64,000 nt of DNA from Candidatus Melainabacteria bacterium. GTDB taxonomy: Bacteria; Cyanobacteriota; Vampirovibrionia; Obscuribacterales; Obscuribacteraceae. The stretch spans positions 1 to 64,000 of the forward strand of contig DAIDIP010000019.1 in NCBI GenBank assembly GCA_027451745.1, written 5' to 3'. The stretch's first letter is position 1. Each line of letters starts with the position of its first letter. Made by a program: the position numbers and the translations under genes. This document shows positions 1 to 64,000 of this stretch, one piece after another. Under the pieces are notes generated by a model. That model did no database searches. It was not told the DNA's origin and saw only the letters and a program-made list of their open reading frames with translations.

Positions 1-1
1 T

Positions 2-97
2 CACGAAAGAATAGCATGTATGCTAGTAAATGGCCATCATGGCAACTGGGTGCTTAGACTTTTGCCAAAGTCCAGTACTAATGATTTGCAAAAGTAA
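2..97 (+). other. Possible 3' end of an upstream plus-strand gene
   Basis: A plus-strand frame is open from the window edge to a TAA at 95-97; a second frame is open to a TAG at 55-57. Either could be the tail of a gene converging on glpK. The longer one would overlap the glpK 3' end by 20 bases. About 30 codons are too few to recognise a family, so this only records that a gene may enter from the left. Confidence 0.2.
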
Positions 98-1574
98 TTG
101 TTGATCGAACAGCTCTAGACCAATTTTTGTATTCTGCTTTTCTATCCTTTTCTGGCAAGAAAGTTTTGTCTAACTGTTTTTTTATTAATTCGTCTTTCTT
201 TATTATGCCGCTAGTTAAGCCAGCCAGTGCTGCCACGCCCCAAGCAGTAGCTTCAATTTGATCATTGCGCCTCACTGGAATATCCAATACATCTGCTTGA
301 AATTGCATCAACCAATTATTTCTTGCTGCTCCACCATCGGCTCGCAGCTCCGACATCTTCACACCTGCCAATTCCATTTCATAAGCAATATCTTTAATTT
401 GGTAAGCAATAGCTTCTAGTCCGGACCTTGCTAAATGTCTTTTATCACATTCACGCGACAAGCCAAGTATAGCCCCTCTCACATGTGGATTCCACCATGG
501 AGATCCAAGGCCTACATGCGCAGGTATCAAATATACTCCGTCATTATCTTCAAGAGATTGCGCTAATTGCTCTGATTCTTCACTTGTTTTTATTATGCCA
601 AGCTCATCTCTAAGCCATTGGATAGTAGCACCGCCCATAAAACTTGCGCCTTCTAAAGCGTATACTGCAGGCAAGTTTTTCAACTTCCACGCCACTGTTG
701 TTAAAATTCCATTTACTATAGTTTTCTTTGAACCAATATTTCCAAGCAAAAAACTACCAGTGCCATAGGTACATTTAAACATCCCAGGTTCAAAACAAGC
801 TTGTCCAAACAATGCTGCTTGCTGATCTCCTAGCACCGCAATTAGTGGCGCTCTAAAACCAACCAGATCTTCTCGCGTATGACCAAAACAACTATCAGAG
901 TCAACGATCTCAGGCATCATGCTTTTGGGCACATTCATGGCCACAAGCAATTCATCGTCCCAATGCAGTTTGTTTATATCAAACAACATTGTACGTGAAG
1001 CATTACTTGCTTCACTGACATGTCGAGCTTCTTCAGTAAATTTATAAATAAGCCAAGAATCAATTGTTCCAAACGCCAATTTGTTTTGTTGTGCTAATTT
1101 ACGTGCTCCGCTTATATTGTCTAATATCCAGCGAATTTTTGTCCCGGAAAAATAAGCATCGGGAATAAGACCGGTTTTTTCTCTTATACTTTCGCCAATA
1201 TTTTTGCCCGACTTTCCTGTAATAGCAACAAGCTCTTCAACAATTTCAGCTGTACGTCTACACTGCCAAACAATAGCTCTGCTTATTGGTTCACCAGTAC
1301 TTTTATCCCAAACTACTGTCGTTTCTCTTTGATTAGTTAAACCAACACAAGCAATTTCTTTCGCCTCTATACCTGCATTTTTAATTGCTTCTTTTATACA
1401 ATCAATTTGTTTGTGCAAAATTTCATTAGCATCGTGCTCTACCCATCCTGAATGAGGAAAATGCTGAGTAAATTCTTTTTGTCCAATACCAACAACTTCA
1501 CCACTAGCAGAAAAAACAATAGCACGACAACTTGTTGTACCTTGATCAATACTTAGTACGTAAGACACCGGCAT
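78..1574 (-). CDS. glpK: Glycerol kinase
   Basis: Phosphorylates glycerol to sn-glycerol 3-phosphate with ATP in the cytoplasm, feeding glycolysis or phospholipid synthesis. The 498 residues match the usual FGGY-kinase length of about 500. Visible motifs are the N-terminal phosphate loop SIDQGTTSCRA, the central GTGSFLLGN segment, and the C-terminal ADGGAARNNWLMQFQAD signature followed by EATAWGVAALAG. The ATG directly abuts the stop of the upstream pyroglutamyl peptidase gene, so the two are probably co-transcribed and translationally coupled. A gpsA gene, which also handles glycerol 3-phosphate, lies far away at 48.6 kb. No anomaly seen. Confidence 0.97.
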   Translation of the reverse strand: MPVSYVLSIDQGTTSCRAIVFSASGEVVGIGQKEFTQHFPHSGWVEHDANEILHKQIDCIKEAIKNAGIEAKEIACVGLTNQRETTVVWDKSTGEPISRAIVWQCRRTAEIVEELVAITGKSGKNIGESIREKTGLIPDAYFSGTKIRWILDNISGARKLAQQNKLAFGTIDSWLIYKFTEEARHVSEASNASRTMLFDINKLHWDDELLVAMNVPKSMMPEIVDSDSCFGHTREDLVGFRAPLIAVLGDQQAALFGQACFEPGMFKCTYGTGSFLLGNIGSKKTIVNGILTTVAWKLKNLPAVYALEGASFMGGATIQWLRDELGIIKTSEESEQLAQSLEDNDGVYLIPAHVGLGSPWWNPHVRGAILGLSRECDKRHLARSGLEAIAYQIKDIAYEMELAGVKMSELRADGGAARNNWLMQFQADVLDIPVRRNDQIEATAWGVAALAGLTSGIIKKDELIKKQLDKTFLPEKDRKAEYKNWSRAVRSTITFANH

Positions 1575-2300
1575 TTATTTCACCATTTCTTCGCAATAAA
1601 ACTGTGCCATTATTTTAATAGCTTTGCTCATAGCAATAAGTTGATTTTCCTTATTGTTCGCCAAGTGACTATATTTGCCACCTCTCTTTCGTAAGGTCAA
1701 TCCGTAAGCTCTTGGCAATGGCAAATGAACAAAGCTCACGCGACTACTTGGCTTTTGCAAATCATTCAACGCTCGAAAATAAGTCTCATTACAAACAAAG
1801 GTTCCACAAAAATTTGATATTGCTGCTGGCAACCCTTCTTTATTTAATTTGACCAACACTTCTTCTATGGGTGATTTTGTCTTAACAGCCTGCGGTGCTC
1901 CCCGTTCTATTTCTTTGCCAGTGAATATATTGCCATCATTGTCCTTAGCCTGATAATCCAGAATATTCAAGGCAAACCGTTCAATGTTTATTGTTTTTCT
2001 GCCGCTAGCCAAACCAAGCAAAATAATTACCCTTTTATCTTGATTTGGCATTTGAGCCACAGCCTCCTTCAATAATTGCCAGGCTTTGGCTCCTTGCGTC
2101 GGCAATATAAGACTTGTTACAGGAACGATTACACCCTTCACAGTTAGCTTTTTAGGCATCAAAAGAGCCACAGAAGCACTAGGATTGGCCAAATGTTCGC
2201 TAAAAGGATCAAAACCAGTTATAAGACAGCTAAGCCCTGTCGACGATTTACTAGCGTTAAGCTCTTTTCTCTTCTTATCTTGCGACTGGCAGGTTTTCAT
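1575..2300 (-). CDS. pcp: Pyroglutamyl-peptidase I family protein (C15)
   Basis: Cysteine peptidase of family C15, expected to remove N-terminal pyroglutamate from peptides in the cytoplasm. The fold signature LITGFDPF is followed by NPSASVAL. The three catalytic positions can be placed: Glu in the NIERFALN segment, Cys in CGTFVCNE, and His in SFVHLPLP. At 241 residues it is somewhat longer than the usual 200-215; the surplus is a Lys/Ser-rich N-terminus of about 25 residues, so translation may begin at a later codon. It lies directly upstream of glpK with no spacer. The substrate is inferred from the family. Confidence 0.85.
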   Translation of the reverse strand: MKTCQSQDKKRKELNASKSSTGLSCLITGFDPFSEHLANPSASVALLMPKKLTVKGVIVPVTSLILPTQGAKAWQLLKEAVAQMPNQDKRVIILLGLASGRKTINIERFALNILDYQAKDNDGNIFTGKEIERGAPQAVKTKSPIEEVLVKLNKEGLPAAISNFCGTFVCNETYFRALNDLQKPSSRVSFVHLPLPRAYGLTLRKRGGKYSHLANNKENQLIAMSKAIKIMAQFYCEEMVK

Positions 2301-2320
2301 GCTAAAAATTTAACACATAT

Positions 2321-2405
2321 GCCGAAGTGGCGAAATGGCAGACGCAGTTGACTCAAAATCAACCGAGGTTTACCCCTCATGTCGGTTCAAGTCCGACCTT
2401 CGGCA
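2321..2405 (+). tRNA. tRNA-Leu (anticodon CAA)
   Basis: The cloverleaf folds fully: acceptor GCCGAAG pairs with CTTCGGC at 2398-2404, with discriminator A at 2405. The anticodon stem GTTGA/TCAAC encloses loop CTCAAAA, giving CAA. A long class II variable arm (GAGG...CCTC) and T arm GTCGG-TTCAAGT-CCGAC follow. CCA is not encoded. The 3' 53 bases are exactly duplicated at 3272-3324, which marks this gene as an integration site. Confidence 0.97.
2353..2405 (+). repeat. attL-like copy of a 53-bp direct repeat (inside tRNA-Leu)
   Basis: These bases, from the anticodon loop to the discriminator base, recur without mismatch at 3272-3324. Repeats running from the anticodon loop to the 3' end of a tRNA gene are the usual product of tyrosine-integrase insertion. 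Flanks on both sides differ between the copies, so identity ends sharply at both ends. Confidence 0.9.
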
Positions 2406-2440
2406 TATTTTAACAGCTAACTGACTTAGTTTTTTCGTTC

Positions 2441-2492
2441 TGGTTTTCGGTGACGAACATTGTTTCAGAAAACCAATGATTACTTCTATAAT
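2441..2492 (+). promoter_or_regulatory. hepT-mntA promoter with inverted repeats
   Basis: TATAAT at 2487-2492 is preceded by a poor -35 region. Two nested inverted repeats lie just upstream: TGGTTTTC (2441-2448) with GAAAACCA (2468-2475), and CATTG (2458-2462) with CAATG (2474-2478). They could bind an autoregulator. The predicted start at about 2499 leaves only some 7 bases before the ATG at 2506, and no Shine-Dalgarno is visible, so the message may be nearly leaderless. Confidence 0.5.
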
Positions 2493-2505
2493 AGTGAATT
2501 AGACT

Positions 2506-2943
2506 ATGCAGGACATCCGTTGGAAACAGCGATTTAACAATTATACTAAGGCTCTGCAAAATTTAAGTGAAGCGAAAGCGCTCTCTGAAACACGCCCACT
2601 TTCAAAGTTGGAGCAACAGGGATTAATTCAAAGCTTTGAGTTTACGCATGAGTTAGCGTGGAATGTACTCAAGGATTATTTGGAAGAGAAAGGTATTGTA
2701 GGTTTGGTTGGCTCAAAGGATGCTACCCGTGAAGCATTCAAAAATGGCTTACTAGACCAAGGCGAAGACTGGATGAATATGATAACGGCGCGTAATCAAA
2801 CTTCGCACACCTACAACACCGCTGTGGCTGAGAAAATAGTGCGTGATATTTTGGACAATTTTTATCCGGCATTTGCGAGTATGGCGAAAAAATTTACTGT
2901 ACTTTATGAGCAACAAGACGACAAATTATGCAGTATGGACTAA
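2506..2943 (+). CDS. hepT: HEPN-domain toxin, HepT family (HI0074-like)
   Basis: Small all-helical HEPN protein of 145 residues, the toxin partner of a minimal nucleotidyltransferase; such HEPN proteins are RNases. The catalytic and modification motif R-x4-H-x-Y is intact as RNQTSHTY (R96, H101, Y103). In characterised HepT/MntA systems the motif tyrosine is AMPylated by MntA to silence the RNase, so both activity and control are expected here. The gene overlaps mntA by 16 bases, typical of this pair. It sits alone with its partner between two copies of the tRNA-Leu 3' end. Confidence 0.9.
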   Translation: MQDIRWKQRFNNYTKALQNLSEAKALSETRPLSKLEQQGLIQSFEFTHELAWNVLKDYLEEKGIVGLVGSKDATREAFKNGLLDQGEDWMNMITARNQTSHTYNTAVAEKIVRDILDNFYPAFASMAKKFTVLYEQQDDKLCSMD

Positions 2944-3242
2944 CTCAAGAAATTATTGAAAAAATCAGCAACGTTTATGCACGTTTTCCTGAAGTAGAAA
3001 AAGTTGTATTGTATGGTTCGCGAGCTAAGGGCAATTATAAGAATGGATCCGATATTGACTTTACATTATATGGCACAGCATTGACTCCCGATTTGCGGGC
3101 AAATATAGCAATGGCACTGGACGATCTTATGCTGCCTTATACTATTGACCTCTCATTCTTTGATGAACTTGAAAATGCCGAACTACGCGAGCATATAAAA
3201 CGAGTAGGAAAGGTATTTTATGAAAAGACTAATCAAAATTAG
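2928..3242 (+). CDS. mntA: MntA-type nucleotidyltransferase antitoxin
   Basis: Minimal nucleotidyltransferase of 104 residues. The motif GSx10DxD is intact (G30-S31, then D42 and D44 in SDID), with the GSRAKG loop visible. In known systems this enzyme transfers AMP to the tyrosine of HepT and so neutralises the toxin. Its first codons overlap the end of hepT by 16 bases, which couples translation. The length is standard for the family. The 3' end is followed after 29 bases by the duplicated tRNA-Leu sequence. Confidence 0.9.
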   Translation: MQYGLTQEIIEKISNVYARFPEVEKVVLYGSRAKGNYKNGSDIDFTLYGTALTPDLRANIAMALDDLMLPYTIDLSFFDELENAELREHIKRVGKVFYEKTNQN

Positions 3243-3271
3243 GCAATCTTGATAAAATTACGTTTTGTTCT

Positions 3272-3324
3272 TCAAAATCAACCGAGGTTTACCCCTCATG
3301 TCGGTTCAAGTCCGACCTTCGGCA
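3272..3324 (+). repeat. attR-like copy of the tRNA-Leu 3' end
   Basis: Exact 53-bp duplicate of tRNA-Leu bases 2353-2405. It lacks the acceptor 5' strand, D arm and 5' half of the anticodon stem, so it cannot be a functional tRNA. It bounds the HepT/MntA island on the right. Confidence 0.9.
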
Positions 3325-3351
3325 GATTTTTATAATATAGCTAGCATAAGA

Positions 3352-3389
3352 CTTATCAAATTGACAAGGGCTAATCATTTTGATAAGAT
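3352..3389 (+). promoter_or_regulatory. higBA promoter and palindromic operator
   Basis: TTGACA (3361-3366) and TAAGAT (3384-3389) are separated by 17 bases. A perfect 9-bp inverted repeat, CTTATCAAA (3352-3360) and TTTGATAAG (3379-3387), brackets the -35 and overlaps the -10. This fits an operator bound by the HigA antitoxin. The expected start of transcription falls on or next to the higB ATG at 3396, so this message also looks leaderless. Confidence 0.75.
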
Positions 3390-3395
3390 TCAACT

Positions 3396-3677
3396 ATGGA
3401 AATTGCTGGTATAAGCACAATCGAAAAATTCAAGAAGACACACCCAGCAGCCAGAAACGCCTTGGAAGAATGGATAAGTAAAGTAACACCGGTTTTGTGG
3501 AGAACGTCCACTGATATAAAAAGAATGTTCTCGACCACATCATTCGTGAAACAGTTTGTAATTTTCAACATCGGGGACAACAAGTACAAATTGTTAACAG
3601 AAGTTCGATATGGGACAGGGCGGATACTAGTCCTAAGGATTGGAACTCATGAAGAGTATGACAGTTGGAAATTATGA
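3396..3677 (+). CDS. higB: HigB-family mRNA interferase toxin
   Basis: RelE-fold toxin of 93 residues that would cleave mRNA on translating ribosomes. The HigB pattern is clear: THPAARNALEEW near the N-terminus, then FVIFNIGDNKYKLLTEVRY and the C-terminal GTHEEYDSW. The order toxin-before-antitoxin is characteristic of hig operons. Its TGA overlaps the ATG of higA as ATGA. It begins 72 bases beyond the right tRNA-Leu repeat, so it lies outside the HepT/MntA island but inside the same toxin-antitoxin cluster. Confidence 0.9.
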   Translation: MEIAGISTIEKFKKTHPAARNALEEWISKVTPVLWRTSTDIKRMFSTTSFVKQFVIFNIGDNKYKLLTEVRYGTGRILVLRIGTHEEYDSWKL

Positions 3678-4111
3678 AAAGCACTAAGTATTGGGATTTA
3701 ATCAAACGTTTTCGCCTTCGTCCAATTCGCACAAGAAAGGAATTGGATACTGCCTTGGAGATAATGTCTGAATTAGGAATGAAAAGTAAGCGCACTCGTG
3801 AAGAAGATGATTATCTGGATGTGCTTAGCGGATTAATCACACAATATGAAGCCACATTGCCGGAAGTGCAAGCGCTGCCGGTATCAGCTCAAAATCTTTC
3901 TCCGCAACAACTACTACGTTCTATACTTAATGAGAATGGAATATCTCAAGCACAGCTTGCCCGCGAGATTGGGTGTCAAGAAGCAAACATCTCGGCATTT
4001 TTAAATGGCAGGCGAGAATTGAGTAAAATAACAGCAGTGAAGTTGGCAAAACGATTTGGTGCTTCGATAGATCTATTTATACCAAGATTAAACGAGCGCA
4101 TGGCAGGATAA
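3674..4111 (+). CDS. higA: HigA-family antitoxin, XRE-type HTH
   Basis: Antitoxin and probable autorepressor. The helix-turn-helix occupies the last third of the protein, around ISQAQLAREIGCQEANISAF and NGRRELSKITAVKLAKRFG. The N-terminal part is helical and probably binds HigB. The ATG at 3674 is preferred because it forms an ATGA overlap with higB; an in-frame TTG at 3665 is possible. The palindrome at 3352-3387 is its likely operator. Downstream is a broken hydrolase gene on the opposite strand. Confidence 0.9.
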   Translation: MKSTKYWDLIKRFRLRPIRTRKELDTALEIMSELGMKSKRTREEDDYLDVLSGLITQYEATLPEVQALPVSAQNLSPQQLLRSILNENGISQAQLAREIGCQEANISAFLNGRRELSKITAVKLAKRFGASIDLFIPRLNERMAG

Positions 4112-4149
4112 AGGAATTTATTTATTGGCACAAAATCAACCAAATTTAC

Positions 4150-4561
4150 ACTGCCATAACCCTCATAGTCATACATAAAAACTGAAACACCGCTCCTAAG
4201 TAAATTGAAAGTCATCGGCAAGCAATAAAATATATTGCCACCATTACCATGGCTAATCATTGCCACTGATTTATTTCCAGGCAACCTAAATAGCCAGCCG
4301 TGAAGCTTAATTTTATCCGGTGTATAAAAGACCAAATCTTTCCAGTGAACACCAAGCAAATTCTTCATACAGACTAATTCTTTGTGCATCATAATTTCTT
4401 TTGTCTGGATGAAATAAAACAGCATCGTAAAGCCACATAGAACATACCGGAGACAGCACAATATACATAGCAATGACAAATAATATGACAGCCATAGGAC
4501 TCAATTTAAGATACACTCTAACCGATTCACTTTTCATCCCAACATCCGCCAAAACATCCAT
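4150..4561 (-). pseudogene. Truncated and frameshifted alpha/beta hydrolase
   Basis: Two overlapping minus-strand frames make one protein. The first (from the ATG at 4561) gives a membrane anchor and YDAVLFHPDKRNYDAQ. The second continues with LVFYTPDKIKLHGWLF, the oxyanion segment SHGNGGNI and YDYEGYGS. The frame changes around 4360-4390. Recognisable hydrolase sequence stops at about 4150, before the nucleophile Ser, catalytic Asp and His, so the product cannot be active. The break lies some 40 bases from the end of higA, suggesting that arrival of the HigBA unit removed the rest. Confidence 0.75.
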
Positions 4562-4635
4562 ATATCCTTATTTATTCATCATATCTGATTAAAAAGCCAA
4601 TAGAGGAGTAACAAACAGTTAATAATCTGTCTGTT

Positions 4636-5538
4636 ATGCTAAAACGAATGAGTAAAGCTGAACAAAATTGGATAATTGTCTCTTGTCAGTCCGACAAGAG
4701 TGATGAAGACTCATGTTCTTGGATATTCTTTGAAAACAATGCCCTGGGCTTAGAAATTGTAGATATAGACCCAAAAGCTATTGCAATAAGAGCATCTTTT
4801 AAGCCGTCCGATATTTCCAAAGAAAAAATAGACGAATTACAATATCAATTTCAGCAAGCTGAATTGAGCAGAGTAGCTCAAACACTTAAAGTTGAAACCC
4901 TCGCCAATGAAGACTGGTTGCGTAATTGGAAAATACATTTTGAACCATTCACTGTTGCTAATTTTCTAATTTGTCCACCATGGCATCATAAAAATCTTCC
5001 CGCCAAACTAACAAAAGACCACACCATAATAATTATTGACCCCGCTATGGCATTTGGCACAGGCTTACACGCAACAACCAGCTATTGCTTGCAAGTTATT
5101 AGCAAAGGATTGCCAGGAAAAAACATTCTTGATATAGGCACCGGCAGTGGTATCTTAGCAATTGCTTGTGCATTATTATTACCCAATGTCAGAATGCTAG
5201 CAATAGATATAGACGAAAACGCCATAATAAACGCTCAGCACAATATCGAGCTCAATCATGTTCAAAAAAACATAGAACTGCGCCAAACAAGTCCAGAAGC
5301 ACTATTGAACAATACTCATAAATTCGACACTATACTATCTAATCTTACTGCCGAAGTTATAATAGAATTTCTTCCTACCTATGCAAAACTGCTCAATAAA
5401 AATGGCACCTTAGTTCTTGCCGGCATAATAGAAGAGAGACTTCCACTCATTGAAAAGTCATTGTCCAAATCCCCATTTCAGATCATAAACAAATCGATTA
5501 ATAAAGGTTGGGTTGGACTAACATTGACTAAAACTTAA
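4636..5538 (+). CDS. prmA: Ribosomal protein L11 methyltransferase
   Basis: Class I SAM-dependent enzyme that methylates ribosomal protein L11 (encoded here by rplK). The N-terminal substrate-recognition domain is followed by the PrmA hallmark DPAMAFGTGLHATT, the SAM-binding loop ILDIGTGSGILAIA, the acidic ribose-binding segment AIDIDENA and the catalytic-loop motif SNLTAEVI. At 300 residues it has the normal length. The ATG at 4636 is used; an in-frame ATG at 4648 is equally plausible. It is flanked on both sides by damaged hydrolase genes. Confidence 0.93.
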   Translation: MLKRMSKAEQNWIIVSCQSDKSDEDSCSWIFFENNALGLEIVDIDPKAIAIRASFKPSDISKEKIDELQYQFQQAELSRVAQTLKVETLANEDWLRNWKIHFEPFTVANFLICPPWHHKNLPAKLTKDHTIIIIDPAMAFGTGLHATTSYCLQVISKGLPGKNILDIGTGSGILAIACALLLPNVRMLAIDIDENAIINAQHNIELNHVQKNIELRQTSPEALLNNTHKFDTILSNLTAEVIIEFLPTYAKLLNKNGTLVLAGIIEERLPLIEKSLSKSPFQIINKSINKGWVGLTLTKT

Positions 5539-5589
5539 ACTAAAATGATCTATAAACTCTCTATTTAAAAATCACACAATAGGAATCAA

Positions 5590-6379
5590 ATGCCATACAC
5601 TAAAGTTAACGACATAAACATGTACTATGAAGAACACGGACAAGGACAGCCAATTATCCTATTGCATGGCGCTACCGGTTGCATAGAGAAATCAGAATTT
5701 GGTTGGGGAGGTCTTATAAACCTTTTCGAAAAAAAAATATAGACTTTTCCATATTGAACATCGCGGACATGGCAGAACAGATAATCCTCGTGATTATCTT
5801 ACCTACGAATTAATAGCCGACGACATTTGCAAATTTATAGAACAAATGAAACTCGGTCCTTCTCACATTGCAGGAATGAGTGATGGTGCCATCATAGGTA
5901 TTCATATGGGCATGACACGCCCTGATTTAGTCCACACCTTAGTATGTGTAGGAGTAAACTATTACAACGATGATTTAGTAAAAGAAGCCAATAAATTTTT
6001 TGACGACACAAAAGAAATAGAACGCAAGCATCCTAAACTTGCTCTAGAATATGCCAAATTTCACGATCGCAACAAACATACCGATTATTGGAAAACTTTG
6101 ATTGCCCACTTAGCAACAAATTTAGCTAAGAATCCTAATTACACAATAAAAGACTTACAAAAAATTTCAGCGCCCACACTTTTAATAGCGGGCGAAAATG
6201 ATCTATGGGGAAACAGAAAACAAATGCTTGAGATGAGGCAACACATTCCAATATCTAAAATGCTAATAGTCAACAATGCCGAACATGAAGTTCAACACAC
6301 TCATGCCCACCTAGTTAATCCTGTAATTATGGACTTTCTAGAAAGACATAAAGAGCTAAAACAAGTCATACGGTTATAG
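5590..6379 (+). pseudogene. Alpha/beta hydrolase frameshifted in an A9 tract
   Basis: An ATG at 5590 opens a hydrolase reading MPYTKVNDINMYYEEHG...ILLHGATG, ending at a TAG at 5740-5742. The continuation lies one frame over and reads YRLFHIEHRGHGRTDNP, nucleophile elbow AGMSDGA, acidic segment AGENDLWG and a histidine near NAEHEVQ. Removing one A from the run of nine at 5729-5737 rejoins the frames into a normal protein of about 262 residues with a complete triad. It may be a real mutation, a slippage-dependent gene, or a base-calling error. Confidence 0.8.
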
Positions 6380-6455
6380 CAAACCAAATCATGGCGCAAC
6401 CCAAAACCCTTACCTATCAACCACTTCCAGCCTCGACACAACAATCAAAAACATC

Positions 6456-6483
6456 TTGATACCCCAGATTGTTCTGTTATAAT
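6456..6483 (+). promoter_or_regulatory. Predicted promoter of the tmRNA gene
   Basis: TTGATA (6456-6461) and a perfect TATAAT (6478-6483) are separated by 16 bases. The expected start near 6490 would give a precursor with about 100 extra 5' bases ahead of mature tmRNA, to be removed by RNase P. Confidence 0.7.
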
Positions 6484-6533
6484 ATAGTTGTCAGATTAAA
6501 TGCGGTCACAGAATATCGAAGCCGTTATCTGCC

Positions 6534-6552
6534 ACGGACTAAAGTCCGTTTT
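6534..6552 (+). other. Short hairpin in the tmRNA leader
   Basis: ACGGACT (6534-6540) pairs with AGTCCGT (6543-6549) and is followed by TTT. It could be a weak terminator for the upstream hydrolase or a processing element in the tmRNA precursor. Confidence 0.35.
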
Positions 6553-6593
6553 GAACACTGACAATTGAAGAGCTTTCTTTCCACACAATACAT

Positions 6594-6990
6594 GGGGGCG
6601 TTTAGATTCGACAGGGTGGTTGTTTGGTGAGTTGCAAGCCGAGGTTGCTTGGAACCGCGATAAAAAACTAAGCATAAAAACATAATTGCCAAAAACAATT
6701 TAGTTAAATTCCCAGGAGCAACTCAAGTTGCTCTTGCAGCCTAATATAACTTAGGACAGGAATACTTAGCGAGAGCCTAACTACCCGCACTCGTTAGGTC
6801 AAAAATGGTGGTTGCCGACAAGCAAAGTTAGCAGTTCATAGCTTGTCCTAAGACATAACTGCGACCCCGGCTGGTCGTTCAGGCCTCAGACAGCGGACCG
6901 CAAGGTAACTGGATAAACACCGAACTAAGCTTGTAGTAATTTGCCTCTCGGTTACTTTGGACGCGAGTGCGATTCTCGCCGCCTCCACCA
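6594..6990 (+). ncRNA. ssrA: Transfer-messenger RNA (one-piece)
   Basis: Rescues stalled ribosomes and tags the unfinished protein for degradation. The tRNA-like ends are visible: 5' GGGGGCG pairs with CGCCTCC before the encoded terminal CCA, and the T arm has GATTCTC. The tag frame runs 6688-6744 and reads AKNNLVKFPGATQVALAA before TAA, ending in the usual hydrophobic -LAA proteolysis signal. The NNLVKF core resembles cyanobacterial tags. The length of 397 bases is typical, and the gene is in one piece rather than permuted. Confidence 0.97.
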
Positions 6991-7032
6991 TTTATACCTT
7001 TAGAACCGGAAAGCTTTACCAGGACCAGGTCG

Positions 7033-7128
7033 TTATTTGCCAAGATGCTGTTTGATCGGCTTTGGTGGACGATTTGGTGGACGCCCAGCGCTATTTTTAG
7101 AACTATTGATCCTGCACTTTAATGTCAT
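7033..7128 (-). other. Small Pro-rich minus-strand reading frame
   Basis: An ATG at 7128 opens 31 codons ending in GRPPNRPPKPIKQHLGK. The composition resembles the disordered tail of a protein more than random sequence, but the 12-base near-repeat (ttggtggacg) behind it could create this by chance. No ribosome-binding site was identified. It may be the remnant of a gene lost when the next cassette arrived. Confidence 0.2.
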
Positions 7129-7157
7129 GATATTGTTCAGTAATATAAGATTAGGTT

Positions 7158-7520
7158 ATGAGCACAATTAAAGAACGAATAGCAGATGAATGGATTGGCA
7201 AGGCATATAAGAGCCTTGAACTTGTCTTGGCACAAGCCAAAGATAGCCTTGAGGAAGATGAGTCGTTGCCAACCGATATAGCTGTCAGAAATACAAAAGA
7301 ATTTTTGTCCAAGTGTGCAAGCCATTTAAATCTTGATCAGCCGGAGATACGGTTAACACCAAACGGGGATATCTATCTAACTTGGATCGTTGATGGTTGG
7401 CAACACATCATGTCTTTTACTATTGACGGCAAGCCAGATTACTATACTGACTATGAGGCAAATGATTTTTTACCTGAGAAAGTAGTCTTTGCTGGGTTTG
7501 TACAATCTAAGGCAGCTTAA
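7158..7520 (+). CDS. Unrecognised small protein, first gene of a two-gene cassette
   Basis: A 120-residue acidic, soluble protein. A helical N-terminal half (WIGKAYKSLELVLAQAKDSL) is followed by a beta-rich part with the pattern TPNGDIYLTWIVDGWQHIMSFTIDGKPDYY. This outline of a small protein with an NGxIxLxW...DGxxxYY core resembles first genes of uncharacterised two-gene, toxin-antitoxin-like cassettes; that likeness is from memory and unverified. Its stop overlaps the next start as TAATG, so the two are coupled. It lies 167 bases beyond tmRNA, a classic insertion site. Confidence 0.65.
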   Translation: MSTIKERIADEWIGKAYKSLELVLAQAKDSLEEDESLPTDIAVRNTKEFLSKCASHLNLDQPEIRLTPNGDIYLTWIVDGWQHIMSFTIDGKPDYYTDYEANDFLPEKVVFAGFVQSKAA

Positions 7521-7900
7521 TGAGTTCAGCTAACTTGGACGCAAATGAACTGGTAACCAGAATAATTTTTCGATTACCAGCAGAATTATCTTTGCCAATT
7601 GCTGCTGCTGATTTTGTGCGTAGAAATAAAGTTCGTCCACTGAATGAGCCTGAATCTGGTCTTTCATTATTGCGACCCAAATTACTCAAAACTTTTGATC
7701 CTATGTACCAATACGTTGGTGCTTACAAAAAAGCTATGGGCGCTGCCCAGACTACACTAAGCAAATTGACCGATCTTGGTTTTAAGTATGTGGTATCAGA
7801 TGCGAAACCGGAACATATTTCGCTACGTTGCGCAGATTGCAATATGCAATCAAGAATATGTTCGCCGAACAGTCAAAATATTTGTCCATTGTTTAACAAT
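7520..7900 (+). pseudogene. Second cassette gene, cut by a group II intron remnant
   Basis: About 127 original codons run from the ATG at 7520, including RPLNEPESGLSLLRP and DAKPEHISLRCADC. The last part has cysteines (CADCNMQSRIC, later CPLF) that could form a metal site. From 7901 the reading frame enters intron sequence on the opposite strand and stops after about 30 foreign residues at 7987. The original 3' part is absent, so the gene is broken. Function is unknown; tight coupling to the preceding gene suggests a two-component unit. Confidence 0.6.
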
Positions 7901-8105
7901 ATAGAAAGGGTTTCCCCTTGCACCCCCCACAGAACCCGCCGGGCGGTTTTCCCGCAACGGGCTCTTCAGAATGTATGGCTTCGTTAGCATGGCTAGAAAG
8001 CAATATTTTTCTCCATTGCCGATGTATCAATTGAACTAGTTCCGACTTGATCTGACACCGGTTACAATACCTGCTACAAAATCCCAACTTGGGTAAATAA
8101 AATAC
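7901..8105 (-). mobile_element. 3' remnant of a group II intron (domains V and VI)
   Basis: Read on the minus strand, 7964-7932 forms a domain V hairpin: GAGCCCG pairs with CGGGTTC, with an inner GCGG/CCGC stem and GAAA-type loop, and the catalytic AGC triad is present. It is followed by TGTGGGGGG and a domain VI-like hairpin AAGGG-GAAA-CCCTT ending in CTAT near 7901. Upstream translation recalls the end of an intron maturase (LIHRQW..., then SEEPVAGKPPGGFCGG). The 5' intron and most of the reverse transcriptase are gone, so it is immobile. Confidence 0.75.
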
Positions 8106-8114
8106 ACCAAAAGC

Positions 8115-8738
8115 TCAAGCCAAAGCCATTAAATCGTCAAAGACCTTTGATAATCCATTAAACATCTCTTTAGCGCCGTTGATTGCGTCTTCTTGTTCGC
8201 TCTTAGAAAATTGTGCGGCATTCATTTTAGCTTTGAAGTCTTGCCAGTATCCAGAAAATTTATCACCATACGGATCAAAATAATTGGGAGAGCCTTTCTC
8301 ACCGAGTCCATATTTTTCAATTTGTTTACTCATGAGTTTTGCGCCGTGTTTACTGCCAAAAAGTACATATTCGCAACCCAATAAAGCTATGGGGCTATCA
8401 CGTTTCAAAAGTTCGAAGTATTGTGTAAGAGTTTTGGTTGCTGGCAAAGGCGGCAATTGATCAATAGATACTTGAGCACCTGCTAAGTCGTTTTGCAAAT
8501 ATGCTTGCTGATATTGATGATCTTCAATAATTGAAGCAACAATCGGATTACTAAGTCTCAATTCGCTGAGCGCATCTTCAAGAGCTTTATGTATCAAATA
8601 CATCTGTCCTAAGTATTGAACAAATTGTTCTTTAGGCAAAGAGCCACCAAACAGAGATTTTTGAAATTCATTGCCTTCTGTTTGGTTATGCTGCGGTCTG
8701 GTTTGTTCTTTCAGCAAATCCATAATGTTCTCAACCAT
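8115..8738 (-). CDS. Heme oxygenase family protein
   Basis: All-helical protein of 207 residues expected to open heme to biliverdin, CO and iron. Family features are the N-terminal segment with a candidate proximal histidine (RPQHNQTEGNEFQ, H17), helix YLGQMYLIHKALEDAL, the segment LLGCEYVLFGSKHGAKLM matching the flexible distal helix, and a C-terminal YFDPYGDKFSGYWQDFK. GAGG lies 8 bases before the ATG. No phytochrome or bilin reductase gene is nearby, so iron recovery or heme detoxification seems more likely than pigment synthesis. Single gene, downstream of which lies the intron remnant. Confidence 0.75.
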   Translation of the reverse strand: MVENIMDLLKEQTRPQHNQTEGNEFQKSLFGGSLPKEQFVQYLGQMYLIHKALEDALSELRLSNPIVASIIEDHQYQQAYLQNDLAGAQVSIDQLPPLPATKTLTQYFELLKRDSPIALLGCEYVLFGSKHGAKLMSKQIEKYGLGEKGSPNYFDPYGDKFSGYWQDFKAKMNAAQFSKSEQEDAINGAKEMFNGLSKVFDDLMALA

Positions 8739-8839
8739 GCTTTAAGCCTCTTCAAATATTTGAGTCTGTATTCTTGCGTATATTGTATAACCTATGTGCA
8801 CTTTCAAACATTGCATTAATTGACGAGCCAACTTGCTAG

Positions 8840-9139
8840 GACAGCACTTGCCCTCACAAATATCTCATTGAATCTCTTTACAATCTACAATACTGTAAAT
8901 ATTGCTTTGCCTTATTCAAGCCACCAATACCAGGTCCAGAACAAGTTAGTAAAACTGCTGCTGATAAACACACTCCAACAGCTGAAGGAGAGGCTCTGTC
9001 TCTGGCTAAAGTGCAAGATAAAGTTCTTGGAGAAATTCATGCGGATTTCCAAGAGCAAGCAACCAAACTAGCCGTAGCCCGTGCTGATTTGTCTGCATCG
9101 ATTCAATTGTTAGTAGAAAGTGTGGTCAATAATCTGTAA
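8840..9139 (+). pseudogene. Coding remnant without a start codon
   Basis: A frame is open for 99 codons to the TAA at 9137-9139. Its second half looks like real helical protein (PGPEQVSKTAADKHTPTAEG, then SLAKVQDKVLGEIHADFQEQ). No ATG and no ribosome-binding site precede that part, and the first 30 codons look like noncoding sequence. It appears to be the 3' end of a decayed gene of unknown family. The rest of the 8739-9238 interval shows no other feature. Confidence 0.35.
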
Positions 9140-9238
9140 GTGATAAGTTATAGGCACAATGCTGATGACACTTAATACCTCAAAAACCTCTAATGGCTTT
9201 ATCAGTCAAAAGGCGCGACATCGCAACTTATAAAAGAC

Positions 9239-9430
9239 TTGTCGGATCTGGGTATCTCTATTATTTGTCAAACTGTTCAACAAATGATTGAGAACGATAA
9301 TTGTGTTAACTTTGCAGCTGGGTGTAAAGTTAATCGCAGCAAAGATTATGTTAGCGAAGAAAAAATGCTAAAGCTCTTGTTAAAAGTTGAGCAAATCAAA
9401 GTTCAAGTTAAGCCGGATCAAACAAAATGA
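9239..9430 (+). CDS. Possible small protein upstream of the HELTH protein
   Basis: A 63-codon frame starting at TTG, with an in-frame ATG at 9284, ends in an ATGA overlap with the next gene. The product is helical with a Lys-rich tail (KMLKLLLKVEQIKVQVK). The overlap is the main argument that it is translated. It is unrecognised and could be another decayed fragment in this debris-rich stretch. Confidence 0.35.
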   Translation: MSDLGISIICQTVQQMIENDNCVNFAAGCKVNRSKDYVSEEKMLKLLLKVEQIKVQVKPDQTK

Positions 9431-9858
9431 AAGTTTCCCTTTTAATAAGAGTAATATTGCTTACAACTATAACTATTGCAGCACCACATCCGACATTAGC
9501 TGTTAATTGTGAATTGCAGTATGTTTCTCCAGACAAATTTCTAGGAATCTGGTCAGATCACAAAACAAACGAGGATAAATGTAAATCTATAGCCAAGCGC
9601 ACATTGGATGCCTACCAATTTGATAATCGCCAAGAATCTTGGACCAATCAAAATATTTTATGGAATCCTCCTCTAAGGATGGAGGTACTTAATTCTATGA
9701 AAAAAGACGATTATGGTGTCGCTGTAGGAAAAGGTGTATTTATGATCGCAAACAGTTATTTAGATGATAGTCTGTCAGAAGGCACACTTGCTCATGAGTT
9801 AACTCATATTCAAGACCGGCGTCAATTAGATGGCGGCAGTATGTTAGGCTTTCTTTAA
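9427..9858 (+). CDS. Secreted HExxH-motif protein, possibly truncated
   Basis: A 143-residue protein with a signal peptide (hydrophobic 4-25, cleavage likely after TLAV or nearby). Near the C-terminus is EGTLAHELTHIQDRRQ, a zinc-metallopeptidase HExxH motif (HELTH). The protein ends only about 16 residues later, leaving little room for a third zinc ligand and the rest of a catalytic fold. It may be a truncated peptidase or a small domain whose third ligand lies elsewhere. Family not identified. The stop falls inside the repeat region before abiEi. Confidence 0.6.
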   Translation: MKVSLLIRVILLTTITIAAPHPTLAVNCELQYVSPDKFLGIWSDHKTNEDKCKSIAKRTLDAYQFDNRQESWTNQNILWNPPLRMEVLNSMKKDDYGVAVGKGVFMIANSYLDDSLSEGTLAHELTHIQDRRQLDGGSMLGFL

Positions 9859-9921
9859 CTTACTGGTTAAATTATTGACCTATTTATACCAATATGTTAA
9901 GTTATATCCAACTTACCGGTT
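9857..9921 (+). promoter_or_regulatory. Probable abiE promoter with repeated AACTTAC boxes
   Basis: AACTTACTGGTT (9857-9868) recurs with one change as AACTTACCGGTT (9910-9921). Between them lies TTGACC (9875-9880), and 17 bases on TAAGTT (9898-9903), which also pairs with AACTTA (9910-9915). AbiEi-type antitoxins bind repeats in their own promoters, so these are candidate operator sites. Confidence 0.5.
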
Positions 9922-9927
9922 GATGAT

Positions 9928-10554
9928 ATGACCAAAATAAATGCCTTCCAATTACGCAAAACTATTCCTTTTGAAGAGTTCGATTATACACTTCTTACAA
10001 ATGCATTGTCTTCTTATTCCGGCGTAAGACAAAAGATAAATGAATTACTTAAGGCGGGAATAATAACTCGAGTAAAAAAGGGACTATACACTTTTGGTCC
10101 AGAATATAATCAAAAGCCAGTATGCAAAGAAGTACTAGCCAATTTAATTTATGGACCTTCTTGCATTTCACTTGAGTATGCTTTGTCTTATCACGGACTC
10201 ATACCAGAGCGCGTAGATACAATCACTAGTGTCACACCCAAAAGAGATAAAGAATTCCAAACCCCATTAGGGAATTTCACTTATCGCTATTTAGGAGCAG
10301 ATAAATATCCTCACGGCATCGAACAAGTCTGGATTGACCAAAATCATCCTGTTCTTATGGCATCACAAGAAAAAGCTGTTTGCGACTATATTGTACTCAA
10401 TAAAATAGAGGATGATACAAACATTCTAGAATTTCTTGAATCAGATCTTCGTATAGACGAACAGAACTGGAAGCAATTCAATCCAAATGTTTTGCGCAAA
10501 CTAAACAAGTATTATCGCAATAAGAATATTGAAAATATTCTGGAGGCATTGTGA
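9928..10554 (+). CDS. abiEi: AbiEi-family antitoxin / transcriptional regulator
   Basis: A 208-residue protein with an N-terminal winged helix (VRQKINELLKAGIITRVKKG and LYTFGPEY) and a C-terminal antitoxin domain (SCISLEYALSYHGLIPE, later MASQEKAVCDYIVLNK). This is the pattern of AbiEi/COG5340 antitoxins of type IV toxin-antitoxin and abortive-infection systems; they repress their own operon and counter AbiEii indirectly. It overlaps the toxin start as GTGA. The AACTTAC boxes upstream are its likely binding sites. Confidence 0.85.
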   Translation: MTKINAFQLRKTIPFEEFDYTLLTNALSSYSGVRQKINELLKAGIITRVKKGLYTFGPEYNQKPVCKEVLANLIYGPSCISLEYALSYHGLIPERVDTITSVTPKRDKEFQTPLGNFTYRYLGADKYPHGIEQVWIDQNHPVLMASQEKAVCDYIVLNKIEDDTNILEFLESDLRIDEQNWKQFNPNVLRKLNKYYRNKNIENILEAL

Positions 10555-11417
10555 ATCCTGCAATTCAATCTATGTTGGCGCATTATAAATGCGTCTCAAC
10601 GCAAGACTATGAAAACGCACTAAAAGAAATTATGCAAGAAGTAGCTCTTCTTGGTCTTTGGCGAGCAAAGTTTTTTGAACACGCTGCTTTCTACGGTGGA
10701 ACATCTCTGCGCATCCTTTATCAACTCGATCGTTTTTCTGAAGACTTAGATTTTTCTCTCCTTGCACCACAAAAAAATTTCAGCCTAAGTCCTTATTTAA
10801 AAGCAATAGAAGCCGAATTGAATGGTATGGGCTTCAATGTAAGCATTAATGAAAAAAATAAGACCATCCAAACTGCTATAGAATCAGCCTTTCTTAAGGC
10901 TGGTACTAAAGAACATCTTTTAAAAATTGCTGTACCAAACAATAAAGTAGGACTCATTCAAAACAATAAGATTATGACTATCAAACTTGAAGTCGATACA
11001 GATCCACCCGCAGGATTTGAAACAGAAGTAAAAACATTATTGCAACCAATTCCTTTTGCAGTAAAAACTTATAAAGAACAAGACTTATTTGCAGGCAAAA
11101 TTCATGCCATCATTCATCGCGGTTGGAAGAACAGGGTCAAAGGACGAGATTATTATGATTTTGTCTGGTTTATTAGCCGCAACATACCTGTTCACTTAGC
11201 CCATTTAGAACAAAGACTGAGACAATCAGGCGGCTGGACTGCTAAAAAAAGTATGCAAGCAAATGATTTGCATGAATTGCTAGAGAATAAATTTGCTGAA
11301 TTAAATATAGGTGCAGCTAAAAAAGATCTATCGCCATTTTTAAAAGATCCAATGGCGATAGAGATCTGGTCAAGAACGTTTTTTCAATCTCTATTATCAC
11401 AGCTAAGGGCAATATAA
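10551..11417 (+). CDS. abiEii: AbiEii/AbiGii-family nucleotidyltransferase toxin
   Basis: DNA polymerase beta-fold nucleotidyltransferase of 288 residues. The active site FYGGTSLR followed by RFSEDLDFSL is intact (GGTS at 49-52, D65 and D67). The later motifs LFAGKIHAI and KGRDYYDFVWF are also present. Related toxins transfer nucleotides to tRNA and halt translation, limiting phage spread. It starts at GTG in a GTGA overlap with abiEi. This is the third recognised toxin-antitoxin pair in 9 kb. Confidence 0.88.
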   Translation: MNPAIQSMLAHYKCVSTQDYENALKEIMQEVALLGLWRAKFFEHAAFYGGTSLRILYQLDRFSEDLDFSLLAPQKNFSLSPYLKAIEAELNGMGFNVSINEKNKTIQTAIESAFLKAGTKEHLLKIAVPNNKVGLIQNNKIMTIKLEVDTDPPAGFETEVKTLLQPIPFAVKTYKEQDLFAGKIHAIIHRGWKNRVKGRDYYDFVWFISRNIPVHLAHLEQRLRQSGGWTAKKSMQANDLHELLENKFAELNIGAAKKDLSPFLKDPMAIEIWSRTFFQSLLSQLRAI

Positions 11418-11424
11418 ATGAGTA

Positions 11425-11447
11425 TATAATTCTCTCAACCCTAGGAG
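11425..11447 (+). promoter_or_regulatory. -10 element and ribosome-binding site of a small ORF
   Basis: A perfect TATAAT (11425-11430) and AGGAG (11443-11447) stand ahead of the ATG at 11454 with sensible spacing. The -35 region is poor. Together they argue that the following 28-codon frame is expressed on its own. Confidence 0.45.
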
Positions 11448-11453
11448 TAAATC

Positions 11454-11540
11454 ATGAATATAAATTTCATACCAGCGATTATTTGCTTTGCCTTATCCTT
11501 CATTTTAAACATCATTTGTTTTGCTAAAGATTTACTCTAG
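11454..11540 (+). CDS. Small hydrophobic peptide (28 residues)
   Basis: Begins MNINFIPAIICFALSF and continues with another hydrophobic run, ending CFAKDLL. Nearly the whole peptide could form one membrane helix. AGGAG is spaced 6 bases from the ATG and a TATAAT lies upstream. It resembles small membrane subunits or type I toxin peptides in size and character, but nothing ties it to a named family. It directly follows the AbiE operon, so it could be an accessory to it or independent. Confidence 0.5.
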   Translation: MNINFIPAIICFALSFILNIICFAKDLL

Positions 11541-11544
11541 AACG

Positions 11545-11778
11545 TTATTCTTTTATATATTCAGCCCAGAATTCTGTGCGTTCTTGCCAGGCACAATTAC
11601 CATTAGCACATATCAGCGTAATACGCGATCCACGAGAATCAATTTTGGAATCGCCAAAACCTTCCCATACTGAATCTATGGTTTCAGCATACTTATCACA
11701 TTTTTGAATAGGATTTTTGCATTCAGGACAAATCATTTTCTTTTGAGCTATTGCATCTTTAATGACTTGAAGTGACAT
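11545..11778 (-). CDS. Small zinc-ribbon protein of unknown role
   Basis: From the ATG at 11778 the product has 77 residues. AAGGAAGG lies 8 bases before this ATG, which is why it is preferred over a longer frame starting at 11844. It contains CPECKNPIQKC and later CANGNCAW, four or five cysteines that could bind one zinc ion. The rest is polar with a C-terminal EFWAEYIKE. Such small ribbon proteins may bind nucleic acid or protein; no family was recognised. Confidence 0.6.
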   Translation of the reverse strand: MSLQVIKDAIAQKKMICPECKNPIQKCDKYAETIDSVWEGFGDSKIDSRGSRITLICANGNCAWQERTEFWAEYIKE

Positions 11779-11976
11779 GACTAATACCTTCCTTATTTGC
11801 AAACAATTAGCGCTTCTCCAGCACATACTTTCAGATTTAAACATTGCTGCCTGACAAATGCAAGCACCATAAGCAAGTTAGGTCTAATATGAGTATAGGA
11901 CCTTTTGAAACCTTGTTAAATCTGATATTTTATATGATATACACTTATGCATTAGCCATCTTGAGAACTCACCATT

Positions 11977-12858
11977 ATGTTCATAATTTTTGTTCTTATC
12001 TTATGTATGACAGTTCCAGAAATTGAAGCTAACATAGATAGCTTATCTATTGGGGAAGCCGAATATGAGAAAGGTAATTATCAAAAGGCATTATCTTATT
12101 TTGACGATTCGTTAAAAAGCCAATCCGGTAATGATATTGCTCTTTACTATAGAGCTAATACTTTAATCAAACTTGGATTACGCACACAAGCATTGCTGGA
12201 TTATCAACAGGCGTACAAATGCGCTAACTCACAAATGATGCGCAATTATTGCTTAGATGCTATAACATCCCTATCTAACAATACCAGCATTTCGACAAGT
12301 ACAACTGCTTCTCCAAGTAAAAAATTAACTACAACTGAGCAAGTGCAATTAGGGCGATCCCTTGGCACTATTCAATTACAAAGCGCGATAGACAAAGTAC
12401 GAATAATTGATACTGGAGAATTAGTAGCTCAAGACTATAATATGAAACAGCGGATCAAATTAGCTGAAATGCAACATGAAACAGAACAAAATATGCAACA
12501 AATGAGAGAGGCTGCTTATTATGATCGGTATGGAAATAAAAAATCTGTCTACTCAGCTCTTGATATACAACTCTATCAGGACGAAAGACATGAGCAAGAG
12601 CAAGCTCTCATGCAATCAATACAAAAAAGCTCTTTGAGCCAAACTCAATTCGCTCAAAAACAGGCGGAGTCATCACAAGAATCAGCTACTAACCTGGAAA
12701 GCCAGCTGACAGGTAATAGCTTGCCAGACGGCGTTAGGTTAAGTCCACTAGGAACTAATTTATATGTTCGCAATTACAATAGTATAGGCAGCACCAAGCC
12801 TTTGCCAACGTTACCGGTAGAATTAACCGCTTCAGAAAAAAAACTCAAAACAAAATAA
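11977..12858 (+). CDS. Exported TPR-repeat protein
   Basis: A 293-residue protein with a short signal peptide (hydrophobic 2-12) and two tetratricopeptide repeats at about 25-95 (EAEYEKGNYQKALSYFDDSL, IALYYRANTLIKLGLRTQAL). The remainder is Gln/Ser-rich and probably disordered or coiled (AEMQHETEQNMQQMREAAYY). It probably mediates protein contacts outside the inner membrane. There is no clear operon partner; the thermonuclease gene follows after 85 bases. Family function unknown. Confidence 0.7.
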   Translation: MFIIFVLILCMTVPEIEANIDSLSIGEAEYEKGNYQKALSYFDDSLKSQSGNDIALYYRANTLIKLGLRTQALLDYQQAYKCANSQMMRNYCLDAITSLSNNTSISTSTTASPSKKLTTTEQVQLGRSLGTIQLQSAIDKVRIIDTGELVAQDYNMKQRIKLAEMQHETEQNMQQMREAAYYDRYGNKKSVYSALDIQLYQDERHEQEQALMQSIQKSSLSQTQFAQKQAESSQESATNLESQLTGNSLPDGVRLSPLGTNLYVRNYNSIGSTKPLPTLPVELTASEKKLKTK

Positions 12859-12943
12859 TATATAATGGCTTTGGGTTTGCTATATCTGATTATCATCTAG
12901 TTCAAATCATTTACTAACTCACTAATTCTAGAAAGTTTTATAC

Positions 12944-13498
12944 ATGCATAAACAGCTCCTTTTGTCGGTTGCAGTACTGTTGGGCTTAATCAGTTCATTT
13001 TCTGCTGAGGGCAGAGAATTCAAAGCCAAAGTGGTGGGCATTACCGATGGTGACACGATAAAAGTATTGAAAGATGGCACAGAATATAAAATCAGATTGC
13101 GTGGCATAGATTGCCCAGAGAAAAGTCAACCTTTTGGCAAACAAGCTAAATTATTCACTTCTGGTCTTGCATTCAATAAAGATGTTTCAGTAGTCGAGAA
13201 TGGTCAAGACAGATATGGCAGGCTACTTGCCGACATAATATTGCCAGATCACACTTCATTGTCTAAAGATATTATCCGCGCCGGTTATGCCTGGTGGTAC
13301 AGACAGTACGCGCCAAAGGATCGTAACTTAGCTTACGCCGAAGCCGATGCCAAATTAGATGGCATTGGTATTTGGGGTTCACGGTATACACAAGCCCCTT
13401 GGGATTATAGGCATAATCAGCGCGAAGACAACAAACTAAGAGCACATAATTACTTTAATAAAATTTCGCAATCAACTTCGGTGCGCTTGACTCAATAA
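12944..13498 (+). CDS. Secreted thermonuclease (SNase-like)
   Basis: Calcium-dependent sugar-nonspecific nuclease of the staphylococcal nuclease family, 184 residues. A signal peptide ends near FSAEG. The OB-fold starts VVGITDGDTIKVL. The three catalytic residues are seen: Arg and Glu in IRLRGIDCPEK and the second Arg in GQDRYGRLLA. The segment AGYAWWYRQYAP is also typical of bacterial homologues. It is probably exported for DNA or RNA degradation or nutrient recovery. Confidence 0.9.
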   Translation: MHKQLLLSVAVLLGLISSFSAEGREFKAKVVGITDGDTIKVLKDGTEYKIRLRGIDCPEKSQPFGKQAKLFTSGLAFNKDVSVVENGQDRYGRLLADIILPDHTSLSKDIIRAGYAWWYRQYAPKDRNLAYAEADAKLDGIGIWGSRYTQAPWDYRHNQREDNKLRAHNYFNKISQSTSVRLTQ

Positions 13499-13618
13499 TT
13501 TCTTTAAATAAATCGCTCTCATCCTAAGGAACGAAAATTACATTAAAAAATCGTCCTTAGTGTTGATTGTTTAATCCAGGTGAAAGAATATAGTCAAAAG
13601 TGTCAATGCTGATTGTCT

Positions 13619-16099
13619 ATGTTACTCCACAAGCTAATGCACATCGATCAATCTTACAAACTGCAAAAACGCAGATTTATTATAGTCATTGCCAAATCCC
13701 TACTTATAATCGCAGTAATGGCATCTGTCTGCGTGATGCTTAGCTGGATTACAAGAACGCCCGCATTAATGGGACCAATAGTATTTGGTACCACCCAAAA
13801 ATTCAACACTGCCTTGTGCATTTTTCTTCTGGCTATCTCCAATCTCTTGCTCACTGACAACAAGCACAGATATGCCAAAACCATTTCATACATACTAGCA
13901 ACAATATCGTTTTGTTTTGTCTCCCTTACGTTAATCCAATACCTCTTCGGTCTTAATCTCGGTATAGATGAATTATTCGCAAAAGATTATTTAGCTAGCG
14001 CTGTTGATCTGCCCCCTGGACGGCCAGGACCTAATACGGCTGCAGTAATCTTACTAGCAGCACTTGGTGCAATGATTACCTCAGATGCCATAGCGGTATT
14101 GCTATCCGCATTAGCCGGTTGGCTGTCAATTTTATCCCTGGCTGGATACGCTTACGGCTTTCCATATTTGTATGTGTTAGCTAATTTTACGCAAATGGCT
14201 CTCAGTTCAGCCATTTCGCTTTTAGTTTTAAGCACCGGGATAATTTTAGTTCGCTCGTCCACTGGTCCAATCGCAATCATTCATAGTGACGGACCAGGCG
14301 GCAAAGTTGCAAGATTCCTTCTACCTCTTGCTGTAGTTTTTCCCTTTGTCGGTTTATTCGGCGACTTCGGACATAGCACAACCAGTGATTTATTAGTTCT
14401 CGTAGTCCTGCTTTCAGTAATTTTTCCTCTTATAATTTTATATTTGACCAATAAAATCGAGACAGAATGGCAAAGAAGGTTTGCCTCCTTTAAAGCAACC
14501 AAATTACTATCTGAATCTGCAAATCTAGAAGAGGCAGTGCCAAAACTGCTACAAATAGTTTGCGAATCCATCAATTGGTCCGCAGGTGAATTGTGGCTTT
14601 TGGATCAAAGCACCCAAAAATTACATTGTGTCAAGACTTGGACCAAACCAGAAAAAGAGCTGACGTCCTTTGCTCATCGAACAAATTATTTCACGTTTAA
14701 AATGGGTGAGGGCTTACCAGGACGAATTTGGAAAGAAAAGAAAAGCATATGGATTAATGACGTACTTGCTGACAAAGAGTTCTTAAGAAAATCAATAGCC
14801 TGTCAGGCTAGTTTACATTCAGCATTCGGCTTCCCAGTTATTAACCAAGGCGAAATTTTTGGCGTAATGATATTTTTTTCTCACCAGATAATGGGTCCTC
14901 AATCAGACATTTTAGACCTGTTTGCCAACACCGGTACACAGTTAGGCCAATTTATCAGAGAGAAGGAAACAACAACCAGCCTACAAGAACAAGCCGAATT
15001 ACTAAATCTCACACACGATACCATTATGGTGCGCGACTTGGATGGCACCATCCGTTATTGGAATCGTGGGGCAAGAGAAATGTATGGTTATACTTCTGAT
15101 GAAGCATTAGGAAAAAAATCACACAATGTTCTGCAAACTGAATCTCCTCTTTCGCTTGGCGAAATCGAGAATACCATATTAACTAAAAAACGCTGGGAAG
15201 GTGAACTAATACACCGCTCCAAGGATGGTAGACGAATAATAGTCGCAAGCCGTCAAGCTCTAAAGACTAATAAATTTGGCGAGCCAGTTGGCGTACTAGA
15301 AATCAACAACGAAATAACTGAATATAAACATGCTCAAGAACGTTTGCTATTACTTACTGAGGAGCTAAAAAAGTCGAATACAGAATTGGCTCAATTTGCT
15401 ACTGTTGTTTCTCATGATTTACAAGAACCATTGAGAGGTATAGCCGGCTCTTTAGAGCTTATAGAAGAAATGTATAAAGACAAAATAAGCGAGAAGGGCA
15501 ACATCCTGATTGCGCACGCTGTAGAGAGTGCAAATCACATGCACTCTCTAATAACTGATGTCCTTTCTCTTTCCCGTATTAGTTCCAAAAAGGAGATATC
15601 ACAATTGACAGATTTGTCAGATACCGTTCAACGAGCAGTAAAAAATTTAGACGCAGCAATTAAAGAAAGTCAGGCCAAAATTACTTGGAATAAATTACCC
15701 ACGATTTTCGTAGACAGGACTCAATTTCTTCAACTGTTCCAAAATCTAATAAGCAATGCGATTAAATTCCGTAGCAATATGCCGCCAGAAATTCACATAA
15801 CAGTCAAACAACAAAATAGCGAATGGCTTTTTGAAATTAGAGATAACGGAATAGGTTTCAATCAAGAATATAGCCAAAGAATCTTTTTGCCTTTCAAGCG
15901 ATTACACTCTCGAGATAAGTTTAAAGGTACCGGCATTGGATTAGCCATTTGCAAACGTATTGTAGAAAAACACAGAGGCAGAATCTGGGTAGAATCTAGT
16001 GTAGGATCTGGCTCATCATTTTATTTCACTATTCCAGTACAACCAAATAATCAACAAGAGGAGACAATTTATGCCAGACCGCAAACTTGCGCCCGTTGA
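13619..16099 (+). CDS. Membrane sensor histidine kinase with GAF and PAS domains
   Basis: About 826 residues. Residues 20-280 hold seven or eight membrane helices, a MASE-like sensor region. A GAF domain (about 295-450, ending in SAFGFPV...GVMIFFS) is followed by a PAS domain (about 455-570, GTIRYWNRGAREMYGYTSDE). The kinase core has H599 in VSHDLQEPLR and ATP-binding motifs NLISNAIKF, DNGIGF and GTGIGLAICK. HDLQEPLR is typical of cyanobacterial phytochrome-type kinases, but no chromophore-binding cysteine is apparent in the GAF. The start is ATG 13619; a TTG at 13613 is possible. It overlaps the regulator gene. Confidence 0.93.
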   Translation: MLLHKLMHIDQSYKLQKRRFIIVIAKSLLIIAVMASVCVMLSWITRTPALMGPIVFGTTQKFNTALCIFLLAISNLLLTDNKHRYAKTISYILATISFCFVSLTLIQYLFGLNLGIDELFAKDYLASAVDLPPGRPGPNTAAVILLAALGAMITSDAIAVLLSALAGWLSILSLAGYAYGFPYLYVLANFTQMALSSAISLLVLSTGIILVRSSTGPIAIIHSDGPGGKVARFLLPLAVVFPFVGLFGDFGHSTTSDLLVLVVLLSVIFPLIILYLTNKIETEWQRRFASFKATKLLSESANLEEAVPKLLQIVCESINWSAGELWLLDQSTQKLHCVKTWTKPEKELTSFAHRTNYFTFKMGEGLPGRIWKEKKSIWINDVLADKEFLRKSIACQASLHSAFGFPVINQGEIFGVMIFFSHQIMGPQSDILDLFANTGTQLGQFIREKETTTSLQEQAELLNLTHDTIMVRDLDGTIRYWNRGAREMYGYTSDEALGKKSHNVLQTESPLSLGEIENTILTKKRWEGELIHRSKDGRRIIVASRQALKTNKFGEPVGVLEINNEITEYKHAQERLLLLTEELKKSNTELAQFATVVSHDLQEPLRGIAGSLELIEEMYKDKISEKGNILIAHAVESANHMHSLITDVLSLSRISSKKEISQLTDLSDTVQRAVKNLDAAIKESQAKITWNKLPTIFVDRTQFLQLFQNLISNAIKFRSNMPPEIHITVKQQNSEWLFEIRDNGIGFNQEYSQRIFLPFKRLHSRDKFKGTGIGLAICKRIVEKHRGRIWVESSVGSGSSFYFTIPVQPNNQQEETIYARPQTCAR

Positions 16100-16514
16100 A
16101 ATACTCTTAGTAGAAGATAGCCCTACCGATACAATGTTGATTGAGCAAGCGTTATCGTCTGTTGATTTTGCTCACAATCTAAACATAGTCAGTAACGCCG
16201 AAGATGCTCTTTCATTCATCTATCAGCAAAATCATTATCGAGATGCGCCACGTCCGCATCTAATTTTATTAGACATAAATTTGCCAGTTCGCAATGGTTT
16301 CGAAGTTCTTTCGGAAATAAAGACTAATCCAACAACTTCGGACATACCAATAATTGTTCTGTCCAGTTCAAATCAGGAGTCCGATATAAATAAAGCGTAT
16401 TCTTGTTACGCCAATTCGTACATAATAAAGCCCATACAATTCTCGAAATTCAAAGAAATAATAGCCACTCTTAAAGTTTACTGGTTAAATACGGCCAGCC
16501 TACCCACTATTTAA
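16071..16514 (+). CDS. Rcp1-like single-domain response regulator
   Basis: A 147-residue receiver without an output domain. Acidic pocket VEDSPTD, phosphoacceptor D68 in LILLDINLP, and the conserved Lys in SYIIKPIQF are all present. The sequence type (HYRDAPRPHLILLDINLPVR) is that of Rcp1, the partner of cyanobacterial phytochrome Cph1. It overlaps the kinase gene by 29 bases, so it is almost certainly the cognate phosphoacceptor. The signal presumably leaves by protein-protein contact or a phosphorelay. Confidence 0.92.
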   Translation: MPDRKLAPVEILLVEDSPTDTMLIEQALSSVDFAHNLNIVSNAEDALSFIYQQNHYRDAPRPHLILLDINLPVRNGFEVLSEIKTNPTTSDIPIIVLSSSNQESDINKAYSCYANSYIIKPIQFSKFKEIIATLKVYWLNTASLPTI

Positions 16515-16559
16515 CTATATCTTACCGAACCATTTATTATCAAAACAATAGGTACTATT

Positions 16560-17258
16560 ATGCTACAAGAAACAACTCACAATCACAACTTGAAGACTAT
16601 CAATATTTTGCTAGTAGACGATAATTCGACCGACCTGTTGTTAACACAATCGCACATCGAAAAAATTCACAACACCACAATCACTACAGCGGAGTCAATT
16701 TCAACCACTGAAACACTGCTAAAGGAACAGGCATTTGACGCAATCTTATTAGATCTGTGCCTTCCTGATGCCATTGGACTTGAAGGTCTAATAAAGTTGC
16801 GCCGCCTGGTTCCAGAAATGCCCATCGTTGTGCTAACCGGTGTAAATGATGAAGAGCTCGGTATTATGGCGCTGCAACGAGGGGCGCAAGATTATCTAAT
16901 TAAAGGTAAAGAGAACGCCCGGATAGCGCAAGCAGTACAATTTGCTATTGAACGCAAACGTGCAAACCCTGTGTTGCAATCTCCAGATCAGCCAAAAACT
17001 ATAAATGAAAAACCTCTCTACTACACCCCAGACAAAACTTTCTCCGCCCAAAGTTTGCCAGTAGACAATATTCTTACAGAAAGAGAATTACAAGTAATGA
17101 AGCTTGTAGGAAAAGGTTATAACAATAAAGAAATCGCCGATGTCCTTGTGGTTTCGATTGCCACTGTCAAAACACATGTGAGCAATATATTACAGAAACT
17201 AAGGGTTTCAGACCGCACAAAAGCAGTAGTAGAGGCATTCAAAATAGGCTTGATCTAA
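16560..17258 (+). CDS. NarL/LuxR-type response regulator
   Basis: Two-domain DNA-binding regulator of 232 residues. The receiver (about 13-130) has VDDNSTD, phosphoacceptor D65 in AILLDLCLP, and a Lys in DYLIKGKE. A linker leads to a LuxR helix-turn-helix at about 167-230 (LTERELQVMKLVGKGYNNKE, TVKTHVSNIL). It begins 45 bases after the Rcp1-like gene on the same strand, so it is probably part of the same signalling unit and its transcriptional output. Confidence 0.92.
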   Translation: MLQETTHNHNLKTINILLVDDNSTDLLLTQSHIEKIHNTTITTAESISTTETLLKEQAFDAILLDLCLPDAIGLEGLIKLRRLVPEMPIVVLTGVNDEELGIMALQRGAQDYLIKGKENARIAQAVQFAIERKRANPVLQSPDQPKTINEKPLYYTPDKTFSAQSLPVDNILTERELQVMKLVGKGYNNKEIADVLVVSIATVKTHVSNILQKLRVSDRTKAVVEAFKIGLI

Positions 17259-17492
17259 ATTAGAGATCGCTTCCATCTAGAGAATGAATCTGCATAAATT
17301 ATCTAGACTTTACTCCCTCCGATGGAGGTTATCTACGTAATATCCTATTACTCTGAAATCAGCATCCATAGATCCCAACCCAAGCTTTAAGGTGGTCACA
17401 ACCTGCTTAAAAATAGTATCCCTCAAACAATAATTTTATGAACCCTCCCGCTCTGATATCCCCCCTAATCCAGCCAGAGAGAAATATAAAAT

Positions 17493-18116
17493 ATGAGAAG
17501 CACTGATATATCAATCAACACAACCCTAGAACAAATCGCAGTCAAAGCCCGTTCTTTAGAAGATCGGCGTAGAGAAGAGTCTCTAAAGCCCAGACAGTGT
17601 CTAGATTCTGCACCAAATCCATTTATCATTGAGCGTGGATTAGAGCTAATTACAACTGTACAGCGCAAAATTATGTTCACAGTGCTATTGTCCTACACTA
17701 GCAAATTACAAAGAACATTATTGTGCTTCGCAAACAATCCGCAAACACCTGCTGAAGTACTGAACTATATGTCAGAAAATTGCGCTAGCGTGGTAGCTAA
17801 GGCAATAGCACTAAATAGAAATACAGTTGCCCACACCCTATGTCGCCTAGCAAAACATACTGATCCTGAAGTTAGAGCAGCAGTTTCTGAAAACTCCCAT
17901 ACTCCCCTAACCACAATAGTTGATCTATGCAAGGATGACAACGTTGAGGTTCGGTACTCTATTGCAGAAAATCCTTTATTGCCGAGTCCAATCATTAGTT
18001 TACTAATCAATGATGAAAACCCGTACGTTTCTTGCCGTGCATCAAAAACACTTTCCCGACTAGAGCGCGAACAACAATTAATCTCAAATGCTAGGACAAA
18101 GTCACTCAAGTCTTAG
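17493..18116 (+). CDS. LRV/HEAT-type helical repeat protein
   Basis: A 207-residue protein. From about residue 75 come repeats of some 22-25 residues with the pattern A-x-N-x-x-T-P-x-x-x-L-x-x-L: CFANNPQTPAEVL, ALNRNTVAHTLCRLA, VSENSHTPLTTIVDL, IAENPLLPSPIISLL. This is the leucine-rich-repeat-variant (LRV) style. The N-terminal 70 residues are polar with no repeats. It is a likely protein-binding scaffold; no specific role can be assigned. The 234 bases before it hold only a short hairpin, CCTCC-GAT-GGAGG at 17316-17328. Confidence 0.7.
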   Translation: MRSTDISINTTLEQIAVKARSLEDRRREESLKPRQCLDSAPNPFIIERGLELITTVQRKIMFTVLLSYTSKLQRTLLCFANNPQTPAEVLNYMSENCASVVAKAIALNRNTVAHTLCRLAKHTDPEVRAAVSENSHTPLTTIVDLCKDDNVEVRYSIAENPLLPSPIISLLINDENPYVSCRASKTLSRLEREQQLISNARTKSLKS

Positions 18117-18236
18117 CAAATATTCTGGTATGCGCAGCCGTAAAAAAGCTCTTTACCAAAACTATTGATAGTATAGACAACAGGTGTCTAAAGATCGTAA
18201 CTTATATACTAATCATAGTTTTGTGAGGTACAGTCC

Positions 18237-18527
18237 ATGCTTACCCATATCGTTCTATTTCACTTCTATCCAGAAATCAGTGAAAACAAAATCAATGACC
18301 TGATGAAAGACATACGCAATATGAAAGGTAAGATTGAATCTATTGTTGATTTAAATTGCGGCAAAAATTTTACTGATAGTGCCGATCAATATAGTCACGC
18401 CTTAGTAGTGACATTTAAAGACCGATCCGGCTTGGAAGTCTACAGCCCCCATCCGATTCATCAACCAATCATCAATAAAGTACAAGAGATGGCCGATAGA
18501 GTGGAGCGCATCGATTATGAGTTCTAG
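18237..18527 (+). CDS. Dabb-domain (stress-responsive alpha/beta-barrel) protein
   Basis: A 96-residue dimeric ferredoxin-like barrel. The opening MLTHIVLFHF, the central DLNCGKNFTDSADQYSHALV and the closing SPHPIHQPIINKVQ match the Dabb family closely, including the conserved His near the N-terminus. Some members are stress-induced; others act as cyclases or heme-like monooxygenases, so the reaction is unknown. Single gene. Confidence 0.88.
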   Translation: MLTHIVLFHFYPEISENKINDLMKDIRNMKGKIESIVDLNCGKNFTDSADQYSHALVVTFKDRSGLEVYSPHPIHQPIINKVQEMADRVERIDYEF

Positions 18528-18561
18528 ATCACTGTTTTGGCAAAATGAAATAAAGTTTTAG

Positions 18562-18590
18562 TTGACAAGCAAGTTCTTTAATGAATAATA
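18562..18590 (+). promoter_or_regulatory. Strong promoter ahead of a short transcript
   Basis: TTGACA (18562-18567), 17-base spacer, ATAATA (18585-18590). Transcription should begin near 18597, directly at the ATG of a 26-codon frame, and meet a strong hairpin after about 150 bases. Confidence 0.6.
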
Positions 18591-18595
18591 GAAAC

Positions 18596-18676
18596 ATGAG
18601 TATAAGTAAATACACCCAACCATTCATTGTCACTGAGAACAATCTCTCGGTCGATTCTATTTGGTTACGGGCGTAA
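18596..18676 (+). CDS. Possible 26-residue leaderless peptide
   Basis: ATG at 18596 opens a frame beginning MSISKYTQPFIVTENN and ending SIWLRA before TAA. The ATG coincides with the predicted transcription start, so it would be leaderless, like the higB message. The unit could instead be a small RNA, or a leader controlling the ABC exporter genes that follow the hairpin. The peptide has no recognised relatives. Confidence 0.35.
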   Translation: MSISKYTQPFIVTENNLSVDSIWLRA

Positions 18677-18706
18677 GTTTACTATCATAGTTAAAACTCA
18701 AAGCTA

Positions 18707-18746
18707 TTGAAAAGCTGCCCAACTACAAAGAAGGGCAGCTTTTCAA
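18707..18746 (+). terminator. Strong hairpin, intrinsic-terminator-like
   Basis: TTGAAAAGCTGCCC (18707-18720) pairs perfectly with GGGCAGCTTTTCAA (18733-18746), a 14-bp stem with a 12-base loop. The T run lies in the stem's 3' arm on either strand. It lies 47 bases before the ATG of the ABC ATPase gene, so it separates that operon from the short transcript upstream, or attenuates it. Confidence 0.7.
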
Positions 18747-18793
18747 TTAAGTATTTTATCGCTCGTATCCTGTTCACACAACGGAAAAATATC

Positions 18794-19771
18794 ATGGCAA
18801 TCAAAGTTGAAAACCTAACCAAACAATTCATCCTCAACAAAAGAGACGGCTGGCGCAGTATCAAAACGGAAGTATTGGCTGTAGATTCTATTAACTTCTC
18901 AGTTAATTCGGGACAATCTTTAGCTTTAATAGGTCCAAATGGAGCTGGCAAATCAACAACAATAAAAATGCTTACTGGCATTTTGCATCCATCTGCTGGA
19001 CAAGCAAAAGTCTTAGGATTAACACCCTGGCGTGAACGTACTCGCTTGGCATATCAGATCGGTGCGGTTTTTGGACAAAGATCACAATTATGGTACCACT
19101 TGCCGCCAGAAGATACTTTTGAATTATTGTCACGTATCTATAACTTAGATCGTAATCAATATAAAGAACAACGCAACTTGCTTATAGAACGTTTCGACTT
19201 AGGTCCGTTCTTAAAGACACCGGTGCGAAAATTGTCTTTAGGACAAAGAATGCGAGCCGAAATAGCGGCCAGTTTATTGCATAAACCACGTCTACTCTTT
19301 TTAGATGAACCAACCATAGGCGTAGACATTGTTGCGCGCCAAGAGTTGCGCGATTTAATCAGAGAATGGAATAAGCAAGACGGTGTCACTGTGCTGATTA
19401 CAAGCCATGACGCAGGCGACATTGAACATGTTGCTGATCGCGTTATAGTTATAAATCATGGGCACATTGTACTTGACGACAATTTGTCTAATATGCGCCA
19501 ACGTTATTTAAGCAGCAAAATCTTGTCTGCTCGCTTTCATGGCGAACACAAAACAGTTGATTTGCATGGCGCTAAAGTCCTGCAGTCAGCAAACTACTCA
19601 ATAGAGGTAGAGATAGATACAAGCGTAGTTACCACAGAAAAAGTAATTAAGCACATACTAGAATTAGGCACCATAGCCGATATCAGTATCGAGGATCCGC
19701 CTTTAGAGGAAATCATTGCCCACATTTATTCACAACCGGTTACGAATAATGATTCTAGTACTCATACATAA
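18794..19771 (+). CDS. ABC exporter ATP-binding subunit
   Basis: A 325-residue ATPase. Walker A GPNGAGKST, signature LSLGQRMRAE and Walker B LLFLDEPTIGVD are intact, and the switch His is in ITSHDAGDIE. About 80 extra C-terminal residues are usual for the COG4586 class, whose genes sit with two ABC-2 permeases exactly as here. The start at 18794 (MAIKVENL) matches the family; upstream in-frame sequence is the terminator hairpin. The substrate is unknown; relatives are poorly characterised exporters. Confidence 0.92.
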   Translation: MAIKVENLTKQFILNKRDGWRSIKTEVLAVDSINFSVNSGQSLALIGPNGAGKSTTIKMLTGILHPSAGQAKVLGLTPWRERTRLAYQIGAVFGQRSQLWYHLPPEDTFELLSRIYNLDRNQYKEQRNLLIERFDLGPFLKTPVRKLSLGQRMRAEIAASLLHKPRLLFLDEPTIGVDIVARQELRDLIREWNKQDGVTVLITSHDAGDIEHVADRVIVINHGHIVLDDNLSNMRQRYLSSKILSARFHGEHKTVDLHGAKVLQSANYSIEVEIDTSVVTTEKVIKHILELGTIADISIEDPPLEEIIAHIYSQPVTNNDSSTHT

Positions 19772-19786
19772 AATCACCCAACCCAT

Positions 19787-20596
19787 ATGAAATATTCACA
19801 CACTATCTTTAGAAAATATTTTGCCCTGGCATTTATATCAGCACGCTCAAACTTTGCCTATTTTGCTGAGGTACTAAGCCGACAATTATTTTTGGCTGTC
19901 ATTTTGTATATACTTTTGCGTCTCTGGCAGCAAACTTATTCACATTGTGGCTTGCAACAAATGGCCGGTTTATCATTGCCGCAAATGCTTTGGTATTTAA
20001 CAGCTACAGAAGCCATTATTCTTTCTAGTTCACCCATAAGTACAATAATGGACGAGGAAATAAGAAGTGGTTCTCTTGCTATGCAATTAATTAGACCCAC
20101 GCCTTACCCTCTCTATAGATTAGCTTTATATCTAGGAGAAAGAGCCCTAAGGCTTCTAGCTAATTTTTTTATTGGCTCGATTATATGCTTTGTTTTAGTC
20201 CGAGAAATACCTGTTTCTGTTGTAGGTATTTTGGCCTTGGCTATGGCATTGCCTTTAGCTATAATCTTGGATTTTCTTGGCAATTTCCTGGTAGGGCTAG
20301 CTGCTTTTTGGTTAGAGAATACCAGTGGCATCTTATTTATTTATTCCAGACTAACAATGGTATTGGGAGGTATGCTCATCCCGTTAGATTTATTGCCTGC
20401 CCCATATTCTAATCTAGCAAAATCATTACCATTTGCCAGCATGGTTTATGGTCCTGCTAGACAATTTGTCCATCCGTGTAATTTTGAATTGCTTCAATTT
20501 ATAGTCTTACAAATATCCTGGATATTCGTTTTTTCTATAATTGTCTGGCAAGTATACAGTCTGGCTCTTAAACGAGTGGCGAGCAATGGAGGTTAG
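19787..20596 (+). CDS. ABC-2 type permease (COG4587-like)
   Basis: A 269-residue inner-membrane protein with about six hydrophobic segments. It begins with a polar stretch and the helix FISARSNFAYFAEVLSRQLF, and contains EEIRSGSLAMQLIRPTPYP, a coupling-loop pattern of this permease family. It lies 15 bases after the ATPase gene and 5 bases before the second permease, so the three form one exporter. It presumably pairs with the next protein as a heterodimer. Confidence 0.88.
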   Translation: MKYSHTIFRKYFALAFISARSNFAYFAEVLSRQLFLAVILYILLRLWQQTYSHCGLQQMAGLSLPQMLWYLTATEAIILSSSPISTIMDEEIRSGSLAMQLIRPTPYPLYRLALYLGERALRLLANFFIGSIICFVLVREIPVSVVGILALAMALPLAIILDFLGNFLVGLAAFWLENTSGILFIYSRLTMVLGGMLIPLDLLPAPYSNLAKSLPFASMVYGPARQFVHPCNFELLQFIVLQISWIFVFSIIVWQVYSLALKRVASNGG

Positions 20597-20601
20597 ATAA
20601 T

Positions 20602-21402
20602 ATGTTTTTCGCCAAAATATTGAACTATATTCGTCTTGCTATTGCTTACGTAAGACTAAACTGGCTTAGTCATATCGAATATAGAAATGCATTCTATATT
20701 GAAGCAGCTGGAATGTTTTTGAACAATGTGATCTGGTTGGTTTTTTGGGTCTACTTTTTCAAAGCTTTCCCGACAGTACCAACATGGACTAGTTCTGATG
20801 TAATCACTTTGTGGGCGATTTCTGCTGCTGGCTGGGGCATTGCCTTTGTTATATTTGGCAATTGCCGTTTTTTAGCCAATATTATTTCTACCGGACAATT
20901 AGATGCCTGGATGCTCTACCCCCGTCATCTCTTATCCCATTTAATCTTAGGCAAAATGAAACCGAGCGCCTTCGGTGATATGGTATTTGGTTTTGCCATG
21001 TATCTATTTTTTGTGAGACCAGATTTTCCCCATTTAGCTCTTTTTTGCATCTTGACAGTATCAGTTGCCATTTTATTTACTGGTTTTAGCATAGTTGCCG
21101 GGAGCTTATCTTTTTTCCTTGGCAACGCTGAAAGCTTAGCCTTGCATTTGGAATTCGCTATGATCTGCTTTTGCACATACCCCGCCCCAATTTTCGAAGG
21201 ACGAATAAGATGGTTGCTCTACACAGTGCTACCGGCGCTATTTGTTTCTTATTATCCAATTGAGGCGCTAAGAAATCTTTCTATTGAGCAAGCTCTCTAT
21301 GCTTTTGCCGGCTCCTTGGCATTTGCATCAATAGCAGTCTATGTTTTTTATTTCGGTCTTAAGCGCTATGAATCGGGTAATCTGACTGTTATGCGCGGCT
21401 AG
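20602..21402 (+). CDS. ABC-2 type permease (COG3694-like)
   Basis: A 266-residue inner-membrane protein with about six helices. It has RLNWLSHIEYRNAFYIEAAG near the start and ISTGQLDAWMLYPRHL, equivalent to the coupling loop of the preceding permease, with CTYPAPIFEG later. Together with the two upstream genes it completes an ATPase plus heterodimeric permease exporter. No substrate-binding or regulatory gene is attached. Confidence 0.88.
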   Translation: MFFAKILNYIRLAIAYVRLNWLSHIEYRNAFYIEAAGMFLNNVIWLVFWVYFFKAFPTVPTWTSSDVITLWAISAAGWGIAFVIFGNCRFLANIISTGQLDAWMLYPRHLLSHLILGKMKPSAFGDMVFGFAMYLFFVRPDFPHLALFCILTVSVAILFTGFSIVAGSLSFFLGNAESLALHLEFAMICFCTYPAPIFEGRIRWLLYTVLPALFVSYYPIEALRNLSIEQALYAFAGSLAFASIAVYVFYFGLKRYESGNLTVMRG

Positions 21403-21519
21403 ATTAATAACTGCACTAATATTTAATTTGCATTACAATATGGCTGTTGCTTTAGTATGGATTACCCCGTATTCTCCAATTACAAAGCTACCCAGTCTAT
21501 AAGGGCGCAATAAGCAAGA

Positions 21520-22536
21520 ATGATTACTGTCACCGCCTATGATGCTGAAACAGCCTTTTGTCAGACCATTGAAGATCTGCACGAATTAGATGCAATTTTT
21601 GCTAAATGGCCAACTGTCTGGGTTCAAGTAAGAGAGCCAGAAAAACCTGAAGTGCTCAAATTAATCAGTGATGCATTCCGTATACATCACTTGGCGTTAG
21701 AAGATGTACTAACTATGCATCAAAGAGCAAAAATTGAACAATATGACGACACCTTTTTTATCATTGTCCACGAATTAGCCGTTGAAGATGACGATATATC
21801 AACTAAACAATTATGTCTTTTTCTAGGCAAAAATTATGTAATCACTTTTCAGTTTAAAGAACTAAATAGCCTAAACTATATCAGCGACAGACTGGGCAAT
21901 AATACTGGCGCAATTCGTACACATGGGGCTGACTATCTTGCTAGTGCTGTTTTAGATTCTGTTATAGATGCTTATTTCCCTGTTTTAGAAACTCTTGGCG
22001 AAAAACTAGAAGACCTAGAAGATGAAATTTTAGAAAATCCTTCTCGAGAAGTTATCAGTGAGATTCATCAAGCTAAGCGACAATTATTAACAGCTAGGCG
22101 TACTCTTTGGCCGATGCGCGAAGTAATAAATACGCTGCTGCGTGATGCCTCACACAGTTTAAGCAATGAGGTACGTTTACATCTGCGCGATTGCTACGAT
22201 CATACCGTTGAATTAATTGACTTAATAGAAACTTATCGTGAACTGGGCGCCGATCTTATGGATGTATATCTATCTAGCATTAGTAATCGTATGAATGAAG
22301 TAATGAAAGTGCTAACTATTATTGCCACAGTTTTTGCTCCGCCTACACTTATAGCTGCTATTTATGGCATGAACTTCAATAGCGCTATTTCACCATATAA
22401 TATGCCTGAAACAAATTGGTATTATGGTTATCCATTCATACTCGCGGTTATGCTGCTTGGCAGTATTTCTGTTTTAGCCTTTTTGTGGTGGAAAGGTTGG
22501 CTTGGTGTAATGGCTAGAAGATCGCCTAGAGAATAA
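21520..22536 (+). CDS. corA: CorA-family magnesium/cobalt transporter
   Basis: Homopentameric divalent-cation channel. A large acidic cytoplasmic domain (1-280) includes the long helix region with RIHHLALEDVLTMHQRAK. Two C-terminal membrane helices follow, with the filter motif YGMNF at the end of the first. The 338 residues match the family. The gene converges on the next with only three bases between stops. No magnesium-sensing leader was recognised in the 117 bases upstream. Confidence 0.93.
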   Translation: MITVTAYDAETAFCQTIEDLHELDAIFAKWPTVWVQVREPEKPEVLKLISDAFRIHHLALEDVLTMHQRAKIEQYDDTFFIIVHELAVEDDDISTKQLCLFLGKNYVITFQFKELNSLNYISDRLGNNTGAIRTHGADYLASAVLDSVIDAYFPVLETLGEKLEDLEDEILENPSREVISEIHQAKRQLLTARRTLWPMREVINTLLRDASHSLSNEVRLHLRDCYDHTVELIDLIETYRELGADLMDVYLSSISNRMNEVMKVLTIIATVFAPPTLIAAIYGMNFNSAISPYNMPETNWYYGYPFILAVMLLGSISVLAFLWWKGWLGVMARRSPRE

Positions 22537-22539
22537 TTT

Positions 22540-23775
22540 CTAATGACTTAAATTCATTCCTCTAAGTATAATGTTTAAAACCACATAGAAAATTATAATA
22601 ATCGTAAACCAAAAACCATTCTGCAAGCTACGTGTTGGTTGATTGAGAGAAATTCCCATTGACGTATCAACAGATTTAAAGAATGTTTGTTGATCTTTAA
22701 TAACTGCTTGAGTTAACAGTGTTGGCGAAGTCGGCTTAATATCGTCTGATTTTTTTACCGCTGTGCCAATAGCCATAAGCTCCAGAATACCGCCTCCAAG
22801 ATCACTTACATAAGTTTTGATGCCTATAACATCATCAGCACCACATTCGGCCGCTTGTTGGGCAACTTTTTGCAAAGCATTTTCTCGTGCTTCGTAAATA
22901 AGTGTGGTCAGCTCGTTGATTTCTCCACGCACAAGTCCTTTTATTGATGCGGATATACCACCAACAATCCCTAATGAAAATACCGAAACACCAAGCATTA
23001 GTTTCACCGGACGATAACCCATGCTAATTACATTCCACATCTCTAAGTTAGTAAGATCACTGCTTATCGGTGTTTGCATACATTCTGCGGGCAATAAAGA
23101 GTGTTTAGAAGCTGTGCCTATCATTAACATTTCTTGGATTGCACTAATAGGTGAAACAGAAGTTTGAATACCTAGTACAGCATTAGCTCCTGCAGCACGA
23201 GCTTCATCCACTATACGCTCTAAAGCCAAATGACGTGTTCGATGAAAAATATCCGAATATTCTTTTACTTCACCACGTCCCAGGCTACGCAAAGATCCAA
23301 GAATGCCACCACCAACACCAATTGAATAAGCGACATTGCCAAAAACAAATTTTATTGGTTCAAAACCACAGTCTAGCTGACAGTATAATGCTTGTCCATC
23401 AGCAGATGCAGAAAAAATACTGCTTGTCGCAGAATCAATAGAACTCCCATCTGATTTATGTATAGTTGAGCCAATAGAAAGAAATTCGACATTAGTGCCA
23501 TGAAAAACAAGATCGCTCGATATACCTGTTATACCAACACCACCATGACTTTTTACTTCTTCCATCATCCGGTCATATGATTCTTGTCGACCGTCATGAA
23601 TAACTTTTGTTACCGCTGTAACTTCTCCGCCCAGCAAAGTATTAAGTCCAGAACCAATGCTTCCCACAAATCCTAGAGCAAAAACACTGTTGCCTATGAC
23701 TAAATTACCGGCATCGTAACCTTTTTGTTTTAAGCAGTACATCTCATTGGCTGACAAGCCAGTTAGAATAGCCAT
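22540..23775 (-). CDS. Triple YbjQ-domain protein with a C-terminal membrane anchor
   Basis: A 411-residue protein built from three YbjQ/DUF74 domains, each about 110 residues. Each has a G-rich strand (VIGNSVFALGFVGSIGSG; VFGNVAYSIGVGGGILGS; MLGVSVFSLGIVGGISAS), an R/GE helix and an A/G-rich GIxT strand. A single membrane helix near residues 387-405 (TIIIIFYVVLNIIL) closes it. Bacterial YbjQ proteins are usually about 105 residues and pentameric. Three in one chain plus an anchor suggest a membrane-tethered oligomer. Function of the family is not established. It is next to pyrG but unrelated in pathway. Confidence 0.8.
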   Translation of the reverse strand: MAILTGLSANEMYCLKQKGYDAGNLVIGNSVFALGFVGSIGSGLNTLLGGEVTAVTKVIHDGRQESYDRMMEEVKSHGGVGITGISSDLVFHGTNVEFLSIGSTIHKSDGSSIDSATSSIFSASADGQALYCQLDCGFEPIKFVFGNVAYSIGVGGGILGSLRSLGRGEVKEYSDIFHRTRHLALERIVDEARAAGANAVLGIQTSVSPISAIQEMLMIGTASKHSLLPAECMQTPISSDLTNLEMWNVISMGYRPVKLMLGVSVFSLGIVGGISASIKGLVRGEINELTTLIYEARENALQKVAQQAAECGADDVIGIKTYVSDLGGGILELMAIGTAVKKSDDIKPTSPTLLTQAVIKDQQTFFKSVDTSMGISLNQPTRSLQNGFWFTIIIIFYVVLNIILRGMNLSH

Positions 23776-23779
23776 ACGA

Positions 23780-25760
<1,981 letters not shown>

Positions 25761-25969
25761 TTTTAACTCTCCAGGGTTTTAGGCTCTCGACTTGCCTATA
25801 ATGAACAATCCTTAATAACTTAGATGTCGCTAATCGCTATTTAGAATCAGCTTAGCGAAAAACATGATATAAATCACATATTTATTGATAACTTGTGCCG
25901 GTTCGCTTTGCCGGCTCATAGTTCACTAATAATAAGATAGCAATTTCCTTGTCGGCAGGCAATTATTAC

Positions 25970-26989
25970 TTATTGATTTGCTACCGGCGGATAACAAAAA
26001 TCAAGAATAACTTTAATAGATGCTGCCACAGGAATAGCAATTAACATACCTAGGGCACCTGCCATAACTTCGCCACAAAGCACGGCAAAAATTACCGCTA
26101 GAGGGTGCAACTCCACATAATGTCCCATAACCCGCGGGATGATTATATAATCTTCTGCCCACCGAGCCCCTGTGTAACACAAAATAATGAATAAAGCTGA
26201 ATCAACACCATTTTGGGCTATACCCACAACTGTAGCTATAGTTGTAGCTAAAATAGGTCCTAATACAGGAATAATTTCCAGAAAACCGCTAACAATAGCT
26301 ATCAACAAGGCATATTTAAGATGAAAAATAAAATGCAAAATCAGATAAGCTACAGCAAACATCAATAGGATCAAAATAGCCTGTCCTTTCAGATATTTTC
26401 CTAATATCGCATTCATTTGAGCAGAAATTTCTATGGCCGCTTGACGCTTCTGCAAAGATAGAAAGCGCAGAAAAAACTGACCCACACGTTTACTATCAAC
26501 AATTAAATAAATAGAAGTAACTATTGTCACAAGTAAGGCCAACATTCCTCTAGAAACAAGTGCCCCTAGGTGGACAATTTCTCCCGGAGTACCAAAATTT
26601 TGTTCGATGCTCGATAGAATCTCATTTGTTGACTGTTCGACATCTATTTGCCAATTAAAAGCAGTAGACATTTGACTCAGTAAATTGGTGATAATTTCTC
26701 GACGCTGAGCTACCAAAGTTGAAAATTGATCTATAGCTCGTGCACCAAAAAGCCAGAACAAAAGAACAATCAAACCTACAAAGAGCAAATAGATAATAGC
26801 CACTGCCCATCTATTATCAATCCGCGCCGAAGCACTCAATTTATTTACCAGTGGCAAGAGTAAATAAGCAATGATACCACCCATGATGAATGGCGGAAAT
26901 ACTTCACGCACAAAGTACAAGAACCACAGTAGTAAAAGAAAGATAAGCCACTTTAACATGCCAAATTTTGCCCTATTTGTTCCTCGCAA
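25970..26989 (-). CDS. AI-2E family transporter (PerM-like)
   Basis: A 339-residue inner-membrane protein with about eight helices. Typical features are an N-terminal pair of helices, a cytoplasmic amphipathic region with EQSTNEILSSIEQNFG, and the C-terminal EIIPVLGPILATTIA and PLAVIFAVLCGEVMAG. The family includes putative autoinducer-2 exporters and Na+/H+ antiporters, so the substrate cannot be assigned. Translation may start at Met11. The 209 bases between it and gatC hold only a small GCCGG/CCGGC hairpin. Confidence 0.88.
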   Translation of the reverse strand: MRGTNRAKFGMLKWLIFLLLLWFLYFVREVFPPFIMGGIIAYLLLPLVNKLSASARIDNRWAVAIIYLLFVGLIVLLFWLFGARAIDQFSTLVAQRREIITNLLSQMSTAFNWQIDVEQSTNEILSSIEQNFGTPGEIVHLGALVSRGMLALLVTIVTSIYLIVDSKRVGQFFLRFLSLQKRQAAIEISAQMNAILGKYLKGQAILILLMFAVAYLILHFIFHLKYALLIAIVSGFLEIIPVLGPILATTIATVVGIAQNGVDSALFIILCYTGARWAEDYIIIPRVMGHYVELHPLAVIFAVLCGEVMAGALGMLIAIPVAASIKVILDFCYPPVANQ

Positions 26990-27167
26990 TGATACATTTT
27001 ACTAGTTTTTCTTACTGGCAACAGACTGTATAGTCCTGTATCGTAAAAGAAACAATTTGCAGGATATTTTAAAGCTAATATTGATTTAAAACCCCAATAT
27101 ATCCAAACAGATGATTTCTGCGTTATGCTAGCATATTTACCACCCTGAATTTTCACACAAATAAGGC

Positions 27168-28595
27168 ATGGCAACTTCTTTCTTTTCTTCTCTAATTCGT
27201 CGCACACCTATAACAAGCGATATCGTCGAACTCGCAGAACATAAACATTTGGGCTGGCTTATGCTAACCGCTTTAGGCATCGGCGCCACTATTGGCGCAG
27301 GTATTTTTGCTATGCCAGGCATGATCGCTCGCAAAGCTGGACCCGCAGGCATTTTATCCTTCCTAATAACAGGTCTTGTTATCTTGGCTGTAGCCATTTG
27401 TTATGAAAAATTTTCTCGTTTAGTCCCGCGTGGGGTCTCGGCTTATAGCTATGTTTATCATTCTATTGGCGAAGTTTTTGCTTGGATAGTTGCCTTTGGA
27501 CTTTTTCTAGAATATAGCTTTGGCTCATCGGCAGTGGCAATTGCCTGGTCAGAATATCTTAAAAAAGCACTTGGATTTTCTTTACCTCCCTTTTGGTCAG
27601 GACCAATATCCACCGATGGTCATTACGAATTGGGCATAAATATTATTGCCTTCGCTGTTATCGCTGCCGTCACATTTATCCTCATTTTGGGCGGCGTAAA
27701 AAAATCAGCCAAACTAAATTTCGTCCTTGTCTGTCTAAAATTAGCCCTTCTGACAATTTTTCTTGTAGTGGGCTTGCACCACATCAACACATCGTATTGG
27801 GTGCCTTTCTTTCCTACAGGATTTACAGGAGTGCTACAAGGTGCTGCCTTAGCTGTTTTTCCATATGTCGGATTTGACGCTCTATATACTTTTGCTCGAG
27901 AGTCTAAAAGTCCAAAAGATACAAGCTTATCTACTTATGTTTGTGTAGCGGTAGTAGCATTTTTATATGTCACCGTTATGACCGTAGCAACCGGCTTAGC
28001 ACCAGCCTTTATCAATGGGCAACCCAATGAGGCTTTTGCTGGCACCGAAGCCGCTGCACCACTGGCAGTATTACTTAGCAGAGTAGGCGAAGGCTGGACA
28101 GCAAAGTTAATTGCTCTAGGAGCAGTGCTAGGAATTTTCAATGTTTTATTAGTCCTTTGTATGGGAGGACCACGCATCTTTCGCAATATGTCTGAAGATG
28201 GCTTACTTCCAGTAATATTTCAAAAATCTGTCAATGGAAATCCTTTGGTAGGCATTTTGATTAATGGACTGGTTATGGGACTAACTGCTGCTTTAGTGCC
28301 ATTTGGTGAAATAGCTGACATGATGGTATTAGGAACCCTAGTTGCTTTTATTTTTGTCTGCTTGGGCGCTTTAAGACTTAAAATAGTCAATCCATTGATT
28401 GCTTGGTTGGGAATTTTGGGCTGCGGTATTTTAGCTTGCAATTTAAATCCATTGGTTTTAAAAGTTTATTCTTTCACTTGCCCACTAGGACTACTCTTTT
28501 ACTTTATCTATGGTTTTCATAAGAGTAAACTTGCCAAAACCAATACCAATAAAAACCAAAACTTAAACCAAGCTCAAGAAGAAATAGTTCTCTAA
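27168..28595 (+). CDS. APC-superfamily amino acid permease
   Basis: A 475-residue inner-membrane transporter with about twelve helices. The first helix carries the unwound-helix motif GIGATIGAGIF of the APC fold, and SRLVPRGVSAYSYVYHSIGE matches cationic amino acid transporters. YVGFDALYTFARESKSPKDT is also typical. It presumably imports an amino acid by proton symport; the substrate is not evident. The C-terminal tail is Asn/Lys-rich. It converges on an ArsR-type gene. Confidence 0.9.
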   Translation: MATSFFSSLIRRTPITSDIVELAEHKHLGWLMLTALGIGATIGAGIFAMPGMIARKAGPAGILSFLITGLVILAVAICYEKFSRLVPRGVSAYSYVYHSIGEVFAWIVAFGLFLEYSFGSSAVAIAWSEYLKKALGFSLPPFWSGPISTDGHYELGINIIAFAVIAAVTFILILGGVKKSAKLNFVLVCLKLALLTIFLVVGLHHINTSYWVPFFPTGFTGVLQGAALAVFPYVGFDALYTFARESKSPKDTSLSTYVCVAVVAFLYVTVMTVATGLAPAFINGQPNEAFAGTEAAAPLAVLLSRVGEGWTAKLIALGAVLGIFNVLLVLCMGGPRIFRNMSEDGLLPVIFQKSVNGNPLVGILINGLVMGLTAALVPFGEIADMMVLGTLVAFIFVCLGALRLKIVNPLIAWLGILGCGILACNLNPLVLKVYSFTCPLGLLFYFIYGFHKSKLAKTNTNKNQNLNQAQEEIVL

Positions 28596-28600
28596 GCGCT

Positions 28601-28615
28601 TGCTCTACGAGAGCA
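28601..28615 (+). terminator. Small hairpin between convergent genes
   Basis: TGCTCT (28601-28606) pairs with AGAGCA (28610-28615) in the 48-base gap between the convergent permease and ArsR-type genes. There is no T run, so terminator function is doubtful. Confidence 0.25.
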
Positions 28616-28643
28616 GGAAGTTAACAAATTTCAGAGGTTAGAA

Positions 28644-29012
28644 CTAACTGACCTTATTAAGATTTAGATTGTTATTGATGTCTATCAGATTGGGTTTATC
28701 TATTGACTTAAAAGCCATAATTAAAGCATCCAAAAGCTTAGGAAAGCGTACTTCGATGTCTTGTCGACGCAAAGAAGTATAGTGCTCACGTCCGTCAACC
28801 CGGGTATTGATTAAACCAGCATCACGCAAAACCTTAAAATGGTGGGTCATGGTGGATTTACCTTTTGTACATGGCAGCTTAAAACCGCCACAAGTTAATT
28901 CCTCCCCATTAGCTAATTGCTCGACAATACTAAAACGCAGTGGCTCACTGAGCGCATATAAGATGGCATAAATCGAAATGTCTTCCCGAGATGGATGATT
29001 GAGATTTTTCAT
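28644..29012 (-). CDS. ArsR-family transcriptional regulator
   Basis: Winged-helix repressor of 122 residues from the ATG at 29012. The DNA-binding part is clear: ILYALSEPLRFSIVEQL, then KSTMTHHFKVLRDAGLINTR and a wing DGREHYTSLR. Two cysteines (LTCGGFKLPC) could form a thiol or metal sensor, but the classic SmtB/ArsR metal motifs are not obvious. The ATG is preferred over an upstream TTG at 29036. An inverted repeat overlaps its own promoter, suggesting autoregulation. Its target beyond itself is unknown. Confidence 0.85.
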   Translation of the reverse strand: MKNLNHPSREDISIYAILYALSEPLRFSIVEQLANGEELTCGGFKLPCTKGKSTMTHHFKVLRDAGLINTRVDGREHYTSLRRQDIEVRFPKLLDALIMAFKSIDKPNLIDINNNLNLNKVS

Positions 29013-29044
29013 ATCCCCTACTTTAAGAATTGGCAATAAAAACC

Positions 29045-29085
29045 ATAGTTATCATACTATAAAAAGTAGAAAACCGCTCGCTCAA
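29045..29085 (-). promoter_or_regulatory. Promoter and candidate operator of the ArsR-type gene
   Basis: On the minus strand TTGAGC (29085-29080) and TATAGT (29061-29056) are 18 bases apart. ATAGT (29045-29049) and ACTAT (29056-29060) form an inverted repeat with a 6-base centre, overlapping the -10, where a repressor would block transcription. Confidence 0.4.
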
Positions 29086-29150
29086 GGCAAAATCAAAATT
29101 GAATCTCATTCTAAACCTATAAGGGTGCTAAATATAGCCGGATACACTTA

Positions 29151-31988
29151 CTATTTAGCATCCATCCAGTTTTGACCAATGCCCACATCAACTTTAAGAG
29201 GTACTATTAATGGTTGCTCCATTAGCATCACTTTAACCACAAGCTCTTTCACTTGTTCTAATTCGCTCTGCGGCACTTCTAAAACTAATTCATCATGCAC
29301 TTGCATAATCAGTTTTGTCCTTAAATTGTTAGTTATCAACTCATTCTTTAGACTGATCATTGCTAATTTCATCAAATCGGCTGCGCTACCTTGTAAAGGT
29401 GCATTGCAAGCAGCCCTCTCATCAGCTCGTTTCAAGGCCTCATTTCTATCATTTAAAAATCTAAAATAACGTCTACGTTTCCACAAAGTTTCTACGTAAC
29501 CATACTTGCGTGCATTTTCAATAGTTTTTTCCATAAAAGTTTTCACTTTTGCATATCTTGCAAAATATTTATCAATGAAAGCGCTGGCTTCTTTTGTTGA
29601 TACTCCCAAATCACGAGCAGTAGCAAATGGACCTTGCTGATAAATAAGAGCAAAATTTAGAGTTTTTCCAACTCTTCTCATGTCGCTTGTAACATCTTCA
29701 ATTGTTACGTCAAAAATCTCTCCAGCTGTCCGAGCATGCACATCTTGATCTTTTTTGAAAGCATCTATTAGTCTTTCATCTTCTGACATATGAGCTAATA
29801 GTCGCAGTTCAATCTGAGAATAGTCGACTGATAATAATGACCATTTTTTATCTGCCGGAATAAATGCCCTGCGTGTGCGCCGCCCTAATTCTGTACGAAT
29901 AGGAATATTTTGCAAATTAGGGTTCGAGCTAGAAAGTCGCCCTGTACTGGTTGTGACCTGGTTAAACTCGCAGTGCAAGCGTTTATCCACATTTGATACC
30001 ATCTTTGGCAAAGCATCAACATAAGTAGATTTGAGCTTAATCAATTGCCGATAATCTAATAGCAAAGGGATTATTTCATGCTCAGCTCTAAGCGACTCTA
30101 GAACTGAAGCATCAGTAGAATAGCCGGTCTTCGTTTTTGCTTTTGTCTTTAATCCAATTTCTTCAAAAAGTACTTTTTGTAATTGTTGTGTTGAATTGAT
30201 ATTAAAAACATGACCAGCCAAGCCATAGATTTGCTGTTCTAATTTACTTAACTCGGCACTCAATTCATTTGAAAAATCATTCAAGTAAGGCAAATCCAAA
30301 GATACGCCACACTGCTCCATTTTTGCCAACACTACAGATAGTGGCAGCTCCATTTTCTCTAGAAGATACTTTTGATCTTCGTTCATATTGTCTGCATAGT
30401 ATTTTGCTAAGGCAAAGCCTAAATTAGCGTCCTCGACAGCATGTTCCAAAATCTCTCCACCACCTTCTACAATGTCTAAGCTGGCTTTTGTAAGCTTCTT
30501 ACCAGTACTTTTTACTGCCGTCCGTTCAGTCTCATAATCTAATAATCTCCGTGCTTGATCGTGCAAGCCATGCTTTTCATCTGCCGAATAAATATAGCTG
30601 GCTAGCATAGGGTCCATACTCACATTCACTAACTCGATGTTCTGTGAATTAAGCAAATTAAGAATATGTTTCAAATTGAATACGCTTTTTACTATTTTAG
30701 GATCTGAAAAAACTTTTTTTAATTTCTCTTGGACCAAATTTATATCCAGCCCCGATCGCCCTAGCGCTAGAGCCATCTGTCGAATTGGAATATAAGCCGA
30801 TCCTGCTCCCCAGCTAAAAGCATAGCCAAATATTTTGGGCTCACCATAAGTTTTAGCATTAGCCGATAAAGGTTCCCACGGGGAGGCATTTATAAACAGA
30901 CTAATTAACGCCTTAGAACTAAGACTTTCTATTAGTTCATCAAGTTCAGGCTCTGAACTAACAATTTTTGTTGCCTCAGTTTTAGTCCCAGTATGTACAG
31001 CGCTGCTGCTCTCCTCTTCCTGAATTACAGGCCGATCTTTAACCTGCTCCTCCACAATTTTTTGCTTGACTGATTTTTGCTCAATATCAGTAATAGAAAA
31101 ATTAGCCAAAATTTTTGGCAGTCGAGCACTCAACGCTTTAAACTCTAGACCCAAAAAAAAGTCACTTAAAGCCTGGGCATCTGGGGGTGTTAAATGGCAA
31201 TGAACAAAATCAAATTCAAGCGGCACATCATAAACAATAGTAGCTAGTCCCTTGCTTTTACGTGCAATTGTTTCTCCTTCAACTAATTTGCTATGCAAAG
31301 CTTTTGCCTTAACTTCATTGATATTTTTATAAATGCCATCCATATCACCATAACTACTAAGCAATTGCTGAGCAGTTTTAGGACCAATACCACGAATACC
31401 AGGAATATTATCGGAAGTATCACCGCACAGACCTTTATAGTCAGTGATTTGCTCCGGCCAAACACCAAGTTTATCAAATACTTCTTGCTTTCCATAAATT
31501 TGCAAACCGCCCTTACCAGGCATAAGCACTTTGATCTTTTGTTCTTCACCATCTATGAGCTGAAAAGCATCTTGGTCACCAGTTAAAACAAGTACGTTAA
31601 AACCCTTATTTTCAGCTTCACGGGCGATAGTACCAATCACATCGTCCGCCTCATAACCAGCTAGTTCGTAAACGGGCAAACCAAGTTTGGTAACACCTTC
31701 CTTGATTAAAGGCCATTGCTGCGACAAATCATCCGGCATCTCCGCCCGATTAGCCTTATAGTCTTCGAATTCAGTATGCCTAAAAGTAGGTGCAGCCATA
31801 TCAAAAGCCACAGCCAACATACGCGGCTTATATTTTTCAATCAATTCAAACAAAGAATTGAAAAATCCAAGAATAGCCCAGGTAGGCATTCCTGTTTTTG
31901 TGCGCAATCCTGATGTGAACAAAGCAAAAAATGAACGAAAAGCAAGCGAGCTACCATCCACTAAAACTAATGTATTATCTTCTTGCAT
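29151..31988 (-). CDS. polA: DNA polymerase I, proofreading-deficient type
   Basis: A 945-residue repair and Okazaki-fragment polymerase. The 5'-3' exonuclease domain is intact at 1-290 (LVDGSSLAFRSFFAL, LTGDQDAFQL, GDTSDNIPGIRGIGPKTA). The middle domain lacks the D-x-E of a 3'-5' exonuclease (ALISLFINASPWE instead), so proofreading is probably absent. The polymerase motifs are A DYSQIELRLLAH and C MQVHDELVLEVP. Motif B reads RRVGKTLNFALIYQQG: the Arg, Lys, Phe and Tyr are kept, but the usual Gly residues after Phe and Tyr are replaced. No Shine-Dalgarno is clear. Confidence 0.95.
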   Translation of the reverse strand: MQEDNTLVLVDGSSLAFRSFFALFTSGLRTKTGMPTWAILGFFNSLFELIEKYKPRMLAVAFDMAAPTFRHTEFEDYKANRAEMPDDLSQQWPLIKEGVTKLGLPVYELAGYEADDVIGTIAREAENKGFNVLVLTGDQDAFQLIDGEEQKIKVLMPGKGGLQIYGKQEVFDKLGVWPEQITDYKGLCGDTSDNIPGIRGIGPKTAQQLLSSYGDMDGIYKNINEVKAKALHSKLVEGETIARKSKGLATIVYDVPLEFDFVHCHLTPPDAQALSDFFLGLEFKALSARLPKILANFSITDIEQKSVKQKIVEEQVKDRPVIQEEESSSAVHTGTKTEATKIVSSEPELDELIESLSSKALISLFINASPWEPLSANAKTYGEPKIFGYAFSWGAGSAYIPIRQMALALGRSGLDINLVQEKLKKVFSDPKIVKSVFNLKHILNLLNSQNIELVNVSMDPMLASYIYSADEKHGLHDQARRLLDYETERTAVKSTGKKLTKASLDIVEGGGEILEHAVEDANLGFALAKYYADNMNEDQKYLLEKMELPLSVVLAKMEQCGVSLDLPYLNDFSNELSAELSKLEQQIYGLAGHVFNINSTQQLQKVLFEEIGLKTKAKTKTGYSTDASVLESLRAEHEIIPLLLDYRQLIKLKSTYVDALPKMVSNVDKRLHCEFNQVTTSTGRLSSSNPNLQNIPIRTELGRRTRRAFIPADKKWSLLSVDYSQIELRLLAHMSEDERLIDAFKKDQDVHARTAGEIFDVTIEDVTSDMRRVGKTLNFALIYQQGPFATARDLGVSTKEASAFIDKYFARYAKVKTFMEKTIENARKYGYVETLWKRRRYFRFLNDRNEALKRADERAACNAPLQGSAADLMKLAMISLKNELITNNLRTKLIMQVHDELVLEVPQSELEQVKELVVKVMLMEQPLIVPLKVDVGIGQNWMDAK

Positions 31989-32026
31989 TTATATTAATTT
32001 CGAATACTCTAAACAACTTGCAAGGC

Positions 32027-33754
32027 TTATTTTCCTGTTTTAACATATTTTGTTTTTCCAGGAGACGTTAATGCTTCATTAAGTACTCGTCCTTCTGAGA
32101 AGGGCGGCATCGTGATGGAAAGCACATTTGCAATAGTTGGCGCTATATCATCAGGACTAACAGCGCCAGCATAAGTGCCGCCTTTTATTTGACTACCATA
32201 AAGAAGCAATGGCACCTGAGAATCATAACTATATGGTGAACCATCCGCAATACCATCGCTTTCAGAAGTAAAAACATAGCCAGACTTAGGAACAACGTAG
32301 AGTTCTCCACTTCGTCCCCAGAAATAACTTCTGCGCACAACATCTACCTGAGGTCCAGTTGGTACTTGATTCATAAAAAACTGAAAAGCCGTATAAATTT
32401 CGGCCACACCAGGAATTGAATGGCCCAATTTAGCAGTTAGCTTTTCAACATCCGGTTGACGAAAGTTACTGTGATCAATAGCATTCAAGTTTAGATAAAG
32501 ATTTGGTGGTATAAAAGCTTCTATCCAATTTGCTTTACCAAGCTTGGAAGATAACGAGCTATTCAGTTGATTGCGGAATGCTTTTGCATCAACTAAGCCA
32601 CCTTCAAGACCTTGCGCTTGGAGCATTTGTGCCGGTGCTGCAGCCCCATGTCCAGCGGTAAATATTACCAAGCAATTGCTCAAACCAACTTGCTCATCTA
32701 AAGATTCAAATAGATCAGCCAGGGATTGATCGAAGCGCAAAACTAAATCATGCGCTTCATTGCTATATGGTCCATAGGTTTTTCCCACCAGTTCAAAGGA
32801 CGGAAAACTAACAGTTAACATATCAGGTGTATCATGCTGCCCCAATGATTCGTGCTCGACAATGTCTTTGGCAAAATCAACTAACATTTGATTTGCCCAA
32901 GGGGTAGCTTGAAAGCGAGTATAAAAACTTTCATCTGCAATTTTAGAATCACTGTTTATCATGTAACCGAAACTATGTTCTGAATCAGATTTTTGTGGTT
33001 CATAAGTATCGGCAGATGCAAATACATTTGTGCGTCCGCTTGGCTGCCAGTTTTTACCAAGAAATTGCTCGCTATATCTTTTATCGTTAAAAGATTTAGC
33101 CCAGCCTGGAACACTTTTACTTAAACGACTCTGCCCAGTAAATGTGCCTGTACGGCAATCCCACCAAAAAGCTTGGTCTTTTGATTTTCCAGCCAAGAGC
33201 AATGCATCATTACGAGCAGTCGACAGACTGACAATATGACTCAAACCATTACTAGCAACCTTTAGCTCGTCACCAACAGTATTTCCTAGTAATAAAGAAG
33301 ATCCACCGGCGCTTTCTTCAGCGCCAGCGGGACTATTTTCATCTGTAATTACTCTAATAGCCGTCTGTTTACGGCGATCATACCACTCATTGCCAACCAC
33401 CCCTGTACCGGATGGATAAGCTCCTGTGACAATAGTAGCCAGATTACAAGCTGTCTGATTTGTCGCCCCCAAATAACGACAAGCTGTAAAATTAGCGCCA
33501 TTGTCAATTAATTGCCTAAGACCATTTGCTTGAAATTTATCAGCACAATGCAAAAAATAATTAGTAGGAAATTGATCAGCAATCAATAAAACAACTAATT
33601 TAGTCTTTTGGTTTGAAGCTGATGCAGCCAACACTGGCGTCTCGATAAAATTAAACAGAATAGAAATAGTAAGAAGAACACAAGCGAGCATTGGTCGCTT
33701 ATTTATTAAATTGCTAGTAATTGTCAATACCTCATTTTGATTTCTTGTTGACAT
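32027..33754 (-). CDS. Alkaline-phosphatase-superfamily protein, probably inactive
   Basis: A 575-residue exported protein of the PafA/type I phosphodiesterase group (GATNQT...LATIVTGAYPSGTG, GNEWYDR, VSPDDIAPTIANVL). The first metal ligand D60 (LIADQF) is kept. At other ligand positions the usual residues appear changed: SxxDYVGH is SFELVGK, TADHG is TAGHG, and YDTHVP is YDSQVP. At least four of the six ligands therefore seem lost. A hydrophobic segment at 21-43 serves as signal or anchor. It may be a binding protein or use a different chemistry. Confidence 0.8.
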   Translation of the reverse strand: MSTRNQNEVLTITSNLINKRPMLACVLLTISILFNFIETPVLAASASNQKTKLVVLLIADQFPTNYFLHCADKFQANGLRQLIDNGANFTACRYLGATNQTACNLATIVTGAYPSGTGVVGNEWYDRRKQTAIRVITDENSPAGAEESAGGSSLLLGNTVGDELKVASNGLSHIVSLSTARNDALLLAGKSKDQAFWWDCRTGTFTGQSRLSKSVPGWAKSFNDKRYSEQFLGKNWQPSGRTNVFASADTYEPQKSDSEHSFGYMINSDSKIADESFYTRFQATPWANQMLVDFAKDIVEHESLGQHDTPDMLTVSFPSFELVGKTYGPYSNEAHDLVLRFDQSLADLFESLDEQVGLSNCLVIFTAGHGAAAPAQMLQAQGLEGGLVDAKAFRNQLNSSLSSKLGKANWIEAFIPPNLYLNLNAIDHSNFRQPDVEKLTAKLGHSIPGVAEIYTAFQFFMNQVPTGPQVDVVRRSYFWGRSGELYVVPKSGYVFTSESDGIADGSPYSYDSQVPLLLYGSQIKGGTYAGAVSPDDIAPTIANVLSITMPPFSEGRVLNEALTSPGKTKYVKTGK

Positions 33755-33956
33755 AATTTACACAAACAGTTCTGGACTAAAAGACCTGGAAAGCTTATCG
33801 CCAATGCCTTTCTCATTCAAAGCAATCATTTGCAAATTGCTTTCGACTCCAGATTATAACTTGATTTCTTTACCTTTACTGGGCAATAGTAACAAGACAC
33901 TTTAAAATTACAGTAGGGATTAGCAGCTGGCAACAGCGACCGGGAGAAGAATTATC

Positions 33957-34364
33957 ATGAGTGAAAGAACCAAGCTTTTAAAGAAGGCCGTGTTAACCAG
34001 TGTTGGAGCAAGCACTAATGTTGACCGAATTAAATCAGCCTTGAATGAAGCCATGCAAGATTTAGTCAAAGTCGGACATGGCTTATTGGAAGAATTAGAA
34101 GAAAAGGGCAAAGTTAAAACTGACCATGTCCAAGAATTTCTAAAAAACTTCCAGGCTGAAGCCGCAAAAAAAACATCTCAAGTCGAAAAGAAAGTTTCAA
34201 CTGGTATGAAAAAAGCTGTGCGCGAATTGGGATTGATAACCCAAGCTGACTGGGAAGAAATGTGCGAACGCTTAACCGATATTGAAGAAGCTCTAGGCAT
34301 TGCCGAAACAGAAGGTAATGGCAGCGCTGGTAAAGGCCGCCGTCGCAAAAAACAAGGCAGCTAA
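33957..34364 (+). CDS. Phasin-like / PHA-granule-associated protein
   Basis: A 135-residue helical protein. The order of a long amphipathic N-terminal region (LLKKAVLTSVGAS, EEKGKVKTDHVQEFLK), a coiled segment, and VRELGLITQADWEEMCERLT followed by a Lys/Arg-rich tail matches the phasin-like family linked to polyhydroxyalkanoate granules. GGGAGAA precedes the ATG. No PHA synthase gene is nearby, so a role in storage-granule coating is only inferred; related proteins also occur in organisms lacking PHA. Confidence 0.75.
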   Translation: MSERTKLLKKAVLTSVGASTNVDRIKSALNEAMQDLVKVGHGLLEELEEKGKVKTDHVQEFLKNFQAEAAKKTSQVEKKVSTGMKKAVRELGLITQADWEEMCERLTDIEEALGIAETEGNGSAGKGRRRKKQGS

Positions 34365-34433
34365 AAGCCGTCAGATTTTTTGCAACAGAGACCAAAACTA
34401 TATTTGCACACACCTTAACGCATGTTGGTCCTC

Positions 34434-35792
<1,359 letters not shown>

Positions 35793-35984
35793 CTAAAATA
35801 TATGAAAGTTATTACTTCTAAATCGAGCCCAAGCCAAGCTTGGTCGCGGAATAATTGACACACGAGCAACTGACCAAGTCTATTTCAATGCATAATGTCT
35901 GTCAAAAAAGAAACGATTAAGCTAATTCCATGTGCTTAATCAAAGCGCCAATTACAATGTCTATATCAGCGCCATTCAAACAAA

Positions 35985-36965
35985 ATGACTAAATTATTTT
36001 CCAAACAACTAAGCAGCCAACAGCCTTTAGCTGCAAAAATTTTCGAAACAGCAATAGCTAACAATAAACTAGCCAAGTCTTATATGTTGGCTGGACATGC
36101 AAATGATGATAAATGGCAATTAGTTAGCCAGTTAACTGCTTATCTCAATTGCGCCAATATTAATTCTAAAACTGACTCTTCCTGCCTTATCAGCGAAACA
36201 GACATGGAAACTGGCAATTGGTGCACAAATTGCCGCTGGATTCAAACAGACAAACATCCTCAAGCACTTATTAGGCTAAATGGCGAGAATAGCAAAAGCG
36301 GCAAAATTGGTGTTGAACAAGCTCGTGCTTTTGCCGAAGAAGTAAGCAAAACTTCGCCTTATTTTCGCGTTATGGTTATAGAAAATGCCCATCAAGAAAT
36401 TCTCCATCGTCCAGCAGCCAATGCTCTGCTAAAAACAATCGAAGAGCCCAGGTCCAAAATTTTGATGGTTTTCTTTGCCCAGGTGTCCAACGACGTTTTA
36501 CCCACCATAGTCAGTCGCTGTCAAACAATCAATATTGCCAGTAATCAGTACAAAGAATGTCTTTCGTTGTCCTCTCCCAATACTTCTGATCAACTTTTAC
36601 TTGCTAAGCACTCAGACACTCCCCAATTAAAAAACCTTACAGCATCTCTTGAAAAGTTCACTAGTCAAGGTAGTAAATTAACTGATGCCATTGATTTAAC
36701 TGAGTGCATACAATCATCTATCAAAGAAGGCTTTGAGCTTGACGAGATTCTTGACTTCCTTATCACAAAGGATTTACTGTGCCTTGATAATATTTGTGCT
36801 AGCGAAAGGGAAGCCCGTTATGCCAAAGAGTTATTTCTCTTAGGTCAGATTGCCAAGGAACAAAGCAGGCATTATGTTTCAGATAAGGCTTTAGTAGAAA
36901 CTTTTATTTTTGCCTGGCATAAACTGAAACAAACAGGAATAAATCCCTTAAAACTGCAGCGTTAA
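35985..36965 (+). CDS. holB: DNA polymerase III delta' subunit-like ATPase
   Basis: A 326-residue clamp-loader protein. The AAA+ core is recognisable from the zinc-ribbon-type CxNCRW segment, IGVEQARAFAEEVSKTSPYF, VMVIENAHQEI, ANALLKTIEEP and the arginine-finger motif TIVSRCQ. The usual Walker A is replaced by AGHANDDKWQLV, which fits delta', a subunit that does not hydrolyse ATP. It acts with DnaX and HolA, not encoded here. The C-terminal half is divergent. Confidence 0.85.
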   Translation: MTKLFSKQLSSQQPLAAKIFETAIANNKLAKSYMLAGHANDDKWQLVSQLTAYLNCANINSKTDSSCLISETDMETGNWCTNCRWIQTDKHPQALIRLNGENSKSGKIGVEQARAFAEEVSKTSPYFRVMVIENAHQEILHRPAANALLKTIEEPRSKILMVFFAQVSNDVLPTIVSRCQTINIASNQYKECLSLSSPNTSDQLLLAKHSDTPQLKNLTASLEKFTSQGSKLTDAIDLTECIQSSIKEGFELDEILDFLITKDLLCLDNICASEREARYAKELFLLGQIAKEQSRHYVSDKALVETFIFAWHKLKQTGINPLKLQR

Positions 36966-37019
36966 CATGAATCAAATAAATATCAATGATATAAAGATAA
37001 ATAGATAAGCAAAAAGAAT

Positions 37020-38126
37020 ATGAATCCTATAAAAAGCGAGAACGAAGCAACCACTGAACCTGCCAAAATTCCAACAGGCAATACTCTTATTGCCCAAATT
37101 TTGTCTCCAGCAACTGGTTTGGCAGTTTTAGGTACAGCTGCTCTTATTTTTTCCTTTTACCGTGCTGGGCAATTGGCAAATTTGGTTGTTTCTAAAGACG
37201 AAATTCAGCAAGTCAAAATAAATGCTACTTCTTTTAAAAACAAAGCAAAAATAGACATAAACTCGCAAGATGTAGTCAATGCTGTCGATAATTCTGATGC
37301 TGCCATGTTCGTAATTGCTGGCGAATACAAACAAGCAGTAAATGAAGCTATGCGGGATCTCACCGACAATCCGCCTGACAACCTGCCAGCTATTCTTGAG
37401 GCTGGCGACATCTTAAGTCAATTTGGCGAAGATAAAGCGCTCGCTTTTGGTCTTTTGGAAAGAGCTGTTAGCATGGCTCCTAACAATCAATATATCGCTC
37501 TACGCTACGCCCAAAGATTTATAAGTAACGGCCAAATAGAACAAGCAGAGCCTAAATTGCAGCAATTAGCACAAAAATACCCACAATGGAATGACCCCAA
37601 AATCACTCTTGCTAAACTTCATTTTCTCCAAGATCAAATTTCTTTAGCTACTACCGAATTTATAGGACTGACAAATGCTGCTGATTTAACTTCTAGACAA
37701 GCCGAACAAGTGTCTTTGATGTTAGCTAAACTTGGACGCACCGCTGATGCTTTTGCTGTTTTTCAAAAGGCAGCTTCAGGTGAACCACAAAAAACTTTCT
37801 ATGCTAATTATTGCCAAGATTGGCTAGCTAAAAGCCCTGAGTCTTATCAAACTGTTTTAGCAATGGTCAAATCTAATTTAGCCAATAGTTCTGCTGATGG
37901 TAACGCAGCCAAGCAATTAAATTTGGAAATCAAACACGCTGCATTATTACTTTTACTCTCACGCCCACAAGATGCTCAGCTAGCGCTTCAACAAGCTATA
38001 AATGCCCATCCAAACAACTTCGACTTATATGTTTTGCTTGCTGCAACTTACAATGCTCTTGGACAAACAAGCCGAGCCGAAACTACTTTTAAGAGTGCAG
38101 CTAGTTATTATCAGCCAAAACTTTAA
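37020..38126 (+). CDS. Membrane-anchored TPR protein
   Basis: A 368-residue protein with one membrane helix near residues 27-48 (LSPATGLAVLGTAALIFSFY) and at least four TPR-like repeats in the remainder, for example ALLERAVSMAPNNQYIALRY-like, LQQLAQKYPQWNDPKITLAK and LALQQAINAHPNNFDLYVLL. It probably scaffolds a complex at the membrane. Its stop overlaps that of the convergent phosphatase-like gene by three bases. No specific family was recognised. Confidence 0.75.
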   Translation: MNPIKSENEATTEPAKIPTGNTLIAQILSPATGLAVLGTAALIFSFYRAGQLANLVVSKDEIQQVKINATSFKNKAKIDINSQDVVNAVDNSDAAMFVIAGEYKQAVNEAMRDLTDNPPDNLPAILEAGDILSQFGEDKALAFGLLERAVSMAPNNQYIALRYAQRFISNGQIEQAEPKLQQLAQKYPQWNDPKITLAKLHFLQDQISLATTEFIGLTNAADLTSRQAEQVSLMLAKLGRTADAFAVFQKAASGEPQKTFYANYCQDWLAKSPESYQTVLAMVKSNLANSSADGNAAKQLNLEIKHAALLLLLSRPQDAQLALQQAINAHPNNFDLYVLLAATYNALGQTSRAETTFKSAASYYQPKL

Positions 38127-38785
38127 ACTTTTAAACAATTTTTCAATAAAGCAATGGCTTCGCTTGGATTTTTATTCCAACATTCAAGCTTCCAGCTTTT
38201 ATTCTCGCAGCTAAGAACACAAAGTTGCCCTGTGCCCACTTTCCATTTTGATTCTCGAATATATTGAGCATAAATATCTGGAATCAATTTGAGAAAGTAT
38301 TTCAAACGACCATTACTAGTTACAGCAAGGATGATCTTCTTATCCGATTGATCTATAACCTTATCTTGAACAAAAGAATTGATATCGTTATCTAAATCAT
38401 CTTCTGTGCCCACAAATGATTTTAGCCATTTGCCATATTTATTCCATTGTTCTAATTCGTTCAGTCCAAACTTTTCTGCAATCTCTTCATTGCTCAAACC
38501 ACTCCATGCACCATAATCAATTTCATTCAAACGCTTATCTACAACAATTTCATTTTGTCTAGATAATTGTTCATCAACAATTTGTGCATATTTAGTTGTG
38601 CGCTGCAAACTAGCAGCATAAATAGCCTGAGGCACAATACTCGCCTCTTCAAACGCTCTTGCCACCGCCTGCGCCTGAACGATCCCGCTTTCTACTAACG
38701 GTAGATCATTGCGAACTCCCACCCAAACAGATTTTTGTCCGGGTGCAAAAGTATTACCATGCCGAGCGAGCAAAAGATATTGCAA
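38123..38785 (-). CDS. Histidine-phosphatase-like protein with an altered second His
   Basis: A 220-residue member of the phosphoglycerate-mutase/histidine-phosphatase superfamily. The nucleophile motif is intact as LARHGNTF (H9), with Arg in SLQRTTKYA and Glu in NEIDYGAWSGL. The second catalytic histidine, usually in a V-x-S-H-G strand, is replaced in AVTSNGRLKY, where Asn stands for His. Activity may be lost or lowered. It lies three bases after kdsB on the same strand, so it may act on a sugar phosphate of the same pathway; this is inference. Confidence 0.8.
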   Translation of the reverse strand: MQYLLLARHGNTFAPGQKSVWVGVRNDLPLVESGIVQAQAVARAFEEASIVPQAIYAASLQRTTKYAQIVDEQLSRQNEIVVDKRLNEIDYGAWSGLSNEEIAEKFGLNELEQWNKYGKWLKSFVGTEDDLDNDINSFVQDKVIDQSDKKIILAVTSNGRLKYFLKLIPDIYAQYIRESKWKVGTGQLCVLSCENKSWKLECWNKNPSEAIALLKNCLKV

Positions 38786-38788
38786 TTC

Positions 38789-39601
38789 TTAACGACTAGT
38801 TTTAACTAGCTCTCCTTCTTTTTTTATAATATCTTCCACGATAGCTACATCTTCTGGATGATCTATAGACCAATGTGTTCGTCCTTGATAATGGACCGGT
38901 ACAACTTTAATAGACAAGCCATGCTCAAGCAATCTCAATTGTTCCAATCCTTCTGCCAATTCTAATGGTGTCGGACTCAACTGCACATATTCTTTCAAAG
39001 CATTGAATCGATAAGCATAAAGACCTATGTGTCTGTAAACTGGCACTAATTGATCTTTTTGCGATTTATCATCGCGCAACAATGGAATTATAGAGCGTGA
39101 AAAATACAACGCTTTACCATACTTGTCAAAAGCTACCATGGTACCACTGGCAATACCTCTGCTTTTCATCTCCAGTAAGTCGTCATACTGAGCCTTAGTA
39201 AGTTGCACACAAGGAGTGGCTACCGAAAATTGCTTCTCTGTATCCTTTGCAAACGCCTCCAGCAATGCATCTATCACAAATGGAGGCGTAAGAACTGCAT
39301 CCCCCTGCAAATTCACCACTATATCTGGAGATAGCTTCTGTAACTGCACGGCTTCAAGTATACGTTCGCTGCCATTGCGCCACTGATTAGATGTAATTTG
39401 TACTTTAGCCCCAAAAGCTACAGCATGCTCAGCAATACGATCATCATCTGTAGCAATAATAACCGTTTCTGCATTTTTTACATCACAAGCCAAATGCCAC
39501 ATTCTCTCAAGCAAACTTTTGCCCAATATATTTGCCATAGGTTTACCAGGAAATCTGGTTGAACCATACCTGGCTGGAATAACTATTGCTGACTGCATCA
39601 T
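38789..39601 (-). CDS. kdsB: CMP-KDO synthetase
   Basis: Activates 3-deoxy-manno-octulosonate with CTP for lipopolysaccharide core synthesis. The 270 residues show [46 protein letters not shown] and VNLQGDAVL, all diagnostic. The protein implies a Gram-negative outer membrane. Its start overlaps the J-protein stop (TGA inside ATGA), placing J-protein, kdsB and phosphatase-like genes in one operon. Confidence 0.95.
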
Positions 39602-40569
39602 TCTTTATGCTCCAATTTAGCCAGATCTTGATACAATTTCAACTCTTCTTCTGTTGGTTTTTCAGGAATGACTATCTTCAATTTCACTAATTGGTCACCA
39701 GGTTGAGCACTTTTAGTACCTGGTAAACCACGTCCTTTAAGACGCAAAGTTCTGCCAGTTTGTGAGCCAGGCGGAACTTTTACTGTTTTTGGTCCTTCTA
39801 GTGTAGTGACTACAGCCTGAGTACCGAGCACTGCTTGGGCTGGGGTTATTTTCAACTCACACAATAGATTACTACCTTCCAGCAAAAAATAAGAATGTGG
39901 TTTTGCTTTTACAAGCAAATAAATATCACCACCATTATTTGGATCAGTTTTAGTTAACCCACCTGGTACACGCACCCTAGAACCAGGTCTTACACCAGCT
40001 GGAATTTTCACTTCTACTGTTTTTGCCGCTAAAGATGGCGAGCTAATTTGCAAAGTACGTGTAGTACCAGTAGCCATTTCTTCTAGAGACAAATCAATAT
40101 CTGCTTCATGATGTGCTGGTGCTCTATTTGCTCTGCCCCGGCTAAAGCCCCCACCTCCACCAAATCCACCTGCGCCAGGAGCACCCGCCCCACCAAAAGA
40201 TTGGCCAAATAACATTTCAAAGAAATCAGAGAAACTTCCTGCTCCTCCCATTCCTCCGCCCATGCCACTTAGATTGCCAAAATCAAAGCTATAGCCACCA
40301 AAATCTGGCGGTGGTCTAAACTCAGATCCAGCTTTATAGTTTTGCCCAAGAGTATCGTATCGTTTTCTTTTCTCAGGATCTTTCAATACTTCATAAGCTT
40401 CAGATATTTCTTTGAACTTTTCTTCTGCTGCTTTTTCAGCTTCTTTACTGCTCTTATTAGCGTCCGGATGAAATTTTCTTGCCAGCTTACGATAGGCAGA
40501 TTTTATCTCCTGCTCAGTCGCCTTACGCGACACACCAAGAACCTCATAGTAGTCTCTAAATTTAACCAA
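39598..40569 (-). CDS. CbpA-type J-domain co-chaperone
   Basis: A 323-residue Hsp40. The J domain (5-70) has the HPD motif in [11 protein letters not shown] Gly/Phe-rich linker follows at about 95-155 ([16 protein letters not shown]), then the two beta-sandwich substrate domains ([30 protein letters not shown]). The Cys-rich zinc domain of DnaJ is absent, so this is the type II (CbpA/DnaJ2) form. It stimulates DnaK ATPase. First gene of a three-gene minus-strand operon. Confidence 0.93.
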
Positions 40570-40722
40570 CGGTGACCACCCTGCTTACTGACAAGTAAAA
40601 CATAGTTCCTATACTATTCTTCCATGTTTTCTCTTTTTAGTTCATGCAAAGGCAAGCAAGTTTAAAAACAAGAGCAGAATTTAAACCGTCCCTGCAGCTC
40701 AAATTTAAACAAGTCAATAAAA

Positions 40723-41445
40723 CTAAGCAGCAGCCTCTTTATGCAAGTCGACTAATTTGGTGAGGTCAAGACGGACACCAGGTCCCATTGTTGAACTCAA
40801 ATAAATAGACTTTATATAGATACCTTTGACACTAGCTGGTTTGATTTTTTGGATTTGCTCAACAACAGCCGAAAGATTTTTCAAAAGCTTGCTGTCATCG
40901 AATGACAATTTGCCAATAGCCATTTGTACTACGCCGCCTTCTTTTTCAGAGCGGAACGATACTTTACCGGCTTTCAATTCCTTCACTACTTTGCCAACAT
41001 CAGCAGTTACTGTGCCATCTTTTGGATTTGGCATAAGACCTTTAGGTCCTAATACTTTACCCAATTTAGATAGAGCAGCCATTATGTCTGGTGTAGCAAC
41101 TAATTTATCGAAACCAAGAAAGCCCTCGCTTATTTTGGTAATCAATTCTTCGCTGCCAGCAAAGTCAGCACCAGCATCTTTAGCTTCTTTGACCTTGTCA
41201 CCTTTAGCTACAACTGCTACTTTAACTTCTTTGCCCGTTCCACCAGGTAAATTCACAGTTGAACGAATTTGTTGATCGTTTACTTTGGCATCAACACCAA
41301 GTTGAAAATGCACTTCCACAGTCTCATCGAATTTCACATCGTGATTTTTTTTGAGAAGCTGTATTGCTTCAGATGCTGAAAGTAGTCCGGTTATTTCAGA
41401 CTTGATTTTGTCTAGTTTCTGTTGTCTTTTACTAAGTTTCGCCAT
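40723..41445 (-). CDS. rplA: Ribosomal protein L1
   Basis: The 240 residues match L1: KFDETVEVHFQLGVDAK, VNLPGGTGKEVKV, LGPKGLMPNPKDGTVT and the C-terminal SSTMGPGVRLDL. GAGG is 6 bases before the ATG. It is the last gene of rpmG-trnW-secE-nusG-rplK-rplA. In most bacteria rplJ and rplL come next; here a J-protein gene follows instead after 153 bases, so the ribosomal cluster is broken at this point. Confidence 0.97.
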   Translation of the reverse strand: MAKLSKRQQKLDKIKSEITGLLSASEAIQLLKKNHDVKFDETVEVHFQLGVDAKVNDQQIRSTVNLPGGTGKEVKVAVVAKGDKVKEAKDAGADFAGSEELITKISEGFLGFDKLVATPDIMAALSKLGKVLGPKGLMPNPKDGTVTADVGKVVKELKAGKVSFRSEKEGGVVQMAIGKLSFDDSKLLKNLSAVVEQIQKIKPASVKGIYIKSIYLSSTMGPGVRLDLTKLVDLHKEAAA

Positions 41446-41478
41446 GATCGCCTCTATATTCTCACTATTAGCAAGTTG

Positions 41479-41904
41479 CTAGTCAGCAACGATAATTCCC
41501 ATATTACGTGCAGTCCCAGCAATCATTTTTTCTGCTGCTGCTAAACTTGTCGCATTTAAATCAGGCAACTTTGTTTTGGCAATTTCAGTAATTTTTGCCT
41601 TAGATATAGTTGCTACTTTGGTTTTATTAGGAGCAGCTGATCCTTTCTCAATATTTGCTGCTTTCTTTAATAACTCAGCGGCTGGTGGAGTTTTTAAAAT
41701 GAAATCAAAAGAACGATCTTCATAGACAGTGATTTCTACTGGAATGATTGTTCCTGCTTTGTCTTGTGTCTTGGCATTGTATTCTTTGCAAAATGCCATG
41801 ATATTGACACCATGTTGACCCAAGGCTGGACCAACTGGTGGCGAAGGTACAGCTTTACCAGCTGGAATTTGCAATTTGATTTTGCCAACAACTTTCTTTG
41901 CCAC
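41479..41904 (-). CDS. rplK: Ribosomal protein L11
   Basis: The 141 residues include [35 protein letters not shown] and a C-terminal rRNA-binding domain ([20 protein letters not shown]). It begins at GTG with AAAGGA 8 bases upstream. It is the substrate of PrmA encoded at 4636-5538. It lies 33 bases ahead of rplA. The 159 bases between nusG and rplK hold no gene and may carry leader regulation by L1, though no site was identified. Confidence 0.97.
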
Positions 41905-42063
41905 GATTAAAATCCTTTATATTCTGCCCCTGATACAGTCCTAACTCAGACCTAAACCTCAATACTTTGTCCTAATCTTTCTCTCATTAAAATCCTTGAA
42001 GATTTCTTCGAGCGGTAGGTAGAACAGCTATTTTAGGACAGATTAGCTATTCGACCCATATAT

Positions 42064-42624
42064 TTACACTTTTATAACCTGATTGAATTCAAGTTCAACT
42101 GGGGTAGCACGCCCGAAAATGACTACTGAAGCCTTAATACGCTCGCGCTCCATATTAATTTCCGTAACTTCACCAGTAAAGTCAGCGAAAGGTCCACCGG
42201 TAATACGAACAAAATCGCCCAACTTTACATCGATCACTGCCGCTTTCTTGCCCTTGAGACCAGAAACTGCAATTTGCCGACGTAATATTTTACGAATTTC
42301 ACTATCTTGCACAGGAGTTGGTCTTTTGCCCGAACCAACATATTTGGTTACACCAGGGGCTTCTCTCACCACTCGCCATGAATCATCATCAAGAATCATT
42401 TCAACGAACACATAGCCTGGGTATTCTCTTTCTTTTTTCTCTATACGCTTACCATCTTTTACTTTGGTAACCAATTTTTCTGGAACGATGACGCCAAAAA
42501 CTCTGTCTTGAGCATGCATAGTGAGAATACGCTTCTCAATGTGCTCTTTAACTTTGTTTTCATGTCCGGAAGCAGTTTGTACTGCATACCAGCGTCTTAG
42601 TCCATCAGTCTTTATAAAAGGCAT
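42064..42624 (-). CDS. nusG: Transcription elongation/antitermination factor NusG
   Basis: From the ATG at 42624 the product has 186 residues. RWYAVQTASGHENKVKEHIE opens the NGN domain, which also has YPGYVFVEM and VKYVGSGKRPTPV. The C-terminal KOW domain reads KLGDFVRITGGPFADFTGEV. GGAAGG 7 bases upstream decides this start over an in-frame ATG inside secE. It binds RNA polymerase and links it to Rho or ribosomes. Confidence 0.96.
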   Translation of the reverse strand: MPFIKTDGLRRWYAVQTASGHENKVKEHIEKRILTMHAQDRVFGVIVPEKLVTKVKDGKRIEKKEREYPGYVFVEMILDDDSWRVVREAPGVTKYVGSGKRPTPVQDSEIRKILRRQIAVSGLKGKKAAVIDVKLGDFVRITGGPFADFTGEVTEINMERERIKASVVIFGRATPVELEFNQVIKV

Positions 42625-42643
42625 AGAAATTATCCTTCCCTGG

Positions 42644-43015
42644 CTATGCGCCACCTATTCCGTACAAATGTCCCCAATGTTCTAGAGGAGCAAATATGAA
42701 TTTGCCAACTACTAAATCAAAAGACCAAACAAAAAAGGTTATTAGTGCCACAAGAAATAAAACACTCACTGTTTCTCGTATTACTTGTGAACGTTCAGGC
42801 CAGCTGATTTTGCGGCTCTCTGCCCGTACTTCCCCCAAAAACCGTCCTGCTTCAGCAAATTGTTGGACAAAAGGTAAACCTTCTATCTTCTTGGCTTCTT
42901 TATTATCAGCGCTTTTCATTTTTTGATTCGTTGTCTTTGCCTTGTCTTGCTGGTCCTTGCGGCTAGAAGACATTACTTGGGACTGTGCTGATTTTTCTTT
43001 TTTCTTGACTGCCAT
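42644..43015 (-). CDS. secE: Preprotein translocase subunit SecE
   Basis: A 123-residue single-spanning SecE. The hallmark amphipathic helix FLGEVRAESRKISWPERSQV is followed by one membrane helix (SVLFLVALITFFVWSFDLVV). About 50 Lys/Ser/Gln-rich residues precede it, longer than minimal SecE proteins and probably disordered. Position between tRNA-Trp and nusG is conserved widely. Confidence 0.95.
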   Translation of the reverse strand: MAVKKKEKSAQSQVMSSSRKDQQDKAKTTNQKMKSADNKEAKKIEGLPFVQQFAEAGRFLGEVRAESRKISWPERSQVIRETVSVLFLVALITFFVWSFDLVVGKFIFAPLEHWGHLYGIGGA

Positions 43016-43054
43016 TTATTTGCTATTTGTCAATTTGATTGACTTACCATAATT

Positions 43055-43125
43055 CGCGCCCTGAAGGAATCGAACCCTCACTAACGGTTTTGGAGACCGC
43101 TGTTCTACCGTTAAACTAAAGGCGC
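43055..43125 (-). tRNA. tRNA-Trp (anticodon CCA)
   Basis: Minus-strand cloverleaf: acceptor GCGCCTT pairs with AGGGCGC, discriminator G. The anticodon stem GCGGT/ACCGT (first pair G-U) encloses loop CTCCAAA, giving CCA. The T arm is GAGGG-TTCGATT-CCTTC. CCA is not encoded. Location between rpmG and secE is the standard arrangement and shows it is cut out of the operon transcript. Confidence 0.96.
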
Positions 43126-43164
43126 CCTTCAAAGCCCACGGTCACATTACCTTGCATCAATTGC

Positions 43165-43332
43165 TTACTTTTTAGTTTCCTTGTGCTCTTGATGTTGACG
43201 GCAATAACTACAGTATTTATTAATATTTAGTCTTTCTGGATCGTTTTTCTTATTTTTCATCGTTGTGTAATTACGACGCTTACAGTTACCGCAAGCAAGC
43301 GTAATAATGATTCGATCATCTTTCTTAGCCAC
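43165..43332 (-). CDS. rpmG: Ribosomal protein L33 (zinc-binding form)
   Basis: A 55-residue protein starting at GTG 43332, with GGAG 9 bases upstream. [20 protein letters not shown] and [14 protein letters not shown] are L33 sequence. Two CxxC pairs (C14/C17 and C41/C44) make it the zinc-containing C+ form. First gene of the operon. Upstream in-frame codons to 43431 belong to the leader. Confidence 0.95.
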
Positions 43333-43375
43333 AGGAAATACTCCAATATTGATGACCAGCGCGTAGTCATCGTGC

Positions 43376-43402
43376 AAAACAAAAACACCTCTTGCGAGGT
43401 GT
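43376..43402 (-). terminator. Intrinsic-terminator-like hairpin at the 5' end of the rpmG operon
   Basis: On the minus strand ACACCTC-GCAA-GAGGTGT is a perfect 7-bp stem with a 4-base loop, followed by TTTTGTTTTG. It begins about three bases after the predicted transcription start. It may be an attenuator, a 5' stabilising stem, or the terminator of a gene formerly upstream. Confidence 0.75.
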
Positions 43403-43411
43403 CCAGTAAAG

Positions 43412-43441
43412 AGTATATCCAGATAGCGCAAAAGCTGTCAA
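43412..43441 (-). promoter_or_regulatory. Promoter of the rpmG-trnW-secE-nusG-rplK-rplA operon
   Basis: On the minus strand a perfect TTGACA (43441-43436) and TATACT (43417-43412) are separated by 18 bases. The start is expected near 43405. This is the only good minus-strand promoter found upstream of rpmG. Confidence 0.75.
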
Positions 43442-43481
43442 GCCGTCTAGAATTAGTAAGGCTATCAGTATCAATACTTTA

Positions 43482-43549
43482 CCAAATTGCCTATTCTGCC
43501 AAATTGCCTATTCTGCCAAATTGCCTATTCTGCCAAATTGCCTATTCTA
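43482..43549 (+). repeat. Tandem repeat, four copies of a 17-bp unit
   Basis: Four consecutive copies of ccaaattgcctattctg at 43482, 43499, 43516 and 43533; only the last base of the last copy differs. The array ends 13 bases before the ATG of the peptide-binding protein gene. Near-perfect copies indicate recent expansion. The unit contains TTGCCT and TATTCT, which at one repeat's distance stand 16 bases apart like a promoter. Confidence 0.95.
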
Positions 43550-43562
43550 TAGTTATCAAGGA

Positions 43563-45239
43563 ATGCTTAACAAGTCTCGTTTACTTTTACTATTTTTACT
43601 AATTGGTTTCGCGATCATCATTGCCAGTCCAGAAGGCTTATTGTCTGGCGCCTTTTCTTTCCCCTTGCAAACACAACAATTAACCAAGCTGTCCGATAAA
43701 ACAACTAATACGCCTTTTGCTATTTTTGAACCCAATACATTGCGTATGAATCTTGGTTGTGAACCACCAAGTTTAGATTGGACAAGAGCAACAGATGCTG
43801 CTTCATTTGATGTTATCGCCAATATCATGGTCGGACTCACTAAATACACGGATAATTTATCCAGCGCCCCATCCTGCGCTCAAAGTTGGGACATCACTGA
43901 TAATGGCAAATGTTATACATTCCATTTAAGACCTGATATTCATTGGTCCGATGGCAAATTACTAACAGCCCATGATTTTGAATATGCTTGGAAGCGCTTG
44001 CTAGATCCACAAACTGCTGCTCCTTATGCCTTTTTTCTATATGATATTAAAAATGCATTTGCTTACAATCAAGGACAAATAAAAGATCCTAATAAATTAG
44101 GCTGCCGAGCTATTGATGATCATACTTTTGTTGTTCATTTAAACCGTCCTATTGCTTATTTTCTCTATCTGACTTCTTTTTGCCCCACCTTCCCGCAGCG
44201 TCAAGACATAATTGAACGCTATGGTAATAACTGGACAAATCCAGGACATTTAATAAGCAATGGTCCTTTTATTCTAAAAAAATGGCAACACGAATACAAA
44301 ATTGAATTAGCTGCTAATCCTTCATACTACGGGCAAGCACCGAGTTTGCAAACAGTAAAAATGTTCATGATCCCAGAACAATCCACTGCTTTTGCTCTAT
44401 ATGAAAACAATCAACTTGATTGTATTGATAATCGCAGCTTCCCTACTTCAGAAATTGAAAAATACAGAAAATCAGAAAACCAGCACGGAGAATACCGTGA
44501 AATTTCTCTATTGCGCGTTAGTTATATAGGCTTCAATATAGACAAAAAACCTTTTGATGATGTTAAAGTTCGCCAAGCCTTTGCCTTCGGTATTGATCGT
44601 GAACGCTTATGCCGAATATTACGTCACGGTGAAAAGCCGCTTGCCAGCCTAATTCCACAGCCTCTTTTAGGATCTGTGCCATTTCAATCTGCACAATCTT
44701 ATAATCCACAACTTGCAAAAAAATTGCTCTCCCAAGCAGGTTATCCTGATGGAAAAAATTTCCCGCAAACATTTTTACTTTATCCTCATCGGGAAGATAC
44801 AAGATTGCTAGTTGAAGCCATACAAGATGAATTAAAGCGCAATTTAAATATTCATGTTGATTTGCTCAATCAAGAATGGCAAGTTTATTTGCAAACTTTG
44901 CGCAATAATACTCCCCCTATGTATCGATACGCTTGGGGCGCAGATTATCCTGACCCTGATACTTTTATGAATTTATTCACTGCCCATAACGGCAATAACA
45001 ATACCCATTGGTCAAATAAACAATACGATCTTCTCGTCAATCAAGCTGGCTGTGAAGCCAATCCGCAAAAACGGGCCCAATTATATAAACAAGCCGATAA
45101 TTTATTATGCAAAGAAGCTGCACCAATTATTCCTATTAATACTGCTGCTCAAAATCTGCTGGTTAAGCCATGGGTACGGGGTATAAGTGCCAATCAACTT
45201 GACTTGCAATTTTTCTCAAATGTAAAAGTAGGAAATTGA
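43563..45239 (+). CDS. Oligopeptide/dipeptide ABC transporter substrate-binding protein
   Basis: A 558-residue periplasmic binding protein of the OppA/DppA (SBP_bac_5) family. A signal peptide (LLLLFLLIGFAIIIAS) is followed by LGCEPPSLDWTRATDA, the family motif region YTFHLRPDIHWSDGKLLTAHDFEYAWKR (given here by its ends WSDGK and AWKRLL), and DVKVRQAFAFGIDRE. No lipobox is evident. Start ATG 43563 is chosen for the signal peptide; AAGGA is very close to it. It leads an operon with two permease genes. Confidence 0.93.
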   Translation: MLNKSRLLLLFLLIGFAIIIASPEGLLSGAFSFPLQTQQLTKLSDKTTNTPFAIFEPNTLRMNLGCEPPSLDWTRATDAASFDVIANIMVGLTKYTDNLSSAPSCAQSWDITDNGKCYTFHLRPDIHWSDGKLLTAHDFEYAWKRLLDPQTAAPYAFFLYDIKNAFAYNQGQIKDPNKLGCRAIDDHTFVVHLNRPIAYFLYLTSFCPTFPQRQDIIERYGNNWTNPGHLISNGPFILKKWQHEYKIELAANPSYYGQAPSLQTVKMFMIPEQSTAFALYENNQLDCIDNRSFPTSEIEKYRKSENQHGEYREISLLRVSYIGFNIDKKPFDDVKVRQAFAFGIDRERLCRILRHGEKPLASLIPQPLLGSVPFQSAQSYNPQLAKKLLSQAGYPDGKNFPQTFLLYPHREDTRLLVEAIQDELKRNLNIHVDLLNQEWQVYLQTLRNNTPPMYRYAWGADYPDPDTFMNLFTAHNGNNNTHWSNKQYDLLVNQAGCEANPQKRAQLYKQADNLLCKEAAPIIPINTAAQNLLVKPWVRGISANQLDLQFFSNVKVGN

Positions 45240-45240
45240 C

Positions 45241-46161
45241 ATGCTCAAATTGATAGTCAAACGAATTTTATTGCTAATACCACTTTTATGGCTCATTGCT
45301 ACTTTGACATTTTTCTTATTGCGCGTTTTACCAGGTGGACCTTTTGATTCAGAAAAAAATCTGCCACCAGAAATAATGGCTAATTTACAAGCAAAATATC
45401 ATTTGGATAAGCCCTTACCACAACAATATTGTTATTACATACAAAGATTGTCCAAAGGTGATTTGGGAATTTCGTATAAATATTTAGATCGATCCGTAAA
45501 TGACATCCTTGCTTCGGCTTTCCCTGTTTCACTTACTTTAGGAATAGCAGCTTTATGTATTGCTATTACTGTAGGCATACCTTTGGGAATATTTGCCGCC
45601 ATCAATAAAGATAATGCAATAGATGCTGCTTGCATTGGCATTGCTACTCTTGGTGTATCCTTGCCAGGCTTTGTTATTGGTGCACTATTAATCTTTGTTT
45701 TTGGCATATGGCTCAAACTTTTGCCAGTAGCCTTGTGGGAATCTGGTTGGCATATAATTCTTCCTGCTCTAACATTAGCTGCTGGGCCAACGGCTTATTT
45801 AGCTCGCCTTACCCGCACAAGCATGCTGGATGCCCTCAATAAAGATTGGGTAAGAACAGCAAGACTTAAAGGACAATCTTATTGGCAAACCATTTTAAAA
45901 CATGTTCTGCGCAATGCTCTGGTTCCGATTATTACCGTCTTAGGACCATTGAGCGCCATTCTAATTACCGGCTCTTTTACTGTTGAATATATTTATGCCG
46001 TCCCTGGCATGGGACGCTTTTTTATTACAGCCGTCAGCAATCGTGACTATGATTTAGTTTTAGGCACAACACTTATTTTTTCTGTTTTGCTTGTTATAGC
46101 AAATACAATAGTAGACATTCTTTATCATGTTCTTGATCCGCGAATTGAAATTACAGACTAA
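45241..46161 (+). CDS. Oligopeptide ABC transporter permease (OppB/DppB type)
   Basis: A 306-residue inner-membrane permease with six helices. The N-terminus LIVKRILLLIPLLWLIATLT and FFLLRVLPGGPFD is typical of OppB. The coupling-loop EAA-type motif appears as DWVRTARLKGQSYWQTILKH, and the C-terminal VEYIYAVPGMGRFFI is conserved. It starts one base after the binding-protein stop. Confidence 0.93.
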   Translation: MLKLIVKRILLLIPLLWLIATLTFFLLRVLPGGPFDSEKNLPPEIMANLQAKYHLDKPLPQQYCYYIQRLSKGDLGISYKYLDRSVNDILASAFPVSLTLGIAALCIAITVGIPLGIFAAINKDNAIDAACIGIATLGVSLPGFVIGALLIFVFGIWLKLLPVALWESGWHIILPALTLAAGPTAYLARLTRTSMLDALNKDWVRTARLKGQSYWQTILKHVLRNALVPIITVLGPLSAILITGSFTVEYIYAVPGMGRFFITAVSNRDYDLVLGTTLIFSVLLVIANTIVDILYHVLDPRIEITD

Positions 46162-46162
46162 T

Positions 46163-46990
46163 ATGCAGCAAACCAAAATACACCTAGCAAAAATAGCCGC
46201 CATTATCATTTTAATAATGTGTGTTGTCGCTATTCTGTCTTCACTGGGATTCTCTTTTACTTCTTATTCATATGATCAAACCAGTGAGTGCATACTTAAA
46301 CCACCTTCTGCTCACCATCTTTTAGGTACAGATGAATTAGGGCGCGATTTACTCACCAGAATAATTTATGGTTCTCAGCTTTCAATAAGCATTGGCTTTC
46401 TTACTGCTATTATAGCATTCCTGGTTGGCACCGCATATGGTTCTATAGCTGGCTTTATTGGTGGGCGAGTTGATACTTTAATGATGCGTGGTATTGATTT
46501 GTTTTATGCTCTACCAGACTTACTTATTATGATTTTGATTGGCATAGTAATTGGCCGAGGAACTTTTGGCATATTATTAGCTTTGGGACTGGTCAGCTGG
46601 ATGGGCACAGCCAGACTTGTACGAGCACAATTTCTTTATCTAAAAAAAGAAGAATTCATAGAAGCAGCCAGGGCTTGCGGTGCTAGTTCTTGGCGGATAA
46701 TTGTAAAACACTTACTGCCTAATGCCTTTGCTCCTATCGTTGTCTCTTTGACGTTTATAGTTCCTTCGGCCATACTTGCTGAATCAACTCTTAGTTTTAT
46801 TGGTCTAGGCTTGTCTCCTCCAGCTTGCAGCTGGGGAACTTTAGCTAGTGAAGGCTGGAGGGCTTTGCGCACCGAACCACATCTGATACTATGGCCAAGT
46901 CTTGCTATTTTTATTGTTGTTCTTAGTTTCAACTTTCTTGGCGACACTCTTGCAGACAAACTTGATCCAAAAAACAAGCTTATAAATTGA
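46163..46990 (+). CDS. Oligopeptide ABC transporter permease (OppC/DppC type)
   Basis: A 275-residue permease with about six helices, start ATG 46163, one base after the preceding stop. It shows HHLLGTDELGRDLLTRIIYG, the EAA loop EEFIEAARACGASSWRII, and ESTLSFIGLGLSPP, all OppC hallmarks. No OppD or OppF ATPase follows; the next genes are unrelated. The ATPases must be encoded elsewhere or shared with another system. Confidence 0.93.
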   Translation: MQQTKIHLAKIAAIIILIMCVVAILSSLGFSFTSYSYDQTSECILKPPSAHHLLGTDELGRDLLTRIIYGSQLSISIGFLTAIIAFLVGTAYGSIAGFIGGRVDTLMMRGIDLFYALPDLLIMILIGIVIGRGTFGILLALGLVSWMGTARLVRAQFLYLKKEEFIEAARACGASSWRIIVKHLLPNAFAPIVVSLTFIVPSAILAESTLSFIGLGLSPPACSWGTLASEGWRALRTEPHLILWPSLAIFIVVLSFNFLGDTLADKLDPKNKLIN

Positions 46991-46991
46991 T

Positions 46992-47867
46992 ATGAAAACC
47001 TTCAATAGAATTTTGGCTTCCATATTTTGTATTCTTTCACTTGCCTGCTCTCAAGCTTTTGCAGCTGGTGATAATGGCTGGGTATTAACCCAACATAGCA
47101 AAGCCTTTGGCGATCAATATTTATATATAAGTACGCGCGGCGTAAAATGTTTCAATCCAAAACAAGGCATAGGTTGGATAACACAAGCACCAAATTGGAA
47201 TATCACTTTTTTCAATGAAAAGACAGCTGTGTTTTATCCACTTTCTTCAGCAACCTGGAAAAAAAAGATGGTTCAAAACGGCTTAATACCATCCAATATC
47301 AATTGGTCTAAAGTTAGCAGCGGATCAATTGCCGGACTTAAAGCTACTAAATATCAAATGACCAATAATGTCACTAATCAAGAAACAAATAGTAAAGCTA
47401 AATGGCAGTCTGCAATATATTGGCTAGCTGACAATATTAATGTACCCGCTAGCTTGTCTCAGTTAATAAGCATTGCTTCTGGACTGCCTGCTTCTGATTC
47501 AGTGCCATTACAGTTAAGCTATCGCAATCAAAACGGACAAAGCGACACCCTGCTAAGTACCTACCACCAACAAAGCTGTACTATCCCCGATTCATATTTT
47601 TATCTTCCTCGTAGTTACAAAATAGCTAAAAATGAGGTGGAAGTCTTAATGAGTCAAGAAAACAAGTCTTTGCTCAATGATTTAGCAAATGATTTATCTC
47701 ATGACAACAGCCCAGTCCGGGGAAATTCACCTGCTTCTATTATTTCAAAACAACACCCAGAATTGTCACTCGATAAAATGCCTAATCAAGTTGCTCTGCC
47801 CGGTGGTAAAACAGTGACCAAAGAACAAGTAAGTAATTTTCTCAAACAATTAAAAGAAACCCGATAG
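46992..47867 (+). CDS. Secreted protein of unknown function
   Basis: A 291-residue protein with a signal peptide (ILASIFCILSLACSQAFA). The mature part is rich in aromatic residues and beta strands (GDQYLYISTRGVKCFNPKQG, WNITFFNEKTAVFYPLSSAT), with a polar helical C-terminus. The pattern resembles outer-surface or lipoprotein-carrier-like beta proteins but no family was recognised. It begins one base after the permease stop, so it is probably translated from the same message. Confidence 0.65.
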   Translation: MKTFNRILASIFCILSLACSQAFAAGDNGWVLTQHSKAFGDQYLYISTRGVKCFNPKQGIGWITQAPNWNITFFNEKTAVFYPLSSATWKKKMVQNGLIPSNINWSKVSSGSIAGLKATKYQMTNNVTNQETNSKAKWQSAIYWLADNINVPASLSQLISIASGLPASDSVPLQLSYRNQNGQSDTLLSTYHQQSCTIPDSYFYLPRSYKIAKNEVEVLMSQENKSLLNDLANDLSHDNSPVRGNSPASIISKQHPELSLDKMPNQVALPGGKTVTKEQVSNFLKQLKETR

Positions 47868-47877
47868 GACTTTAGCT

Positions 47878-48531
47878 ATGCTCTCTCTATTTCCATCACA
47901 ACAAAATAAAATACCCGCCATAAGTTTATTTATAGTGCATGCTATTTTTTTTGCCAGTATTCTTTTCACATATTTGCATAGCAACGCCGAATTAGAAAAA
48001 CAAGTTAAGACTCAACAAATTATTGCCTCCACAACCACCTTATCTAAACTTTACTACGATGCTGGTTTAGCAATTGGTGCTTATAGCCTTACTAAAAACG
48101 AAATGTTTTCAGAGCGTGCCCAAAAACTCATTGAACAAATTCCAGTCGCTTTAAAAAATTTAGAAACCCAAACTGAAGAGCAACCAGTCAAAGAAATAAA
48201 ATTCACTGACATAAAATCAGCCGCTCAGCAAGGATTAAATGAACTAGAGATTGCCAAAAAAGCCATAAGCAATAGCCCTTCATCTTTGTTGAGTTCTGAA
48301 CAAATTGAGATACGAGGCGCTTACAAAAAAATCAAAACTATTTCTGACGAATTACAGACTAAATTAGACAAATTATCTGAGGGCGAACAAAAACTTTCCA
48401 GAAATTGTCCTGAACATATAAGGTTATTTCAGTTACTATTAATAACTACATTCATATTTTATGTTAGTTTCAATTACACTATTCAGCGCAAACTTACGGA
48501 CCTCGTTTGTCGCTTAGCACACAACACTTGA
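47878..48531 (+). CDS. Orphan CHASE3-like membrane sensor fragment
   Basis: A 217-residue protein with an N-terminal membrane helix (ISLFIVHAIFFASILFTYLH), about 140 residues of helical extracytoplasmic sequence (STTTLSKLYYDAGLAIGAYS, IRGAYKKIKTISDELQTKLD), and a second membrane helix (LFQLLLITTFIFYVSFNYTI). This is the layout of a CHASE3 sensor. It ends about 15 residues after the second helix, with no HAMP or kinase. It is either a truncated receptor or a standalone sensor. Confidence 0.6.
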   Translation: MLSLFPSQQNKIPAISLFIVHAIFFASILFTYLHSNAELEKQVKTQQIIASTTTLSKLYYDAGLAIGAYSLTKNEMFSERAQKLIEQIPVALKNLETQTEEQPVKEIKFTDIKSAAQQGLNELEIAKKAISNSPSSLLSSEQIEIRGAYKKIKTISDELQTKLDKLSEGEQKLSRNCPEHIRLFQLLLITTFIFYVSFNYTIQRKLTDLVCRLAHNT

Positions 48532-48586
48532 GCCGCATTCATTATCGTTTATGATTGCCCAGAGCTCAGGAGACACAATTTAGACC

Positions 48587-49603
48587 ATGACAAAAACACC
48601 AAAAATTTCTATTATTGGAGCTGGCAGCTGGGGACTAACTTTAAGCTGGCTTTTTTCTCAAGCAAACAACAATGTTTTTCTTTATTCTCGCAATAAAGAA
48701 AAAATAGAAACTTTAACTGCAAGCCATAAATTAGCAAAGCCTGTTAAAGTCATCTTCGATCCTAAAACTATAACTTTCACAAATGATTTAGCAGAAGCAA
48801 TTGTTGATACACAAATAATTCTTTTTTGTTGTACGTCTCAATCTTTGCGCGAAGCAACACGCACTTTAGCTAAACATTTATTGCACAATCCAAATCCGCA
48901 GCGCAAGCCCATTTTGGTTAGTGCCGTCAAAGGGCTCGAGCTAGATTCATTAAAACGCATGTCTGAAATTATTGAGAAAGAAATCCCTCAGCATCAAATT
49001 TGTGTTCTTTCTGGTCCTAATTTAGCCAAAGAGATTCTACAAGGTTTACCTACAGCAACTGTTATTGCCAGTACAAATATTGATTCTGCTGCTAAAGTAC
49101 AACAAATTCTTTCTGTATCCAAATTCAGACTTTATACAAATACAGATGTCATAGGCGTCGAATTAGGTGGCACACTGAAAAATGTTATCGCCATTGCTGC
49201 TGGCTGCGTAGATGGATTAAATCTTGGCGCTAATGCTAAAGCCGCATTAATCACTCGTGGCTTAGCTGAAATGAGCAGACTGGCTGTTTATTTAGGCGCA
49301 AAACAAAGTACTTTAAGTGGACTAGCAGGGATGGGTGATTTGCTCGCCACGTGCACAAGTCCTTTGTCTCGCAACTACCATTTGGGCATGGAAATGGCTA
49401 AAGGTAAATCATTGCAAAGCGTATTAAAAGAGACAGGGGCGATTATTGAGGGCATCAACACCACTGAGGCAGTTTGTAAGTTAAGTAAAAAACTGAATAT
49501 TGAGCTGCCTATTGCTAAACTAGTACAAGCATTTATAGATGGCTCGCTTTCTCCAACTGAAGCCATTATGACTTTGATGAATAGACCGCTTGTAAGTGAA
49601 TGA
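48587..49603 (+). CDS. gpsA: Glycerol-3-phosphate dehydrogenase [NAD(P)+]
   Basis: Reduces dihydroxyacetone phosphate to sn-glycerol 3-phosphate for phospholipids. The 338 residues show the Rossmann motif IIGAGSWGLTLSWL, LSGPNLAKEI, VELGGTLKNVIAIAAG with the catalytic Lys, and GLAGMGDLLATCTSPLSRNY. The N-terminal loop has GAGSWG where many have GAGAWG. Its TGA comes four bases before the likely start of the glycosyltransferase gene. Confidence 0.96.
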   Translation: MTKTPKISIIGAGSWGLTLSWLFSQANNNVFLYSRNKEKIETLTASHKLAKPVKVIFDPKTITFTNDLAEAIVDTQIILFCCTSQSLREATRTLAKHLLHNPNPQRKPILVSAVKGLELDSLKRMSEIIEKEIPQHQICVLSGPNLAKEILQGLPTATVIASTNIDSAAKVQQILSVSKFRLYTNTDVIGVELGGTLKNVIAIAAGCVDGLNLGANAKAALITRGLAEMSRLAVYLGAKQSTLSGLAGMGDLLATCTSPLSRNYHLGMEMAKGKSLQSVLKETGAIIEGINTTEAVCKLSKKLNIELPIAKLVQAFIDGSLSPTEAIMTLMNRPLVSE

Positions 49604-49607
49604 TTTA

Positions 49608-50867
49608 ATGAGCACCAATAATAGACTTTTGATGTTGTCATGGGAATACCCTCCCCGGGTTATTGGTGGTTTAGCACGCGTAGTTGCCTCCCTATCCAAA
49701 GAATTATCTTTAACCGGTTGGGATGTTCATGTTATAACAGCTGATCATCCAGACACCTCTGAATATGAATTAGACGGGCAAGTCAAAGTCCACAGGATAA
49801 AAAATCAAACTGACACTACTCCTGATTTTCTTAGCTGGGTTAGCCGTTTAAATATTGGCATGCTGCAATATGCAATCCAATTGCACCAGCAAAATCCATT
49901 CTCTATTATCCATGCCCATGACTGGATGGTCACTGATGCTGCTTGGACAATGAAAATTGGCTTTGGTGTACCGCTTGTAGCTACTATGCATGCCACAGAA
50001 GCCGGACGTATGCATGGCATTCATACTGATCTGCAACGTTATATTCACCAAGTCGAATGGCGTCTTACTTACGAATCTTGGCGAGTAATAATAAACAGTC
50101 ATCATATGCAGGCTGAATTAAAAAATCTTTTCTCCTTGCCAGATAACAAAACAATAGTTATCCCTAACGGTACAGATCCAAAAAGTTTTGCAATTAATTT
50201 TGATTGTCAGCATTTAAGAAATTCAATTGCTGCTCCCAATCAACGTATCGTTCTTTATGTCGGTCGCCTAGTGCGAGAAAAGGGCGTGCAAGTAATGTTA
50301 GATGCAGCATCTAACATTTTATCTGCTTGTCCAGAGACAAAGTTTTTAATTGTTGGCACCGGTTATTTTATGGACGAACTCAAACAACAAGCTCATCACC
50401 TTGGCATTAATGATCAAGTAAATTTTCTTGGCTATGTGGATGACGATGAACTAAAAAGACTATACAATATTGCCGATGTAGTTTGCATTCCAAGCTTATA
50501 TGAGCCTTTTGGAATTGTAGCCTTAGAAGCAATGGCAGCCAAAGTGCCTGTCGTAACTTCAGATACAGGTGGCTTACGCGACTTTGTTGAACATATGGTG
50601 ACCGGCATAACTACATACACTGGAGACTCTGGCAGCCTTGCCTGGGGTATTTTAGAAATACTAAGAAATCCCGAACTGGGCAAATACATTAGCCATGAAG
50701 CCTATGATCGCGTATTAAAGATCTACAACTGGCAAGTCATAGCTAAACAAACAAGCAAAATCTATACTGAAGTAATTGATGAAGCCAAACGCACATTCGA
50801 CACTTCAGCGACAAACAAAAACACAATATCACCAAGGTTAGCCCCTAGTTCTGTTCAAAACAAGTGA
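49608..50867 (+). CDS. GT4/GT5-type glycosyltransferase
   Basis: A 419-residue GT-B enzyme. The N-terminal LMLSWEYPPRVIGGLARVVA is typical of starch-synthase-like and GT4 proteins. The C-terminal donor site has VLYVGRLVREKGVQVML, CIPSLYEPFGIVALEAMAAK and VTSDTGGL, including the E-x7-E motif. It probably adds a sugar from a nucleotide donor to a polysaccharide. Start ATG 49608 is preferred; an in-frame GTG at 49596 overlaps gpsA. The next gene makes or regulates a sugar nucleotide. Confidence 0.88.
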   Translation: MSTNNRLLMLSWEYPPRVIGGLARVVASLSKELSLTGWDVHVITADHPDTSEYELDGQVKVHRIKNQTDTTPDFLSWVSRLNIGMLQYAIQLHQQNPFSIIHAHDWMVTDAAWTMKIGFGVPLVATMHATEAGRMHGIHTDLQRYIHQVEWRLTYESWRVIINSHHMQAELKNLFSLPDNKTIVIPNGTDPKSFAINFDCQHLRNSIAAPNQRIVLYVGRLVREKGVQVMLDAASNILSACPETKFLIVGTGYFMDELKQQAHHLGINDQVNFLGYVDDDELKRLYNIADVVCIPSLYEPFGIVALEAMAAKVPVVTSDTGGLRDFVEHMVTGITTYTGDSGSLAWGILEILRNPELGKYISHEAYDRVLKIYNWQVIAKQTSKIYTEVIDEAKRTFDTSATNKNTISPRLAPSSVQNK

Positions 50868-50885
50868 CAAAGTAGAGGTGTTTTT

Positions 50886-53453
50886 ATGAAAGCAGTCATT
50901 ATGGCCGGAGGATCTGGAACAAGATTAAGGCCATTGACTAGCACTTTGCCAAAGCCTATGGTTCCAGTCGCTAACAAACCAATGGCTGAGCATATTGTAA
51001 ATCTTCTCAAAGATCAGGGCTTTAACGACGTTATTTTCACTCTGCATTATTTGCCAGATATTATACGCAATTATTTTGCTGATGGTTCTGACTGCGGCAT
51101 CAAAATTGGTTACTCAGTTGAAGAAGGCAGCCCTCTTGGTACAGCTGGTTGCGTTAAAGTCATTCAAGATAAACTTGATTCAACTTTTCTTGTTATTTCA
51201 GGTGACTGTCTAACAGACATAGATTTGAAAGCAGCTGTAAAATATCACAAAGAAAAGAAAAGCAAAGCTACTATTATATTGAAGCGGGTAGAGAATCCGG
51301 TTGAATACGGTGTAGTTATCACTGACTCTGAATCTCGCATACAAAGATTTGTCGAAAAACCCAGTGCTAGTGAAATCTTTTCTGACACGGTTAACACCGG
51401 CATTTATATTCTTGAACCAGAAGTTTTACTCTATGTAGTAATGGGACGCGAACAAGATTTTGCCAACGATCTTTTTCCACTCCTTTTGCTTCGCAATGAG
51501 CCAATTTATGGTTATGTAGCAGATGGTTATTGGTGTGATATAGGCAATCTTCAAGTTTATAGACAAGCCCATCGCGATATTTTAGATGGAAAAGTTAAAG
51601 TAAGCATAGATGCTCCACAAATTAAGCCAGGCATATGGGTTGGTGAAGGCACACAAATAGATTCTAGTGTGAGCCTGGAAGCACCAACTCTAATTGGTCG
51701 CAATTGTCGCATCGGCAGAGGAACAGCTGTCGAGCCATATACAACTATTGGCGATAATGTCCTTATTCAAGAAAAAGTAGTTCTAAGGCGTCCTATTATT
51801 TGGTCCAACAATTATATTGGTAATCAAAGCTCACTTAAAGCTTGTGTGATTTGTCACAATGCCACTATTCACAATCAGGCAGAAATTTTAGAAGGTGCAA
51901 TTATTGGCTCCAACTCTTCAGTTGGGCAAGAAGCACTTATTAATCCTGATGTTCGTTTATGGCCAGATAAAGTTGTCGAATCTGGCGCTAAAGTTATTGA
52001 ATCACTTATATGGGGCACTCGTGCTCCAAGATCATTATTTGGTACACACGGTGTTCAAGGCTTAGCGAACATAGATATCACCGCTGAATTTGCCGTTAAA
52101 TTGGCAGCTGCATATGGTGCTACTCTGAAGTCTGGACCAGTTCTTGTAAGCCGGGATTACTGGCAAGTAAGTCAAATGCTCTCTAGAGCTATTACTGCTG
52201 GCCTTACATCGGTTGGCATTGAAGTACAAAACCTGGAGTCAATGCCTATTCCTATTTCTCGCTATTATGTAAAAATTCAAAGAGCAAGTGGTTTAGTACA
52301 TGTCCGTGTTTCTCAACATGTTCCAGACAAAGTGACCATTGAATTTTTTGATAATGAGGGACTGGCGATTAGCAAAGCCATGGAAAGAAAAATAGAAACT
52401 ACATTCTTCAAAGAAGATTCTCCTCGTTGTTTACCAGCTGATGTCGGTAATTTAAATTATCCAAGCCGTGTCCGTGAATATTATATGGATGAATTCCTTA
52501 AACATATAAAAGGACAAGTATTTGAAGAAGACAAAGTAGCTTTTTGTATTGTGCCTGGTTCTAATTACATGCGTAAAACTAAAAGTGGAGAAATTTCCAC
52601 CCAAGCACCACGGGTGGTGATAGACTATGCTATGGCTGAAACAGGAGCTATTTTGCCAGAACTACTTGGGCAAGTAGGCATAGAAACAGTTGTTTTAAAC
52701 TCATCCATTCGCAACACACCGCCTCGTCATGAAGAAAGAATGGCAATGCGTAAACAATTAGCAGATGTTGTTAAAGCATTGAACGCCGAACTAGGCGCTC
52801 AAATTGGCCGTAATGGTGAACAAATAACACTCGTTGACGAAACAGGAAAAATCATAAGAGGCGAATTACTTTTAGCAGTCATTGCCGATATTATTTTGCG
52901 TGATAAGCCAAGGAGAAGTATCGTCGTACCTGTTAATTCGAGCTCTTCCATAGATAGAATTGCTGCTCGCTATGGTTGCAGGGTTGTCCGCTGCAAAGCT
53001 TCTGAAACAGAAATAGGCATTACTACAGCCAAATTGGATGATGCAGTCCTTGGCGGTAGCGCCAACGGCTGTTTTATTTTTCCTGAATTCCAACGTGGTT
53101 ATGACGGTATGTTTGCGCTTGGACAAGTACTTGAACATTTGACTTTCCAAGGACGCACTTTGCATGAAGCAGTAGCCGATTTGCCGCCCTTGGTTTATCA
53201 AGTTGATTCAGTTCACTGTCCTTGGGAAAGGAAAGGTCGCTTAATGCGATTACTAGTTGAAAAACATCACAATCGCCCCATGGAATTATTAGATGGCGTC
53301 AAAATTCAAACTCGTCCTGAACACTGGGTCTTAGTGCTACCTGACGCTGTTGAGCCCTTTGTACATATCTACGCCGATGGACTAGATTCGCAACATACTT
53401 CCTCGGACCTTAAGGAATACACTCAGTTAGTGCGTCATTTACAAACTGTTTAA
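50886..53453 (+). CDS. NDP-sugar pyrophosphorylase fused to a degenerate phosphohexomutase
   Basis: An 855-residue fusion. Residues 1-235 are a nucleotidyltransferase (AVIMAGGSGTRLRPLT, LPKPMVPVANKPM, ISGDCLTDID, VEKPSASE). Left-handed beta-helix repeats follow (about 250-370), then a phosphohexomutase-like region. The mutase catalytic serine loop (TASHNP type) reads VSQHVPD, and the DGDGDR metal loop appears as GRNGEQ, so mutase chemistry is doubtful. Cyanobacterial relatives are annotated as mannose-1-phosphate guanylyltransferases. It follows the glycosyltransferase gene by 18 bases, pointing to glycan synthesis. Confidence 0.88.
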   Translation: MKAVIMAGGSGTRLRPLTSTLPKPMVPVANKPMAEHIVNLLKDQGFNDVIFTLHYLPDIIRNYFADGSDCGIKIGYSVEEGSPLGTAGCVKVIQDKLDSTFLVISGDCLTDIDLKAAVKYHKEKKSKATIILKRVENPVEYGVVITDSESRIQRFVEKPSASEIFSDTVNTGIYILEPEVLLYVVMGREQDFANDLFPLLLLRNEPIYGYVADGYWCDIGNLQVYRQAHRDILDGKVKVSIDAPQIKPGIWVGEGTQIDSSVSLEAPTLIGRNCRIGRGTAVEPYTTIGDNVLIQEKVVLRRPIIWSNNYIGNQSSLKACVICHNATIHNQAEILEGAIIGSNSSVGQEALINPDVRLWPDKVVESGAKVIESLIWGTRAPRSLFGTHGVQGLANIDITAEFAVKLAAAYGATLKSGPVLVSRDYWQVSQMLSRAITAGLTSVGIEVQNLESMPIPISRYYVKIQRASGLVHVRVSQHVPDKVTIEFFDNEGLAISKAMERKIETTFFKEDSPRCLPADVGNLNYPSRVREYYMDEFLKHIKGQVFEEDKVAFCIVPGSNYMRKTKSGEISTQAPRVVIDYAMAETGAILPELLGQVGIETVVLNSSIRNTPPRHEERMAMRKQLADVVKALNAELGAQIGRNGEQITLVDETGKIIRGELLLAVIADIILRDKPRRSIVVPVNSSSSIDRIAARYGCRVVRCKASETEIGITTAKLDDAVLGGSANGCFIFPEFQRGYDGMFALGQVLEHLTFQGRTLHEAVADLPPLVYQVDSVHCPWERKGRLMRLLVEKHHNRPMELLDGVKIQTRPEHWVLVLPDAVEPFVHIYADGLDSQHTSSDLKEYTQLVRHLQTV

Positions 53454-53619
53454 ATGACCCTCAAACAAGCGCTTGAGCCAGCTGCAAGCAAACCTTAATC
53501 TGAAACGATAGAATTTACCCTGATATTTAGTTATGATTAAAACATATACTAGTTTCAGATTTACAAGTTAAAAATCAGGGCATATTAAATGGTGATTGAG
53601 TAAGGCGTGGAGGGCTAAA

Positions 53620-54351
53620 ATGGCCGATTCAAGAAAATCCTTGGGTAAAGGCATACCGGGACTAAAACTTCCTGGCGGCTTACACGCGGATCAAAGCAAA
53701 AAAAACAAAGACAAAAATGTCAATGGCGCTGATTCTTGGCGTATGGGCTTAACCCCACAAATTCTGGCAAACAGTACTTTAAGTGAAGCAAATACTGAAC
53801 AAGCTTGGCTCGATGAATTAAAAAAAGATTCAGTCGACTTTCTAGAGAATCAGGTCGGCAGCCGTCATCAAAAAATGCGGCAAGACGAAATAAATAGACA
53901 AGGAATTGAGGTCATAATTGACAGACTATTTTCTTGCTTGCAAGGCTATATGTATGAATTTAATAAAGTAGCCGTAGGTACAGATTTACATGTATCTGGA
54001 ACAATTTCTGGCGAAGTAACCGAAATTACCCGCTATAACAAATTTAGAGAAGCAGAAGCAACTGCTACATATTTTAGAGCGCGCCTTTCCACTCGCATAT
54101 ATAGTTTAGTTATACGTGGTCAAGGTAATAAAATTGACTTTTTCCTTCTGCCAGTAAATAGAGCCATGGCTTTAAGTACTATAGAAAACGAATACCCCTC
54201 CTTGGCAACAATCGAAATTAAAGTAGGCAATGATGGAATCATGTGGCGACCTGTGTCTGTAGACCCAAGCTGTGATTCACTTGAAAGCCTTTGTGGTACG
54301 TTATTTAAGCAATTAGTCAGAGAAACCAAATTGGCAGTTTCTAGTCAATAA
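53620..54351 (+). CDS. Conserved-looking protein of unknown function
   Basis: A 243-residue cytoplasmic protein. GGAGG lies 6 bases before the ATG at 53620, which decides this start over a TTG at 53596. The first 75 residues are polar (SRKSLGKGIPGLKLPGG). The rest is an alpha/beta domain with a helix (GIEVIIDRLFSCLQGYMYEF) and strands such as YSLVIRGQGNKIDFFLLPV and TIEIKVGNDGIMWRPVSVD. No family was recognised. It opens the group leading to the leucine-degradation genes but with 119 bases before the next gene. Confidence 0.65.
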   Translation: MADSRKSLGKGIPGLKLPGGLHADQSKKNKDKNVNGADSWRMGLTPQILANSTLSEANTEQAWLDELKKDSVDFLENQVGSRHQKMRQDEINRQGIEVIIDRLFSCLQGYMYEFNKVAVGTDLHVSGTISGEVTEITRYNKFREAEATATYFRARLSTRIYSLVIRGQGNKIDFFLLPVNRAMALSTIENEYPSLATIEIKVGNDGIMWRPVSVDPSCDSLESLCGTLFKQLVRETKLAVSSQ

Positions 54352-54470
54352 TGAAGGTAACCTCTAAACTAAGGGTAACAATTTAATTCGGCCAATGATT
54401 CTTATCTGACCTAAATTGCTATATAGGCAAATAATTTGCTTAAATTTAGGAAGATGCGTAGGAGTAAAAT

Positions 54471-54998
54471 ATGCCAACAATCAATGTAGAAGTATTGAAA
54501 CAGCTTCTGCAAGAATTTTCGGAAAAAGAGGCTTTAACTACCGAAGAGATAGGCGTTATTGAGCAAGAAGTCGCCAATCTCGAAAAACGTATTGAGCAAT
54601 GTCGGGCCAAGCTGCAAAATTTAGGTGAAGACAAAGAAAAACTAGCCGCTATTCGTGAACGTTACACTAGCGGCGCTGTTATGCCTCGCATAGGGATTAA
54701 AGAATCAACAATTCCACCACTGCCTAAAACTGCAACAACTAAGCCAGCTTCTGAAGTAGCAAGCAAAGCTGTTGCAACAAAAGCAACTGAGGAAGAGCCA
54801 GCTATTACCGAAATTGAAGCTCCTGCCAAAGAATCTGAGCTAGATATAAAACCTGCTAAAACAAAACCAGCAAAAACTCCTGCTCCAGAACCAGCTGGGG
54901 AAAGCGAAGAAAATATTTCTGAGGAAGCTTCATCAAAAGAAAGTGGCGATACAATTAAGAGCATCAATGATGCCTTGAAAGGCTTATTTCGTAAATAG
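54471..54998 (+). CDS. Coiled-coil protein with a disordered acidic tail
   Basis: A 175-residue protein with AGGAG before the ATG. Residues 5-65 are a heptad coiled coil (EEIGVIEQEVANLEKRIEQC, RAKLQNLGEDKEKLAAIRE). The rest is rich in Ala, Pro, Lys and Glu (KPAKTKPAKTPAPEPAG) and must be largely unstructured, ending in a short helix SINDALKGLFRK. It lies 26 bases ahead of the biotin-carrier gene and may be co-expressed. Function unknown. Confidence 0.65.
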   Translation: MPTINVEVLKQLLQEFSEKEALTTEEIGVIEQEVANLEKRIEQCRAKLQNLGEDKEKLAAIRERYTSGAVMPRIGIKESTIPPLPKTATTKPASEVASKAVATKATEEEPAITEIEAPAKESELDIKPAKTKPAKTPAPEPAGESEENISEEASSKESGDTIKSINDALKGLFRK

Positions 54999-55024
54999 AT
55001 AATTCAGACAGGTAGACAATATAA

Positions 55025-55237
55025 ATGAAGCAGATAAAAGCACAGATGGCTGGTATTGTTGTTCAATTACTAGTAAAGCCTGGCGATGCCGTAAACGAAG
55101 GTATGGAAGTACTTATTTTAGAATCAATGAAAATGCAAATTCCGGTTCCTTCTGATAATTCTGGCAAAGTCTCTAAAATACATGTATCCAAAGACGACTT
55201 TATAAACGAAGGCGATACCATTCTCACCTTAGAATAG
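55025..55237 (+). CDS. Standalone biotin carboxyl carrier domain
   Basis: A 70-residue biotinyl domain with the modification motif ILESMKMQIPV (biotin on K36). The hammerhead beta pattern (AQMAGIVVQLLVKPGDAVNE, GKVSKIHVSKDDFINEGD) is complete, and nothing else is attached. Such minimal carriers serve acyl-CoA carboxylases. With HMG-CoA lyase and a methylglutaconyl-CoA hydratase-like gene next to it, a carrier for 3-methylcrotonyl-CoA carboxylase is the best guess. The carboxylase subunits are not in the window. Confidence 0.88.
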   Translation: MKQIKAQMAGIVVQLLVKPGDAVNEGMEVLILESMKMQIPVPSDNSGKVSKIHVSKDDFINEGDTILTLE

Positions 55238-55274
55238 TCAGTTCACTTATACCTCAGCTATAAGGAGTAAAACC

Positions 55275-56204
55275 ATTTTTTCATCTCTCCCTAAAGCTGT
55301 AAAAATTGTCGAGGTTGGCCCTCGTGACGGCTTGCAAAACGAGAGCAAGATTCTCTCTACTGAAGACAAAGCAAAACTTATTTATGCTTTAGCAGAATCA
55401 GGAATTAAAAATATAGAGATAACCTCTTTTGTTAGTCCAAAGTGGATACCTCAACTAGCTGATGCAGATCAACTTTGCCAAATGCTGCATCTACCACCAG
55501 ATATAAATACATCTGCTCTAGTGCCAAATGCCAAAGGTTATGAAAGAGCAAGATCAACAAATCTTTCTACTATAGCTGTTTTTATGTCAGCTACAGAAAC
55601 CCACAACAAAAAAAATATCAATAGAACAATAAAAGAATCAATTTCTGTTATTGCCGAATTAGTGCCATTAGCAAAAACTGACGGAAAAAAAGTGCGCGCT
55701 TATTTGTCTGTTGTATTCAGTTGTCCCTATGAAGGAGTCGTGGATCAAAAAAGTGTTGTCCAGTTATGCAAAGAGCTTATAGAACTTGGTGTTGACGAAC
55801 TTTCTTTAGGTGATACCATTGGTGCTGCCACACCAAACATGGTGCTCTCTCTAATTGACAAAATGAAAACCATAGACACGCTGAACAAATTTGCCTTGCA
55901 CTTTCACGACACAAGGGGAATGGCTCTTGCTAATACTATGGCTGGATTAGAAGCAGGCATTGCAACTTTCGACTCTAGTATTGGCGGTATGGGCGGTTGC
56001 CCATATGCTCCAGGCGCTGCCGGTAATTTAGCCACTGAAGACTTAGTGTATTTACTGCAATCTCTTGACATACAAACCAGTATCAATTTAGAGAAATTAA
56101 TCCATTGTGGACAATTAGCTCAGCAATTGTTAGGCAAAGAATTACCTGGTAGATTTTTAAAAGCCAGTTTGGCCCAACAAAACAAACAAAAGCCTGCATG
56201 CTAA
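55275..56204 (+). CDS. Hydroxymethylglutaryl-CoA lyase, probable ATT start
   Basis: Splits HMG-CoA to acetyl-CoA and acetoacetate, the last step of leucine degradation. The TIM-barrel opening VEVGPRDGLQNE and the cysteine signature GGMGGCPYAPGAAGN are present. The essential RDGLQ segment lies before any ATG, GTG or TTG codon. AAGGAG at 55262-55267 stands 7 bases ahead of an in-frame ATT at 55275, giving a normal 309-residue protein. The frame upstream is open to a TAG at 55230 without another start, so a rare ATT initiation is the best reading. Confidence 0.9.
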   Translation: MFSSLPKAVKIVEVGPRDGLQNESKILSTEDKAKLIYALAESGIKNIEITSFVSPKWIPQLADADQLCQMLHLPPDINTSALVPNAKGYERARSTNLSTIAVFMSATETHNKKNINRTIKESISVIAELVPLAKTDGKKVRAYLSVVFSCPYEGVVDQKSVVQLCKELIELGVDELSLGDTIGAATPNMVLSLIDKMKTIDTLNKFALHFHDTRGMALANTMAGLEAGIATFDSSIGGMGGCPYAPGAAGNLATEDLVYLLQSLDIQTSINLEKLIHCGQLAQQLLGKELPGRFLKASLAQQNKQKPAC

Positions 56205-56225
56205 GCACAATGGGAGAATTTAAAG

Positions 56226-57035
56226 TTGACAAGCACGAACCTACTTATTACAAAAGAACCTCCCTTAGCCTGGTTTAAACTCAATAGACCAGAATTAGCC
56301 AATGCTCTTAATAGCGAATTGCTGCAGGCAATTCTAAAAGCTTGCAATGAAATAGCCTTGGATAAAAATATCCACGTGGTGGCAATTATTGGCTCTGGTC
56401 TTAAAGTTTTTTGCGCTGGCGCTGATCTGAGCGAACGAAAAAATATGACTGAGGCACAAGTAATTGATTATCATTTACTCATTCAAAGGACTATGCAGGC
56501 AATTGAGTCTTTACCACAACCGGTAATTGCTGCTATAAATGGTTCTGCCTATGGTGGCGGGGTAGAATTAGCATTAGCTTGTGATTTAAGAGTAATGATT
56601 AAGGACGCTACCCTAAGACTTCCCGAAGTTAAACTTGGTATTATTCCCGGTGCAGGCGGCACACAAAGATTACCCAGACTTATAGGAAAATCCAAGGCTA
56701 AAGAAATGATTCTTACCGGCTCACCACTGACAGCAGAAGAAGGTTTTCAATATGGTCTTATCAACAAGATCGTCAGCGACTCAGCTGAAGCAAATGATAC
56801 TTTTCACAAGCCATTAGAAAAATTTGTCAGTGCTTGGGCTGCAGAAATTGCTCAAGCGGCGCCGTTATCTCTTCAACAAGCAAAATTAGCCATAGACTCT
56901 GGTTTTGATAAAAACTTGAGTGATGGCCTTGCTCTTGAAACAAAAGCGTATTTAAAACTAATCAATACAAAAGATCGTCTAGAAGCATTGGCAGCTTTTG
57001 CCGAAAAACGTAAGCCCAATTTTACTGGTGAATAG
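56226..57035 (+). CDS. Enoyl-CoA hydratase, methylglutaconyl-CoA hydratase-like
   Basis: A 269-residue crotonase. The oxyanion segment FCAGADLSERKNMT and catalytic region RLPEVKLGIIPGAGGTQRLP are intact. CAGADLxERxxM is the form found in AUH-type methylglutaconyl-CoA hydratases. It starts at TTG with GGGAG 10 bases upstream. Sitting directly after HMG-CoA lyase and a biotin carrier, it would supply HMG-CoA in leucine degradation. A general fatty-acid enoyl-CoA hydratase role cannot be excluded. Confidence 0.88.
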   Translation: MTSTNLLITKEPPLAWFKLNRPELANALNSELLQAILKACNEIALDKNIHVVAIIGSGLKVFCAGADLSERKNMTEAQVIDYHLLIQRTMQAIESLPQPVIAAINGSAYGGGVELALACDLRVMIKDATLRLPEVKLGIIPGAGGTQRLPRLIGKSKAKEMILTGSPLTAEEGFQYGLINKIVSDSAEANDTFHKPLEKFVSAWAAEIAQAAPLSLQQAKLAIDSGFDKNLSDGLALETKAYLKLINTKDRLEALAAFAEKRKPNFTGE

Positions 57036-57036
57036 T

Positions 57037-57684
57037 ATGACTCCAAAGTCAAGCACCCTTACCAAAATAGAAGTATCACAGCTCAATACCCCACCATGGC
57101 CAATGACGGCTCTGGTGCTTTGTGGTGGCAAGAGCACACGCATGGGCAGACCAAAAGCTTTTCTGCCTTATCGCGGCACAACAATGATTACTCATATTAC
57201 TGAATTAACTAAACGATTATTCTCTGAAGTTCTTCTAGTCACTAACGAACCAGAAGCTTTTGATGGTTTAGAAATCGACACTGTCAAAGATATTCTTCCT
57301 CATCGAGGTCCTTTAGGAGGCATATTGTCTGGCTTATTGATTGCTAGTCATCAACAATGCTTTGTCATAGCATGCGATATGCCTTTTATTGATGAAAAGC
57401 TCATTAGCGAAATGGTTAAAAAAAAACACACCGGCGACATGCTTGTTTTGATGCATGAAAAAGGAATTGAACCATTGATTGGCATTTATTCAAAAAGTTG
57501 CATACGCGCCCTCGAAGAATCATTGTTTGCCGGACAAACTAGTCTGAATGATTTTGCCTCAGGGCTTAATGCAAAAGTTTTCTTTTATTCAGAACCTGCT
57601 TCAAAAAACAACAAAGGTTTCTTGCCGCCATATTTTGATGTAGATACTCCACAAGACTATACTGCCGCGATTATGTGCAAATAG
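57037..57684 (+). CDS. mobA: Molybdenum cofactor guanylyltransferase
   Basis: Attaches GMP to molybdopterin. From the ATG at 57037, one base after the hydratase stop, the product has 215 residues. LVLCGGKSTRMGRPKAFLPY is the nucleotide-binding signature; DILPHRGPLGGILSGL, IACDMPFI and DVDTPQDY follow in the expected order. No other molybdenum-cofactor gene is nearby, so its presence implies a molybdoenzyme encoded elsewhere. Confidence 0.92.
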   Translation: MTPKSSTLTKIEVSQLNTPPWPMTALVLCGGKSTRMGRPKAFLPYRGTTMITHITELTKRLFSEVLLVTNEPEAFDGLEIDTVKDILPHRGPLGGILSGLLIASHQQCFVIACDMPFIDEKLISEMVKKKHTGDMLVLMHEKGIEPLIGIYSKSCIRALEESLFAGQTSLNDFASGLNAKVFFYSEPASKNNKGFLPPYFDVDTPQDYTAAIMCK

Positions 57685-57723
57685 CAGCATCAAATCTTTT
57701 AAATACCTGAGCCAATATTTTGT

Positions 57724-58860
57724 TTAAAATGGCTTTTGAAAAATTGCTACAAACCCGCCAATAGCAAGAGCTGGTCCAAATGGAAATGGCTTAGATATTT
57801 TGGACCCGGCAATAATTACACCAAGCAAAACTCCAGCTAAAGCTGCTACTGGCAATATATACAAATATGGCATATTTAAAAATGTTTGATTCAAAGATGC
57901 GGCAAGCATCCAGAGCATGCACGCAGCCAAAAAACACAGTATGAACACACAGCTAATGACCGGCACAATCAATGCCTTTAGCATTCTTTCTTTTACCAAT
58001 TCAATCAAAATATAGATTGCTCCCATTAAAGAACCAACTAAAAAGCCGGTAACAAGAGCAAAAATAAGCTTCTGCCATCCTAACCAAGCTGCTATTAAAG
58101 CTGACAAAACAGCATCCCCGCCACCAATTATTTCCAATTCTTCAATTGGCATGCCTTTGCAATATAGTCTTGATGTCACACTTTCTTTTTGACCACGCGA
58201 AAAACGCAAAGACAAGTTCTCTGCACTCAACCAGGACGCAACTCTTTGTGATTTGCGCACAACAGGCACTTGTTTATCCATCGAAACAAATTGCTGGCTA
58301 GGTGCCAACGTCGGTTTATTTACCCATATATAAATTTGCAAGCCATAGAAAGCAAGAAAATCAAACAATATATAGCTTATCCCTATACCAGTTAAAGCCC
58401 CTAAAACACTGGCATTAGTAAGGCTGGTAAAAATAATACCGGCAATAATCGACGGATAAGTTATTTCATGAGGAATAATTTTGGTTCGGAAATCAGTAAC
58501 ACACACAGCAAGCAAAATGGTGACATAAAACATCATTCCATAGGTATAGAATCTCAGACCAAATTCTTTTACTAACAAAACAAAAGCTATAGCTAAAACA
58601 ATTTCAGCTAAAAGATATTGCCACTTCACTCTTCGTTGACAATATTTGCAATCATGACTGACTAAAACAAAAGGCAAAAAAGGAATTGAATCAAATAATT
58701 TTCCTTTGTGTCCACAAGATTTGCCTGTAGACGGATACGAAATCAAACCTTCACTATGTAAAAGCAAATTTGCTAAGTAGCTTGATAAACCACCCAGAAA
58801 AAGACCAGCAAATACAACCATACACATTAAGGATACGTCTGGTACTTGCTCAGGCAACAT
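57724..58860 (-). CDS. pilD: Type IV prepilin peptidase (A24 family)
   Basis: A 378-residue inner-membrane aspartic protease that processes type IV pilins. The two catalytic Asp are in VTDFRTKIIPHEITYP and IGGGDAVLSALIAAWLG. The N-terminal zinc region keeps CKYC (DCKYCQRRVKWQYLLAEI), but the first pair is reduced to a single Cys (KSCGHKG). About 80 extra polar residues separate the two Asp motifs, making it longer than the usual 250-290. The adjacent sigma factor and GspE-domain genes support a pilus role. Confidence 0.88.
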   Translation of the reverse strand: MLPEQVPDVSLMCMVVFAGLFLGGLSSYLANLLLHSEGLISYPSTGKSCGHKGKLFDSIPFLPFVLVSHDCKYCQRRVKWQYLLAEIVLAIAFVLLVKEFGLRFYTYGMMFYVTILLAVCVTDFRTKIIPHEITYPSIIAGIIFTSLTNASVLGALTGIGISYILFDFLAFYGLQIYIWVNKPTLAPSQQFVSMDKQVPVVRKSQRVASWLSAENLSLRFSRGQKESVTSRLYCKGMPIEELEIIGGGDAVLSALIAAWLGWQKLIFALVTGFLVGSLMGAIYILIELVKERMLKALIVPVISCVFILCFLAACMLWMLAASLNQTFLNMPYLYILPVAALAGVLLGVIIAGSKISKPFPFGPALAIGGFVAIFQKPF

Positions 58861-58886
58861 TGCTATCCCTATTTTGATCTTTGCTT

Positions 58887-59717
58887 TTAGCTAACGTCTT
58901 TTCGCCCAGAATTGCGCTTACTTTGAGTAATAATCTTATATAGTTCAGCTGTTGCCGCTCTCAGCCTTCTTGAAACCTGCATTTGTGAAATACCTAAACG
59001 CTTAGCGACTTCAGTTTGACTCAAGTCTTCATAAAAGGTTAGTTGTACAACTTCTCGCAAGCCATCCTTCAATTGCTTAATAGCTTCTGCTAGCATCAAA
59101 CGTTCTTCTTTTGCCATCTGATTGCTTTGGTAACGTCCATCAACCAAAGTATCAATCAAAGACTGTTCCGATCCTGCATCATTAGATAATGCTTGATCAA
59201 GAGAGATCAAAGTACGTCTGCGGTCAACTTCATATGCTTCGTTTACACGACTAACAGAAACTTGCAATTCATGAGCGATTTCGGTATCTGATGGCTCACG
59301 GCCCAATCTTGCCGTAAGATTTTGCACTAGACGATTGATACGGAAAGATAATTCTTGCAGCTCACGCGGGGCCCGAATCATTGCTGTTTTATCGCGCAAA
59401 TAATGCCTAATCTCACCAGTAATTAAATGGGTAGCGTAAGTTTGAAATTTTGCCCCCGCATCGGGCTTAAATTGATCAACTGCCTTGATTAGCCCAATAG
59501 ACCCAACTTGAATCAAATCCTCGACAGGGTCAGTAGATCGTCGTGCTAAGCCATAGGCGATTCGCTTAACTAACGGCAAAGATGCCTGAATAATTACATC
59601 CCGTAATGCTGGCTCGTGTGACTCAGCATATTCAGCTAACCACTGATGAATCTGATCTTGACCTTTATTCACTTCTGTCTTCTTATTTGCGACCACTGTG
59701 CCACTTTCCACCTGCAT
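58887..59717 (-). CDS. SigB/SigF-family RNA polymerase sigma factor
   Basis: A 276-residue group 3 sigma factor. Region 2 reads DPVEDLIQVGSIGLIKAVDQ, KFQTYATHLITGEIRHYLRD. Region 3 includes LGREPSDTEIAHELQVS, and region 4 LTFYEDLSQTEVAKRLGISQ followed by MQVSRRLRA. Cyanobacterial SigF proteins of this type control type IV pilus and motility genes; the neighbouring prepilin peptidase and GspE-like genes fit that role. It lies 26 bases ahead of the peptidase gene. No anti-sigma factor gene is seen. Confidence 0.92.
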   Translation of the reverse strand: MQVESGTVVANKKTEVNKGQDQIHQWLAEYAESHEPALRDVIIQASLPLVKRIAYGLARRSTDPVEDLIQVGSIGLIKAVDQFKPDAGAKFQTYATHLITGEIRHYLRDKTAMIRAPRELQELSFRINRLVQNLTARLGREPSDTEIAHELQVSVSRVNEAYEVDRRRTLISLDQALSNDAGSEQSLIDTLVDGRYQSNQMAKEERLMLAEAIKQLKDGLREVVQLTFYEDLSQTEVAKRLGISQMQVSRRLRAATAELYKIITQSKRNSGRKDVS

Positions 59718-59854
59718 GCTCCCAACCGATATTCTTCAACCAATGCACCACTTACCCTATATTCTATTATCCATCAGCCAATTTAGCAAAGAAAAACTTA
59801 GCCAAATGGCTCTTGAAATGCAAACATTTGCCCTTAATCCTTTTCTTCAGCCAC

Positions 59855-60721
59855 TTATTCAAGCCAAATAACCAAATGTTGTCCATGGGTTCCAGGCACA
59901 ATCGAAAGCCTGCATTGAAAAATTTTACCCCCGTGACGAACAGTCAATAGCCCATCTACCGGCAAATCCGTGCCAGCAGCATCTCTAGCTGCCATAGTTT
60001 TGAACCTTTGTACCAAATCAGGCAAAATAGCCTTTGGTAATTTTCTGGCCGAAAACAAAATGCCTTCCTTTCTATAATGGACTAAGACTTGGCGCCCGCC
60101 TGGCTCAATATGTATATTGGTGCATCCTTTGGTAATAGCATTGGCAAGTATATGCTGACTCAGAAGCATAATTGCCCTTCCCTCGTCAACACTTGAGTCT
60201 AGTACCGAAGTATCTGGCTCGGACAAATTACTTAGGTCAATAAAATCCGCCTCACTATCTGAAGTCAATGTGCTTTGCACCGGTTGTTCTTCGATAAATG
60301 GATATGCGCGGCTCATAAAATCGACAAAACCATCATCACTGCAAACTACCACCTTTAATTGCCAGTTCTTCAAATATTGCGACACTTTTGCTAATGCCTC
60401 TTCGTCTGTTGGCATAACCATAGCTAGTGTCAACCGATTAGCAATCATTTGCACCGGCACCGCGCAACAATCCCAGGCTATTTCTTCAGGTACTAAGTCC
60501 ACAATATTTGGATCTGGTACTGCTTTCTTCAAGTCCAAATAGCTAACACCATAATGCAATTCCAGTATAGTCTTTAGGTTTTCCTCATTGACTAAACCTA
60601 GACGCATCAATACTCTTCCCACAGGCTGAGCAGACATATTGGCTTCTTGAACAGCCCTATCTAGCTCTTCAGCAGTTATTTGTCCGTTTTCTACTAGTAA
60701 TTCACCAATGTCTTGCTTCAA
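59855..60721 (-). CDS. MshEN plus GspE N-terminal domains, no ATPase core
   Basis: A 288-residue protein. An MshEN-type domain (1-145: IGELLVENGQITAEELDRAV, VGRVLMRLGLV, LVPEEIAWDCCAVPV) is a possible c-di-GMP or nucleotide-binding module. Next comes the first half of a GspE/PilB ATPase (LANAITKGCTNIHIEPGGRQ, VHYRKEGILFSA, ARDAAGTDLPVDGLLTVRHG). It ends at HGQHLVIWLE, just before the Walker A loop, so it cannot hydrolyse ATP. It may be a regulatory subunit. In the same direction as the sigma factor, 137 bases upstream of it. Confidence 0.8.
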   Translation of the reverse strand: MKQDIGELLVENGQITAEELDRAVQEANMSAQPVGRVLMRLGLVNEENLKTILELHYGVSYLDLKKAVPDPNIVDLVPEEIAWDCCAVPVQMIANRLTLAMVMPTDEEALAKVSQYLKNWQLKVVVCSDDGFVDFMSRAYPFIEEQPVQSTLTSDSEADFIDLSNLSEPDTSVLDSSVDEGRAIMLLSQHILANAITKGCTNIHIEPGGRQVLVHYRKEGILFSARKLPKAILPDLVQRFKTMAARDAAGTDLPVDGLLTVRHGGKIFQCRLSIVPGTHGQHLVIWLE

Positions 60722-60851
60722 CAGACATTACTCCCCAGACATATCAATAACTACCTTATCAACCACCACATAATACTAGGAGTATTTTATCTTGAACTGC
60801 CTTTATAATGACCAGTATGATGAAAATTACCAGGCTAAAAATTGATAGATT

Positions 60852-62438
60852 GTGCTGAAGTCCTTAATACTAGTTCTATTACTGGCAAGTGGCCTTCGCT
60901 TTACAGCTTTAACATTTGACAGCTTATGGCTTGATGAAAGCTATCAAACAGTTGTGGAGTCTTATGGCAATCCTTTACCGGATTTATTTAATCCAACCCT
61001 TCAAACTTTTATTTATACCCCAGAAAAGCCAGCTAGTATAAAAACCGTACTTTCAAATTTTCGCAAAGTCGATCCTTTATGCCCACCGCTCTACGCTATT
61101 CTGATGAATCGTTGGCTCACTATATTTGGTGGCAATGATTTTTCGCTAAGAGCATTTTCTGCTTTGTGCTCTGTTCTTTCAATTGCCGCAACTTATATTT
61201 TTGGCGCTTCACTTCTTGGAAAACGTGCCGGACTTTTTGCTGCTTTACTACAAGCAATTTCTCCATTTGATATTGCTTATGCCCAAGAAGCCCGAATGTA
61301 CAGCTTATCTACATTGCTTGCCACATTATCTGGCGGCAGTTTTCTTTCTTTATGCTTAAAGCCCAGATCTTCTGCCAGTTTTCTTCTGTCCATCATTTAT
61401 ATTCTTGCCACTTGTGCCCTGGTTAATACTCACTATACTCAAATATTTTTCTGGGCTTTTACCATTCTTTCTGGCTTTGCCATAGCCATCTTTCGCAAAG
61501 ACCTTTATTTGTTTTCTTTAGTCCTAGCGTCCAACATTTGTATAGGCATACTTTTTATACCTTGGCTATCTTTATTTATGCAAGCAGCCTCAGTGAGAAC
61601 AGCCTCTTTCTATGTGGCTCGCCAACCATCTTTCTTCTGGCCAATCTGGGCATTTTTCATTCGTATACCCTTTAATTGGCTAGTATTTTTAGCTGGCAAA
61701 AAAGTAATGCTCTGGGCAAGTCCAGCTTATATAACCGCTCTTGCTATCATTGCCTATGCCGCCAAACCACTAATAGACAATTTCAAAGAACTAAAAGCCA
61801 ACAAAGCAAATCGCGATAACACTACCCTAAATCAAACCGATTCAAATTTAAATTTACTACCTGTGCTTATGATCTTTGCTTGGGCAATACTGCCAGCCGC
61901 TATGGTCTGGACCATGGACATTATTGAATCACACCGCGTTATAGAAATTTCTCGCTATGTAATCGGTACAGCTCCAGCTATTTTTTTACTGGGTGGCTAT
62001 TCTCTTTCGTTGCTCTTTACTAAAAAGATATTTTTCCCTCTCCTTATCTCTCATAGTATTTTCTGCCTATCTAATAATGCCTATCTGCACATTATTCACC
62101 AAAAAGAAAACTGGCGCGAAATCGCCAATCAAATTGAGCAAAACATAAAACCAAATGAGATCTTGTATGTCAGCAATTACTACAATATCCTTTGTTTAGA
62201 TCGTTATTTGCATCAGCCTCTGCCACAAATAGGCATAAGCCCAGCTCTTGGAACAGCAGGTGTACAAAAGATCTTCCATGACACCGCAAATAAATCTATT
62301 TCTAACACTTTCTGGGTATTGTCTGCTCAAGAAGGCGACGCCATTTTTAGCCTCATCCCACAAGAATATACAATTATTGAACAGCGTGATTTTGGTCATG
62401 CTCTACATTTAAAACACTACAAAAAACCTCAACTATAA
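60852..62438 (+). CDS. GT39-like membrane glycosyltransferase
   Basis: A 528-residue GT-C enzyme with about ten or more membrane helices. The first periplasmic loop has SLWLDESYQTVVE, the Asp-Glu motif of polyprenyl-phosphate-dependent transferases, and AYAQEARMYSLSTLLA is typical of the bacterial ArnT/mannosyltransferase group. It starts at GTG; TATAAT at 60804-60809 lies in the leader. It presumably transfers a lipid-linked sugar outside the membrane, perhaps supplied by the neighbouring GT2 enzyme. Confidence 0.85.
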   Translation: MLKSLILVLLLASGLRFTALTFDSLWLDESYQTVVESYGNPLPDLFNPTLQTFIYTPEKPASIKTVLSNFRKVDPLCPPLYAILMNRWLTIFGGNDFSLRAFSALCSVLSIAATYIFGASLLGKRAGLFAALLQAISPFDIAYAQEARMYSLSTLLATLSGGSFLSLCLKPRSSASFLLSIIYILATCALVNTHYTQIFFWAFTILSGFAIAIFRKDLYLFSLVLASNICIGILFIPWLSLFMQAASVRTASFYVARQPSFFWPIWAFFIRIPFNWLVFLAGKKVMLWASPAYITALAIIAYAAKPLIDNFKELKANKANRDNTTLNQTDSNLNLLPVLMIFAWAILPAAMVWTMDIIESHRVIEISRYVIGTAPAIFLLGGYSLSLLFTKKIFFPLLISHSIFCLSNNAYLHIIHQKENWREIANQIEQNIKPNEILYVSNYYNILCLDRYLHQPLPQIGISPALGTAGVQKIFHDTANKSISNTFWVLSAQEGDAIFSLIPQEYTIIEQRDFGHALHLKHYKKPQL

Positions 62439-62504
62439 ACTGCGCTGTCTTCGCTTAAGCGTAACAACCGGACTTTGCTAGTTAAATCCAATAGCTGCCG
62501 CCCG

Positions 62505-63260
62505 CTATGCCTTAAACAGCGGATCTATTGAGATCTTATATTTAGCAAGCAAATACTTTCCTAGAGTGGCAAGACAAGCCAGACCATATTTTGTACTATT
62601 TATAAAATTGATCGAAGATGCCTCTGGAAAATATCTTGTTTCTACAGGAATTTCTGCAATGCGAAAATTAAAATAAACTGCCTGACAAAGAATTTCCCCA
62701 TCAAAAACAAATGCCAGCGAATTGCGCAAAAATGGCACTGTCTCTAAAAACTTTCGACTATAAGCACGATACCCTGTATGAAACTCAGATAAATGTGTAC
62801 CTAGCACAAGATTTTGACAGGTAGTAAGAAATCTATTGGCAATATACTTATACATAGGCATCCCACCTTTTAAAGCACCACCGCCTAAAAAGCGTGAGCC
62901 CAAAACAATATCTGCTTTGCCTTCCAAAATTGGCGCTACCATTTCTGGAATCTTTTTAGGATCATATTGATAATCTGGATGCAGCATAATCACAATATCT
63001 GCTCCATCTCGCAAAGCTTCTAAATAGCATGTTTTTTGATTGCCACCATAACCGACATTATGAGGATGGCGGATCACTTTAAAATCTAAAGCGCTGCCCA
63101 CAGCAGCCGTATCATCAGCAGAACAATCATCTACTAAAATAATTTCTGAGACTAAACCTTTGGGAATGTCCTCAAAAGTCTGAAGTAAGGTCTTGGCAGC
63201 GTTGTAAGCCGGCATTGTAACAACTATTTTTGCTGCCGCCGACACTGTAATGTTCTCCAT
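62505..63260 (-). CDS. GT2-family glycosyltransferase (polyprenyl-phosphate sugar synthase-like)
   Basis: A 251-residue GT-A enzyme without membrane helices. MPAYNAAKTLLQTFEDIP, LVDDCSADDT, HNVGYGGNQKTCY and the metal-binding region MLHPDYQYDP (where D-x-D would lie) match dolichol-phosphate-mannose-synthase-like proteins. GSRFLGGGALKGGMPMYKYI is also typical. It probably charges undecaprenyl phosphate with a hexose for a GT-C enzyme such as the convergent neighbour. Confidence 0.88.
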   Translation of the reverse strand: MENITVSAAAKIVVTMPAYNAAKTLLQTFEDIPKGLVSEIILVDDCSADDTAAVGSALDFKVIRHPHNVGYGGNQKTCYLEALRDGADIVIMLHPDYQYDPKKIPEMVAPILEGKADIVLGSRFLGGGALKGGMPMYKYIANRFLTTCQNLVLGTHLSEFHTGYRAYSRKFLETVPFLRNSLAFVFDGEILCQAVYFNFRIAEIPVETRYFPEASSINFINSTKYGLACLATLGKYLLAKYKISIDPLFKA

Positions 63261-63327
63261 TTTTGTTTCCTTGCCAATTGAAAATTAATAGTACCAGCTG
63301 GCATACTGAATAAACTCTCCAGAAAGC

Positions 63328-64000
63328 ATGTTAAGAGGCAATTCAAAACAAATGTCAATTCGCTGCAATTTCTCTCATCAAGCCTTTACCTTACTGGGTC
63401 GTTCTTCCTTTACTTTTGCTGCCCTATTGATCATTCTTAATAGTAACTCTTTATGGTTTACATATAATGCTGCCAACTTTGGTGTTTGGGCAATTTTGTT
63501 GAGCATTGTCATTACTCACTATTTTCTTTTGGCTCTTGAAAGCGAAGGTGCCTGCCGCTTACTTTCATTTTTCTACAAAGGAAAGCCAGCTGTTATATAT
63601 AGAAATTGGCTAACAATACAAGAAAATACTATCGCCTTTGGTTTATATCATCTTCTTTGGAGTGCCATAGATAACGTCTCTATAAGCCCTTTAGGCAATC
63701 TAATATTCAAGTCAAGAGCACTTTCTGGTCCTGTCGCTACAAATAAAAAAGCTGGTCCTGCCCTCACAGTACTAAAAATTCCCTTTGCAGCCATCGATCT
63801 ATCTGAACAGCAAAAATTCATTGCTTTACTGAAAGAAAAAGCTCCTCAAGCTAGATTAAGCAAATCTCTCAATGCGATAGTTGACAAGCGAAGCCTTCAA
63901 TCAACAAAATATATTCATATATTCACTGTCATAATTTTCCTGGCTGTACTTATTGACGTTGGCCAAGCTACTTTTAGCTTCGTTGAATTAGCCAAACGTT
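63328..64000 (+). CDS. Partial membrane protein running off the window edge
   Basis: A frame starting at ATG 63328, or in frame at 63352, stays open to the last base, giving at least 216 residues. It has hydrophobic segments near LLGRSSFTFAALLIILN, FGVWAILLSIVITHYFLLAL and HIFTVIIFLAVLIDVGQ, separated by polar loops. No family was recognised. It is divergent from the GT2 gene with a 67-base gap. Confidence 0.7.
   Translation, partial: MLRGNSKQMSIRCNFSHQAFTLLGRSSFTFAALLIILNSNSLWFTYNAANFGVWAILLSIVITHYFLLALESEGACRLLSFFYKGKPAVIYRNWLTIQENTIAFGLYHLLWSAIDNVSISPLGNLIFKSRALSGPVATNKKAGPALTVLKIPFAAIDLSEQQKFIALLKEKAPQARLSKSLNAIVDKRSLQSTKYIHIFTVIIFLAVLIDVGQATFSFVELAKR

Follow-up and report, generated by a model that had tools for sequence, protein, structure and literature searches.

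What becomes of a gene that keeps the frame and fold of an alkaline phosphatase after most of the residues that hold its zinc have been replaced? This question is raised by a gene in the middle of a 64,000-nucleotide stretch of Candidatus Melainabacteria bacterium DNA (contig DAIDIP010000019.1), here called the window. The original prediction, made from the letters of the window, was a PafA-like protein stripped of most metal ligands and maintained as a pseudoenzyme with a new, perhaps binding, role in the periplasm. The reading we prefer, with a rough probability of 0.57, is that an old phosphatase had a second, zinc-independent role on the envelope side, that this role has been kept by selection, and that catalysis was lost in at least two lineages.

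The gene was correctly placed and its frame is intact, on the minus strand:

32027..33754, minus strand: 575-aa protein of PafA fold whose zinc site is degenerate (open reading frame, PDB 5tj3, fold)
33620..33754, minus strand: probable export signal, residues 1-45 (boundary set by eye)

At the N-terminus of the window protein and its relatives, a hydrophobic stretch followed by small residues can be recognized by eye, and on this inspection the window protein is apparently exported. A sequence search matched it to PafA (PDB 5tj3; E 6.5e-65), a Bacteroidota alkaline phosphatase that is insensitive to phosphate, and the Pfam Phosphodiest model exceeded its cut-off of 23 with 101.5 bits. The NCBIfam PafA model NF042991 gave 345.4 bits, which is below its cut-off of 650; two intact orthologues (491 and 493 bits) also miss this cut-off, while two Bacteroidota proteins exceed it (688 and 794 bits). 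A structural model built from 13 sequences (pLDDT 74.7, pTM 0.79) superimposes on 5tj3 with a Z of 47.4 over 491 residues (rmsd 2.9, 28% identity). By its predicted fold, the window protein is thus a member of the alkaline phosphatase superfamily, and the conserved overall fold first described is borne out. PhoK/SPAP of Sphingomonas (PDB 3q3q) shares this fold (Z 40.5 over 484 aligned residues) but, unlike the window protein, to which it is 22% identical, it keeps all seven ligands. The model has low confidence around the active site, but this was rejected as a sign of loss, because the model of the intact orthologue L032, made from the same set of sequences, shows low confidence over largely the same regions.

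The catalytic residues were located through a list of ten PafA residues, which, together with the division of the ligands into two zinc sites, we take to be correct. The ten assumed letters all match the 5tj3 sequence at a single constant offset, and the title of PDB entry 5too lists T79, N100, K162, and R164 as mutated residues. The corresponding positions in the window, placed by alignment, are as follows (PafA numbering in parentheses):

33575..33577, minus strand: Asp60 (D38), metal ligand, kept
33452..33454, minus strand: Thr101 (T79), nucleophile and ligand position, kept
33389..33391, minus strand: Asn122 (N100), kept
33209..33217, minus strand: Ala180 and Asn182 (K162 and R164), both lost
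32792..32794, minus strand: Glu321 (D305), changed ligand
32780..32782, minus strand: Lys325 (H309), lost ligand
32648..32653, minus strand: Gly368 and His369 (D352, lost, and H353, kept)
32243..32245, minus strand: Asp504 (H486), the ligand misplaced in the original prediction
32216..32218, minus strand: Gln513 in YDSQVP, no ligand position

The window protein resembles PafA in its whole-protein fold, its export signal, and the retention of D38, T79, N100, and H353. It differs from PafA in four of the seven metal ligands (D305E, H309K, D352G, and H486D), which leaves three in place, and in both residues of the substrate clamp, with alanine at K162 and asparagine at R164. With the site division assumed above, the losses cover all three ligands of site Zn1 and one of the four of Zn2. 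The claim that most ligands are gone was therefore right, and the losses of K162 and R164, which had not been listed, add to it. Two of the three motifs offered in its support hold genuine ligand changes: DYVGH to ELVGK contains D305E and H309K, and TADHG to TAGHG contains D352G, next to the retained H353. The third, YDTHVP to YDSQVP, is a real sequence but was misassigned. It falls on the column of PafA residue 495, which is not a ligand position: 13 of the 14 fully intact orthologues have glutamine there, as do 30 of the 31 degenerate ones. The true ligand, His486, lies nine residues upstream of this motif, where PafA reads GTTHSVW and the window GIADGSP.

All seven ligands are present in the 14 intact orthologues (by definition), in 7/7 paralogues, and in 8/8 outgroup rows; therefore, the loss of ligands exceeds what chance would give. 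Judged by these alignments, the window protein is an enzyme homologue that has lost its catalytic residues, and the degenerate copies as a group are predicted to lack hydrolase activity.

The gene is present in single copy in the window genome, and orthologues occur in 47 of the 53 Obscuribacterales genomes, among them all 22 with a completeness of 90% or more and a contamination of 5% or less. In a sample of the class, the 47 matching genomes out of 289 all belong to this order, and in a sample of the phylum the only match among 386 genomes was the window's own. The twelve named relatives comprise eight Melainabacteria or Obscuribacterales MAGs and four Bacteroidota. The neighbours of the gene in the window are:

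29151..31988, minus strand: polA, DNA polymerase I, 38 bases downstream (TIGR00593, 980.4 bits)
33957..34364, plus strand: phasin-like gene, divergent (PF05597, 23.8 bits, below the cut-off of 28.8)
34434..35774, minus strand: purA, conserved neighbour (TIGR00184, 523.6 bits)

In all 20 contexts compared, polA adjoins the gene on the same strand, whether the copy is degenerate or intact; in G021 and G026 the two are spaced further apart. The phasin-like gene is nearby in 17/20 contexts and purA in 15/20, and polA and the phasin-like gene are also found at the locus in G051, from the order's other family. The gene is thus one orthologue, passed on vertically throughout the order Obscuribacterales. 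One open frame of 1549 aa in G032 was considered as a fusion of the gene to polA and rejected, as the L004 frame reads as stopping before polA.

Six of the 53 genomes gave no match. Five of these absences are uninformative because no polA match was obtained (G004, G005, and G024) or polA lies at a contig end (G003 and G042). The sixth genome, G028, is the only clear deletion: its locus is otherwise conserved, but no PafA-like gene separates polA from the phasin-like gene (L132, 10915-11228). Since it was cleanly lost from a conserved locus, the gene is not indispensable. On the ribosomal tree described below, the genus of G028 groups with a degenerate genus.

After removal of nine duplicate or near-duplicate rows, 45 distinct sequences were available for comparison. 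Fourteen have 7/7 ligands; in the other 31 between one and four are left, and no sequence has five or six. By hand count, 13 genera are degenerate, nine are intact, and none is mixed. Both pieces of one interrupted copy (L015, in G011) were left out of the trees and of these counts; it has the ligands but also one TAA, either natural or an assembly error in a MAG that is 66% complete. Another copy, L034 in G018, has 7/7 ligands with cysteine at R164, and its sister on the ribosomal tree is the degenerate genus g24; it is perhaps an intermediate. The substitutions seen in the window are shared by its orthologues only in part. H309 and H486 are lost in all 31 degenerate sequences, but the replacement residues mostly differ from genus to genus and the other 14 of the 45 sequences are fully intact. 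In 15 columns, conservation reaches at least 93% among the intact copies but not among the degenerate ones. Six of these are residues of the catalytic list (window positions 101, 180, 321, 325, 368, and 504), another five (61, 105, 106, 318, and 324) are no more than five residues away from such a residue, and four are elsewhere (79, 94, 229, and 341).

The number of losses was examined with a species tree of 25 ribosomal-operon proteins from 37 genomes. Its final version omits G040, G031, and a second, very divergent ribosomal operon of G015 (L105, contig C666), which sits on an end branch of 2.21 and is probably a contaminating contig. This tree places the degenerate genomes G047 and G048 inside the intact group (99/97, 100/99). 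A single loss was rejected in the form of one clade of all degenerates, a clade that included G028, which lacks the gene (AU p 0.000275, delta lnL 144). The same tree leaves room for just one loss among the degenerates outside genus g24. The gene tree, of which a second version was made without PhoK, requires at least three changes, but it does not reject the joining of degenerate groups b+c+d, a+c+d, a+b, or b+c (p 0.31-0.39). Because one degenerate clade is rejected, the outgroups are intact, and we take regain of several residues to be implausible, these trees indicate that the catalytic site was lost at least twice independently, two being the minimum.

Loss of catalysis could simply be a stage in the loss of the gene. 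In this explanation, the phosphatase became useless, the gene is drifting toward deletion, and any constraint still seen reflects a need for the product to stay folded and harmless or is left over from the past. The clean deletion in G028 is in keeping with such decay, and so is the faster evolution of the degenerate copies, whose median rate relative to ribosomal proteins is 3.23 compared to 2.53 for the intact ones. The signs are clearest close to the window. Its nearest relatives, L031 and L037, carry internal deletions, and the pair from its own genus has a dN/dS (Nei-Gojobori, as throughout) of 0.161, or 0.142 without the first 50 codons, with dS near saturation. For this pair, the dN of 0.308 is higher than that of all six neighbouring genes compared (dN 0.084-0.263, dN/dS 0.044-0.105), one of which is full-length polA (dN 0.198).

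Outside the window's genus, however, the data speak against decay. Among 30 degenerate pairs from other genera, 23 gave dN/dS values of 0.006-0.116 and seven had a saturated dS and no ratio; many of the dS values are near saturation and the pairs are not independent, although the ten degenerate pairs with dS below 1.5 cover the same range. Two of six intact pairs gave values, 0.053 and 0.085, and the other four were saturated. In 7/8 usable pairs, the gene had a lower dN than the 5' part of polA (L002 replaced L033 in the g24 pair, and L013/L020, with an unaligned polA pair, was dropped). All 31 degenerate sequences used are open frames, and the degenerate form occurs in 13 genera. The gene is maintained by selection. 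Most of the degenerate genera with measurements show strong constraint; in the window's own genus constraint is real but weaker. For this last reason slow decay remains a serious rival, and of the competing explanations it is the one we rate highest, while still considering it unlikely. The idea of a maintained pseudoenzyme is thus supported by the intact frame, the slot beside polA, the export signal seen by eye, dN/dS well below 1, and relatives that also lack the ligands, and it is weakened by the fact that constraint is lowest in the very genus for which it was proposed.

Another possible explanation is that the protein is still an enzyme, with a remodelled site, perhaps single-metal or metal-free, and a new reaction. 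The window protein retains Asp60, Thr101, Asn122, and His369, with Glu321, Lys325, and Asp504 in place of zinc site 1, and among the 31 degenerate sequences D38 is kept in 29 and H353 in 21. In genus g21, moreover, the ten pocket columns show no changes where 3.9 were expected (P 0.049). This hint that the pocket stayed frozen after the loss is confined to g21 and does not hold generally. In an intact clade, the same ten columns have 0 changes compared to 16.3 expected, but in 23 degenerate sequences they have 40 compared to 34.1, which is about the average rate. Together with the varying replacements and the retention of T79 in just 7/31 degenerate sequences, this average rate does not suggest one new reaction shared by all. 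We regard a changed enzyme as improbable, and somewhat more so than decay.

A different phosphatase could also have taken over hydrolysis and freed this copy. A second PafA-like gene with 7/7 ligands occurs only in six genomes of one degenerate clade, and full-strength PhoD occurs only in five genomes, all of them degenerate. The second PafA-like genes (L055-L061) are about 30% identical, keep the seven ligands, and have Gly or Ser at N100. Across the 53 genomes, however, PhoX was found in none, PhoA above its cut-off in none, and PhoD above its cut-off in eight, so replacement cannot hold generally. The window genome shows no such substitute. There, PF01663 finds the window gene and one sub-threshold match, and PF00884 finds one other protein. 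Replacement would also account for dispensable catalysis and not for the retention of the protein. It may explain the clade with the second PafA-like gene, but not the window, and as a general account it is more doubtful than either explanation above. Least credible by far is a misalignment that hides the true ligands at shifted positions, for although one of the motifs first offered was misplaced, no gap separates the window protein from PafA in the six columns on either side of any of the ten residues, and the 14 intact orthologues have their ligands in the same columns.

The preferred reading, a second role kept while catalysis was lost, begins with an ancestor that would have been an exported PafA-type zinc phosphatase of Obscuribacterales. 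This protein most likely had two jobs, the zinc-dependent hydrolysis of phosphate esters and another performed outside the cytoplasm. The second job would need the folded body and not the zinc site; it could be, for example, the binding of an envelope ligand or partner. At least two lineages, including that of the window, would then have dispensed with hydrolysis, losing zinc site 1 and, in most cases, the Lys/Arg substrate clamp as well, with the rest of the protein still under purifying selection. That the fold, the genomic place, and most of the sequence were kept while catalysis was lost suggests a second, non-catalytic job, and the window protein may likewise have the new binding role originally proposed for it. 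A more far-reaching version is possible, though it falls short of an even chance: an order-specific, zinc-independent envelope function (as a receptor, scaffold, or ligand carrier) would have arisen in the ancestor and be the main target of selection, with catalysis dispensable and repeatedly dropped, its residues replaced differently in each lineage.

The closest precedent we found is fungal Ssd1/Dis3L2, likewise one orthologue with repeated catalytic loss and a conserved remainder. There, separate lineages lost the nuclease site on at least four occasions while other parts were conserved, and a catalysis-independent function was proposed as ancestral (PMC8097288). Unlike the window protein, Ssd1/Dis3L2 belongs to an unrelated, eukaryotic family whose non-catalytic role, RNA binding, is established (PMC8097288). 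A literature search, mainly of openly accessible papers, found no account of PafA-like proteins in this group that are degenerate.

Counts of PafA-like proteins made by homology alone can include unlikely phosphate-ester hydrolases, which here make up 31 of the 45 distinct sequences. Since intact and degenerate orthologues share one genomic slot in related genera, the order of the events that form a pseudoenzyme can be tested, and the same bacterial series also allows a test of what selection keeps once catalysis goes. If the more far-reaching version is true, the conserved job of the PafA-type phosphatase in Obscuribacterales would not be phosphatase activity.
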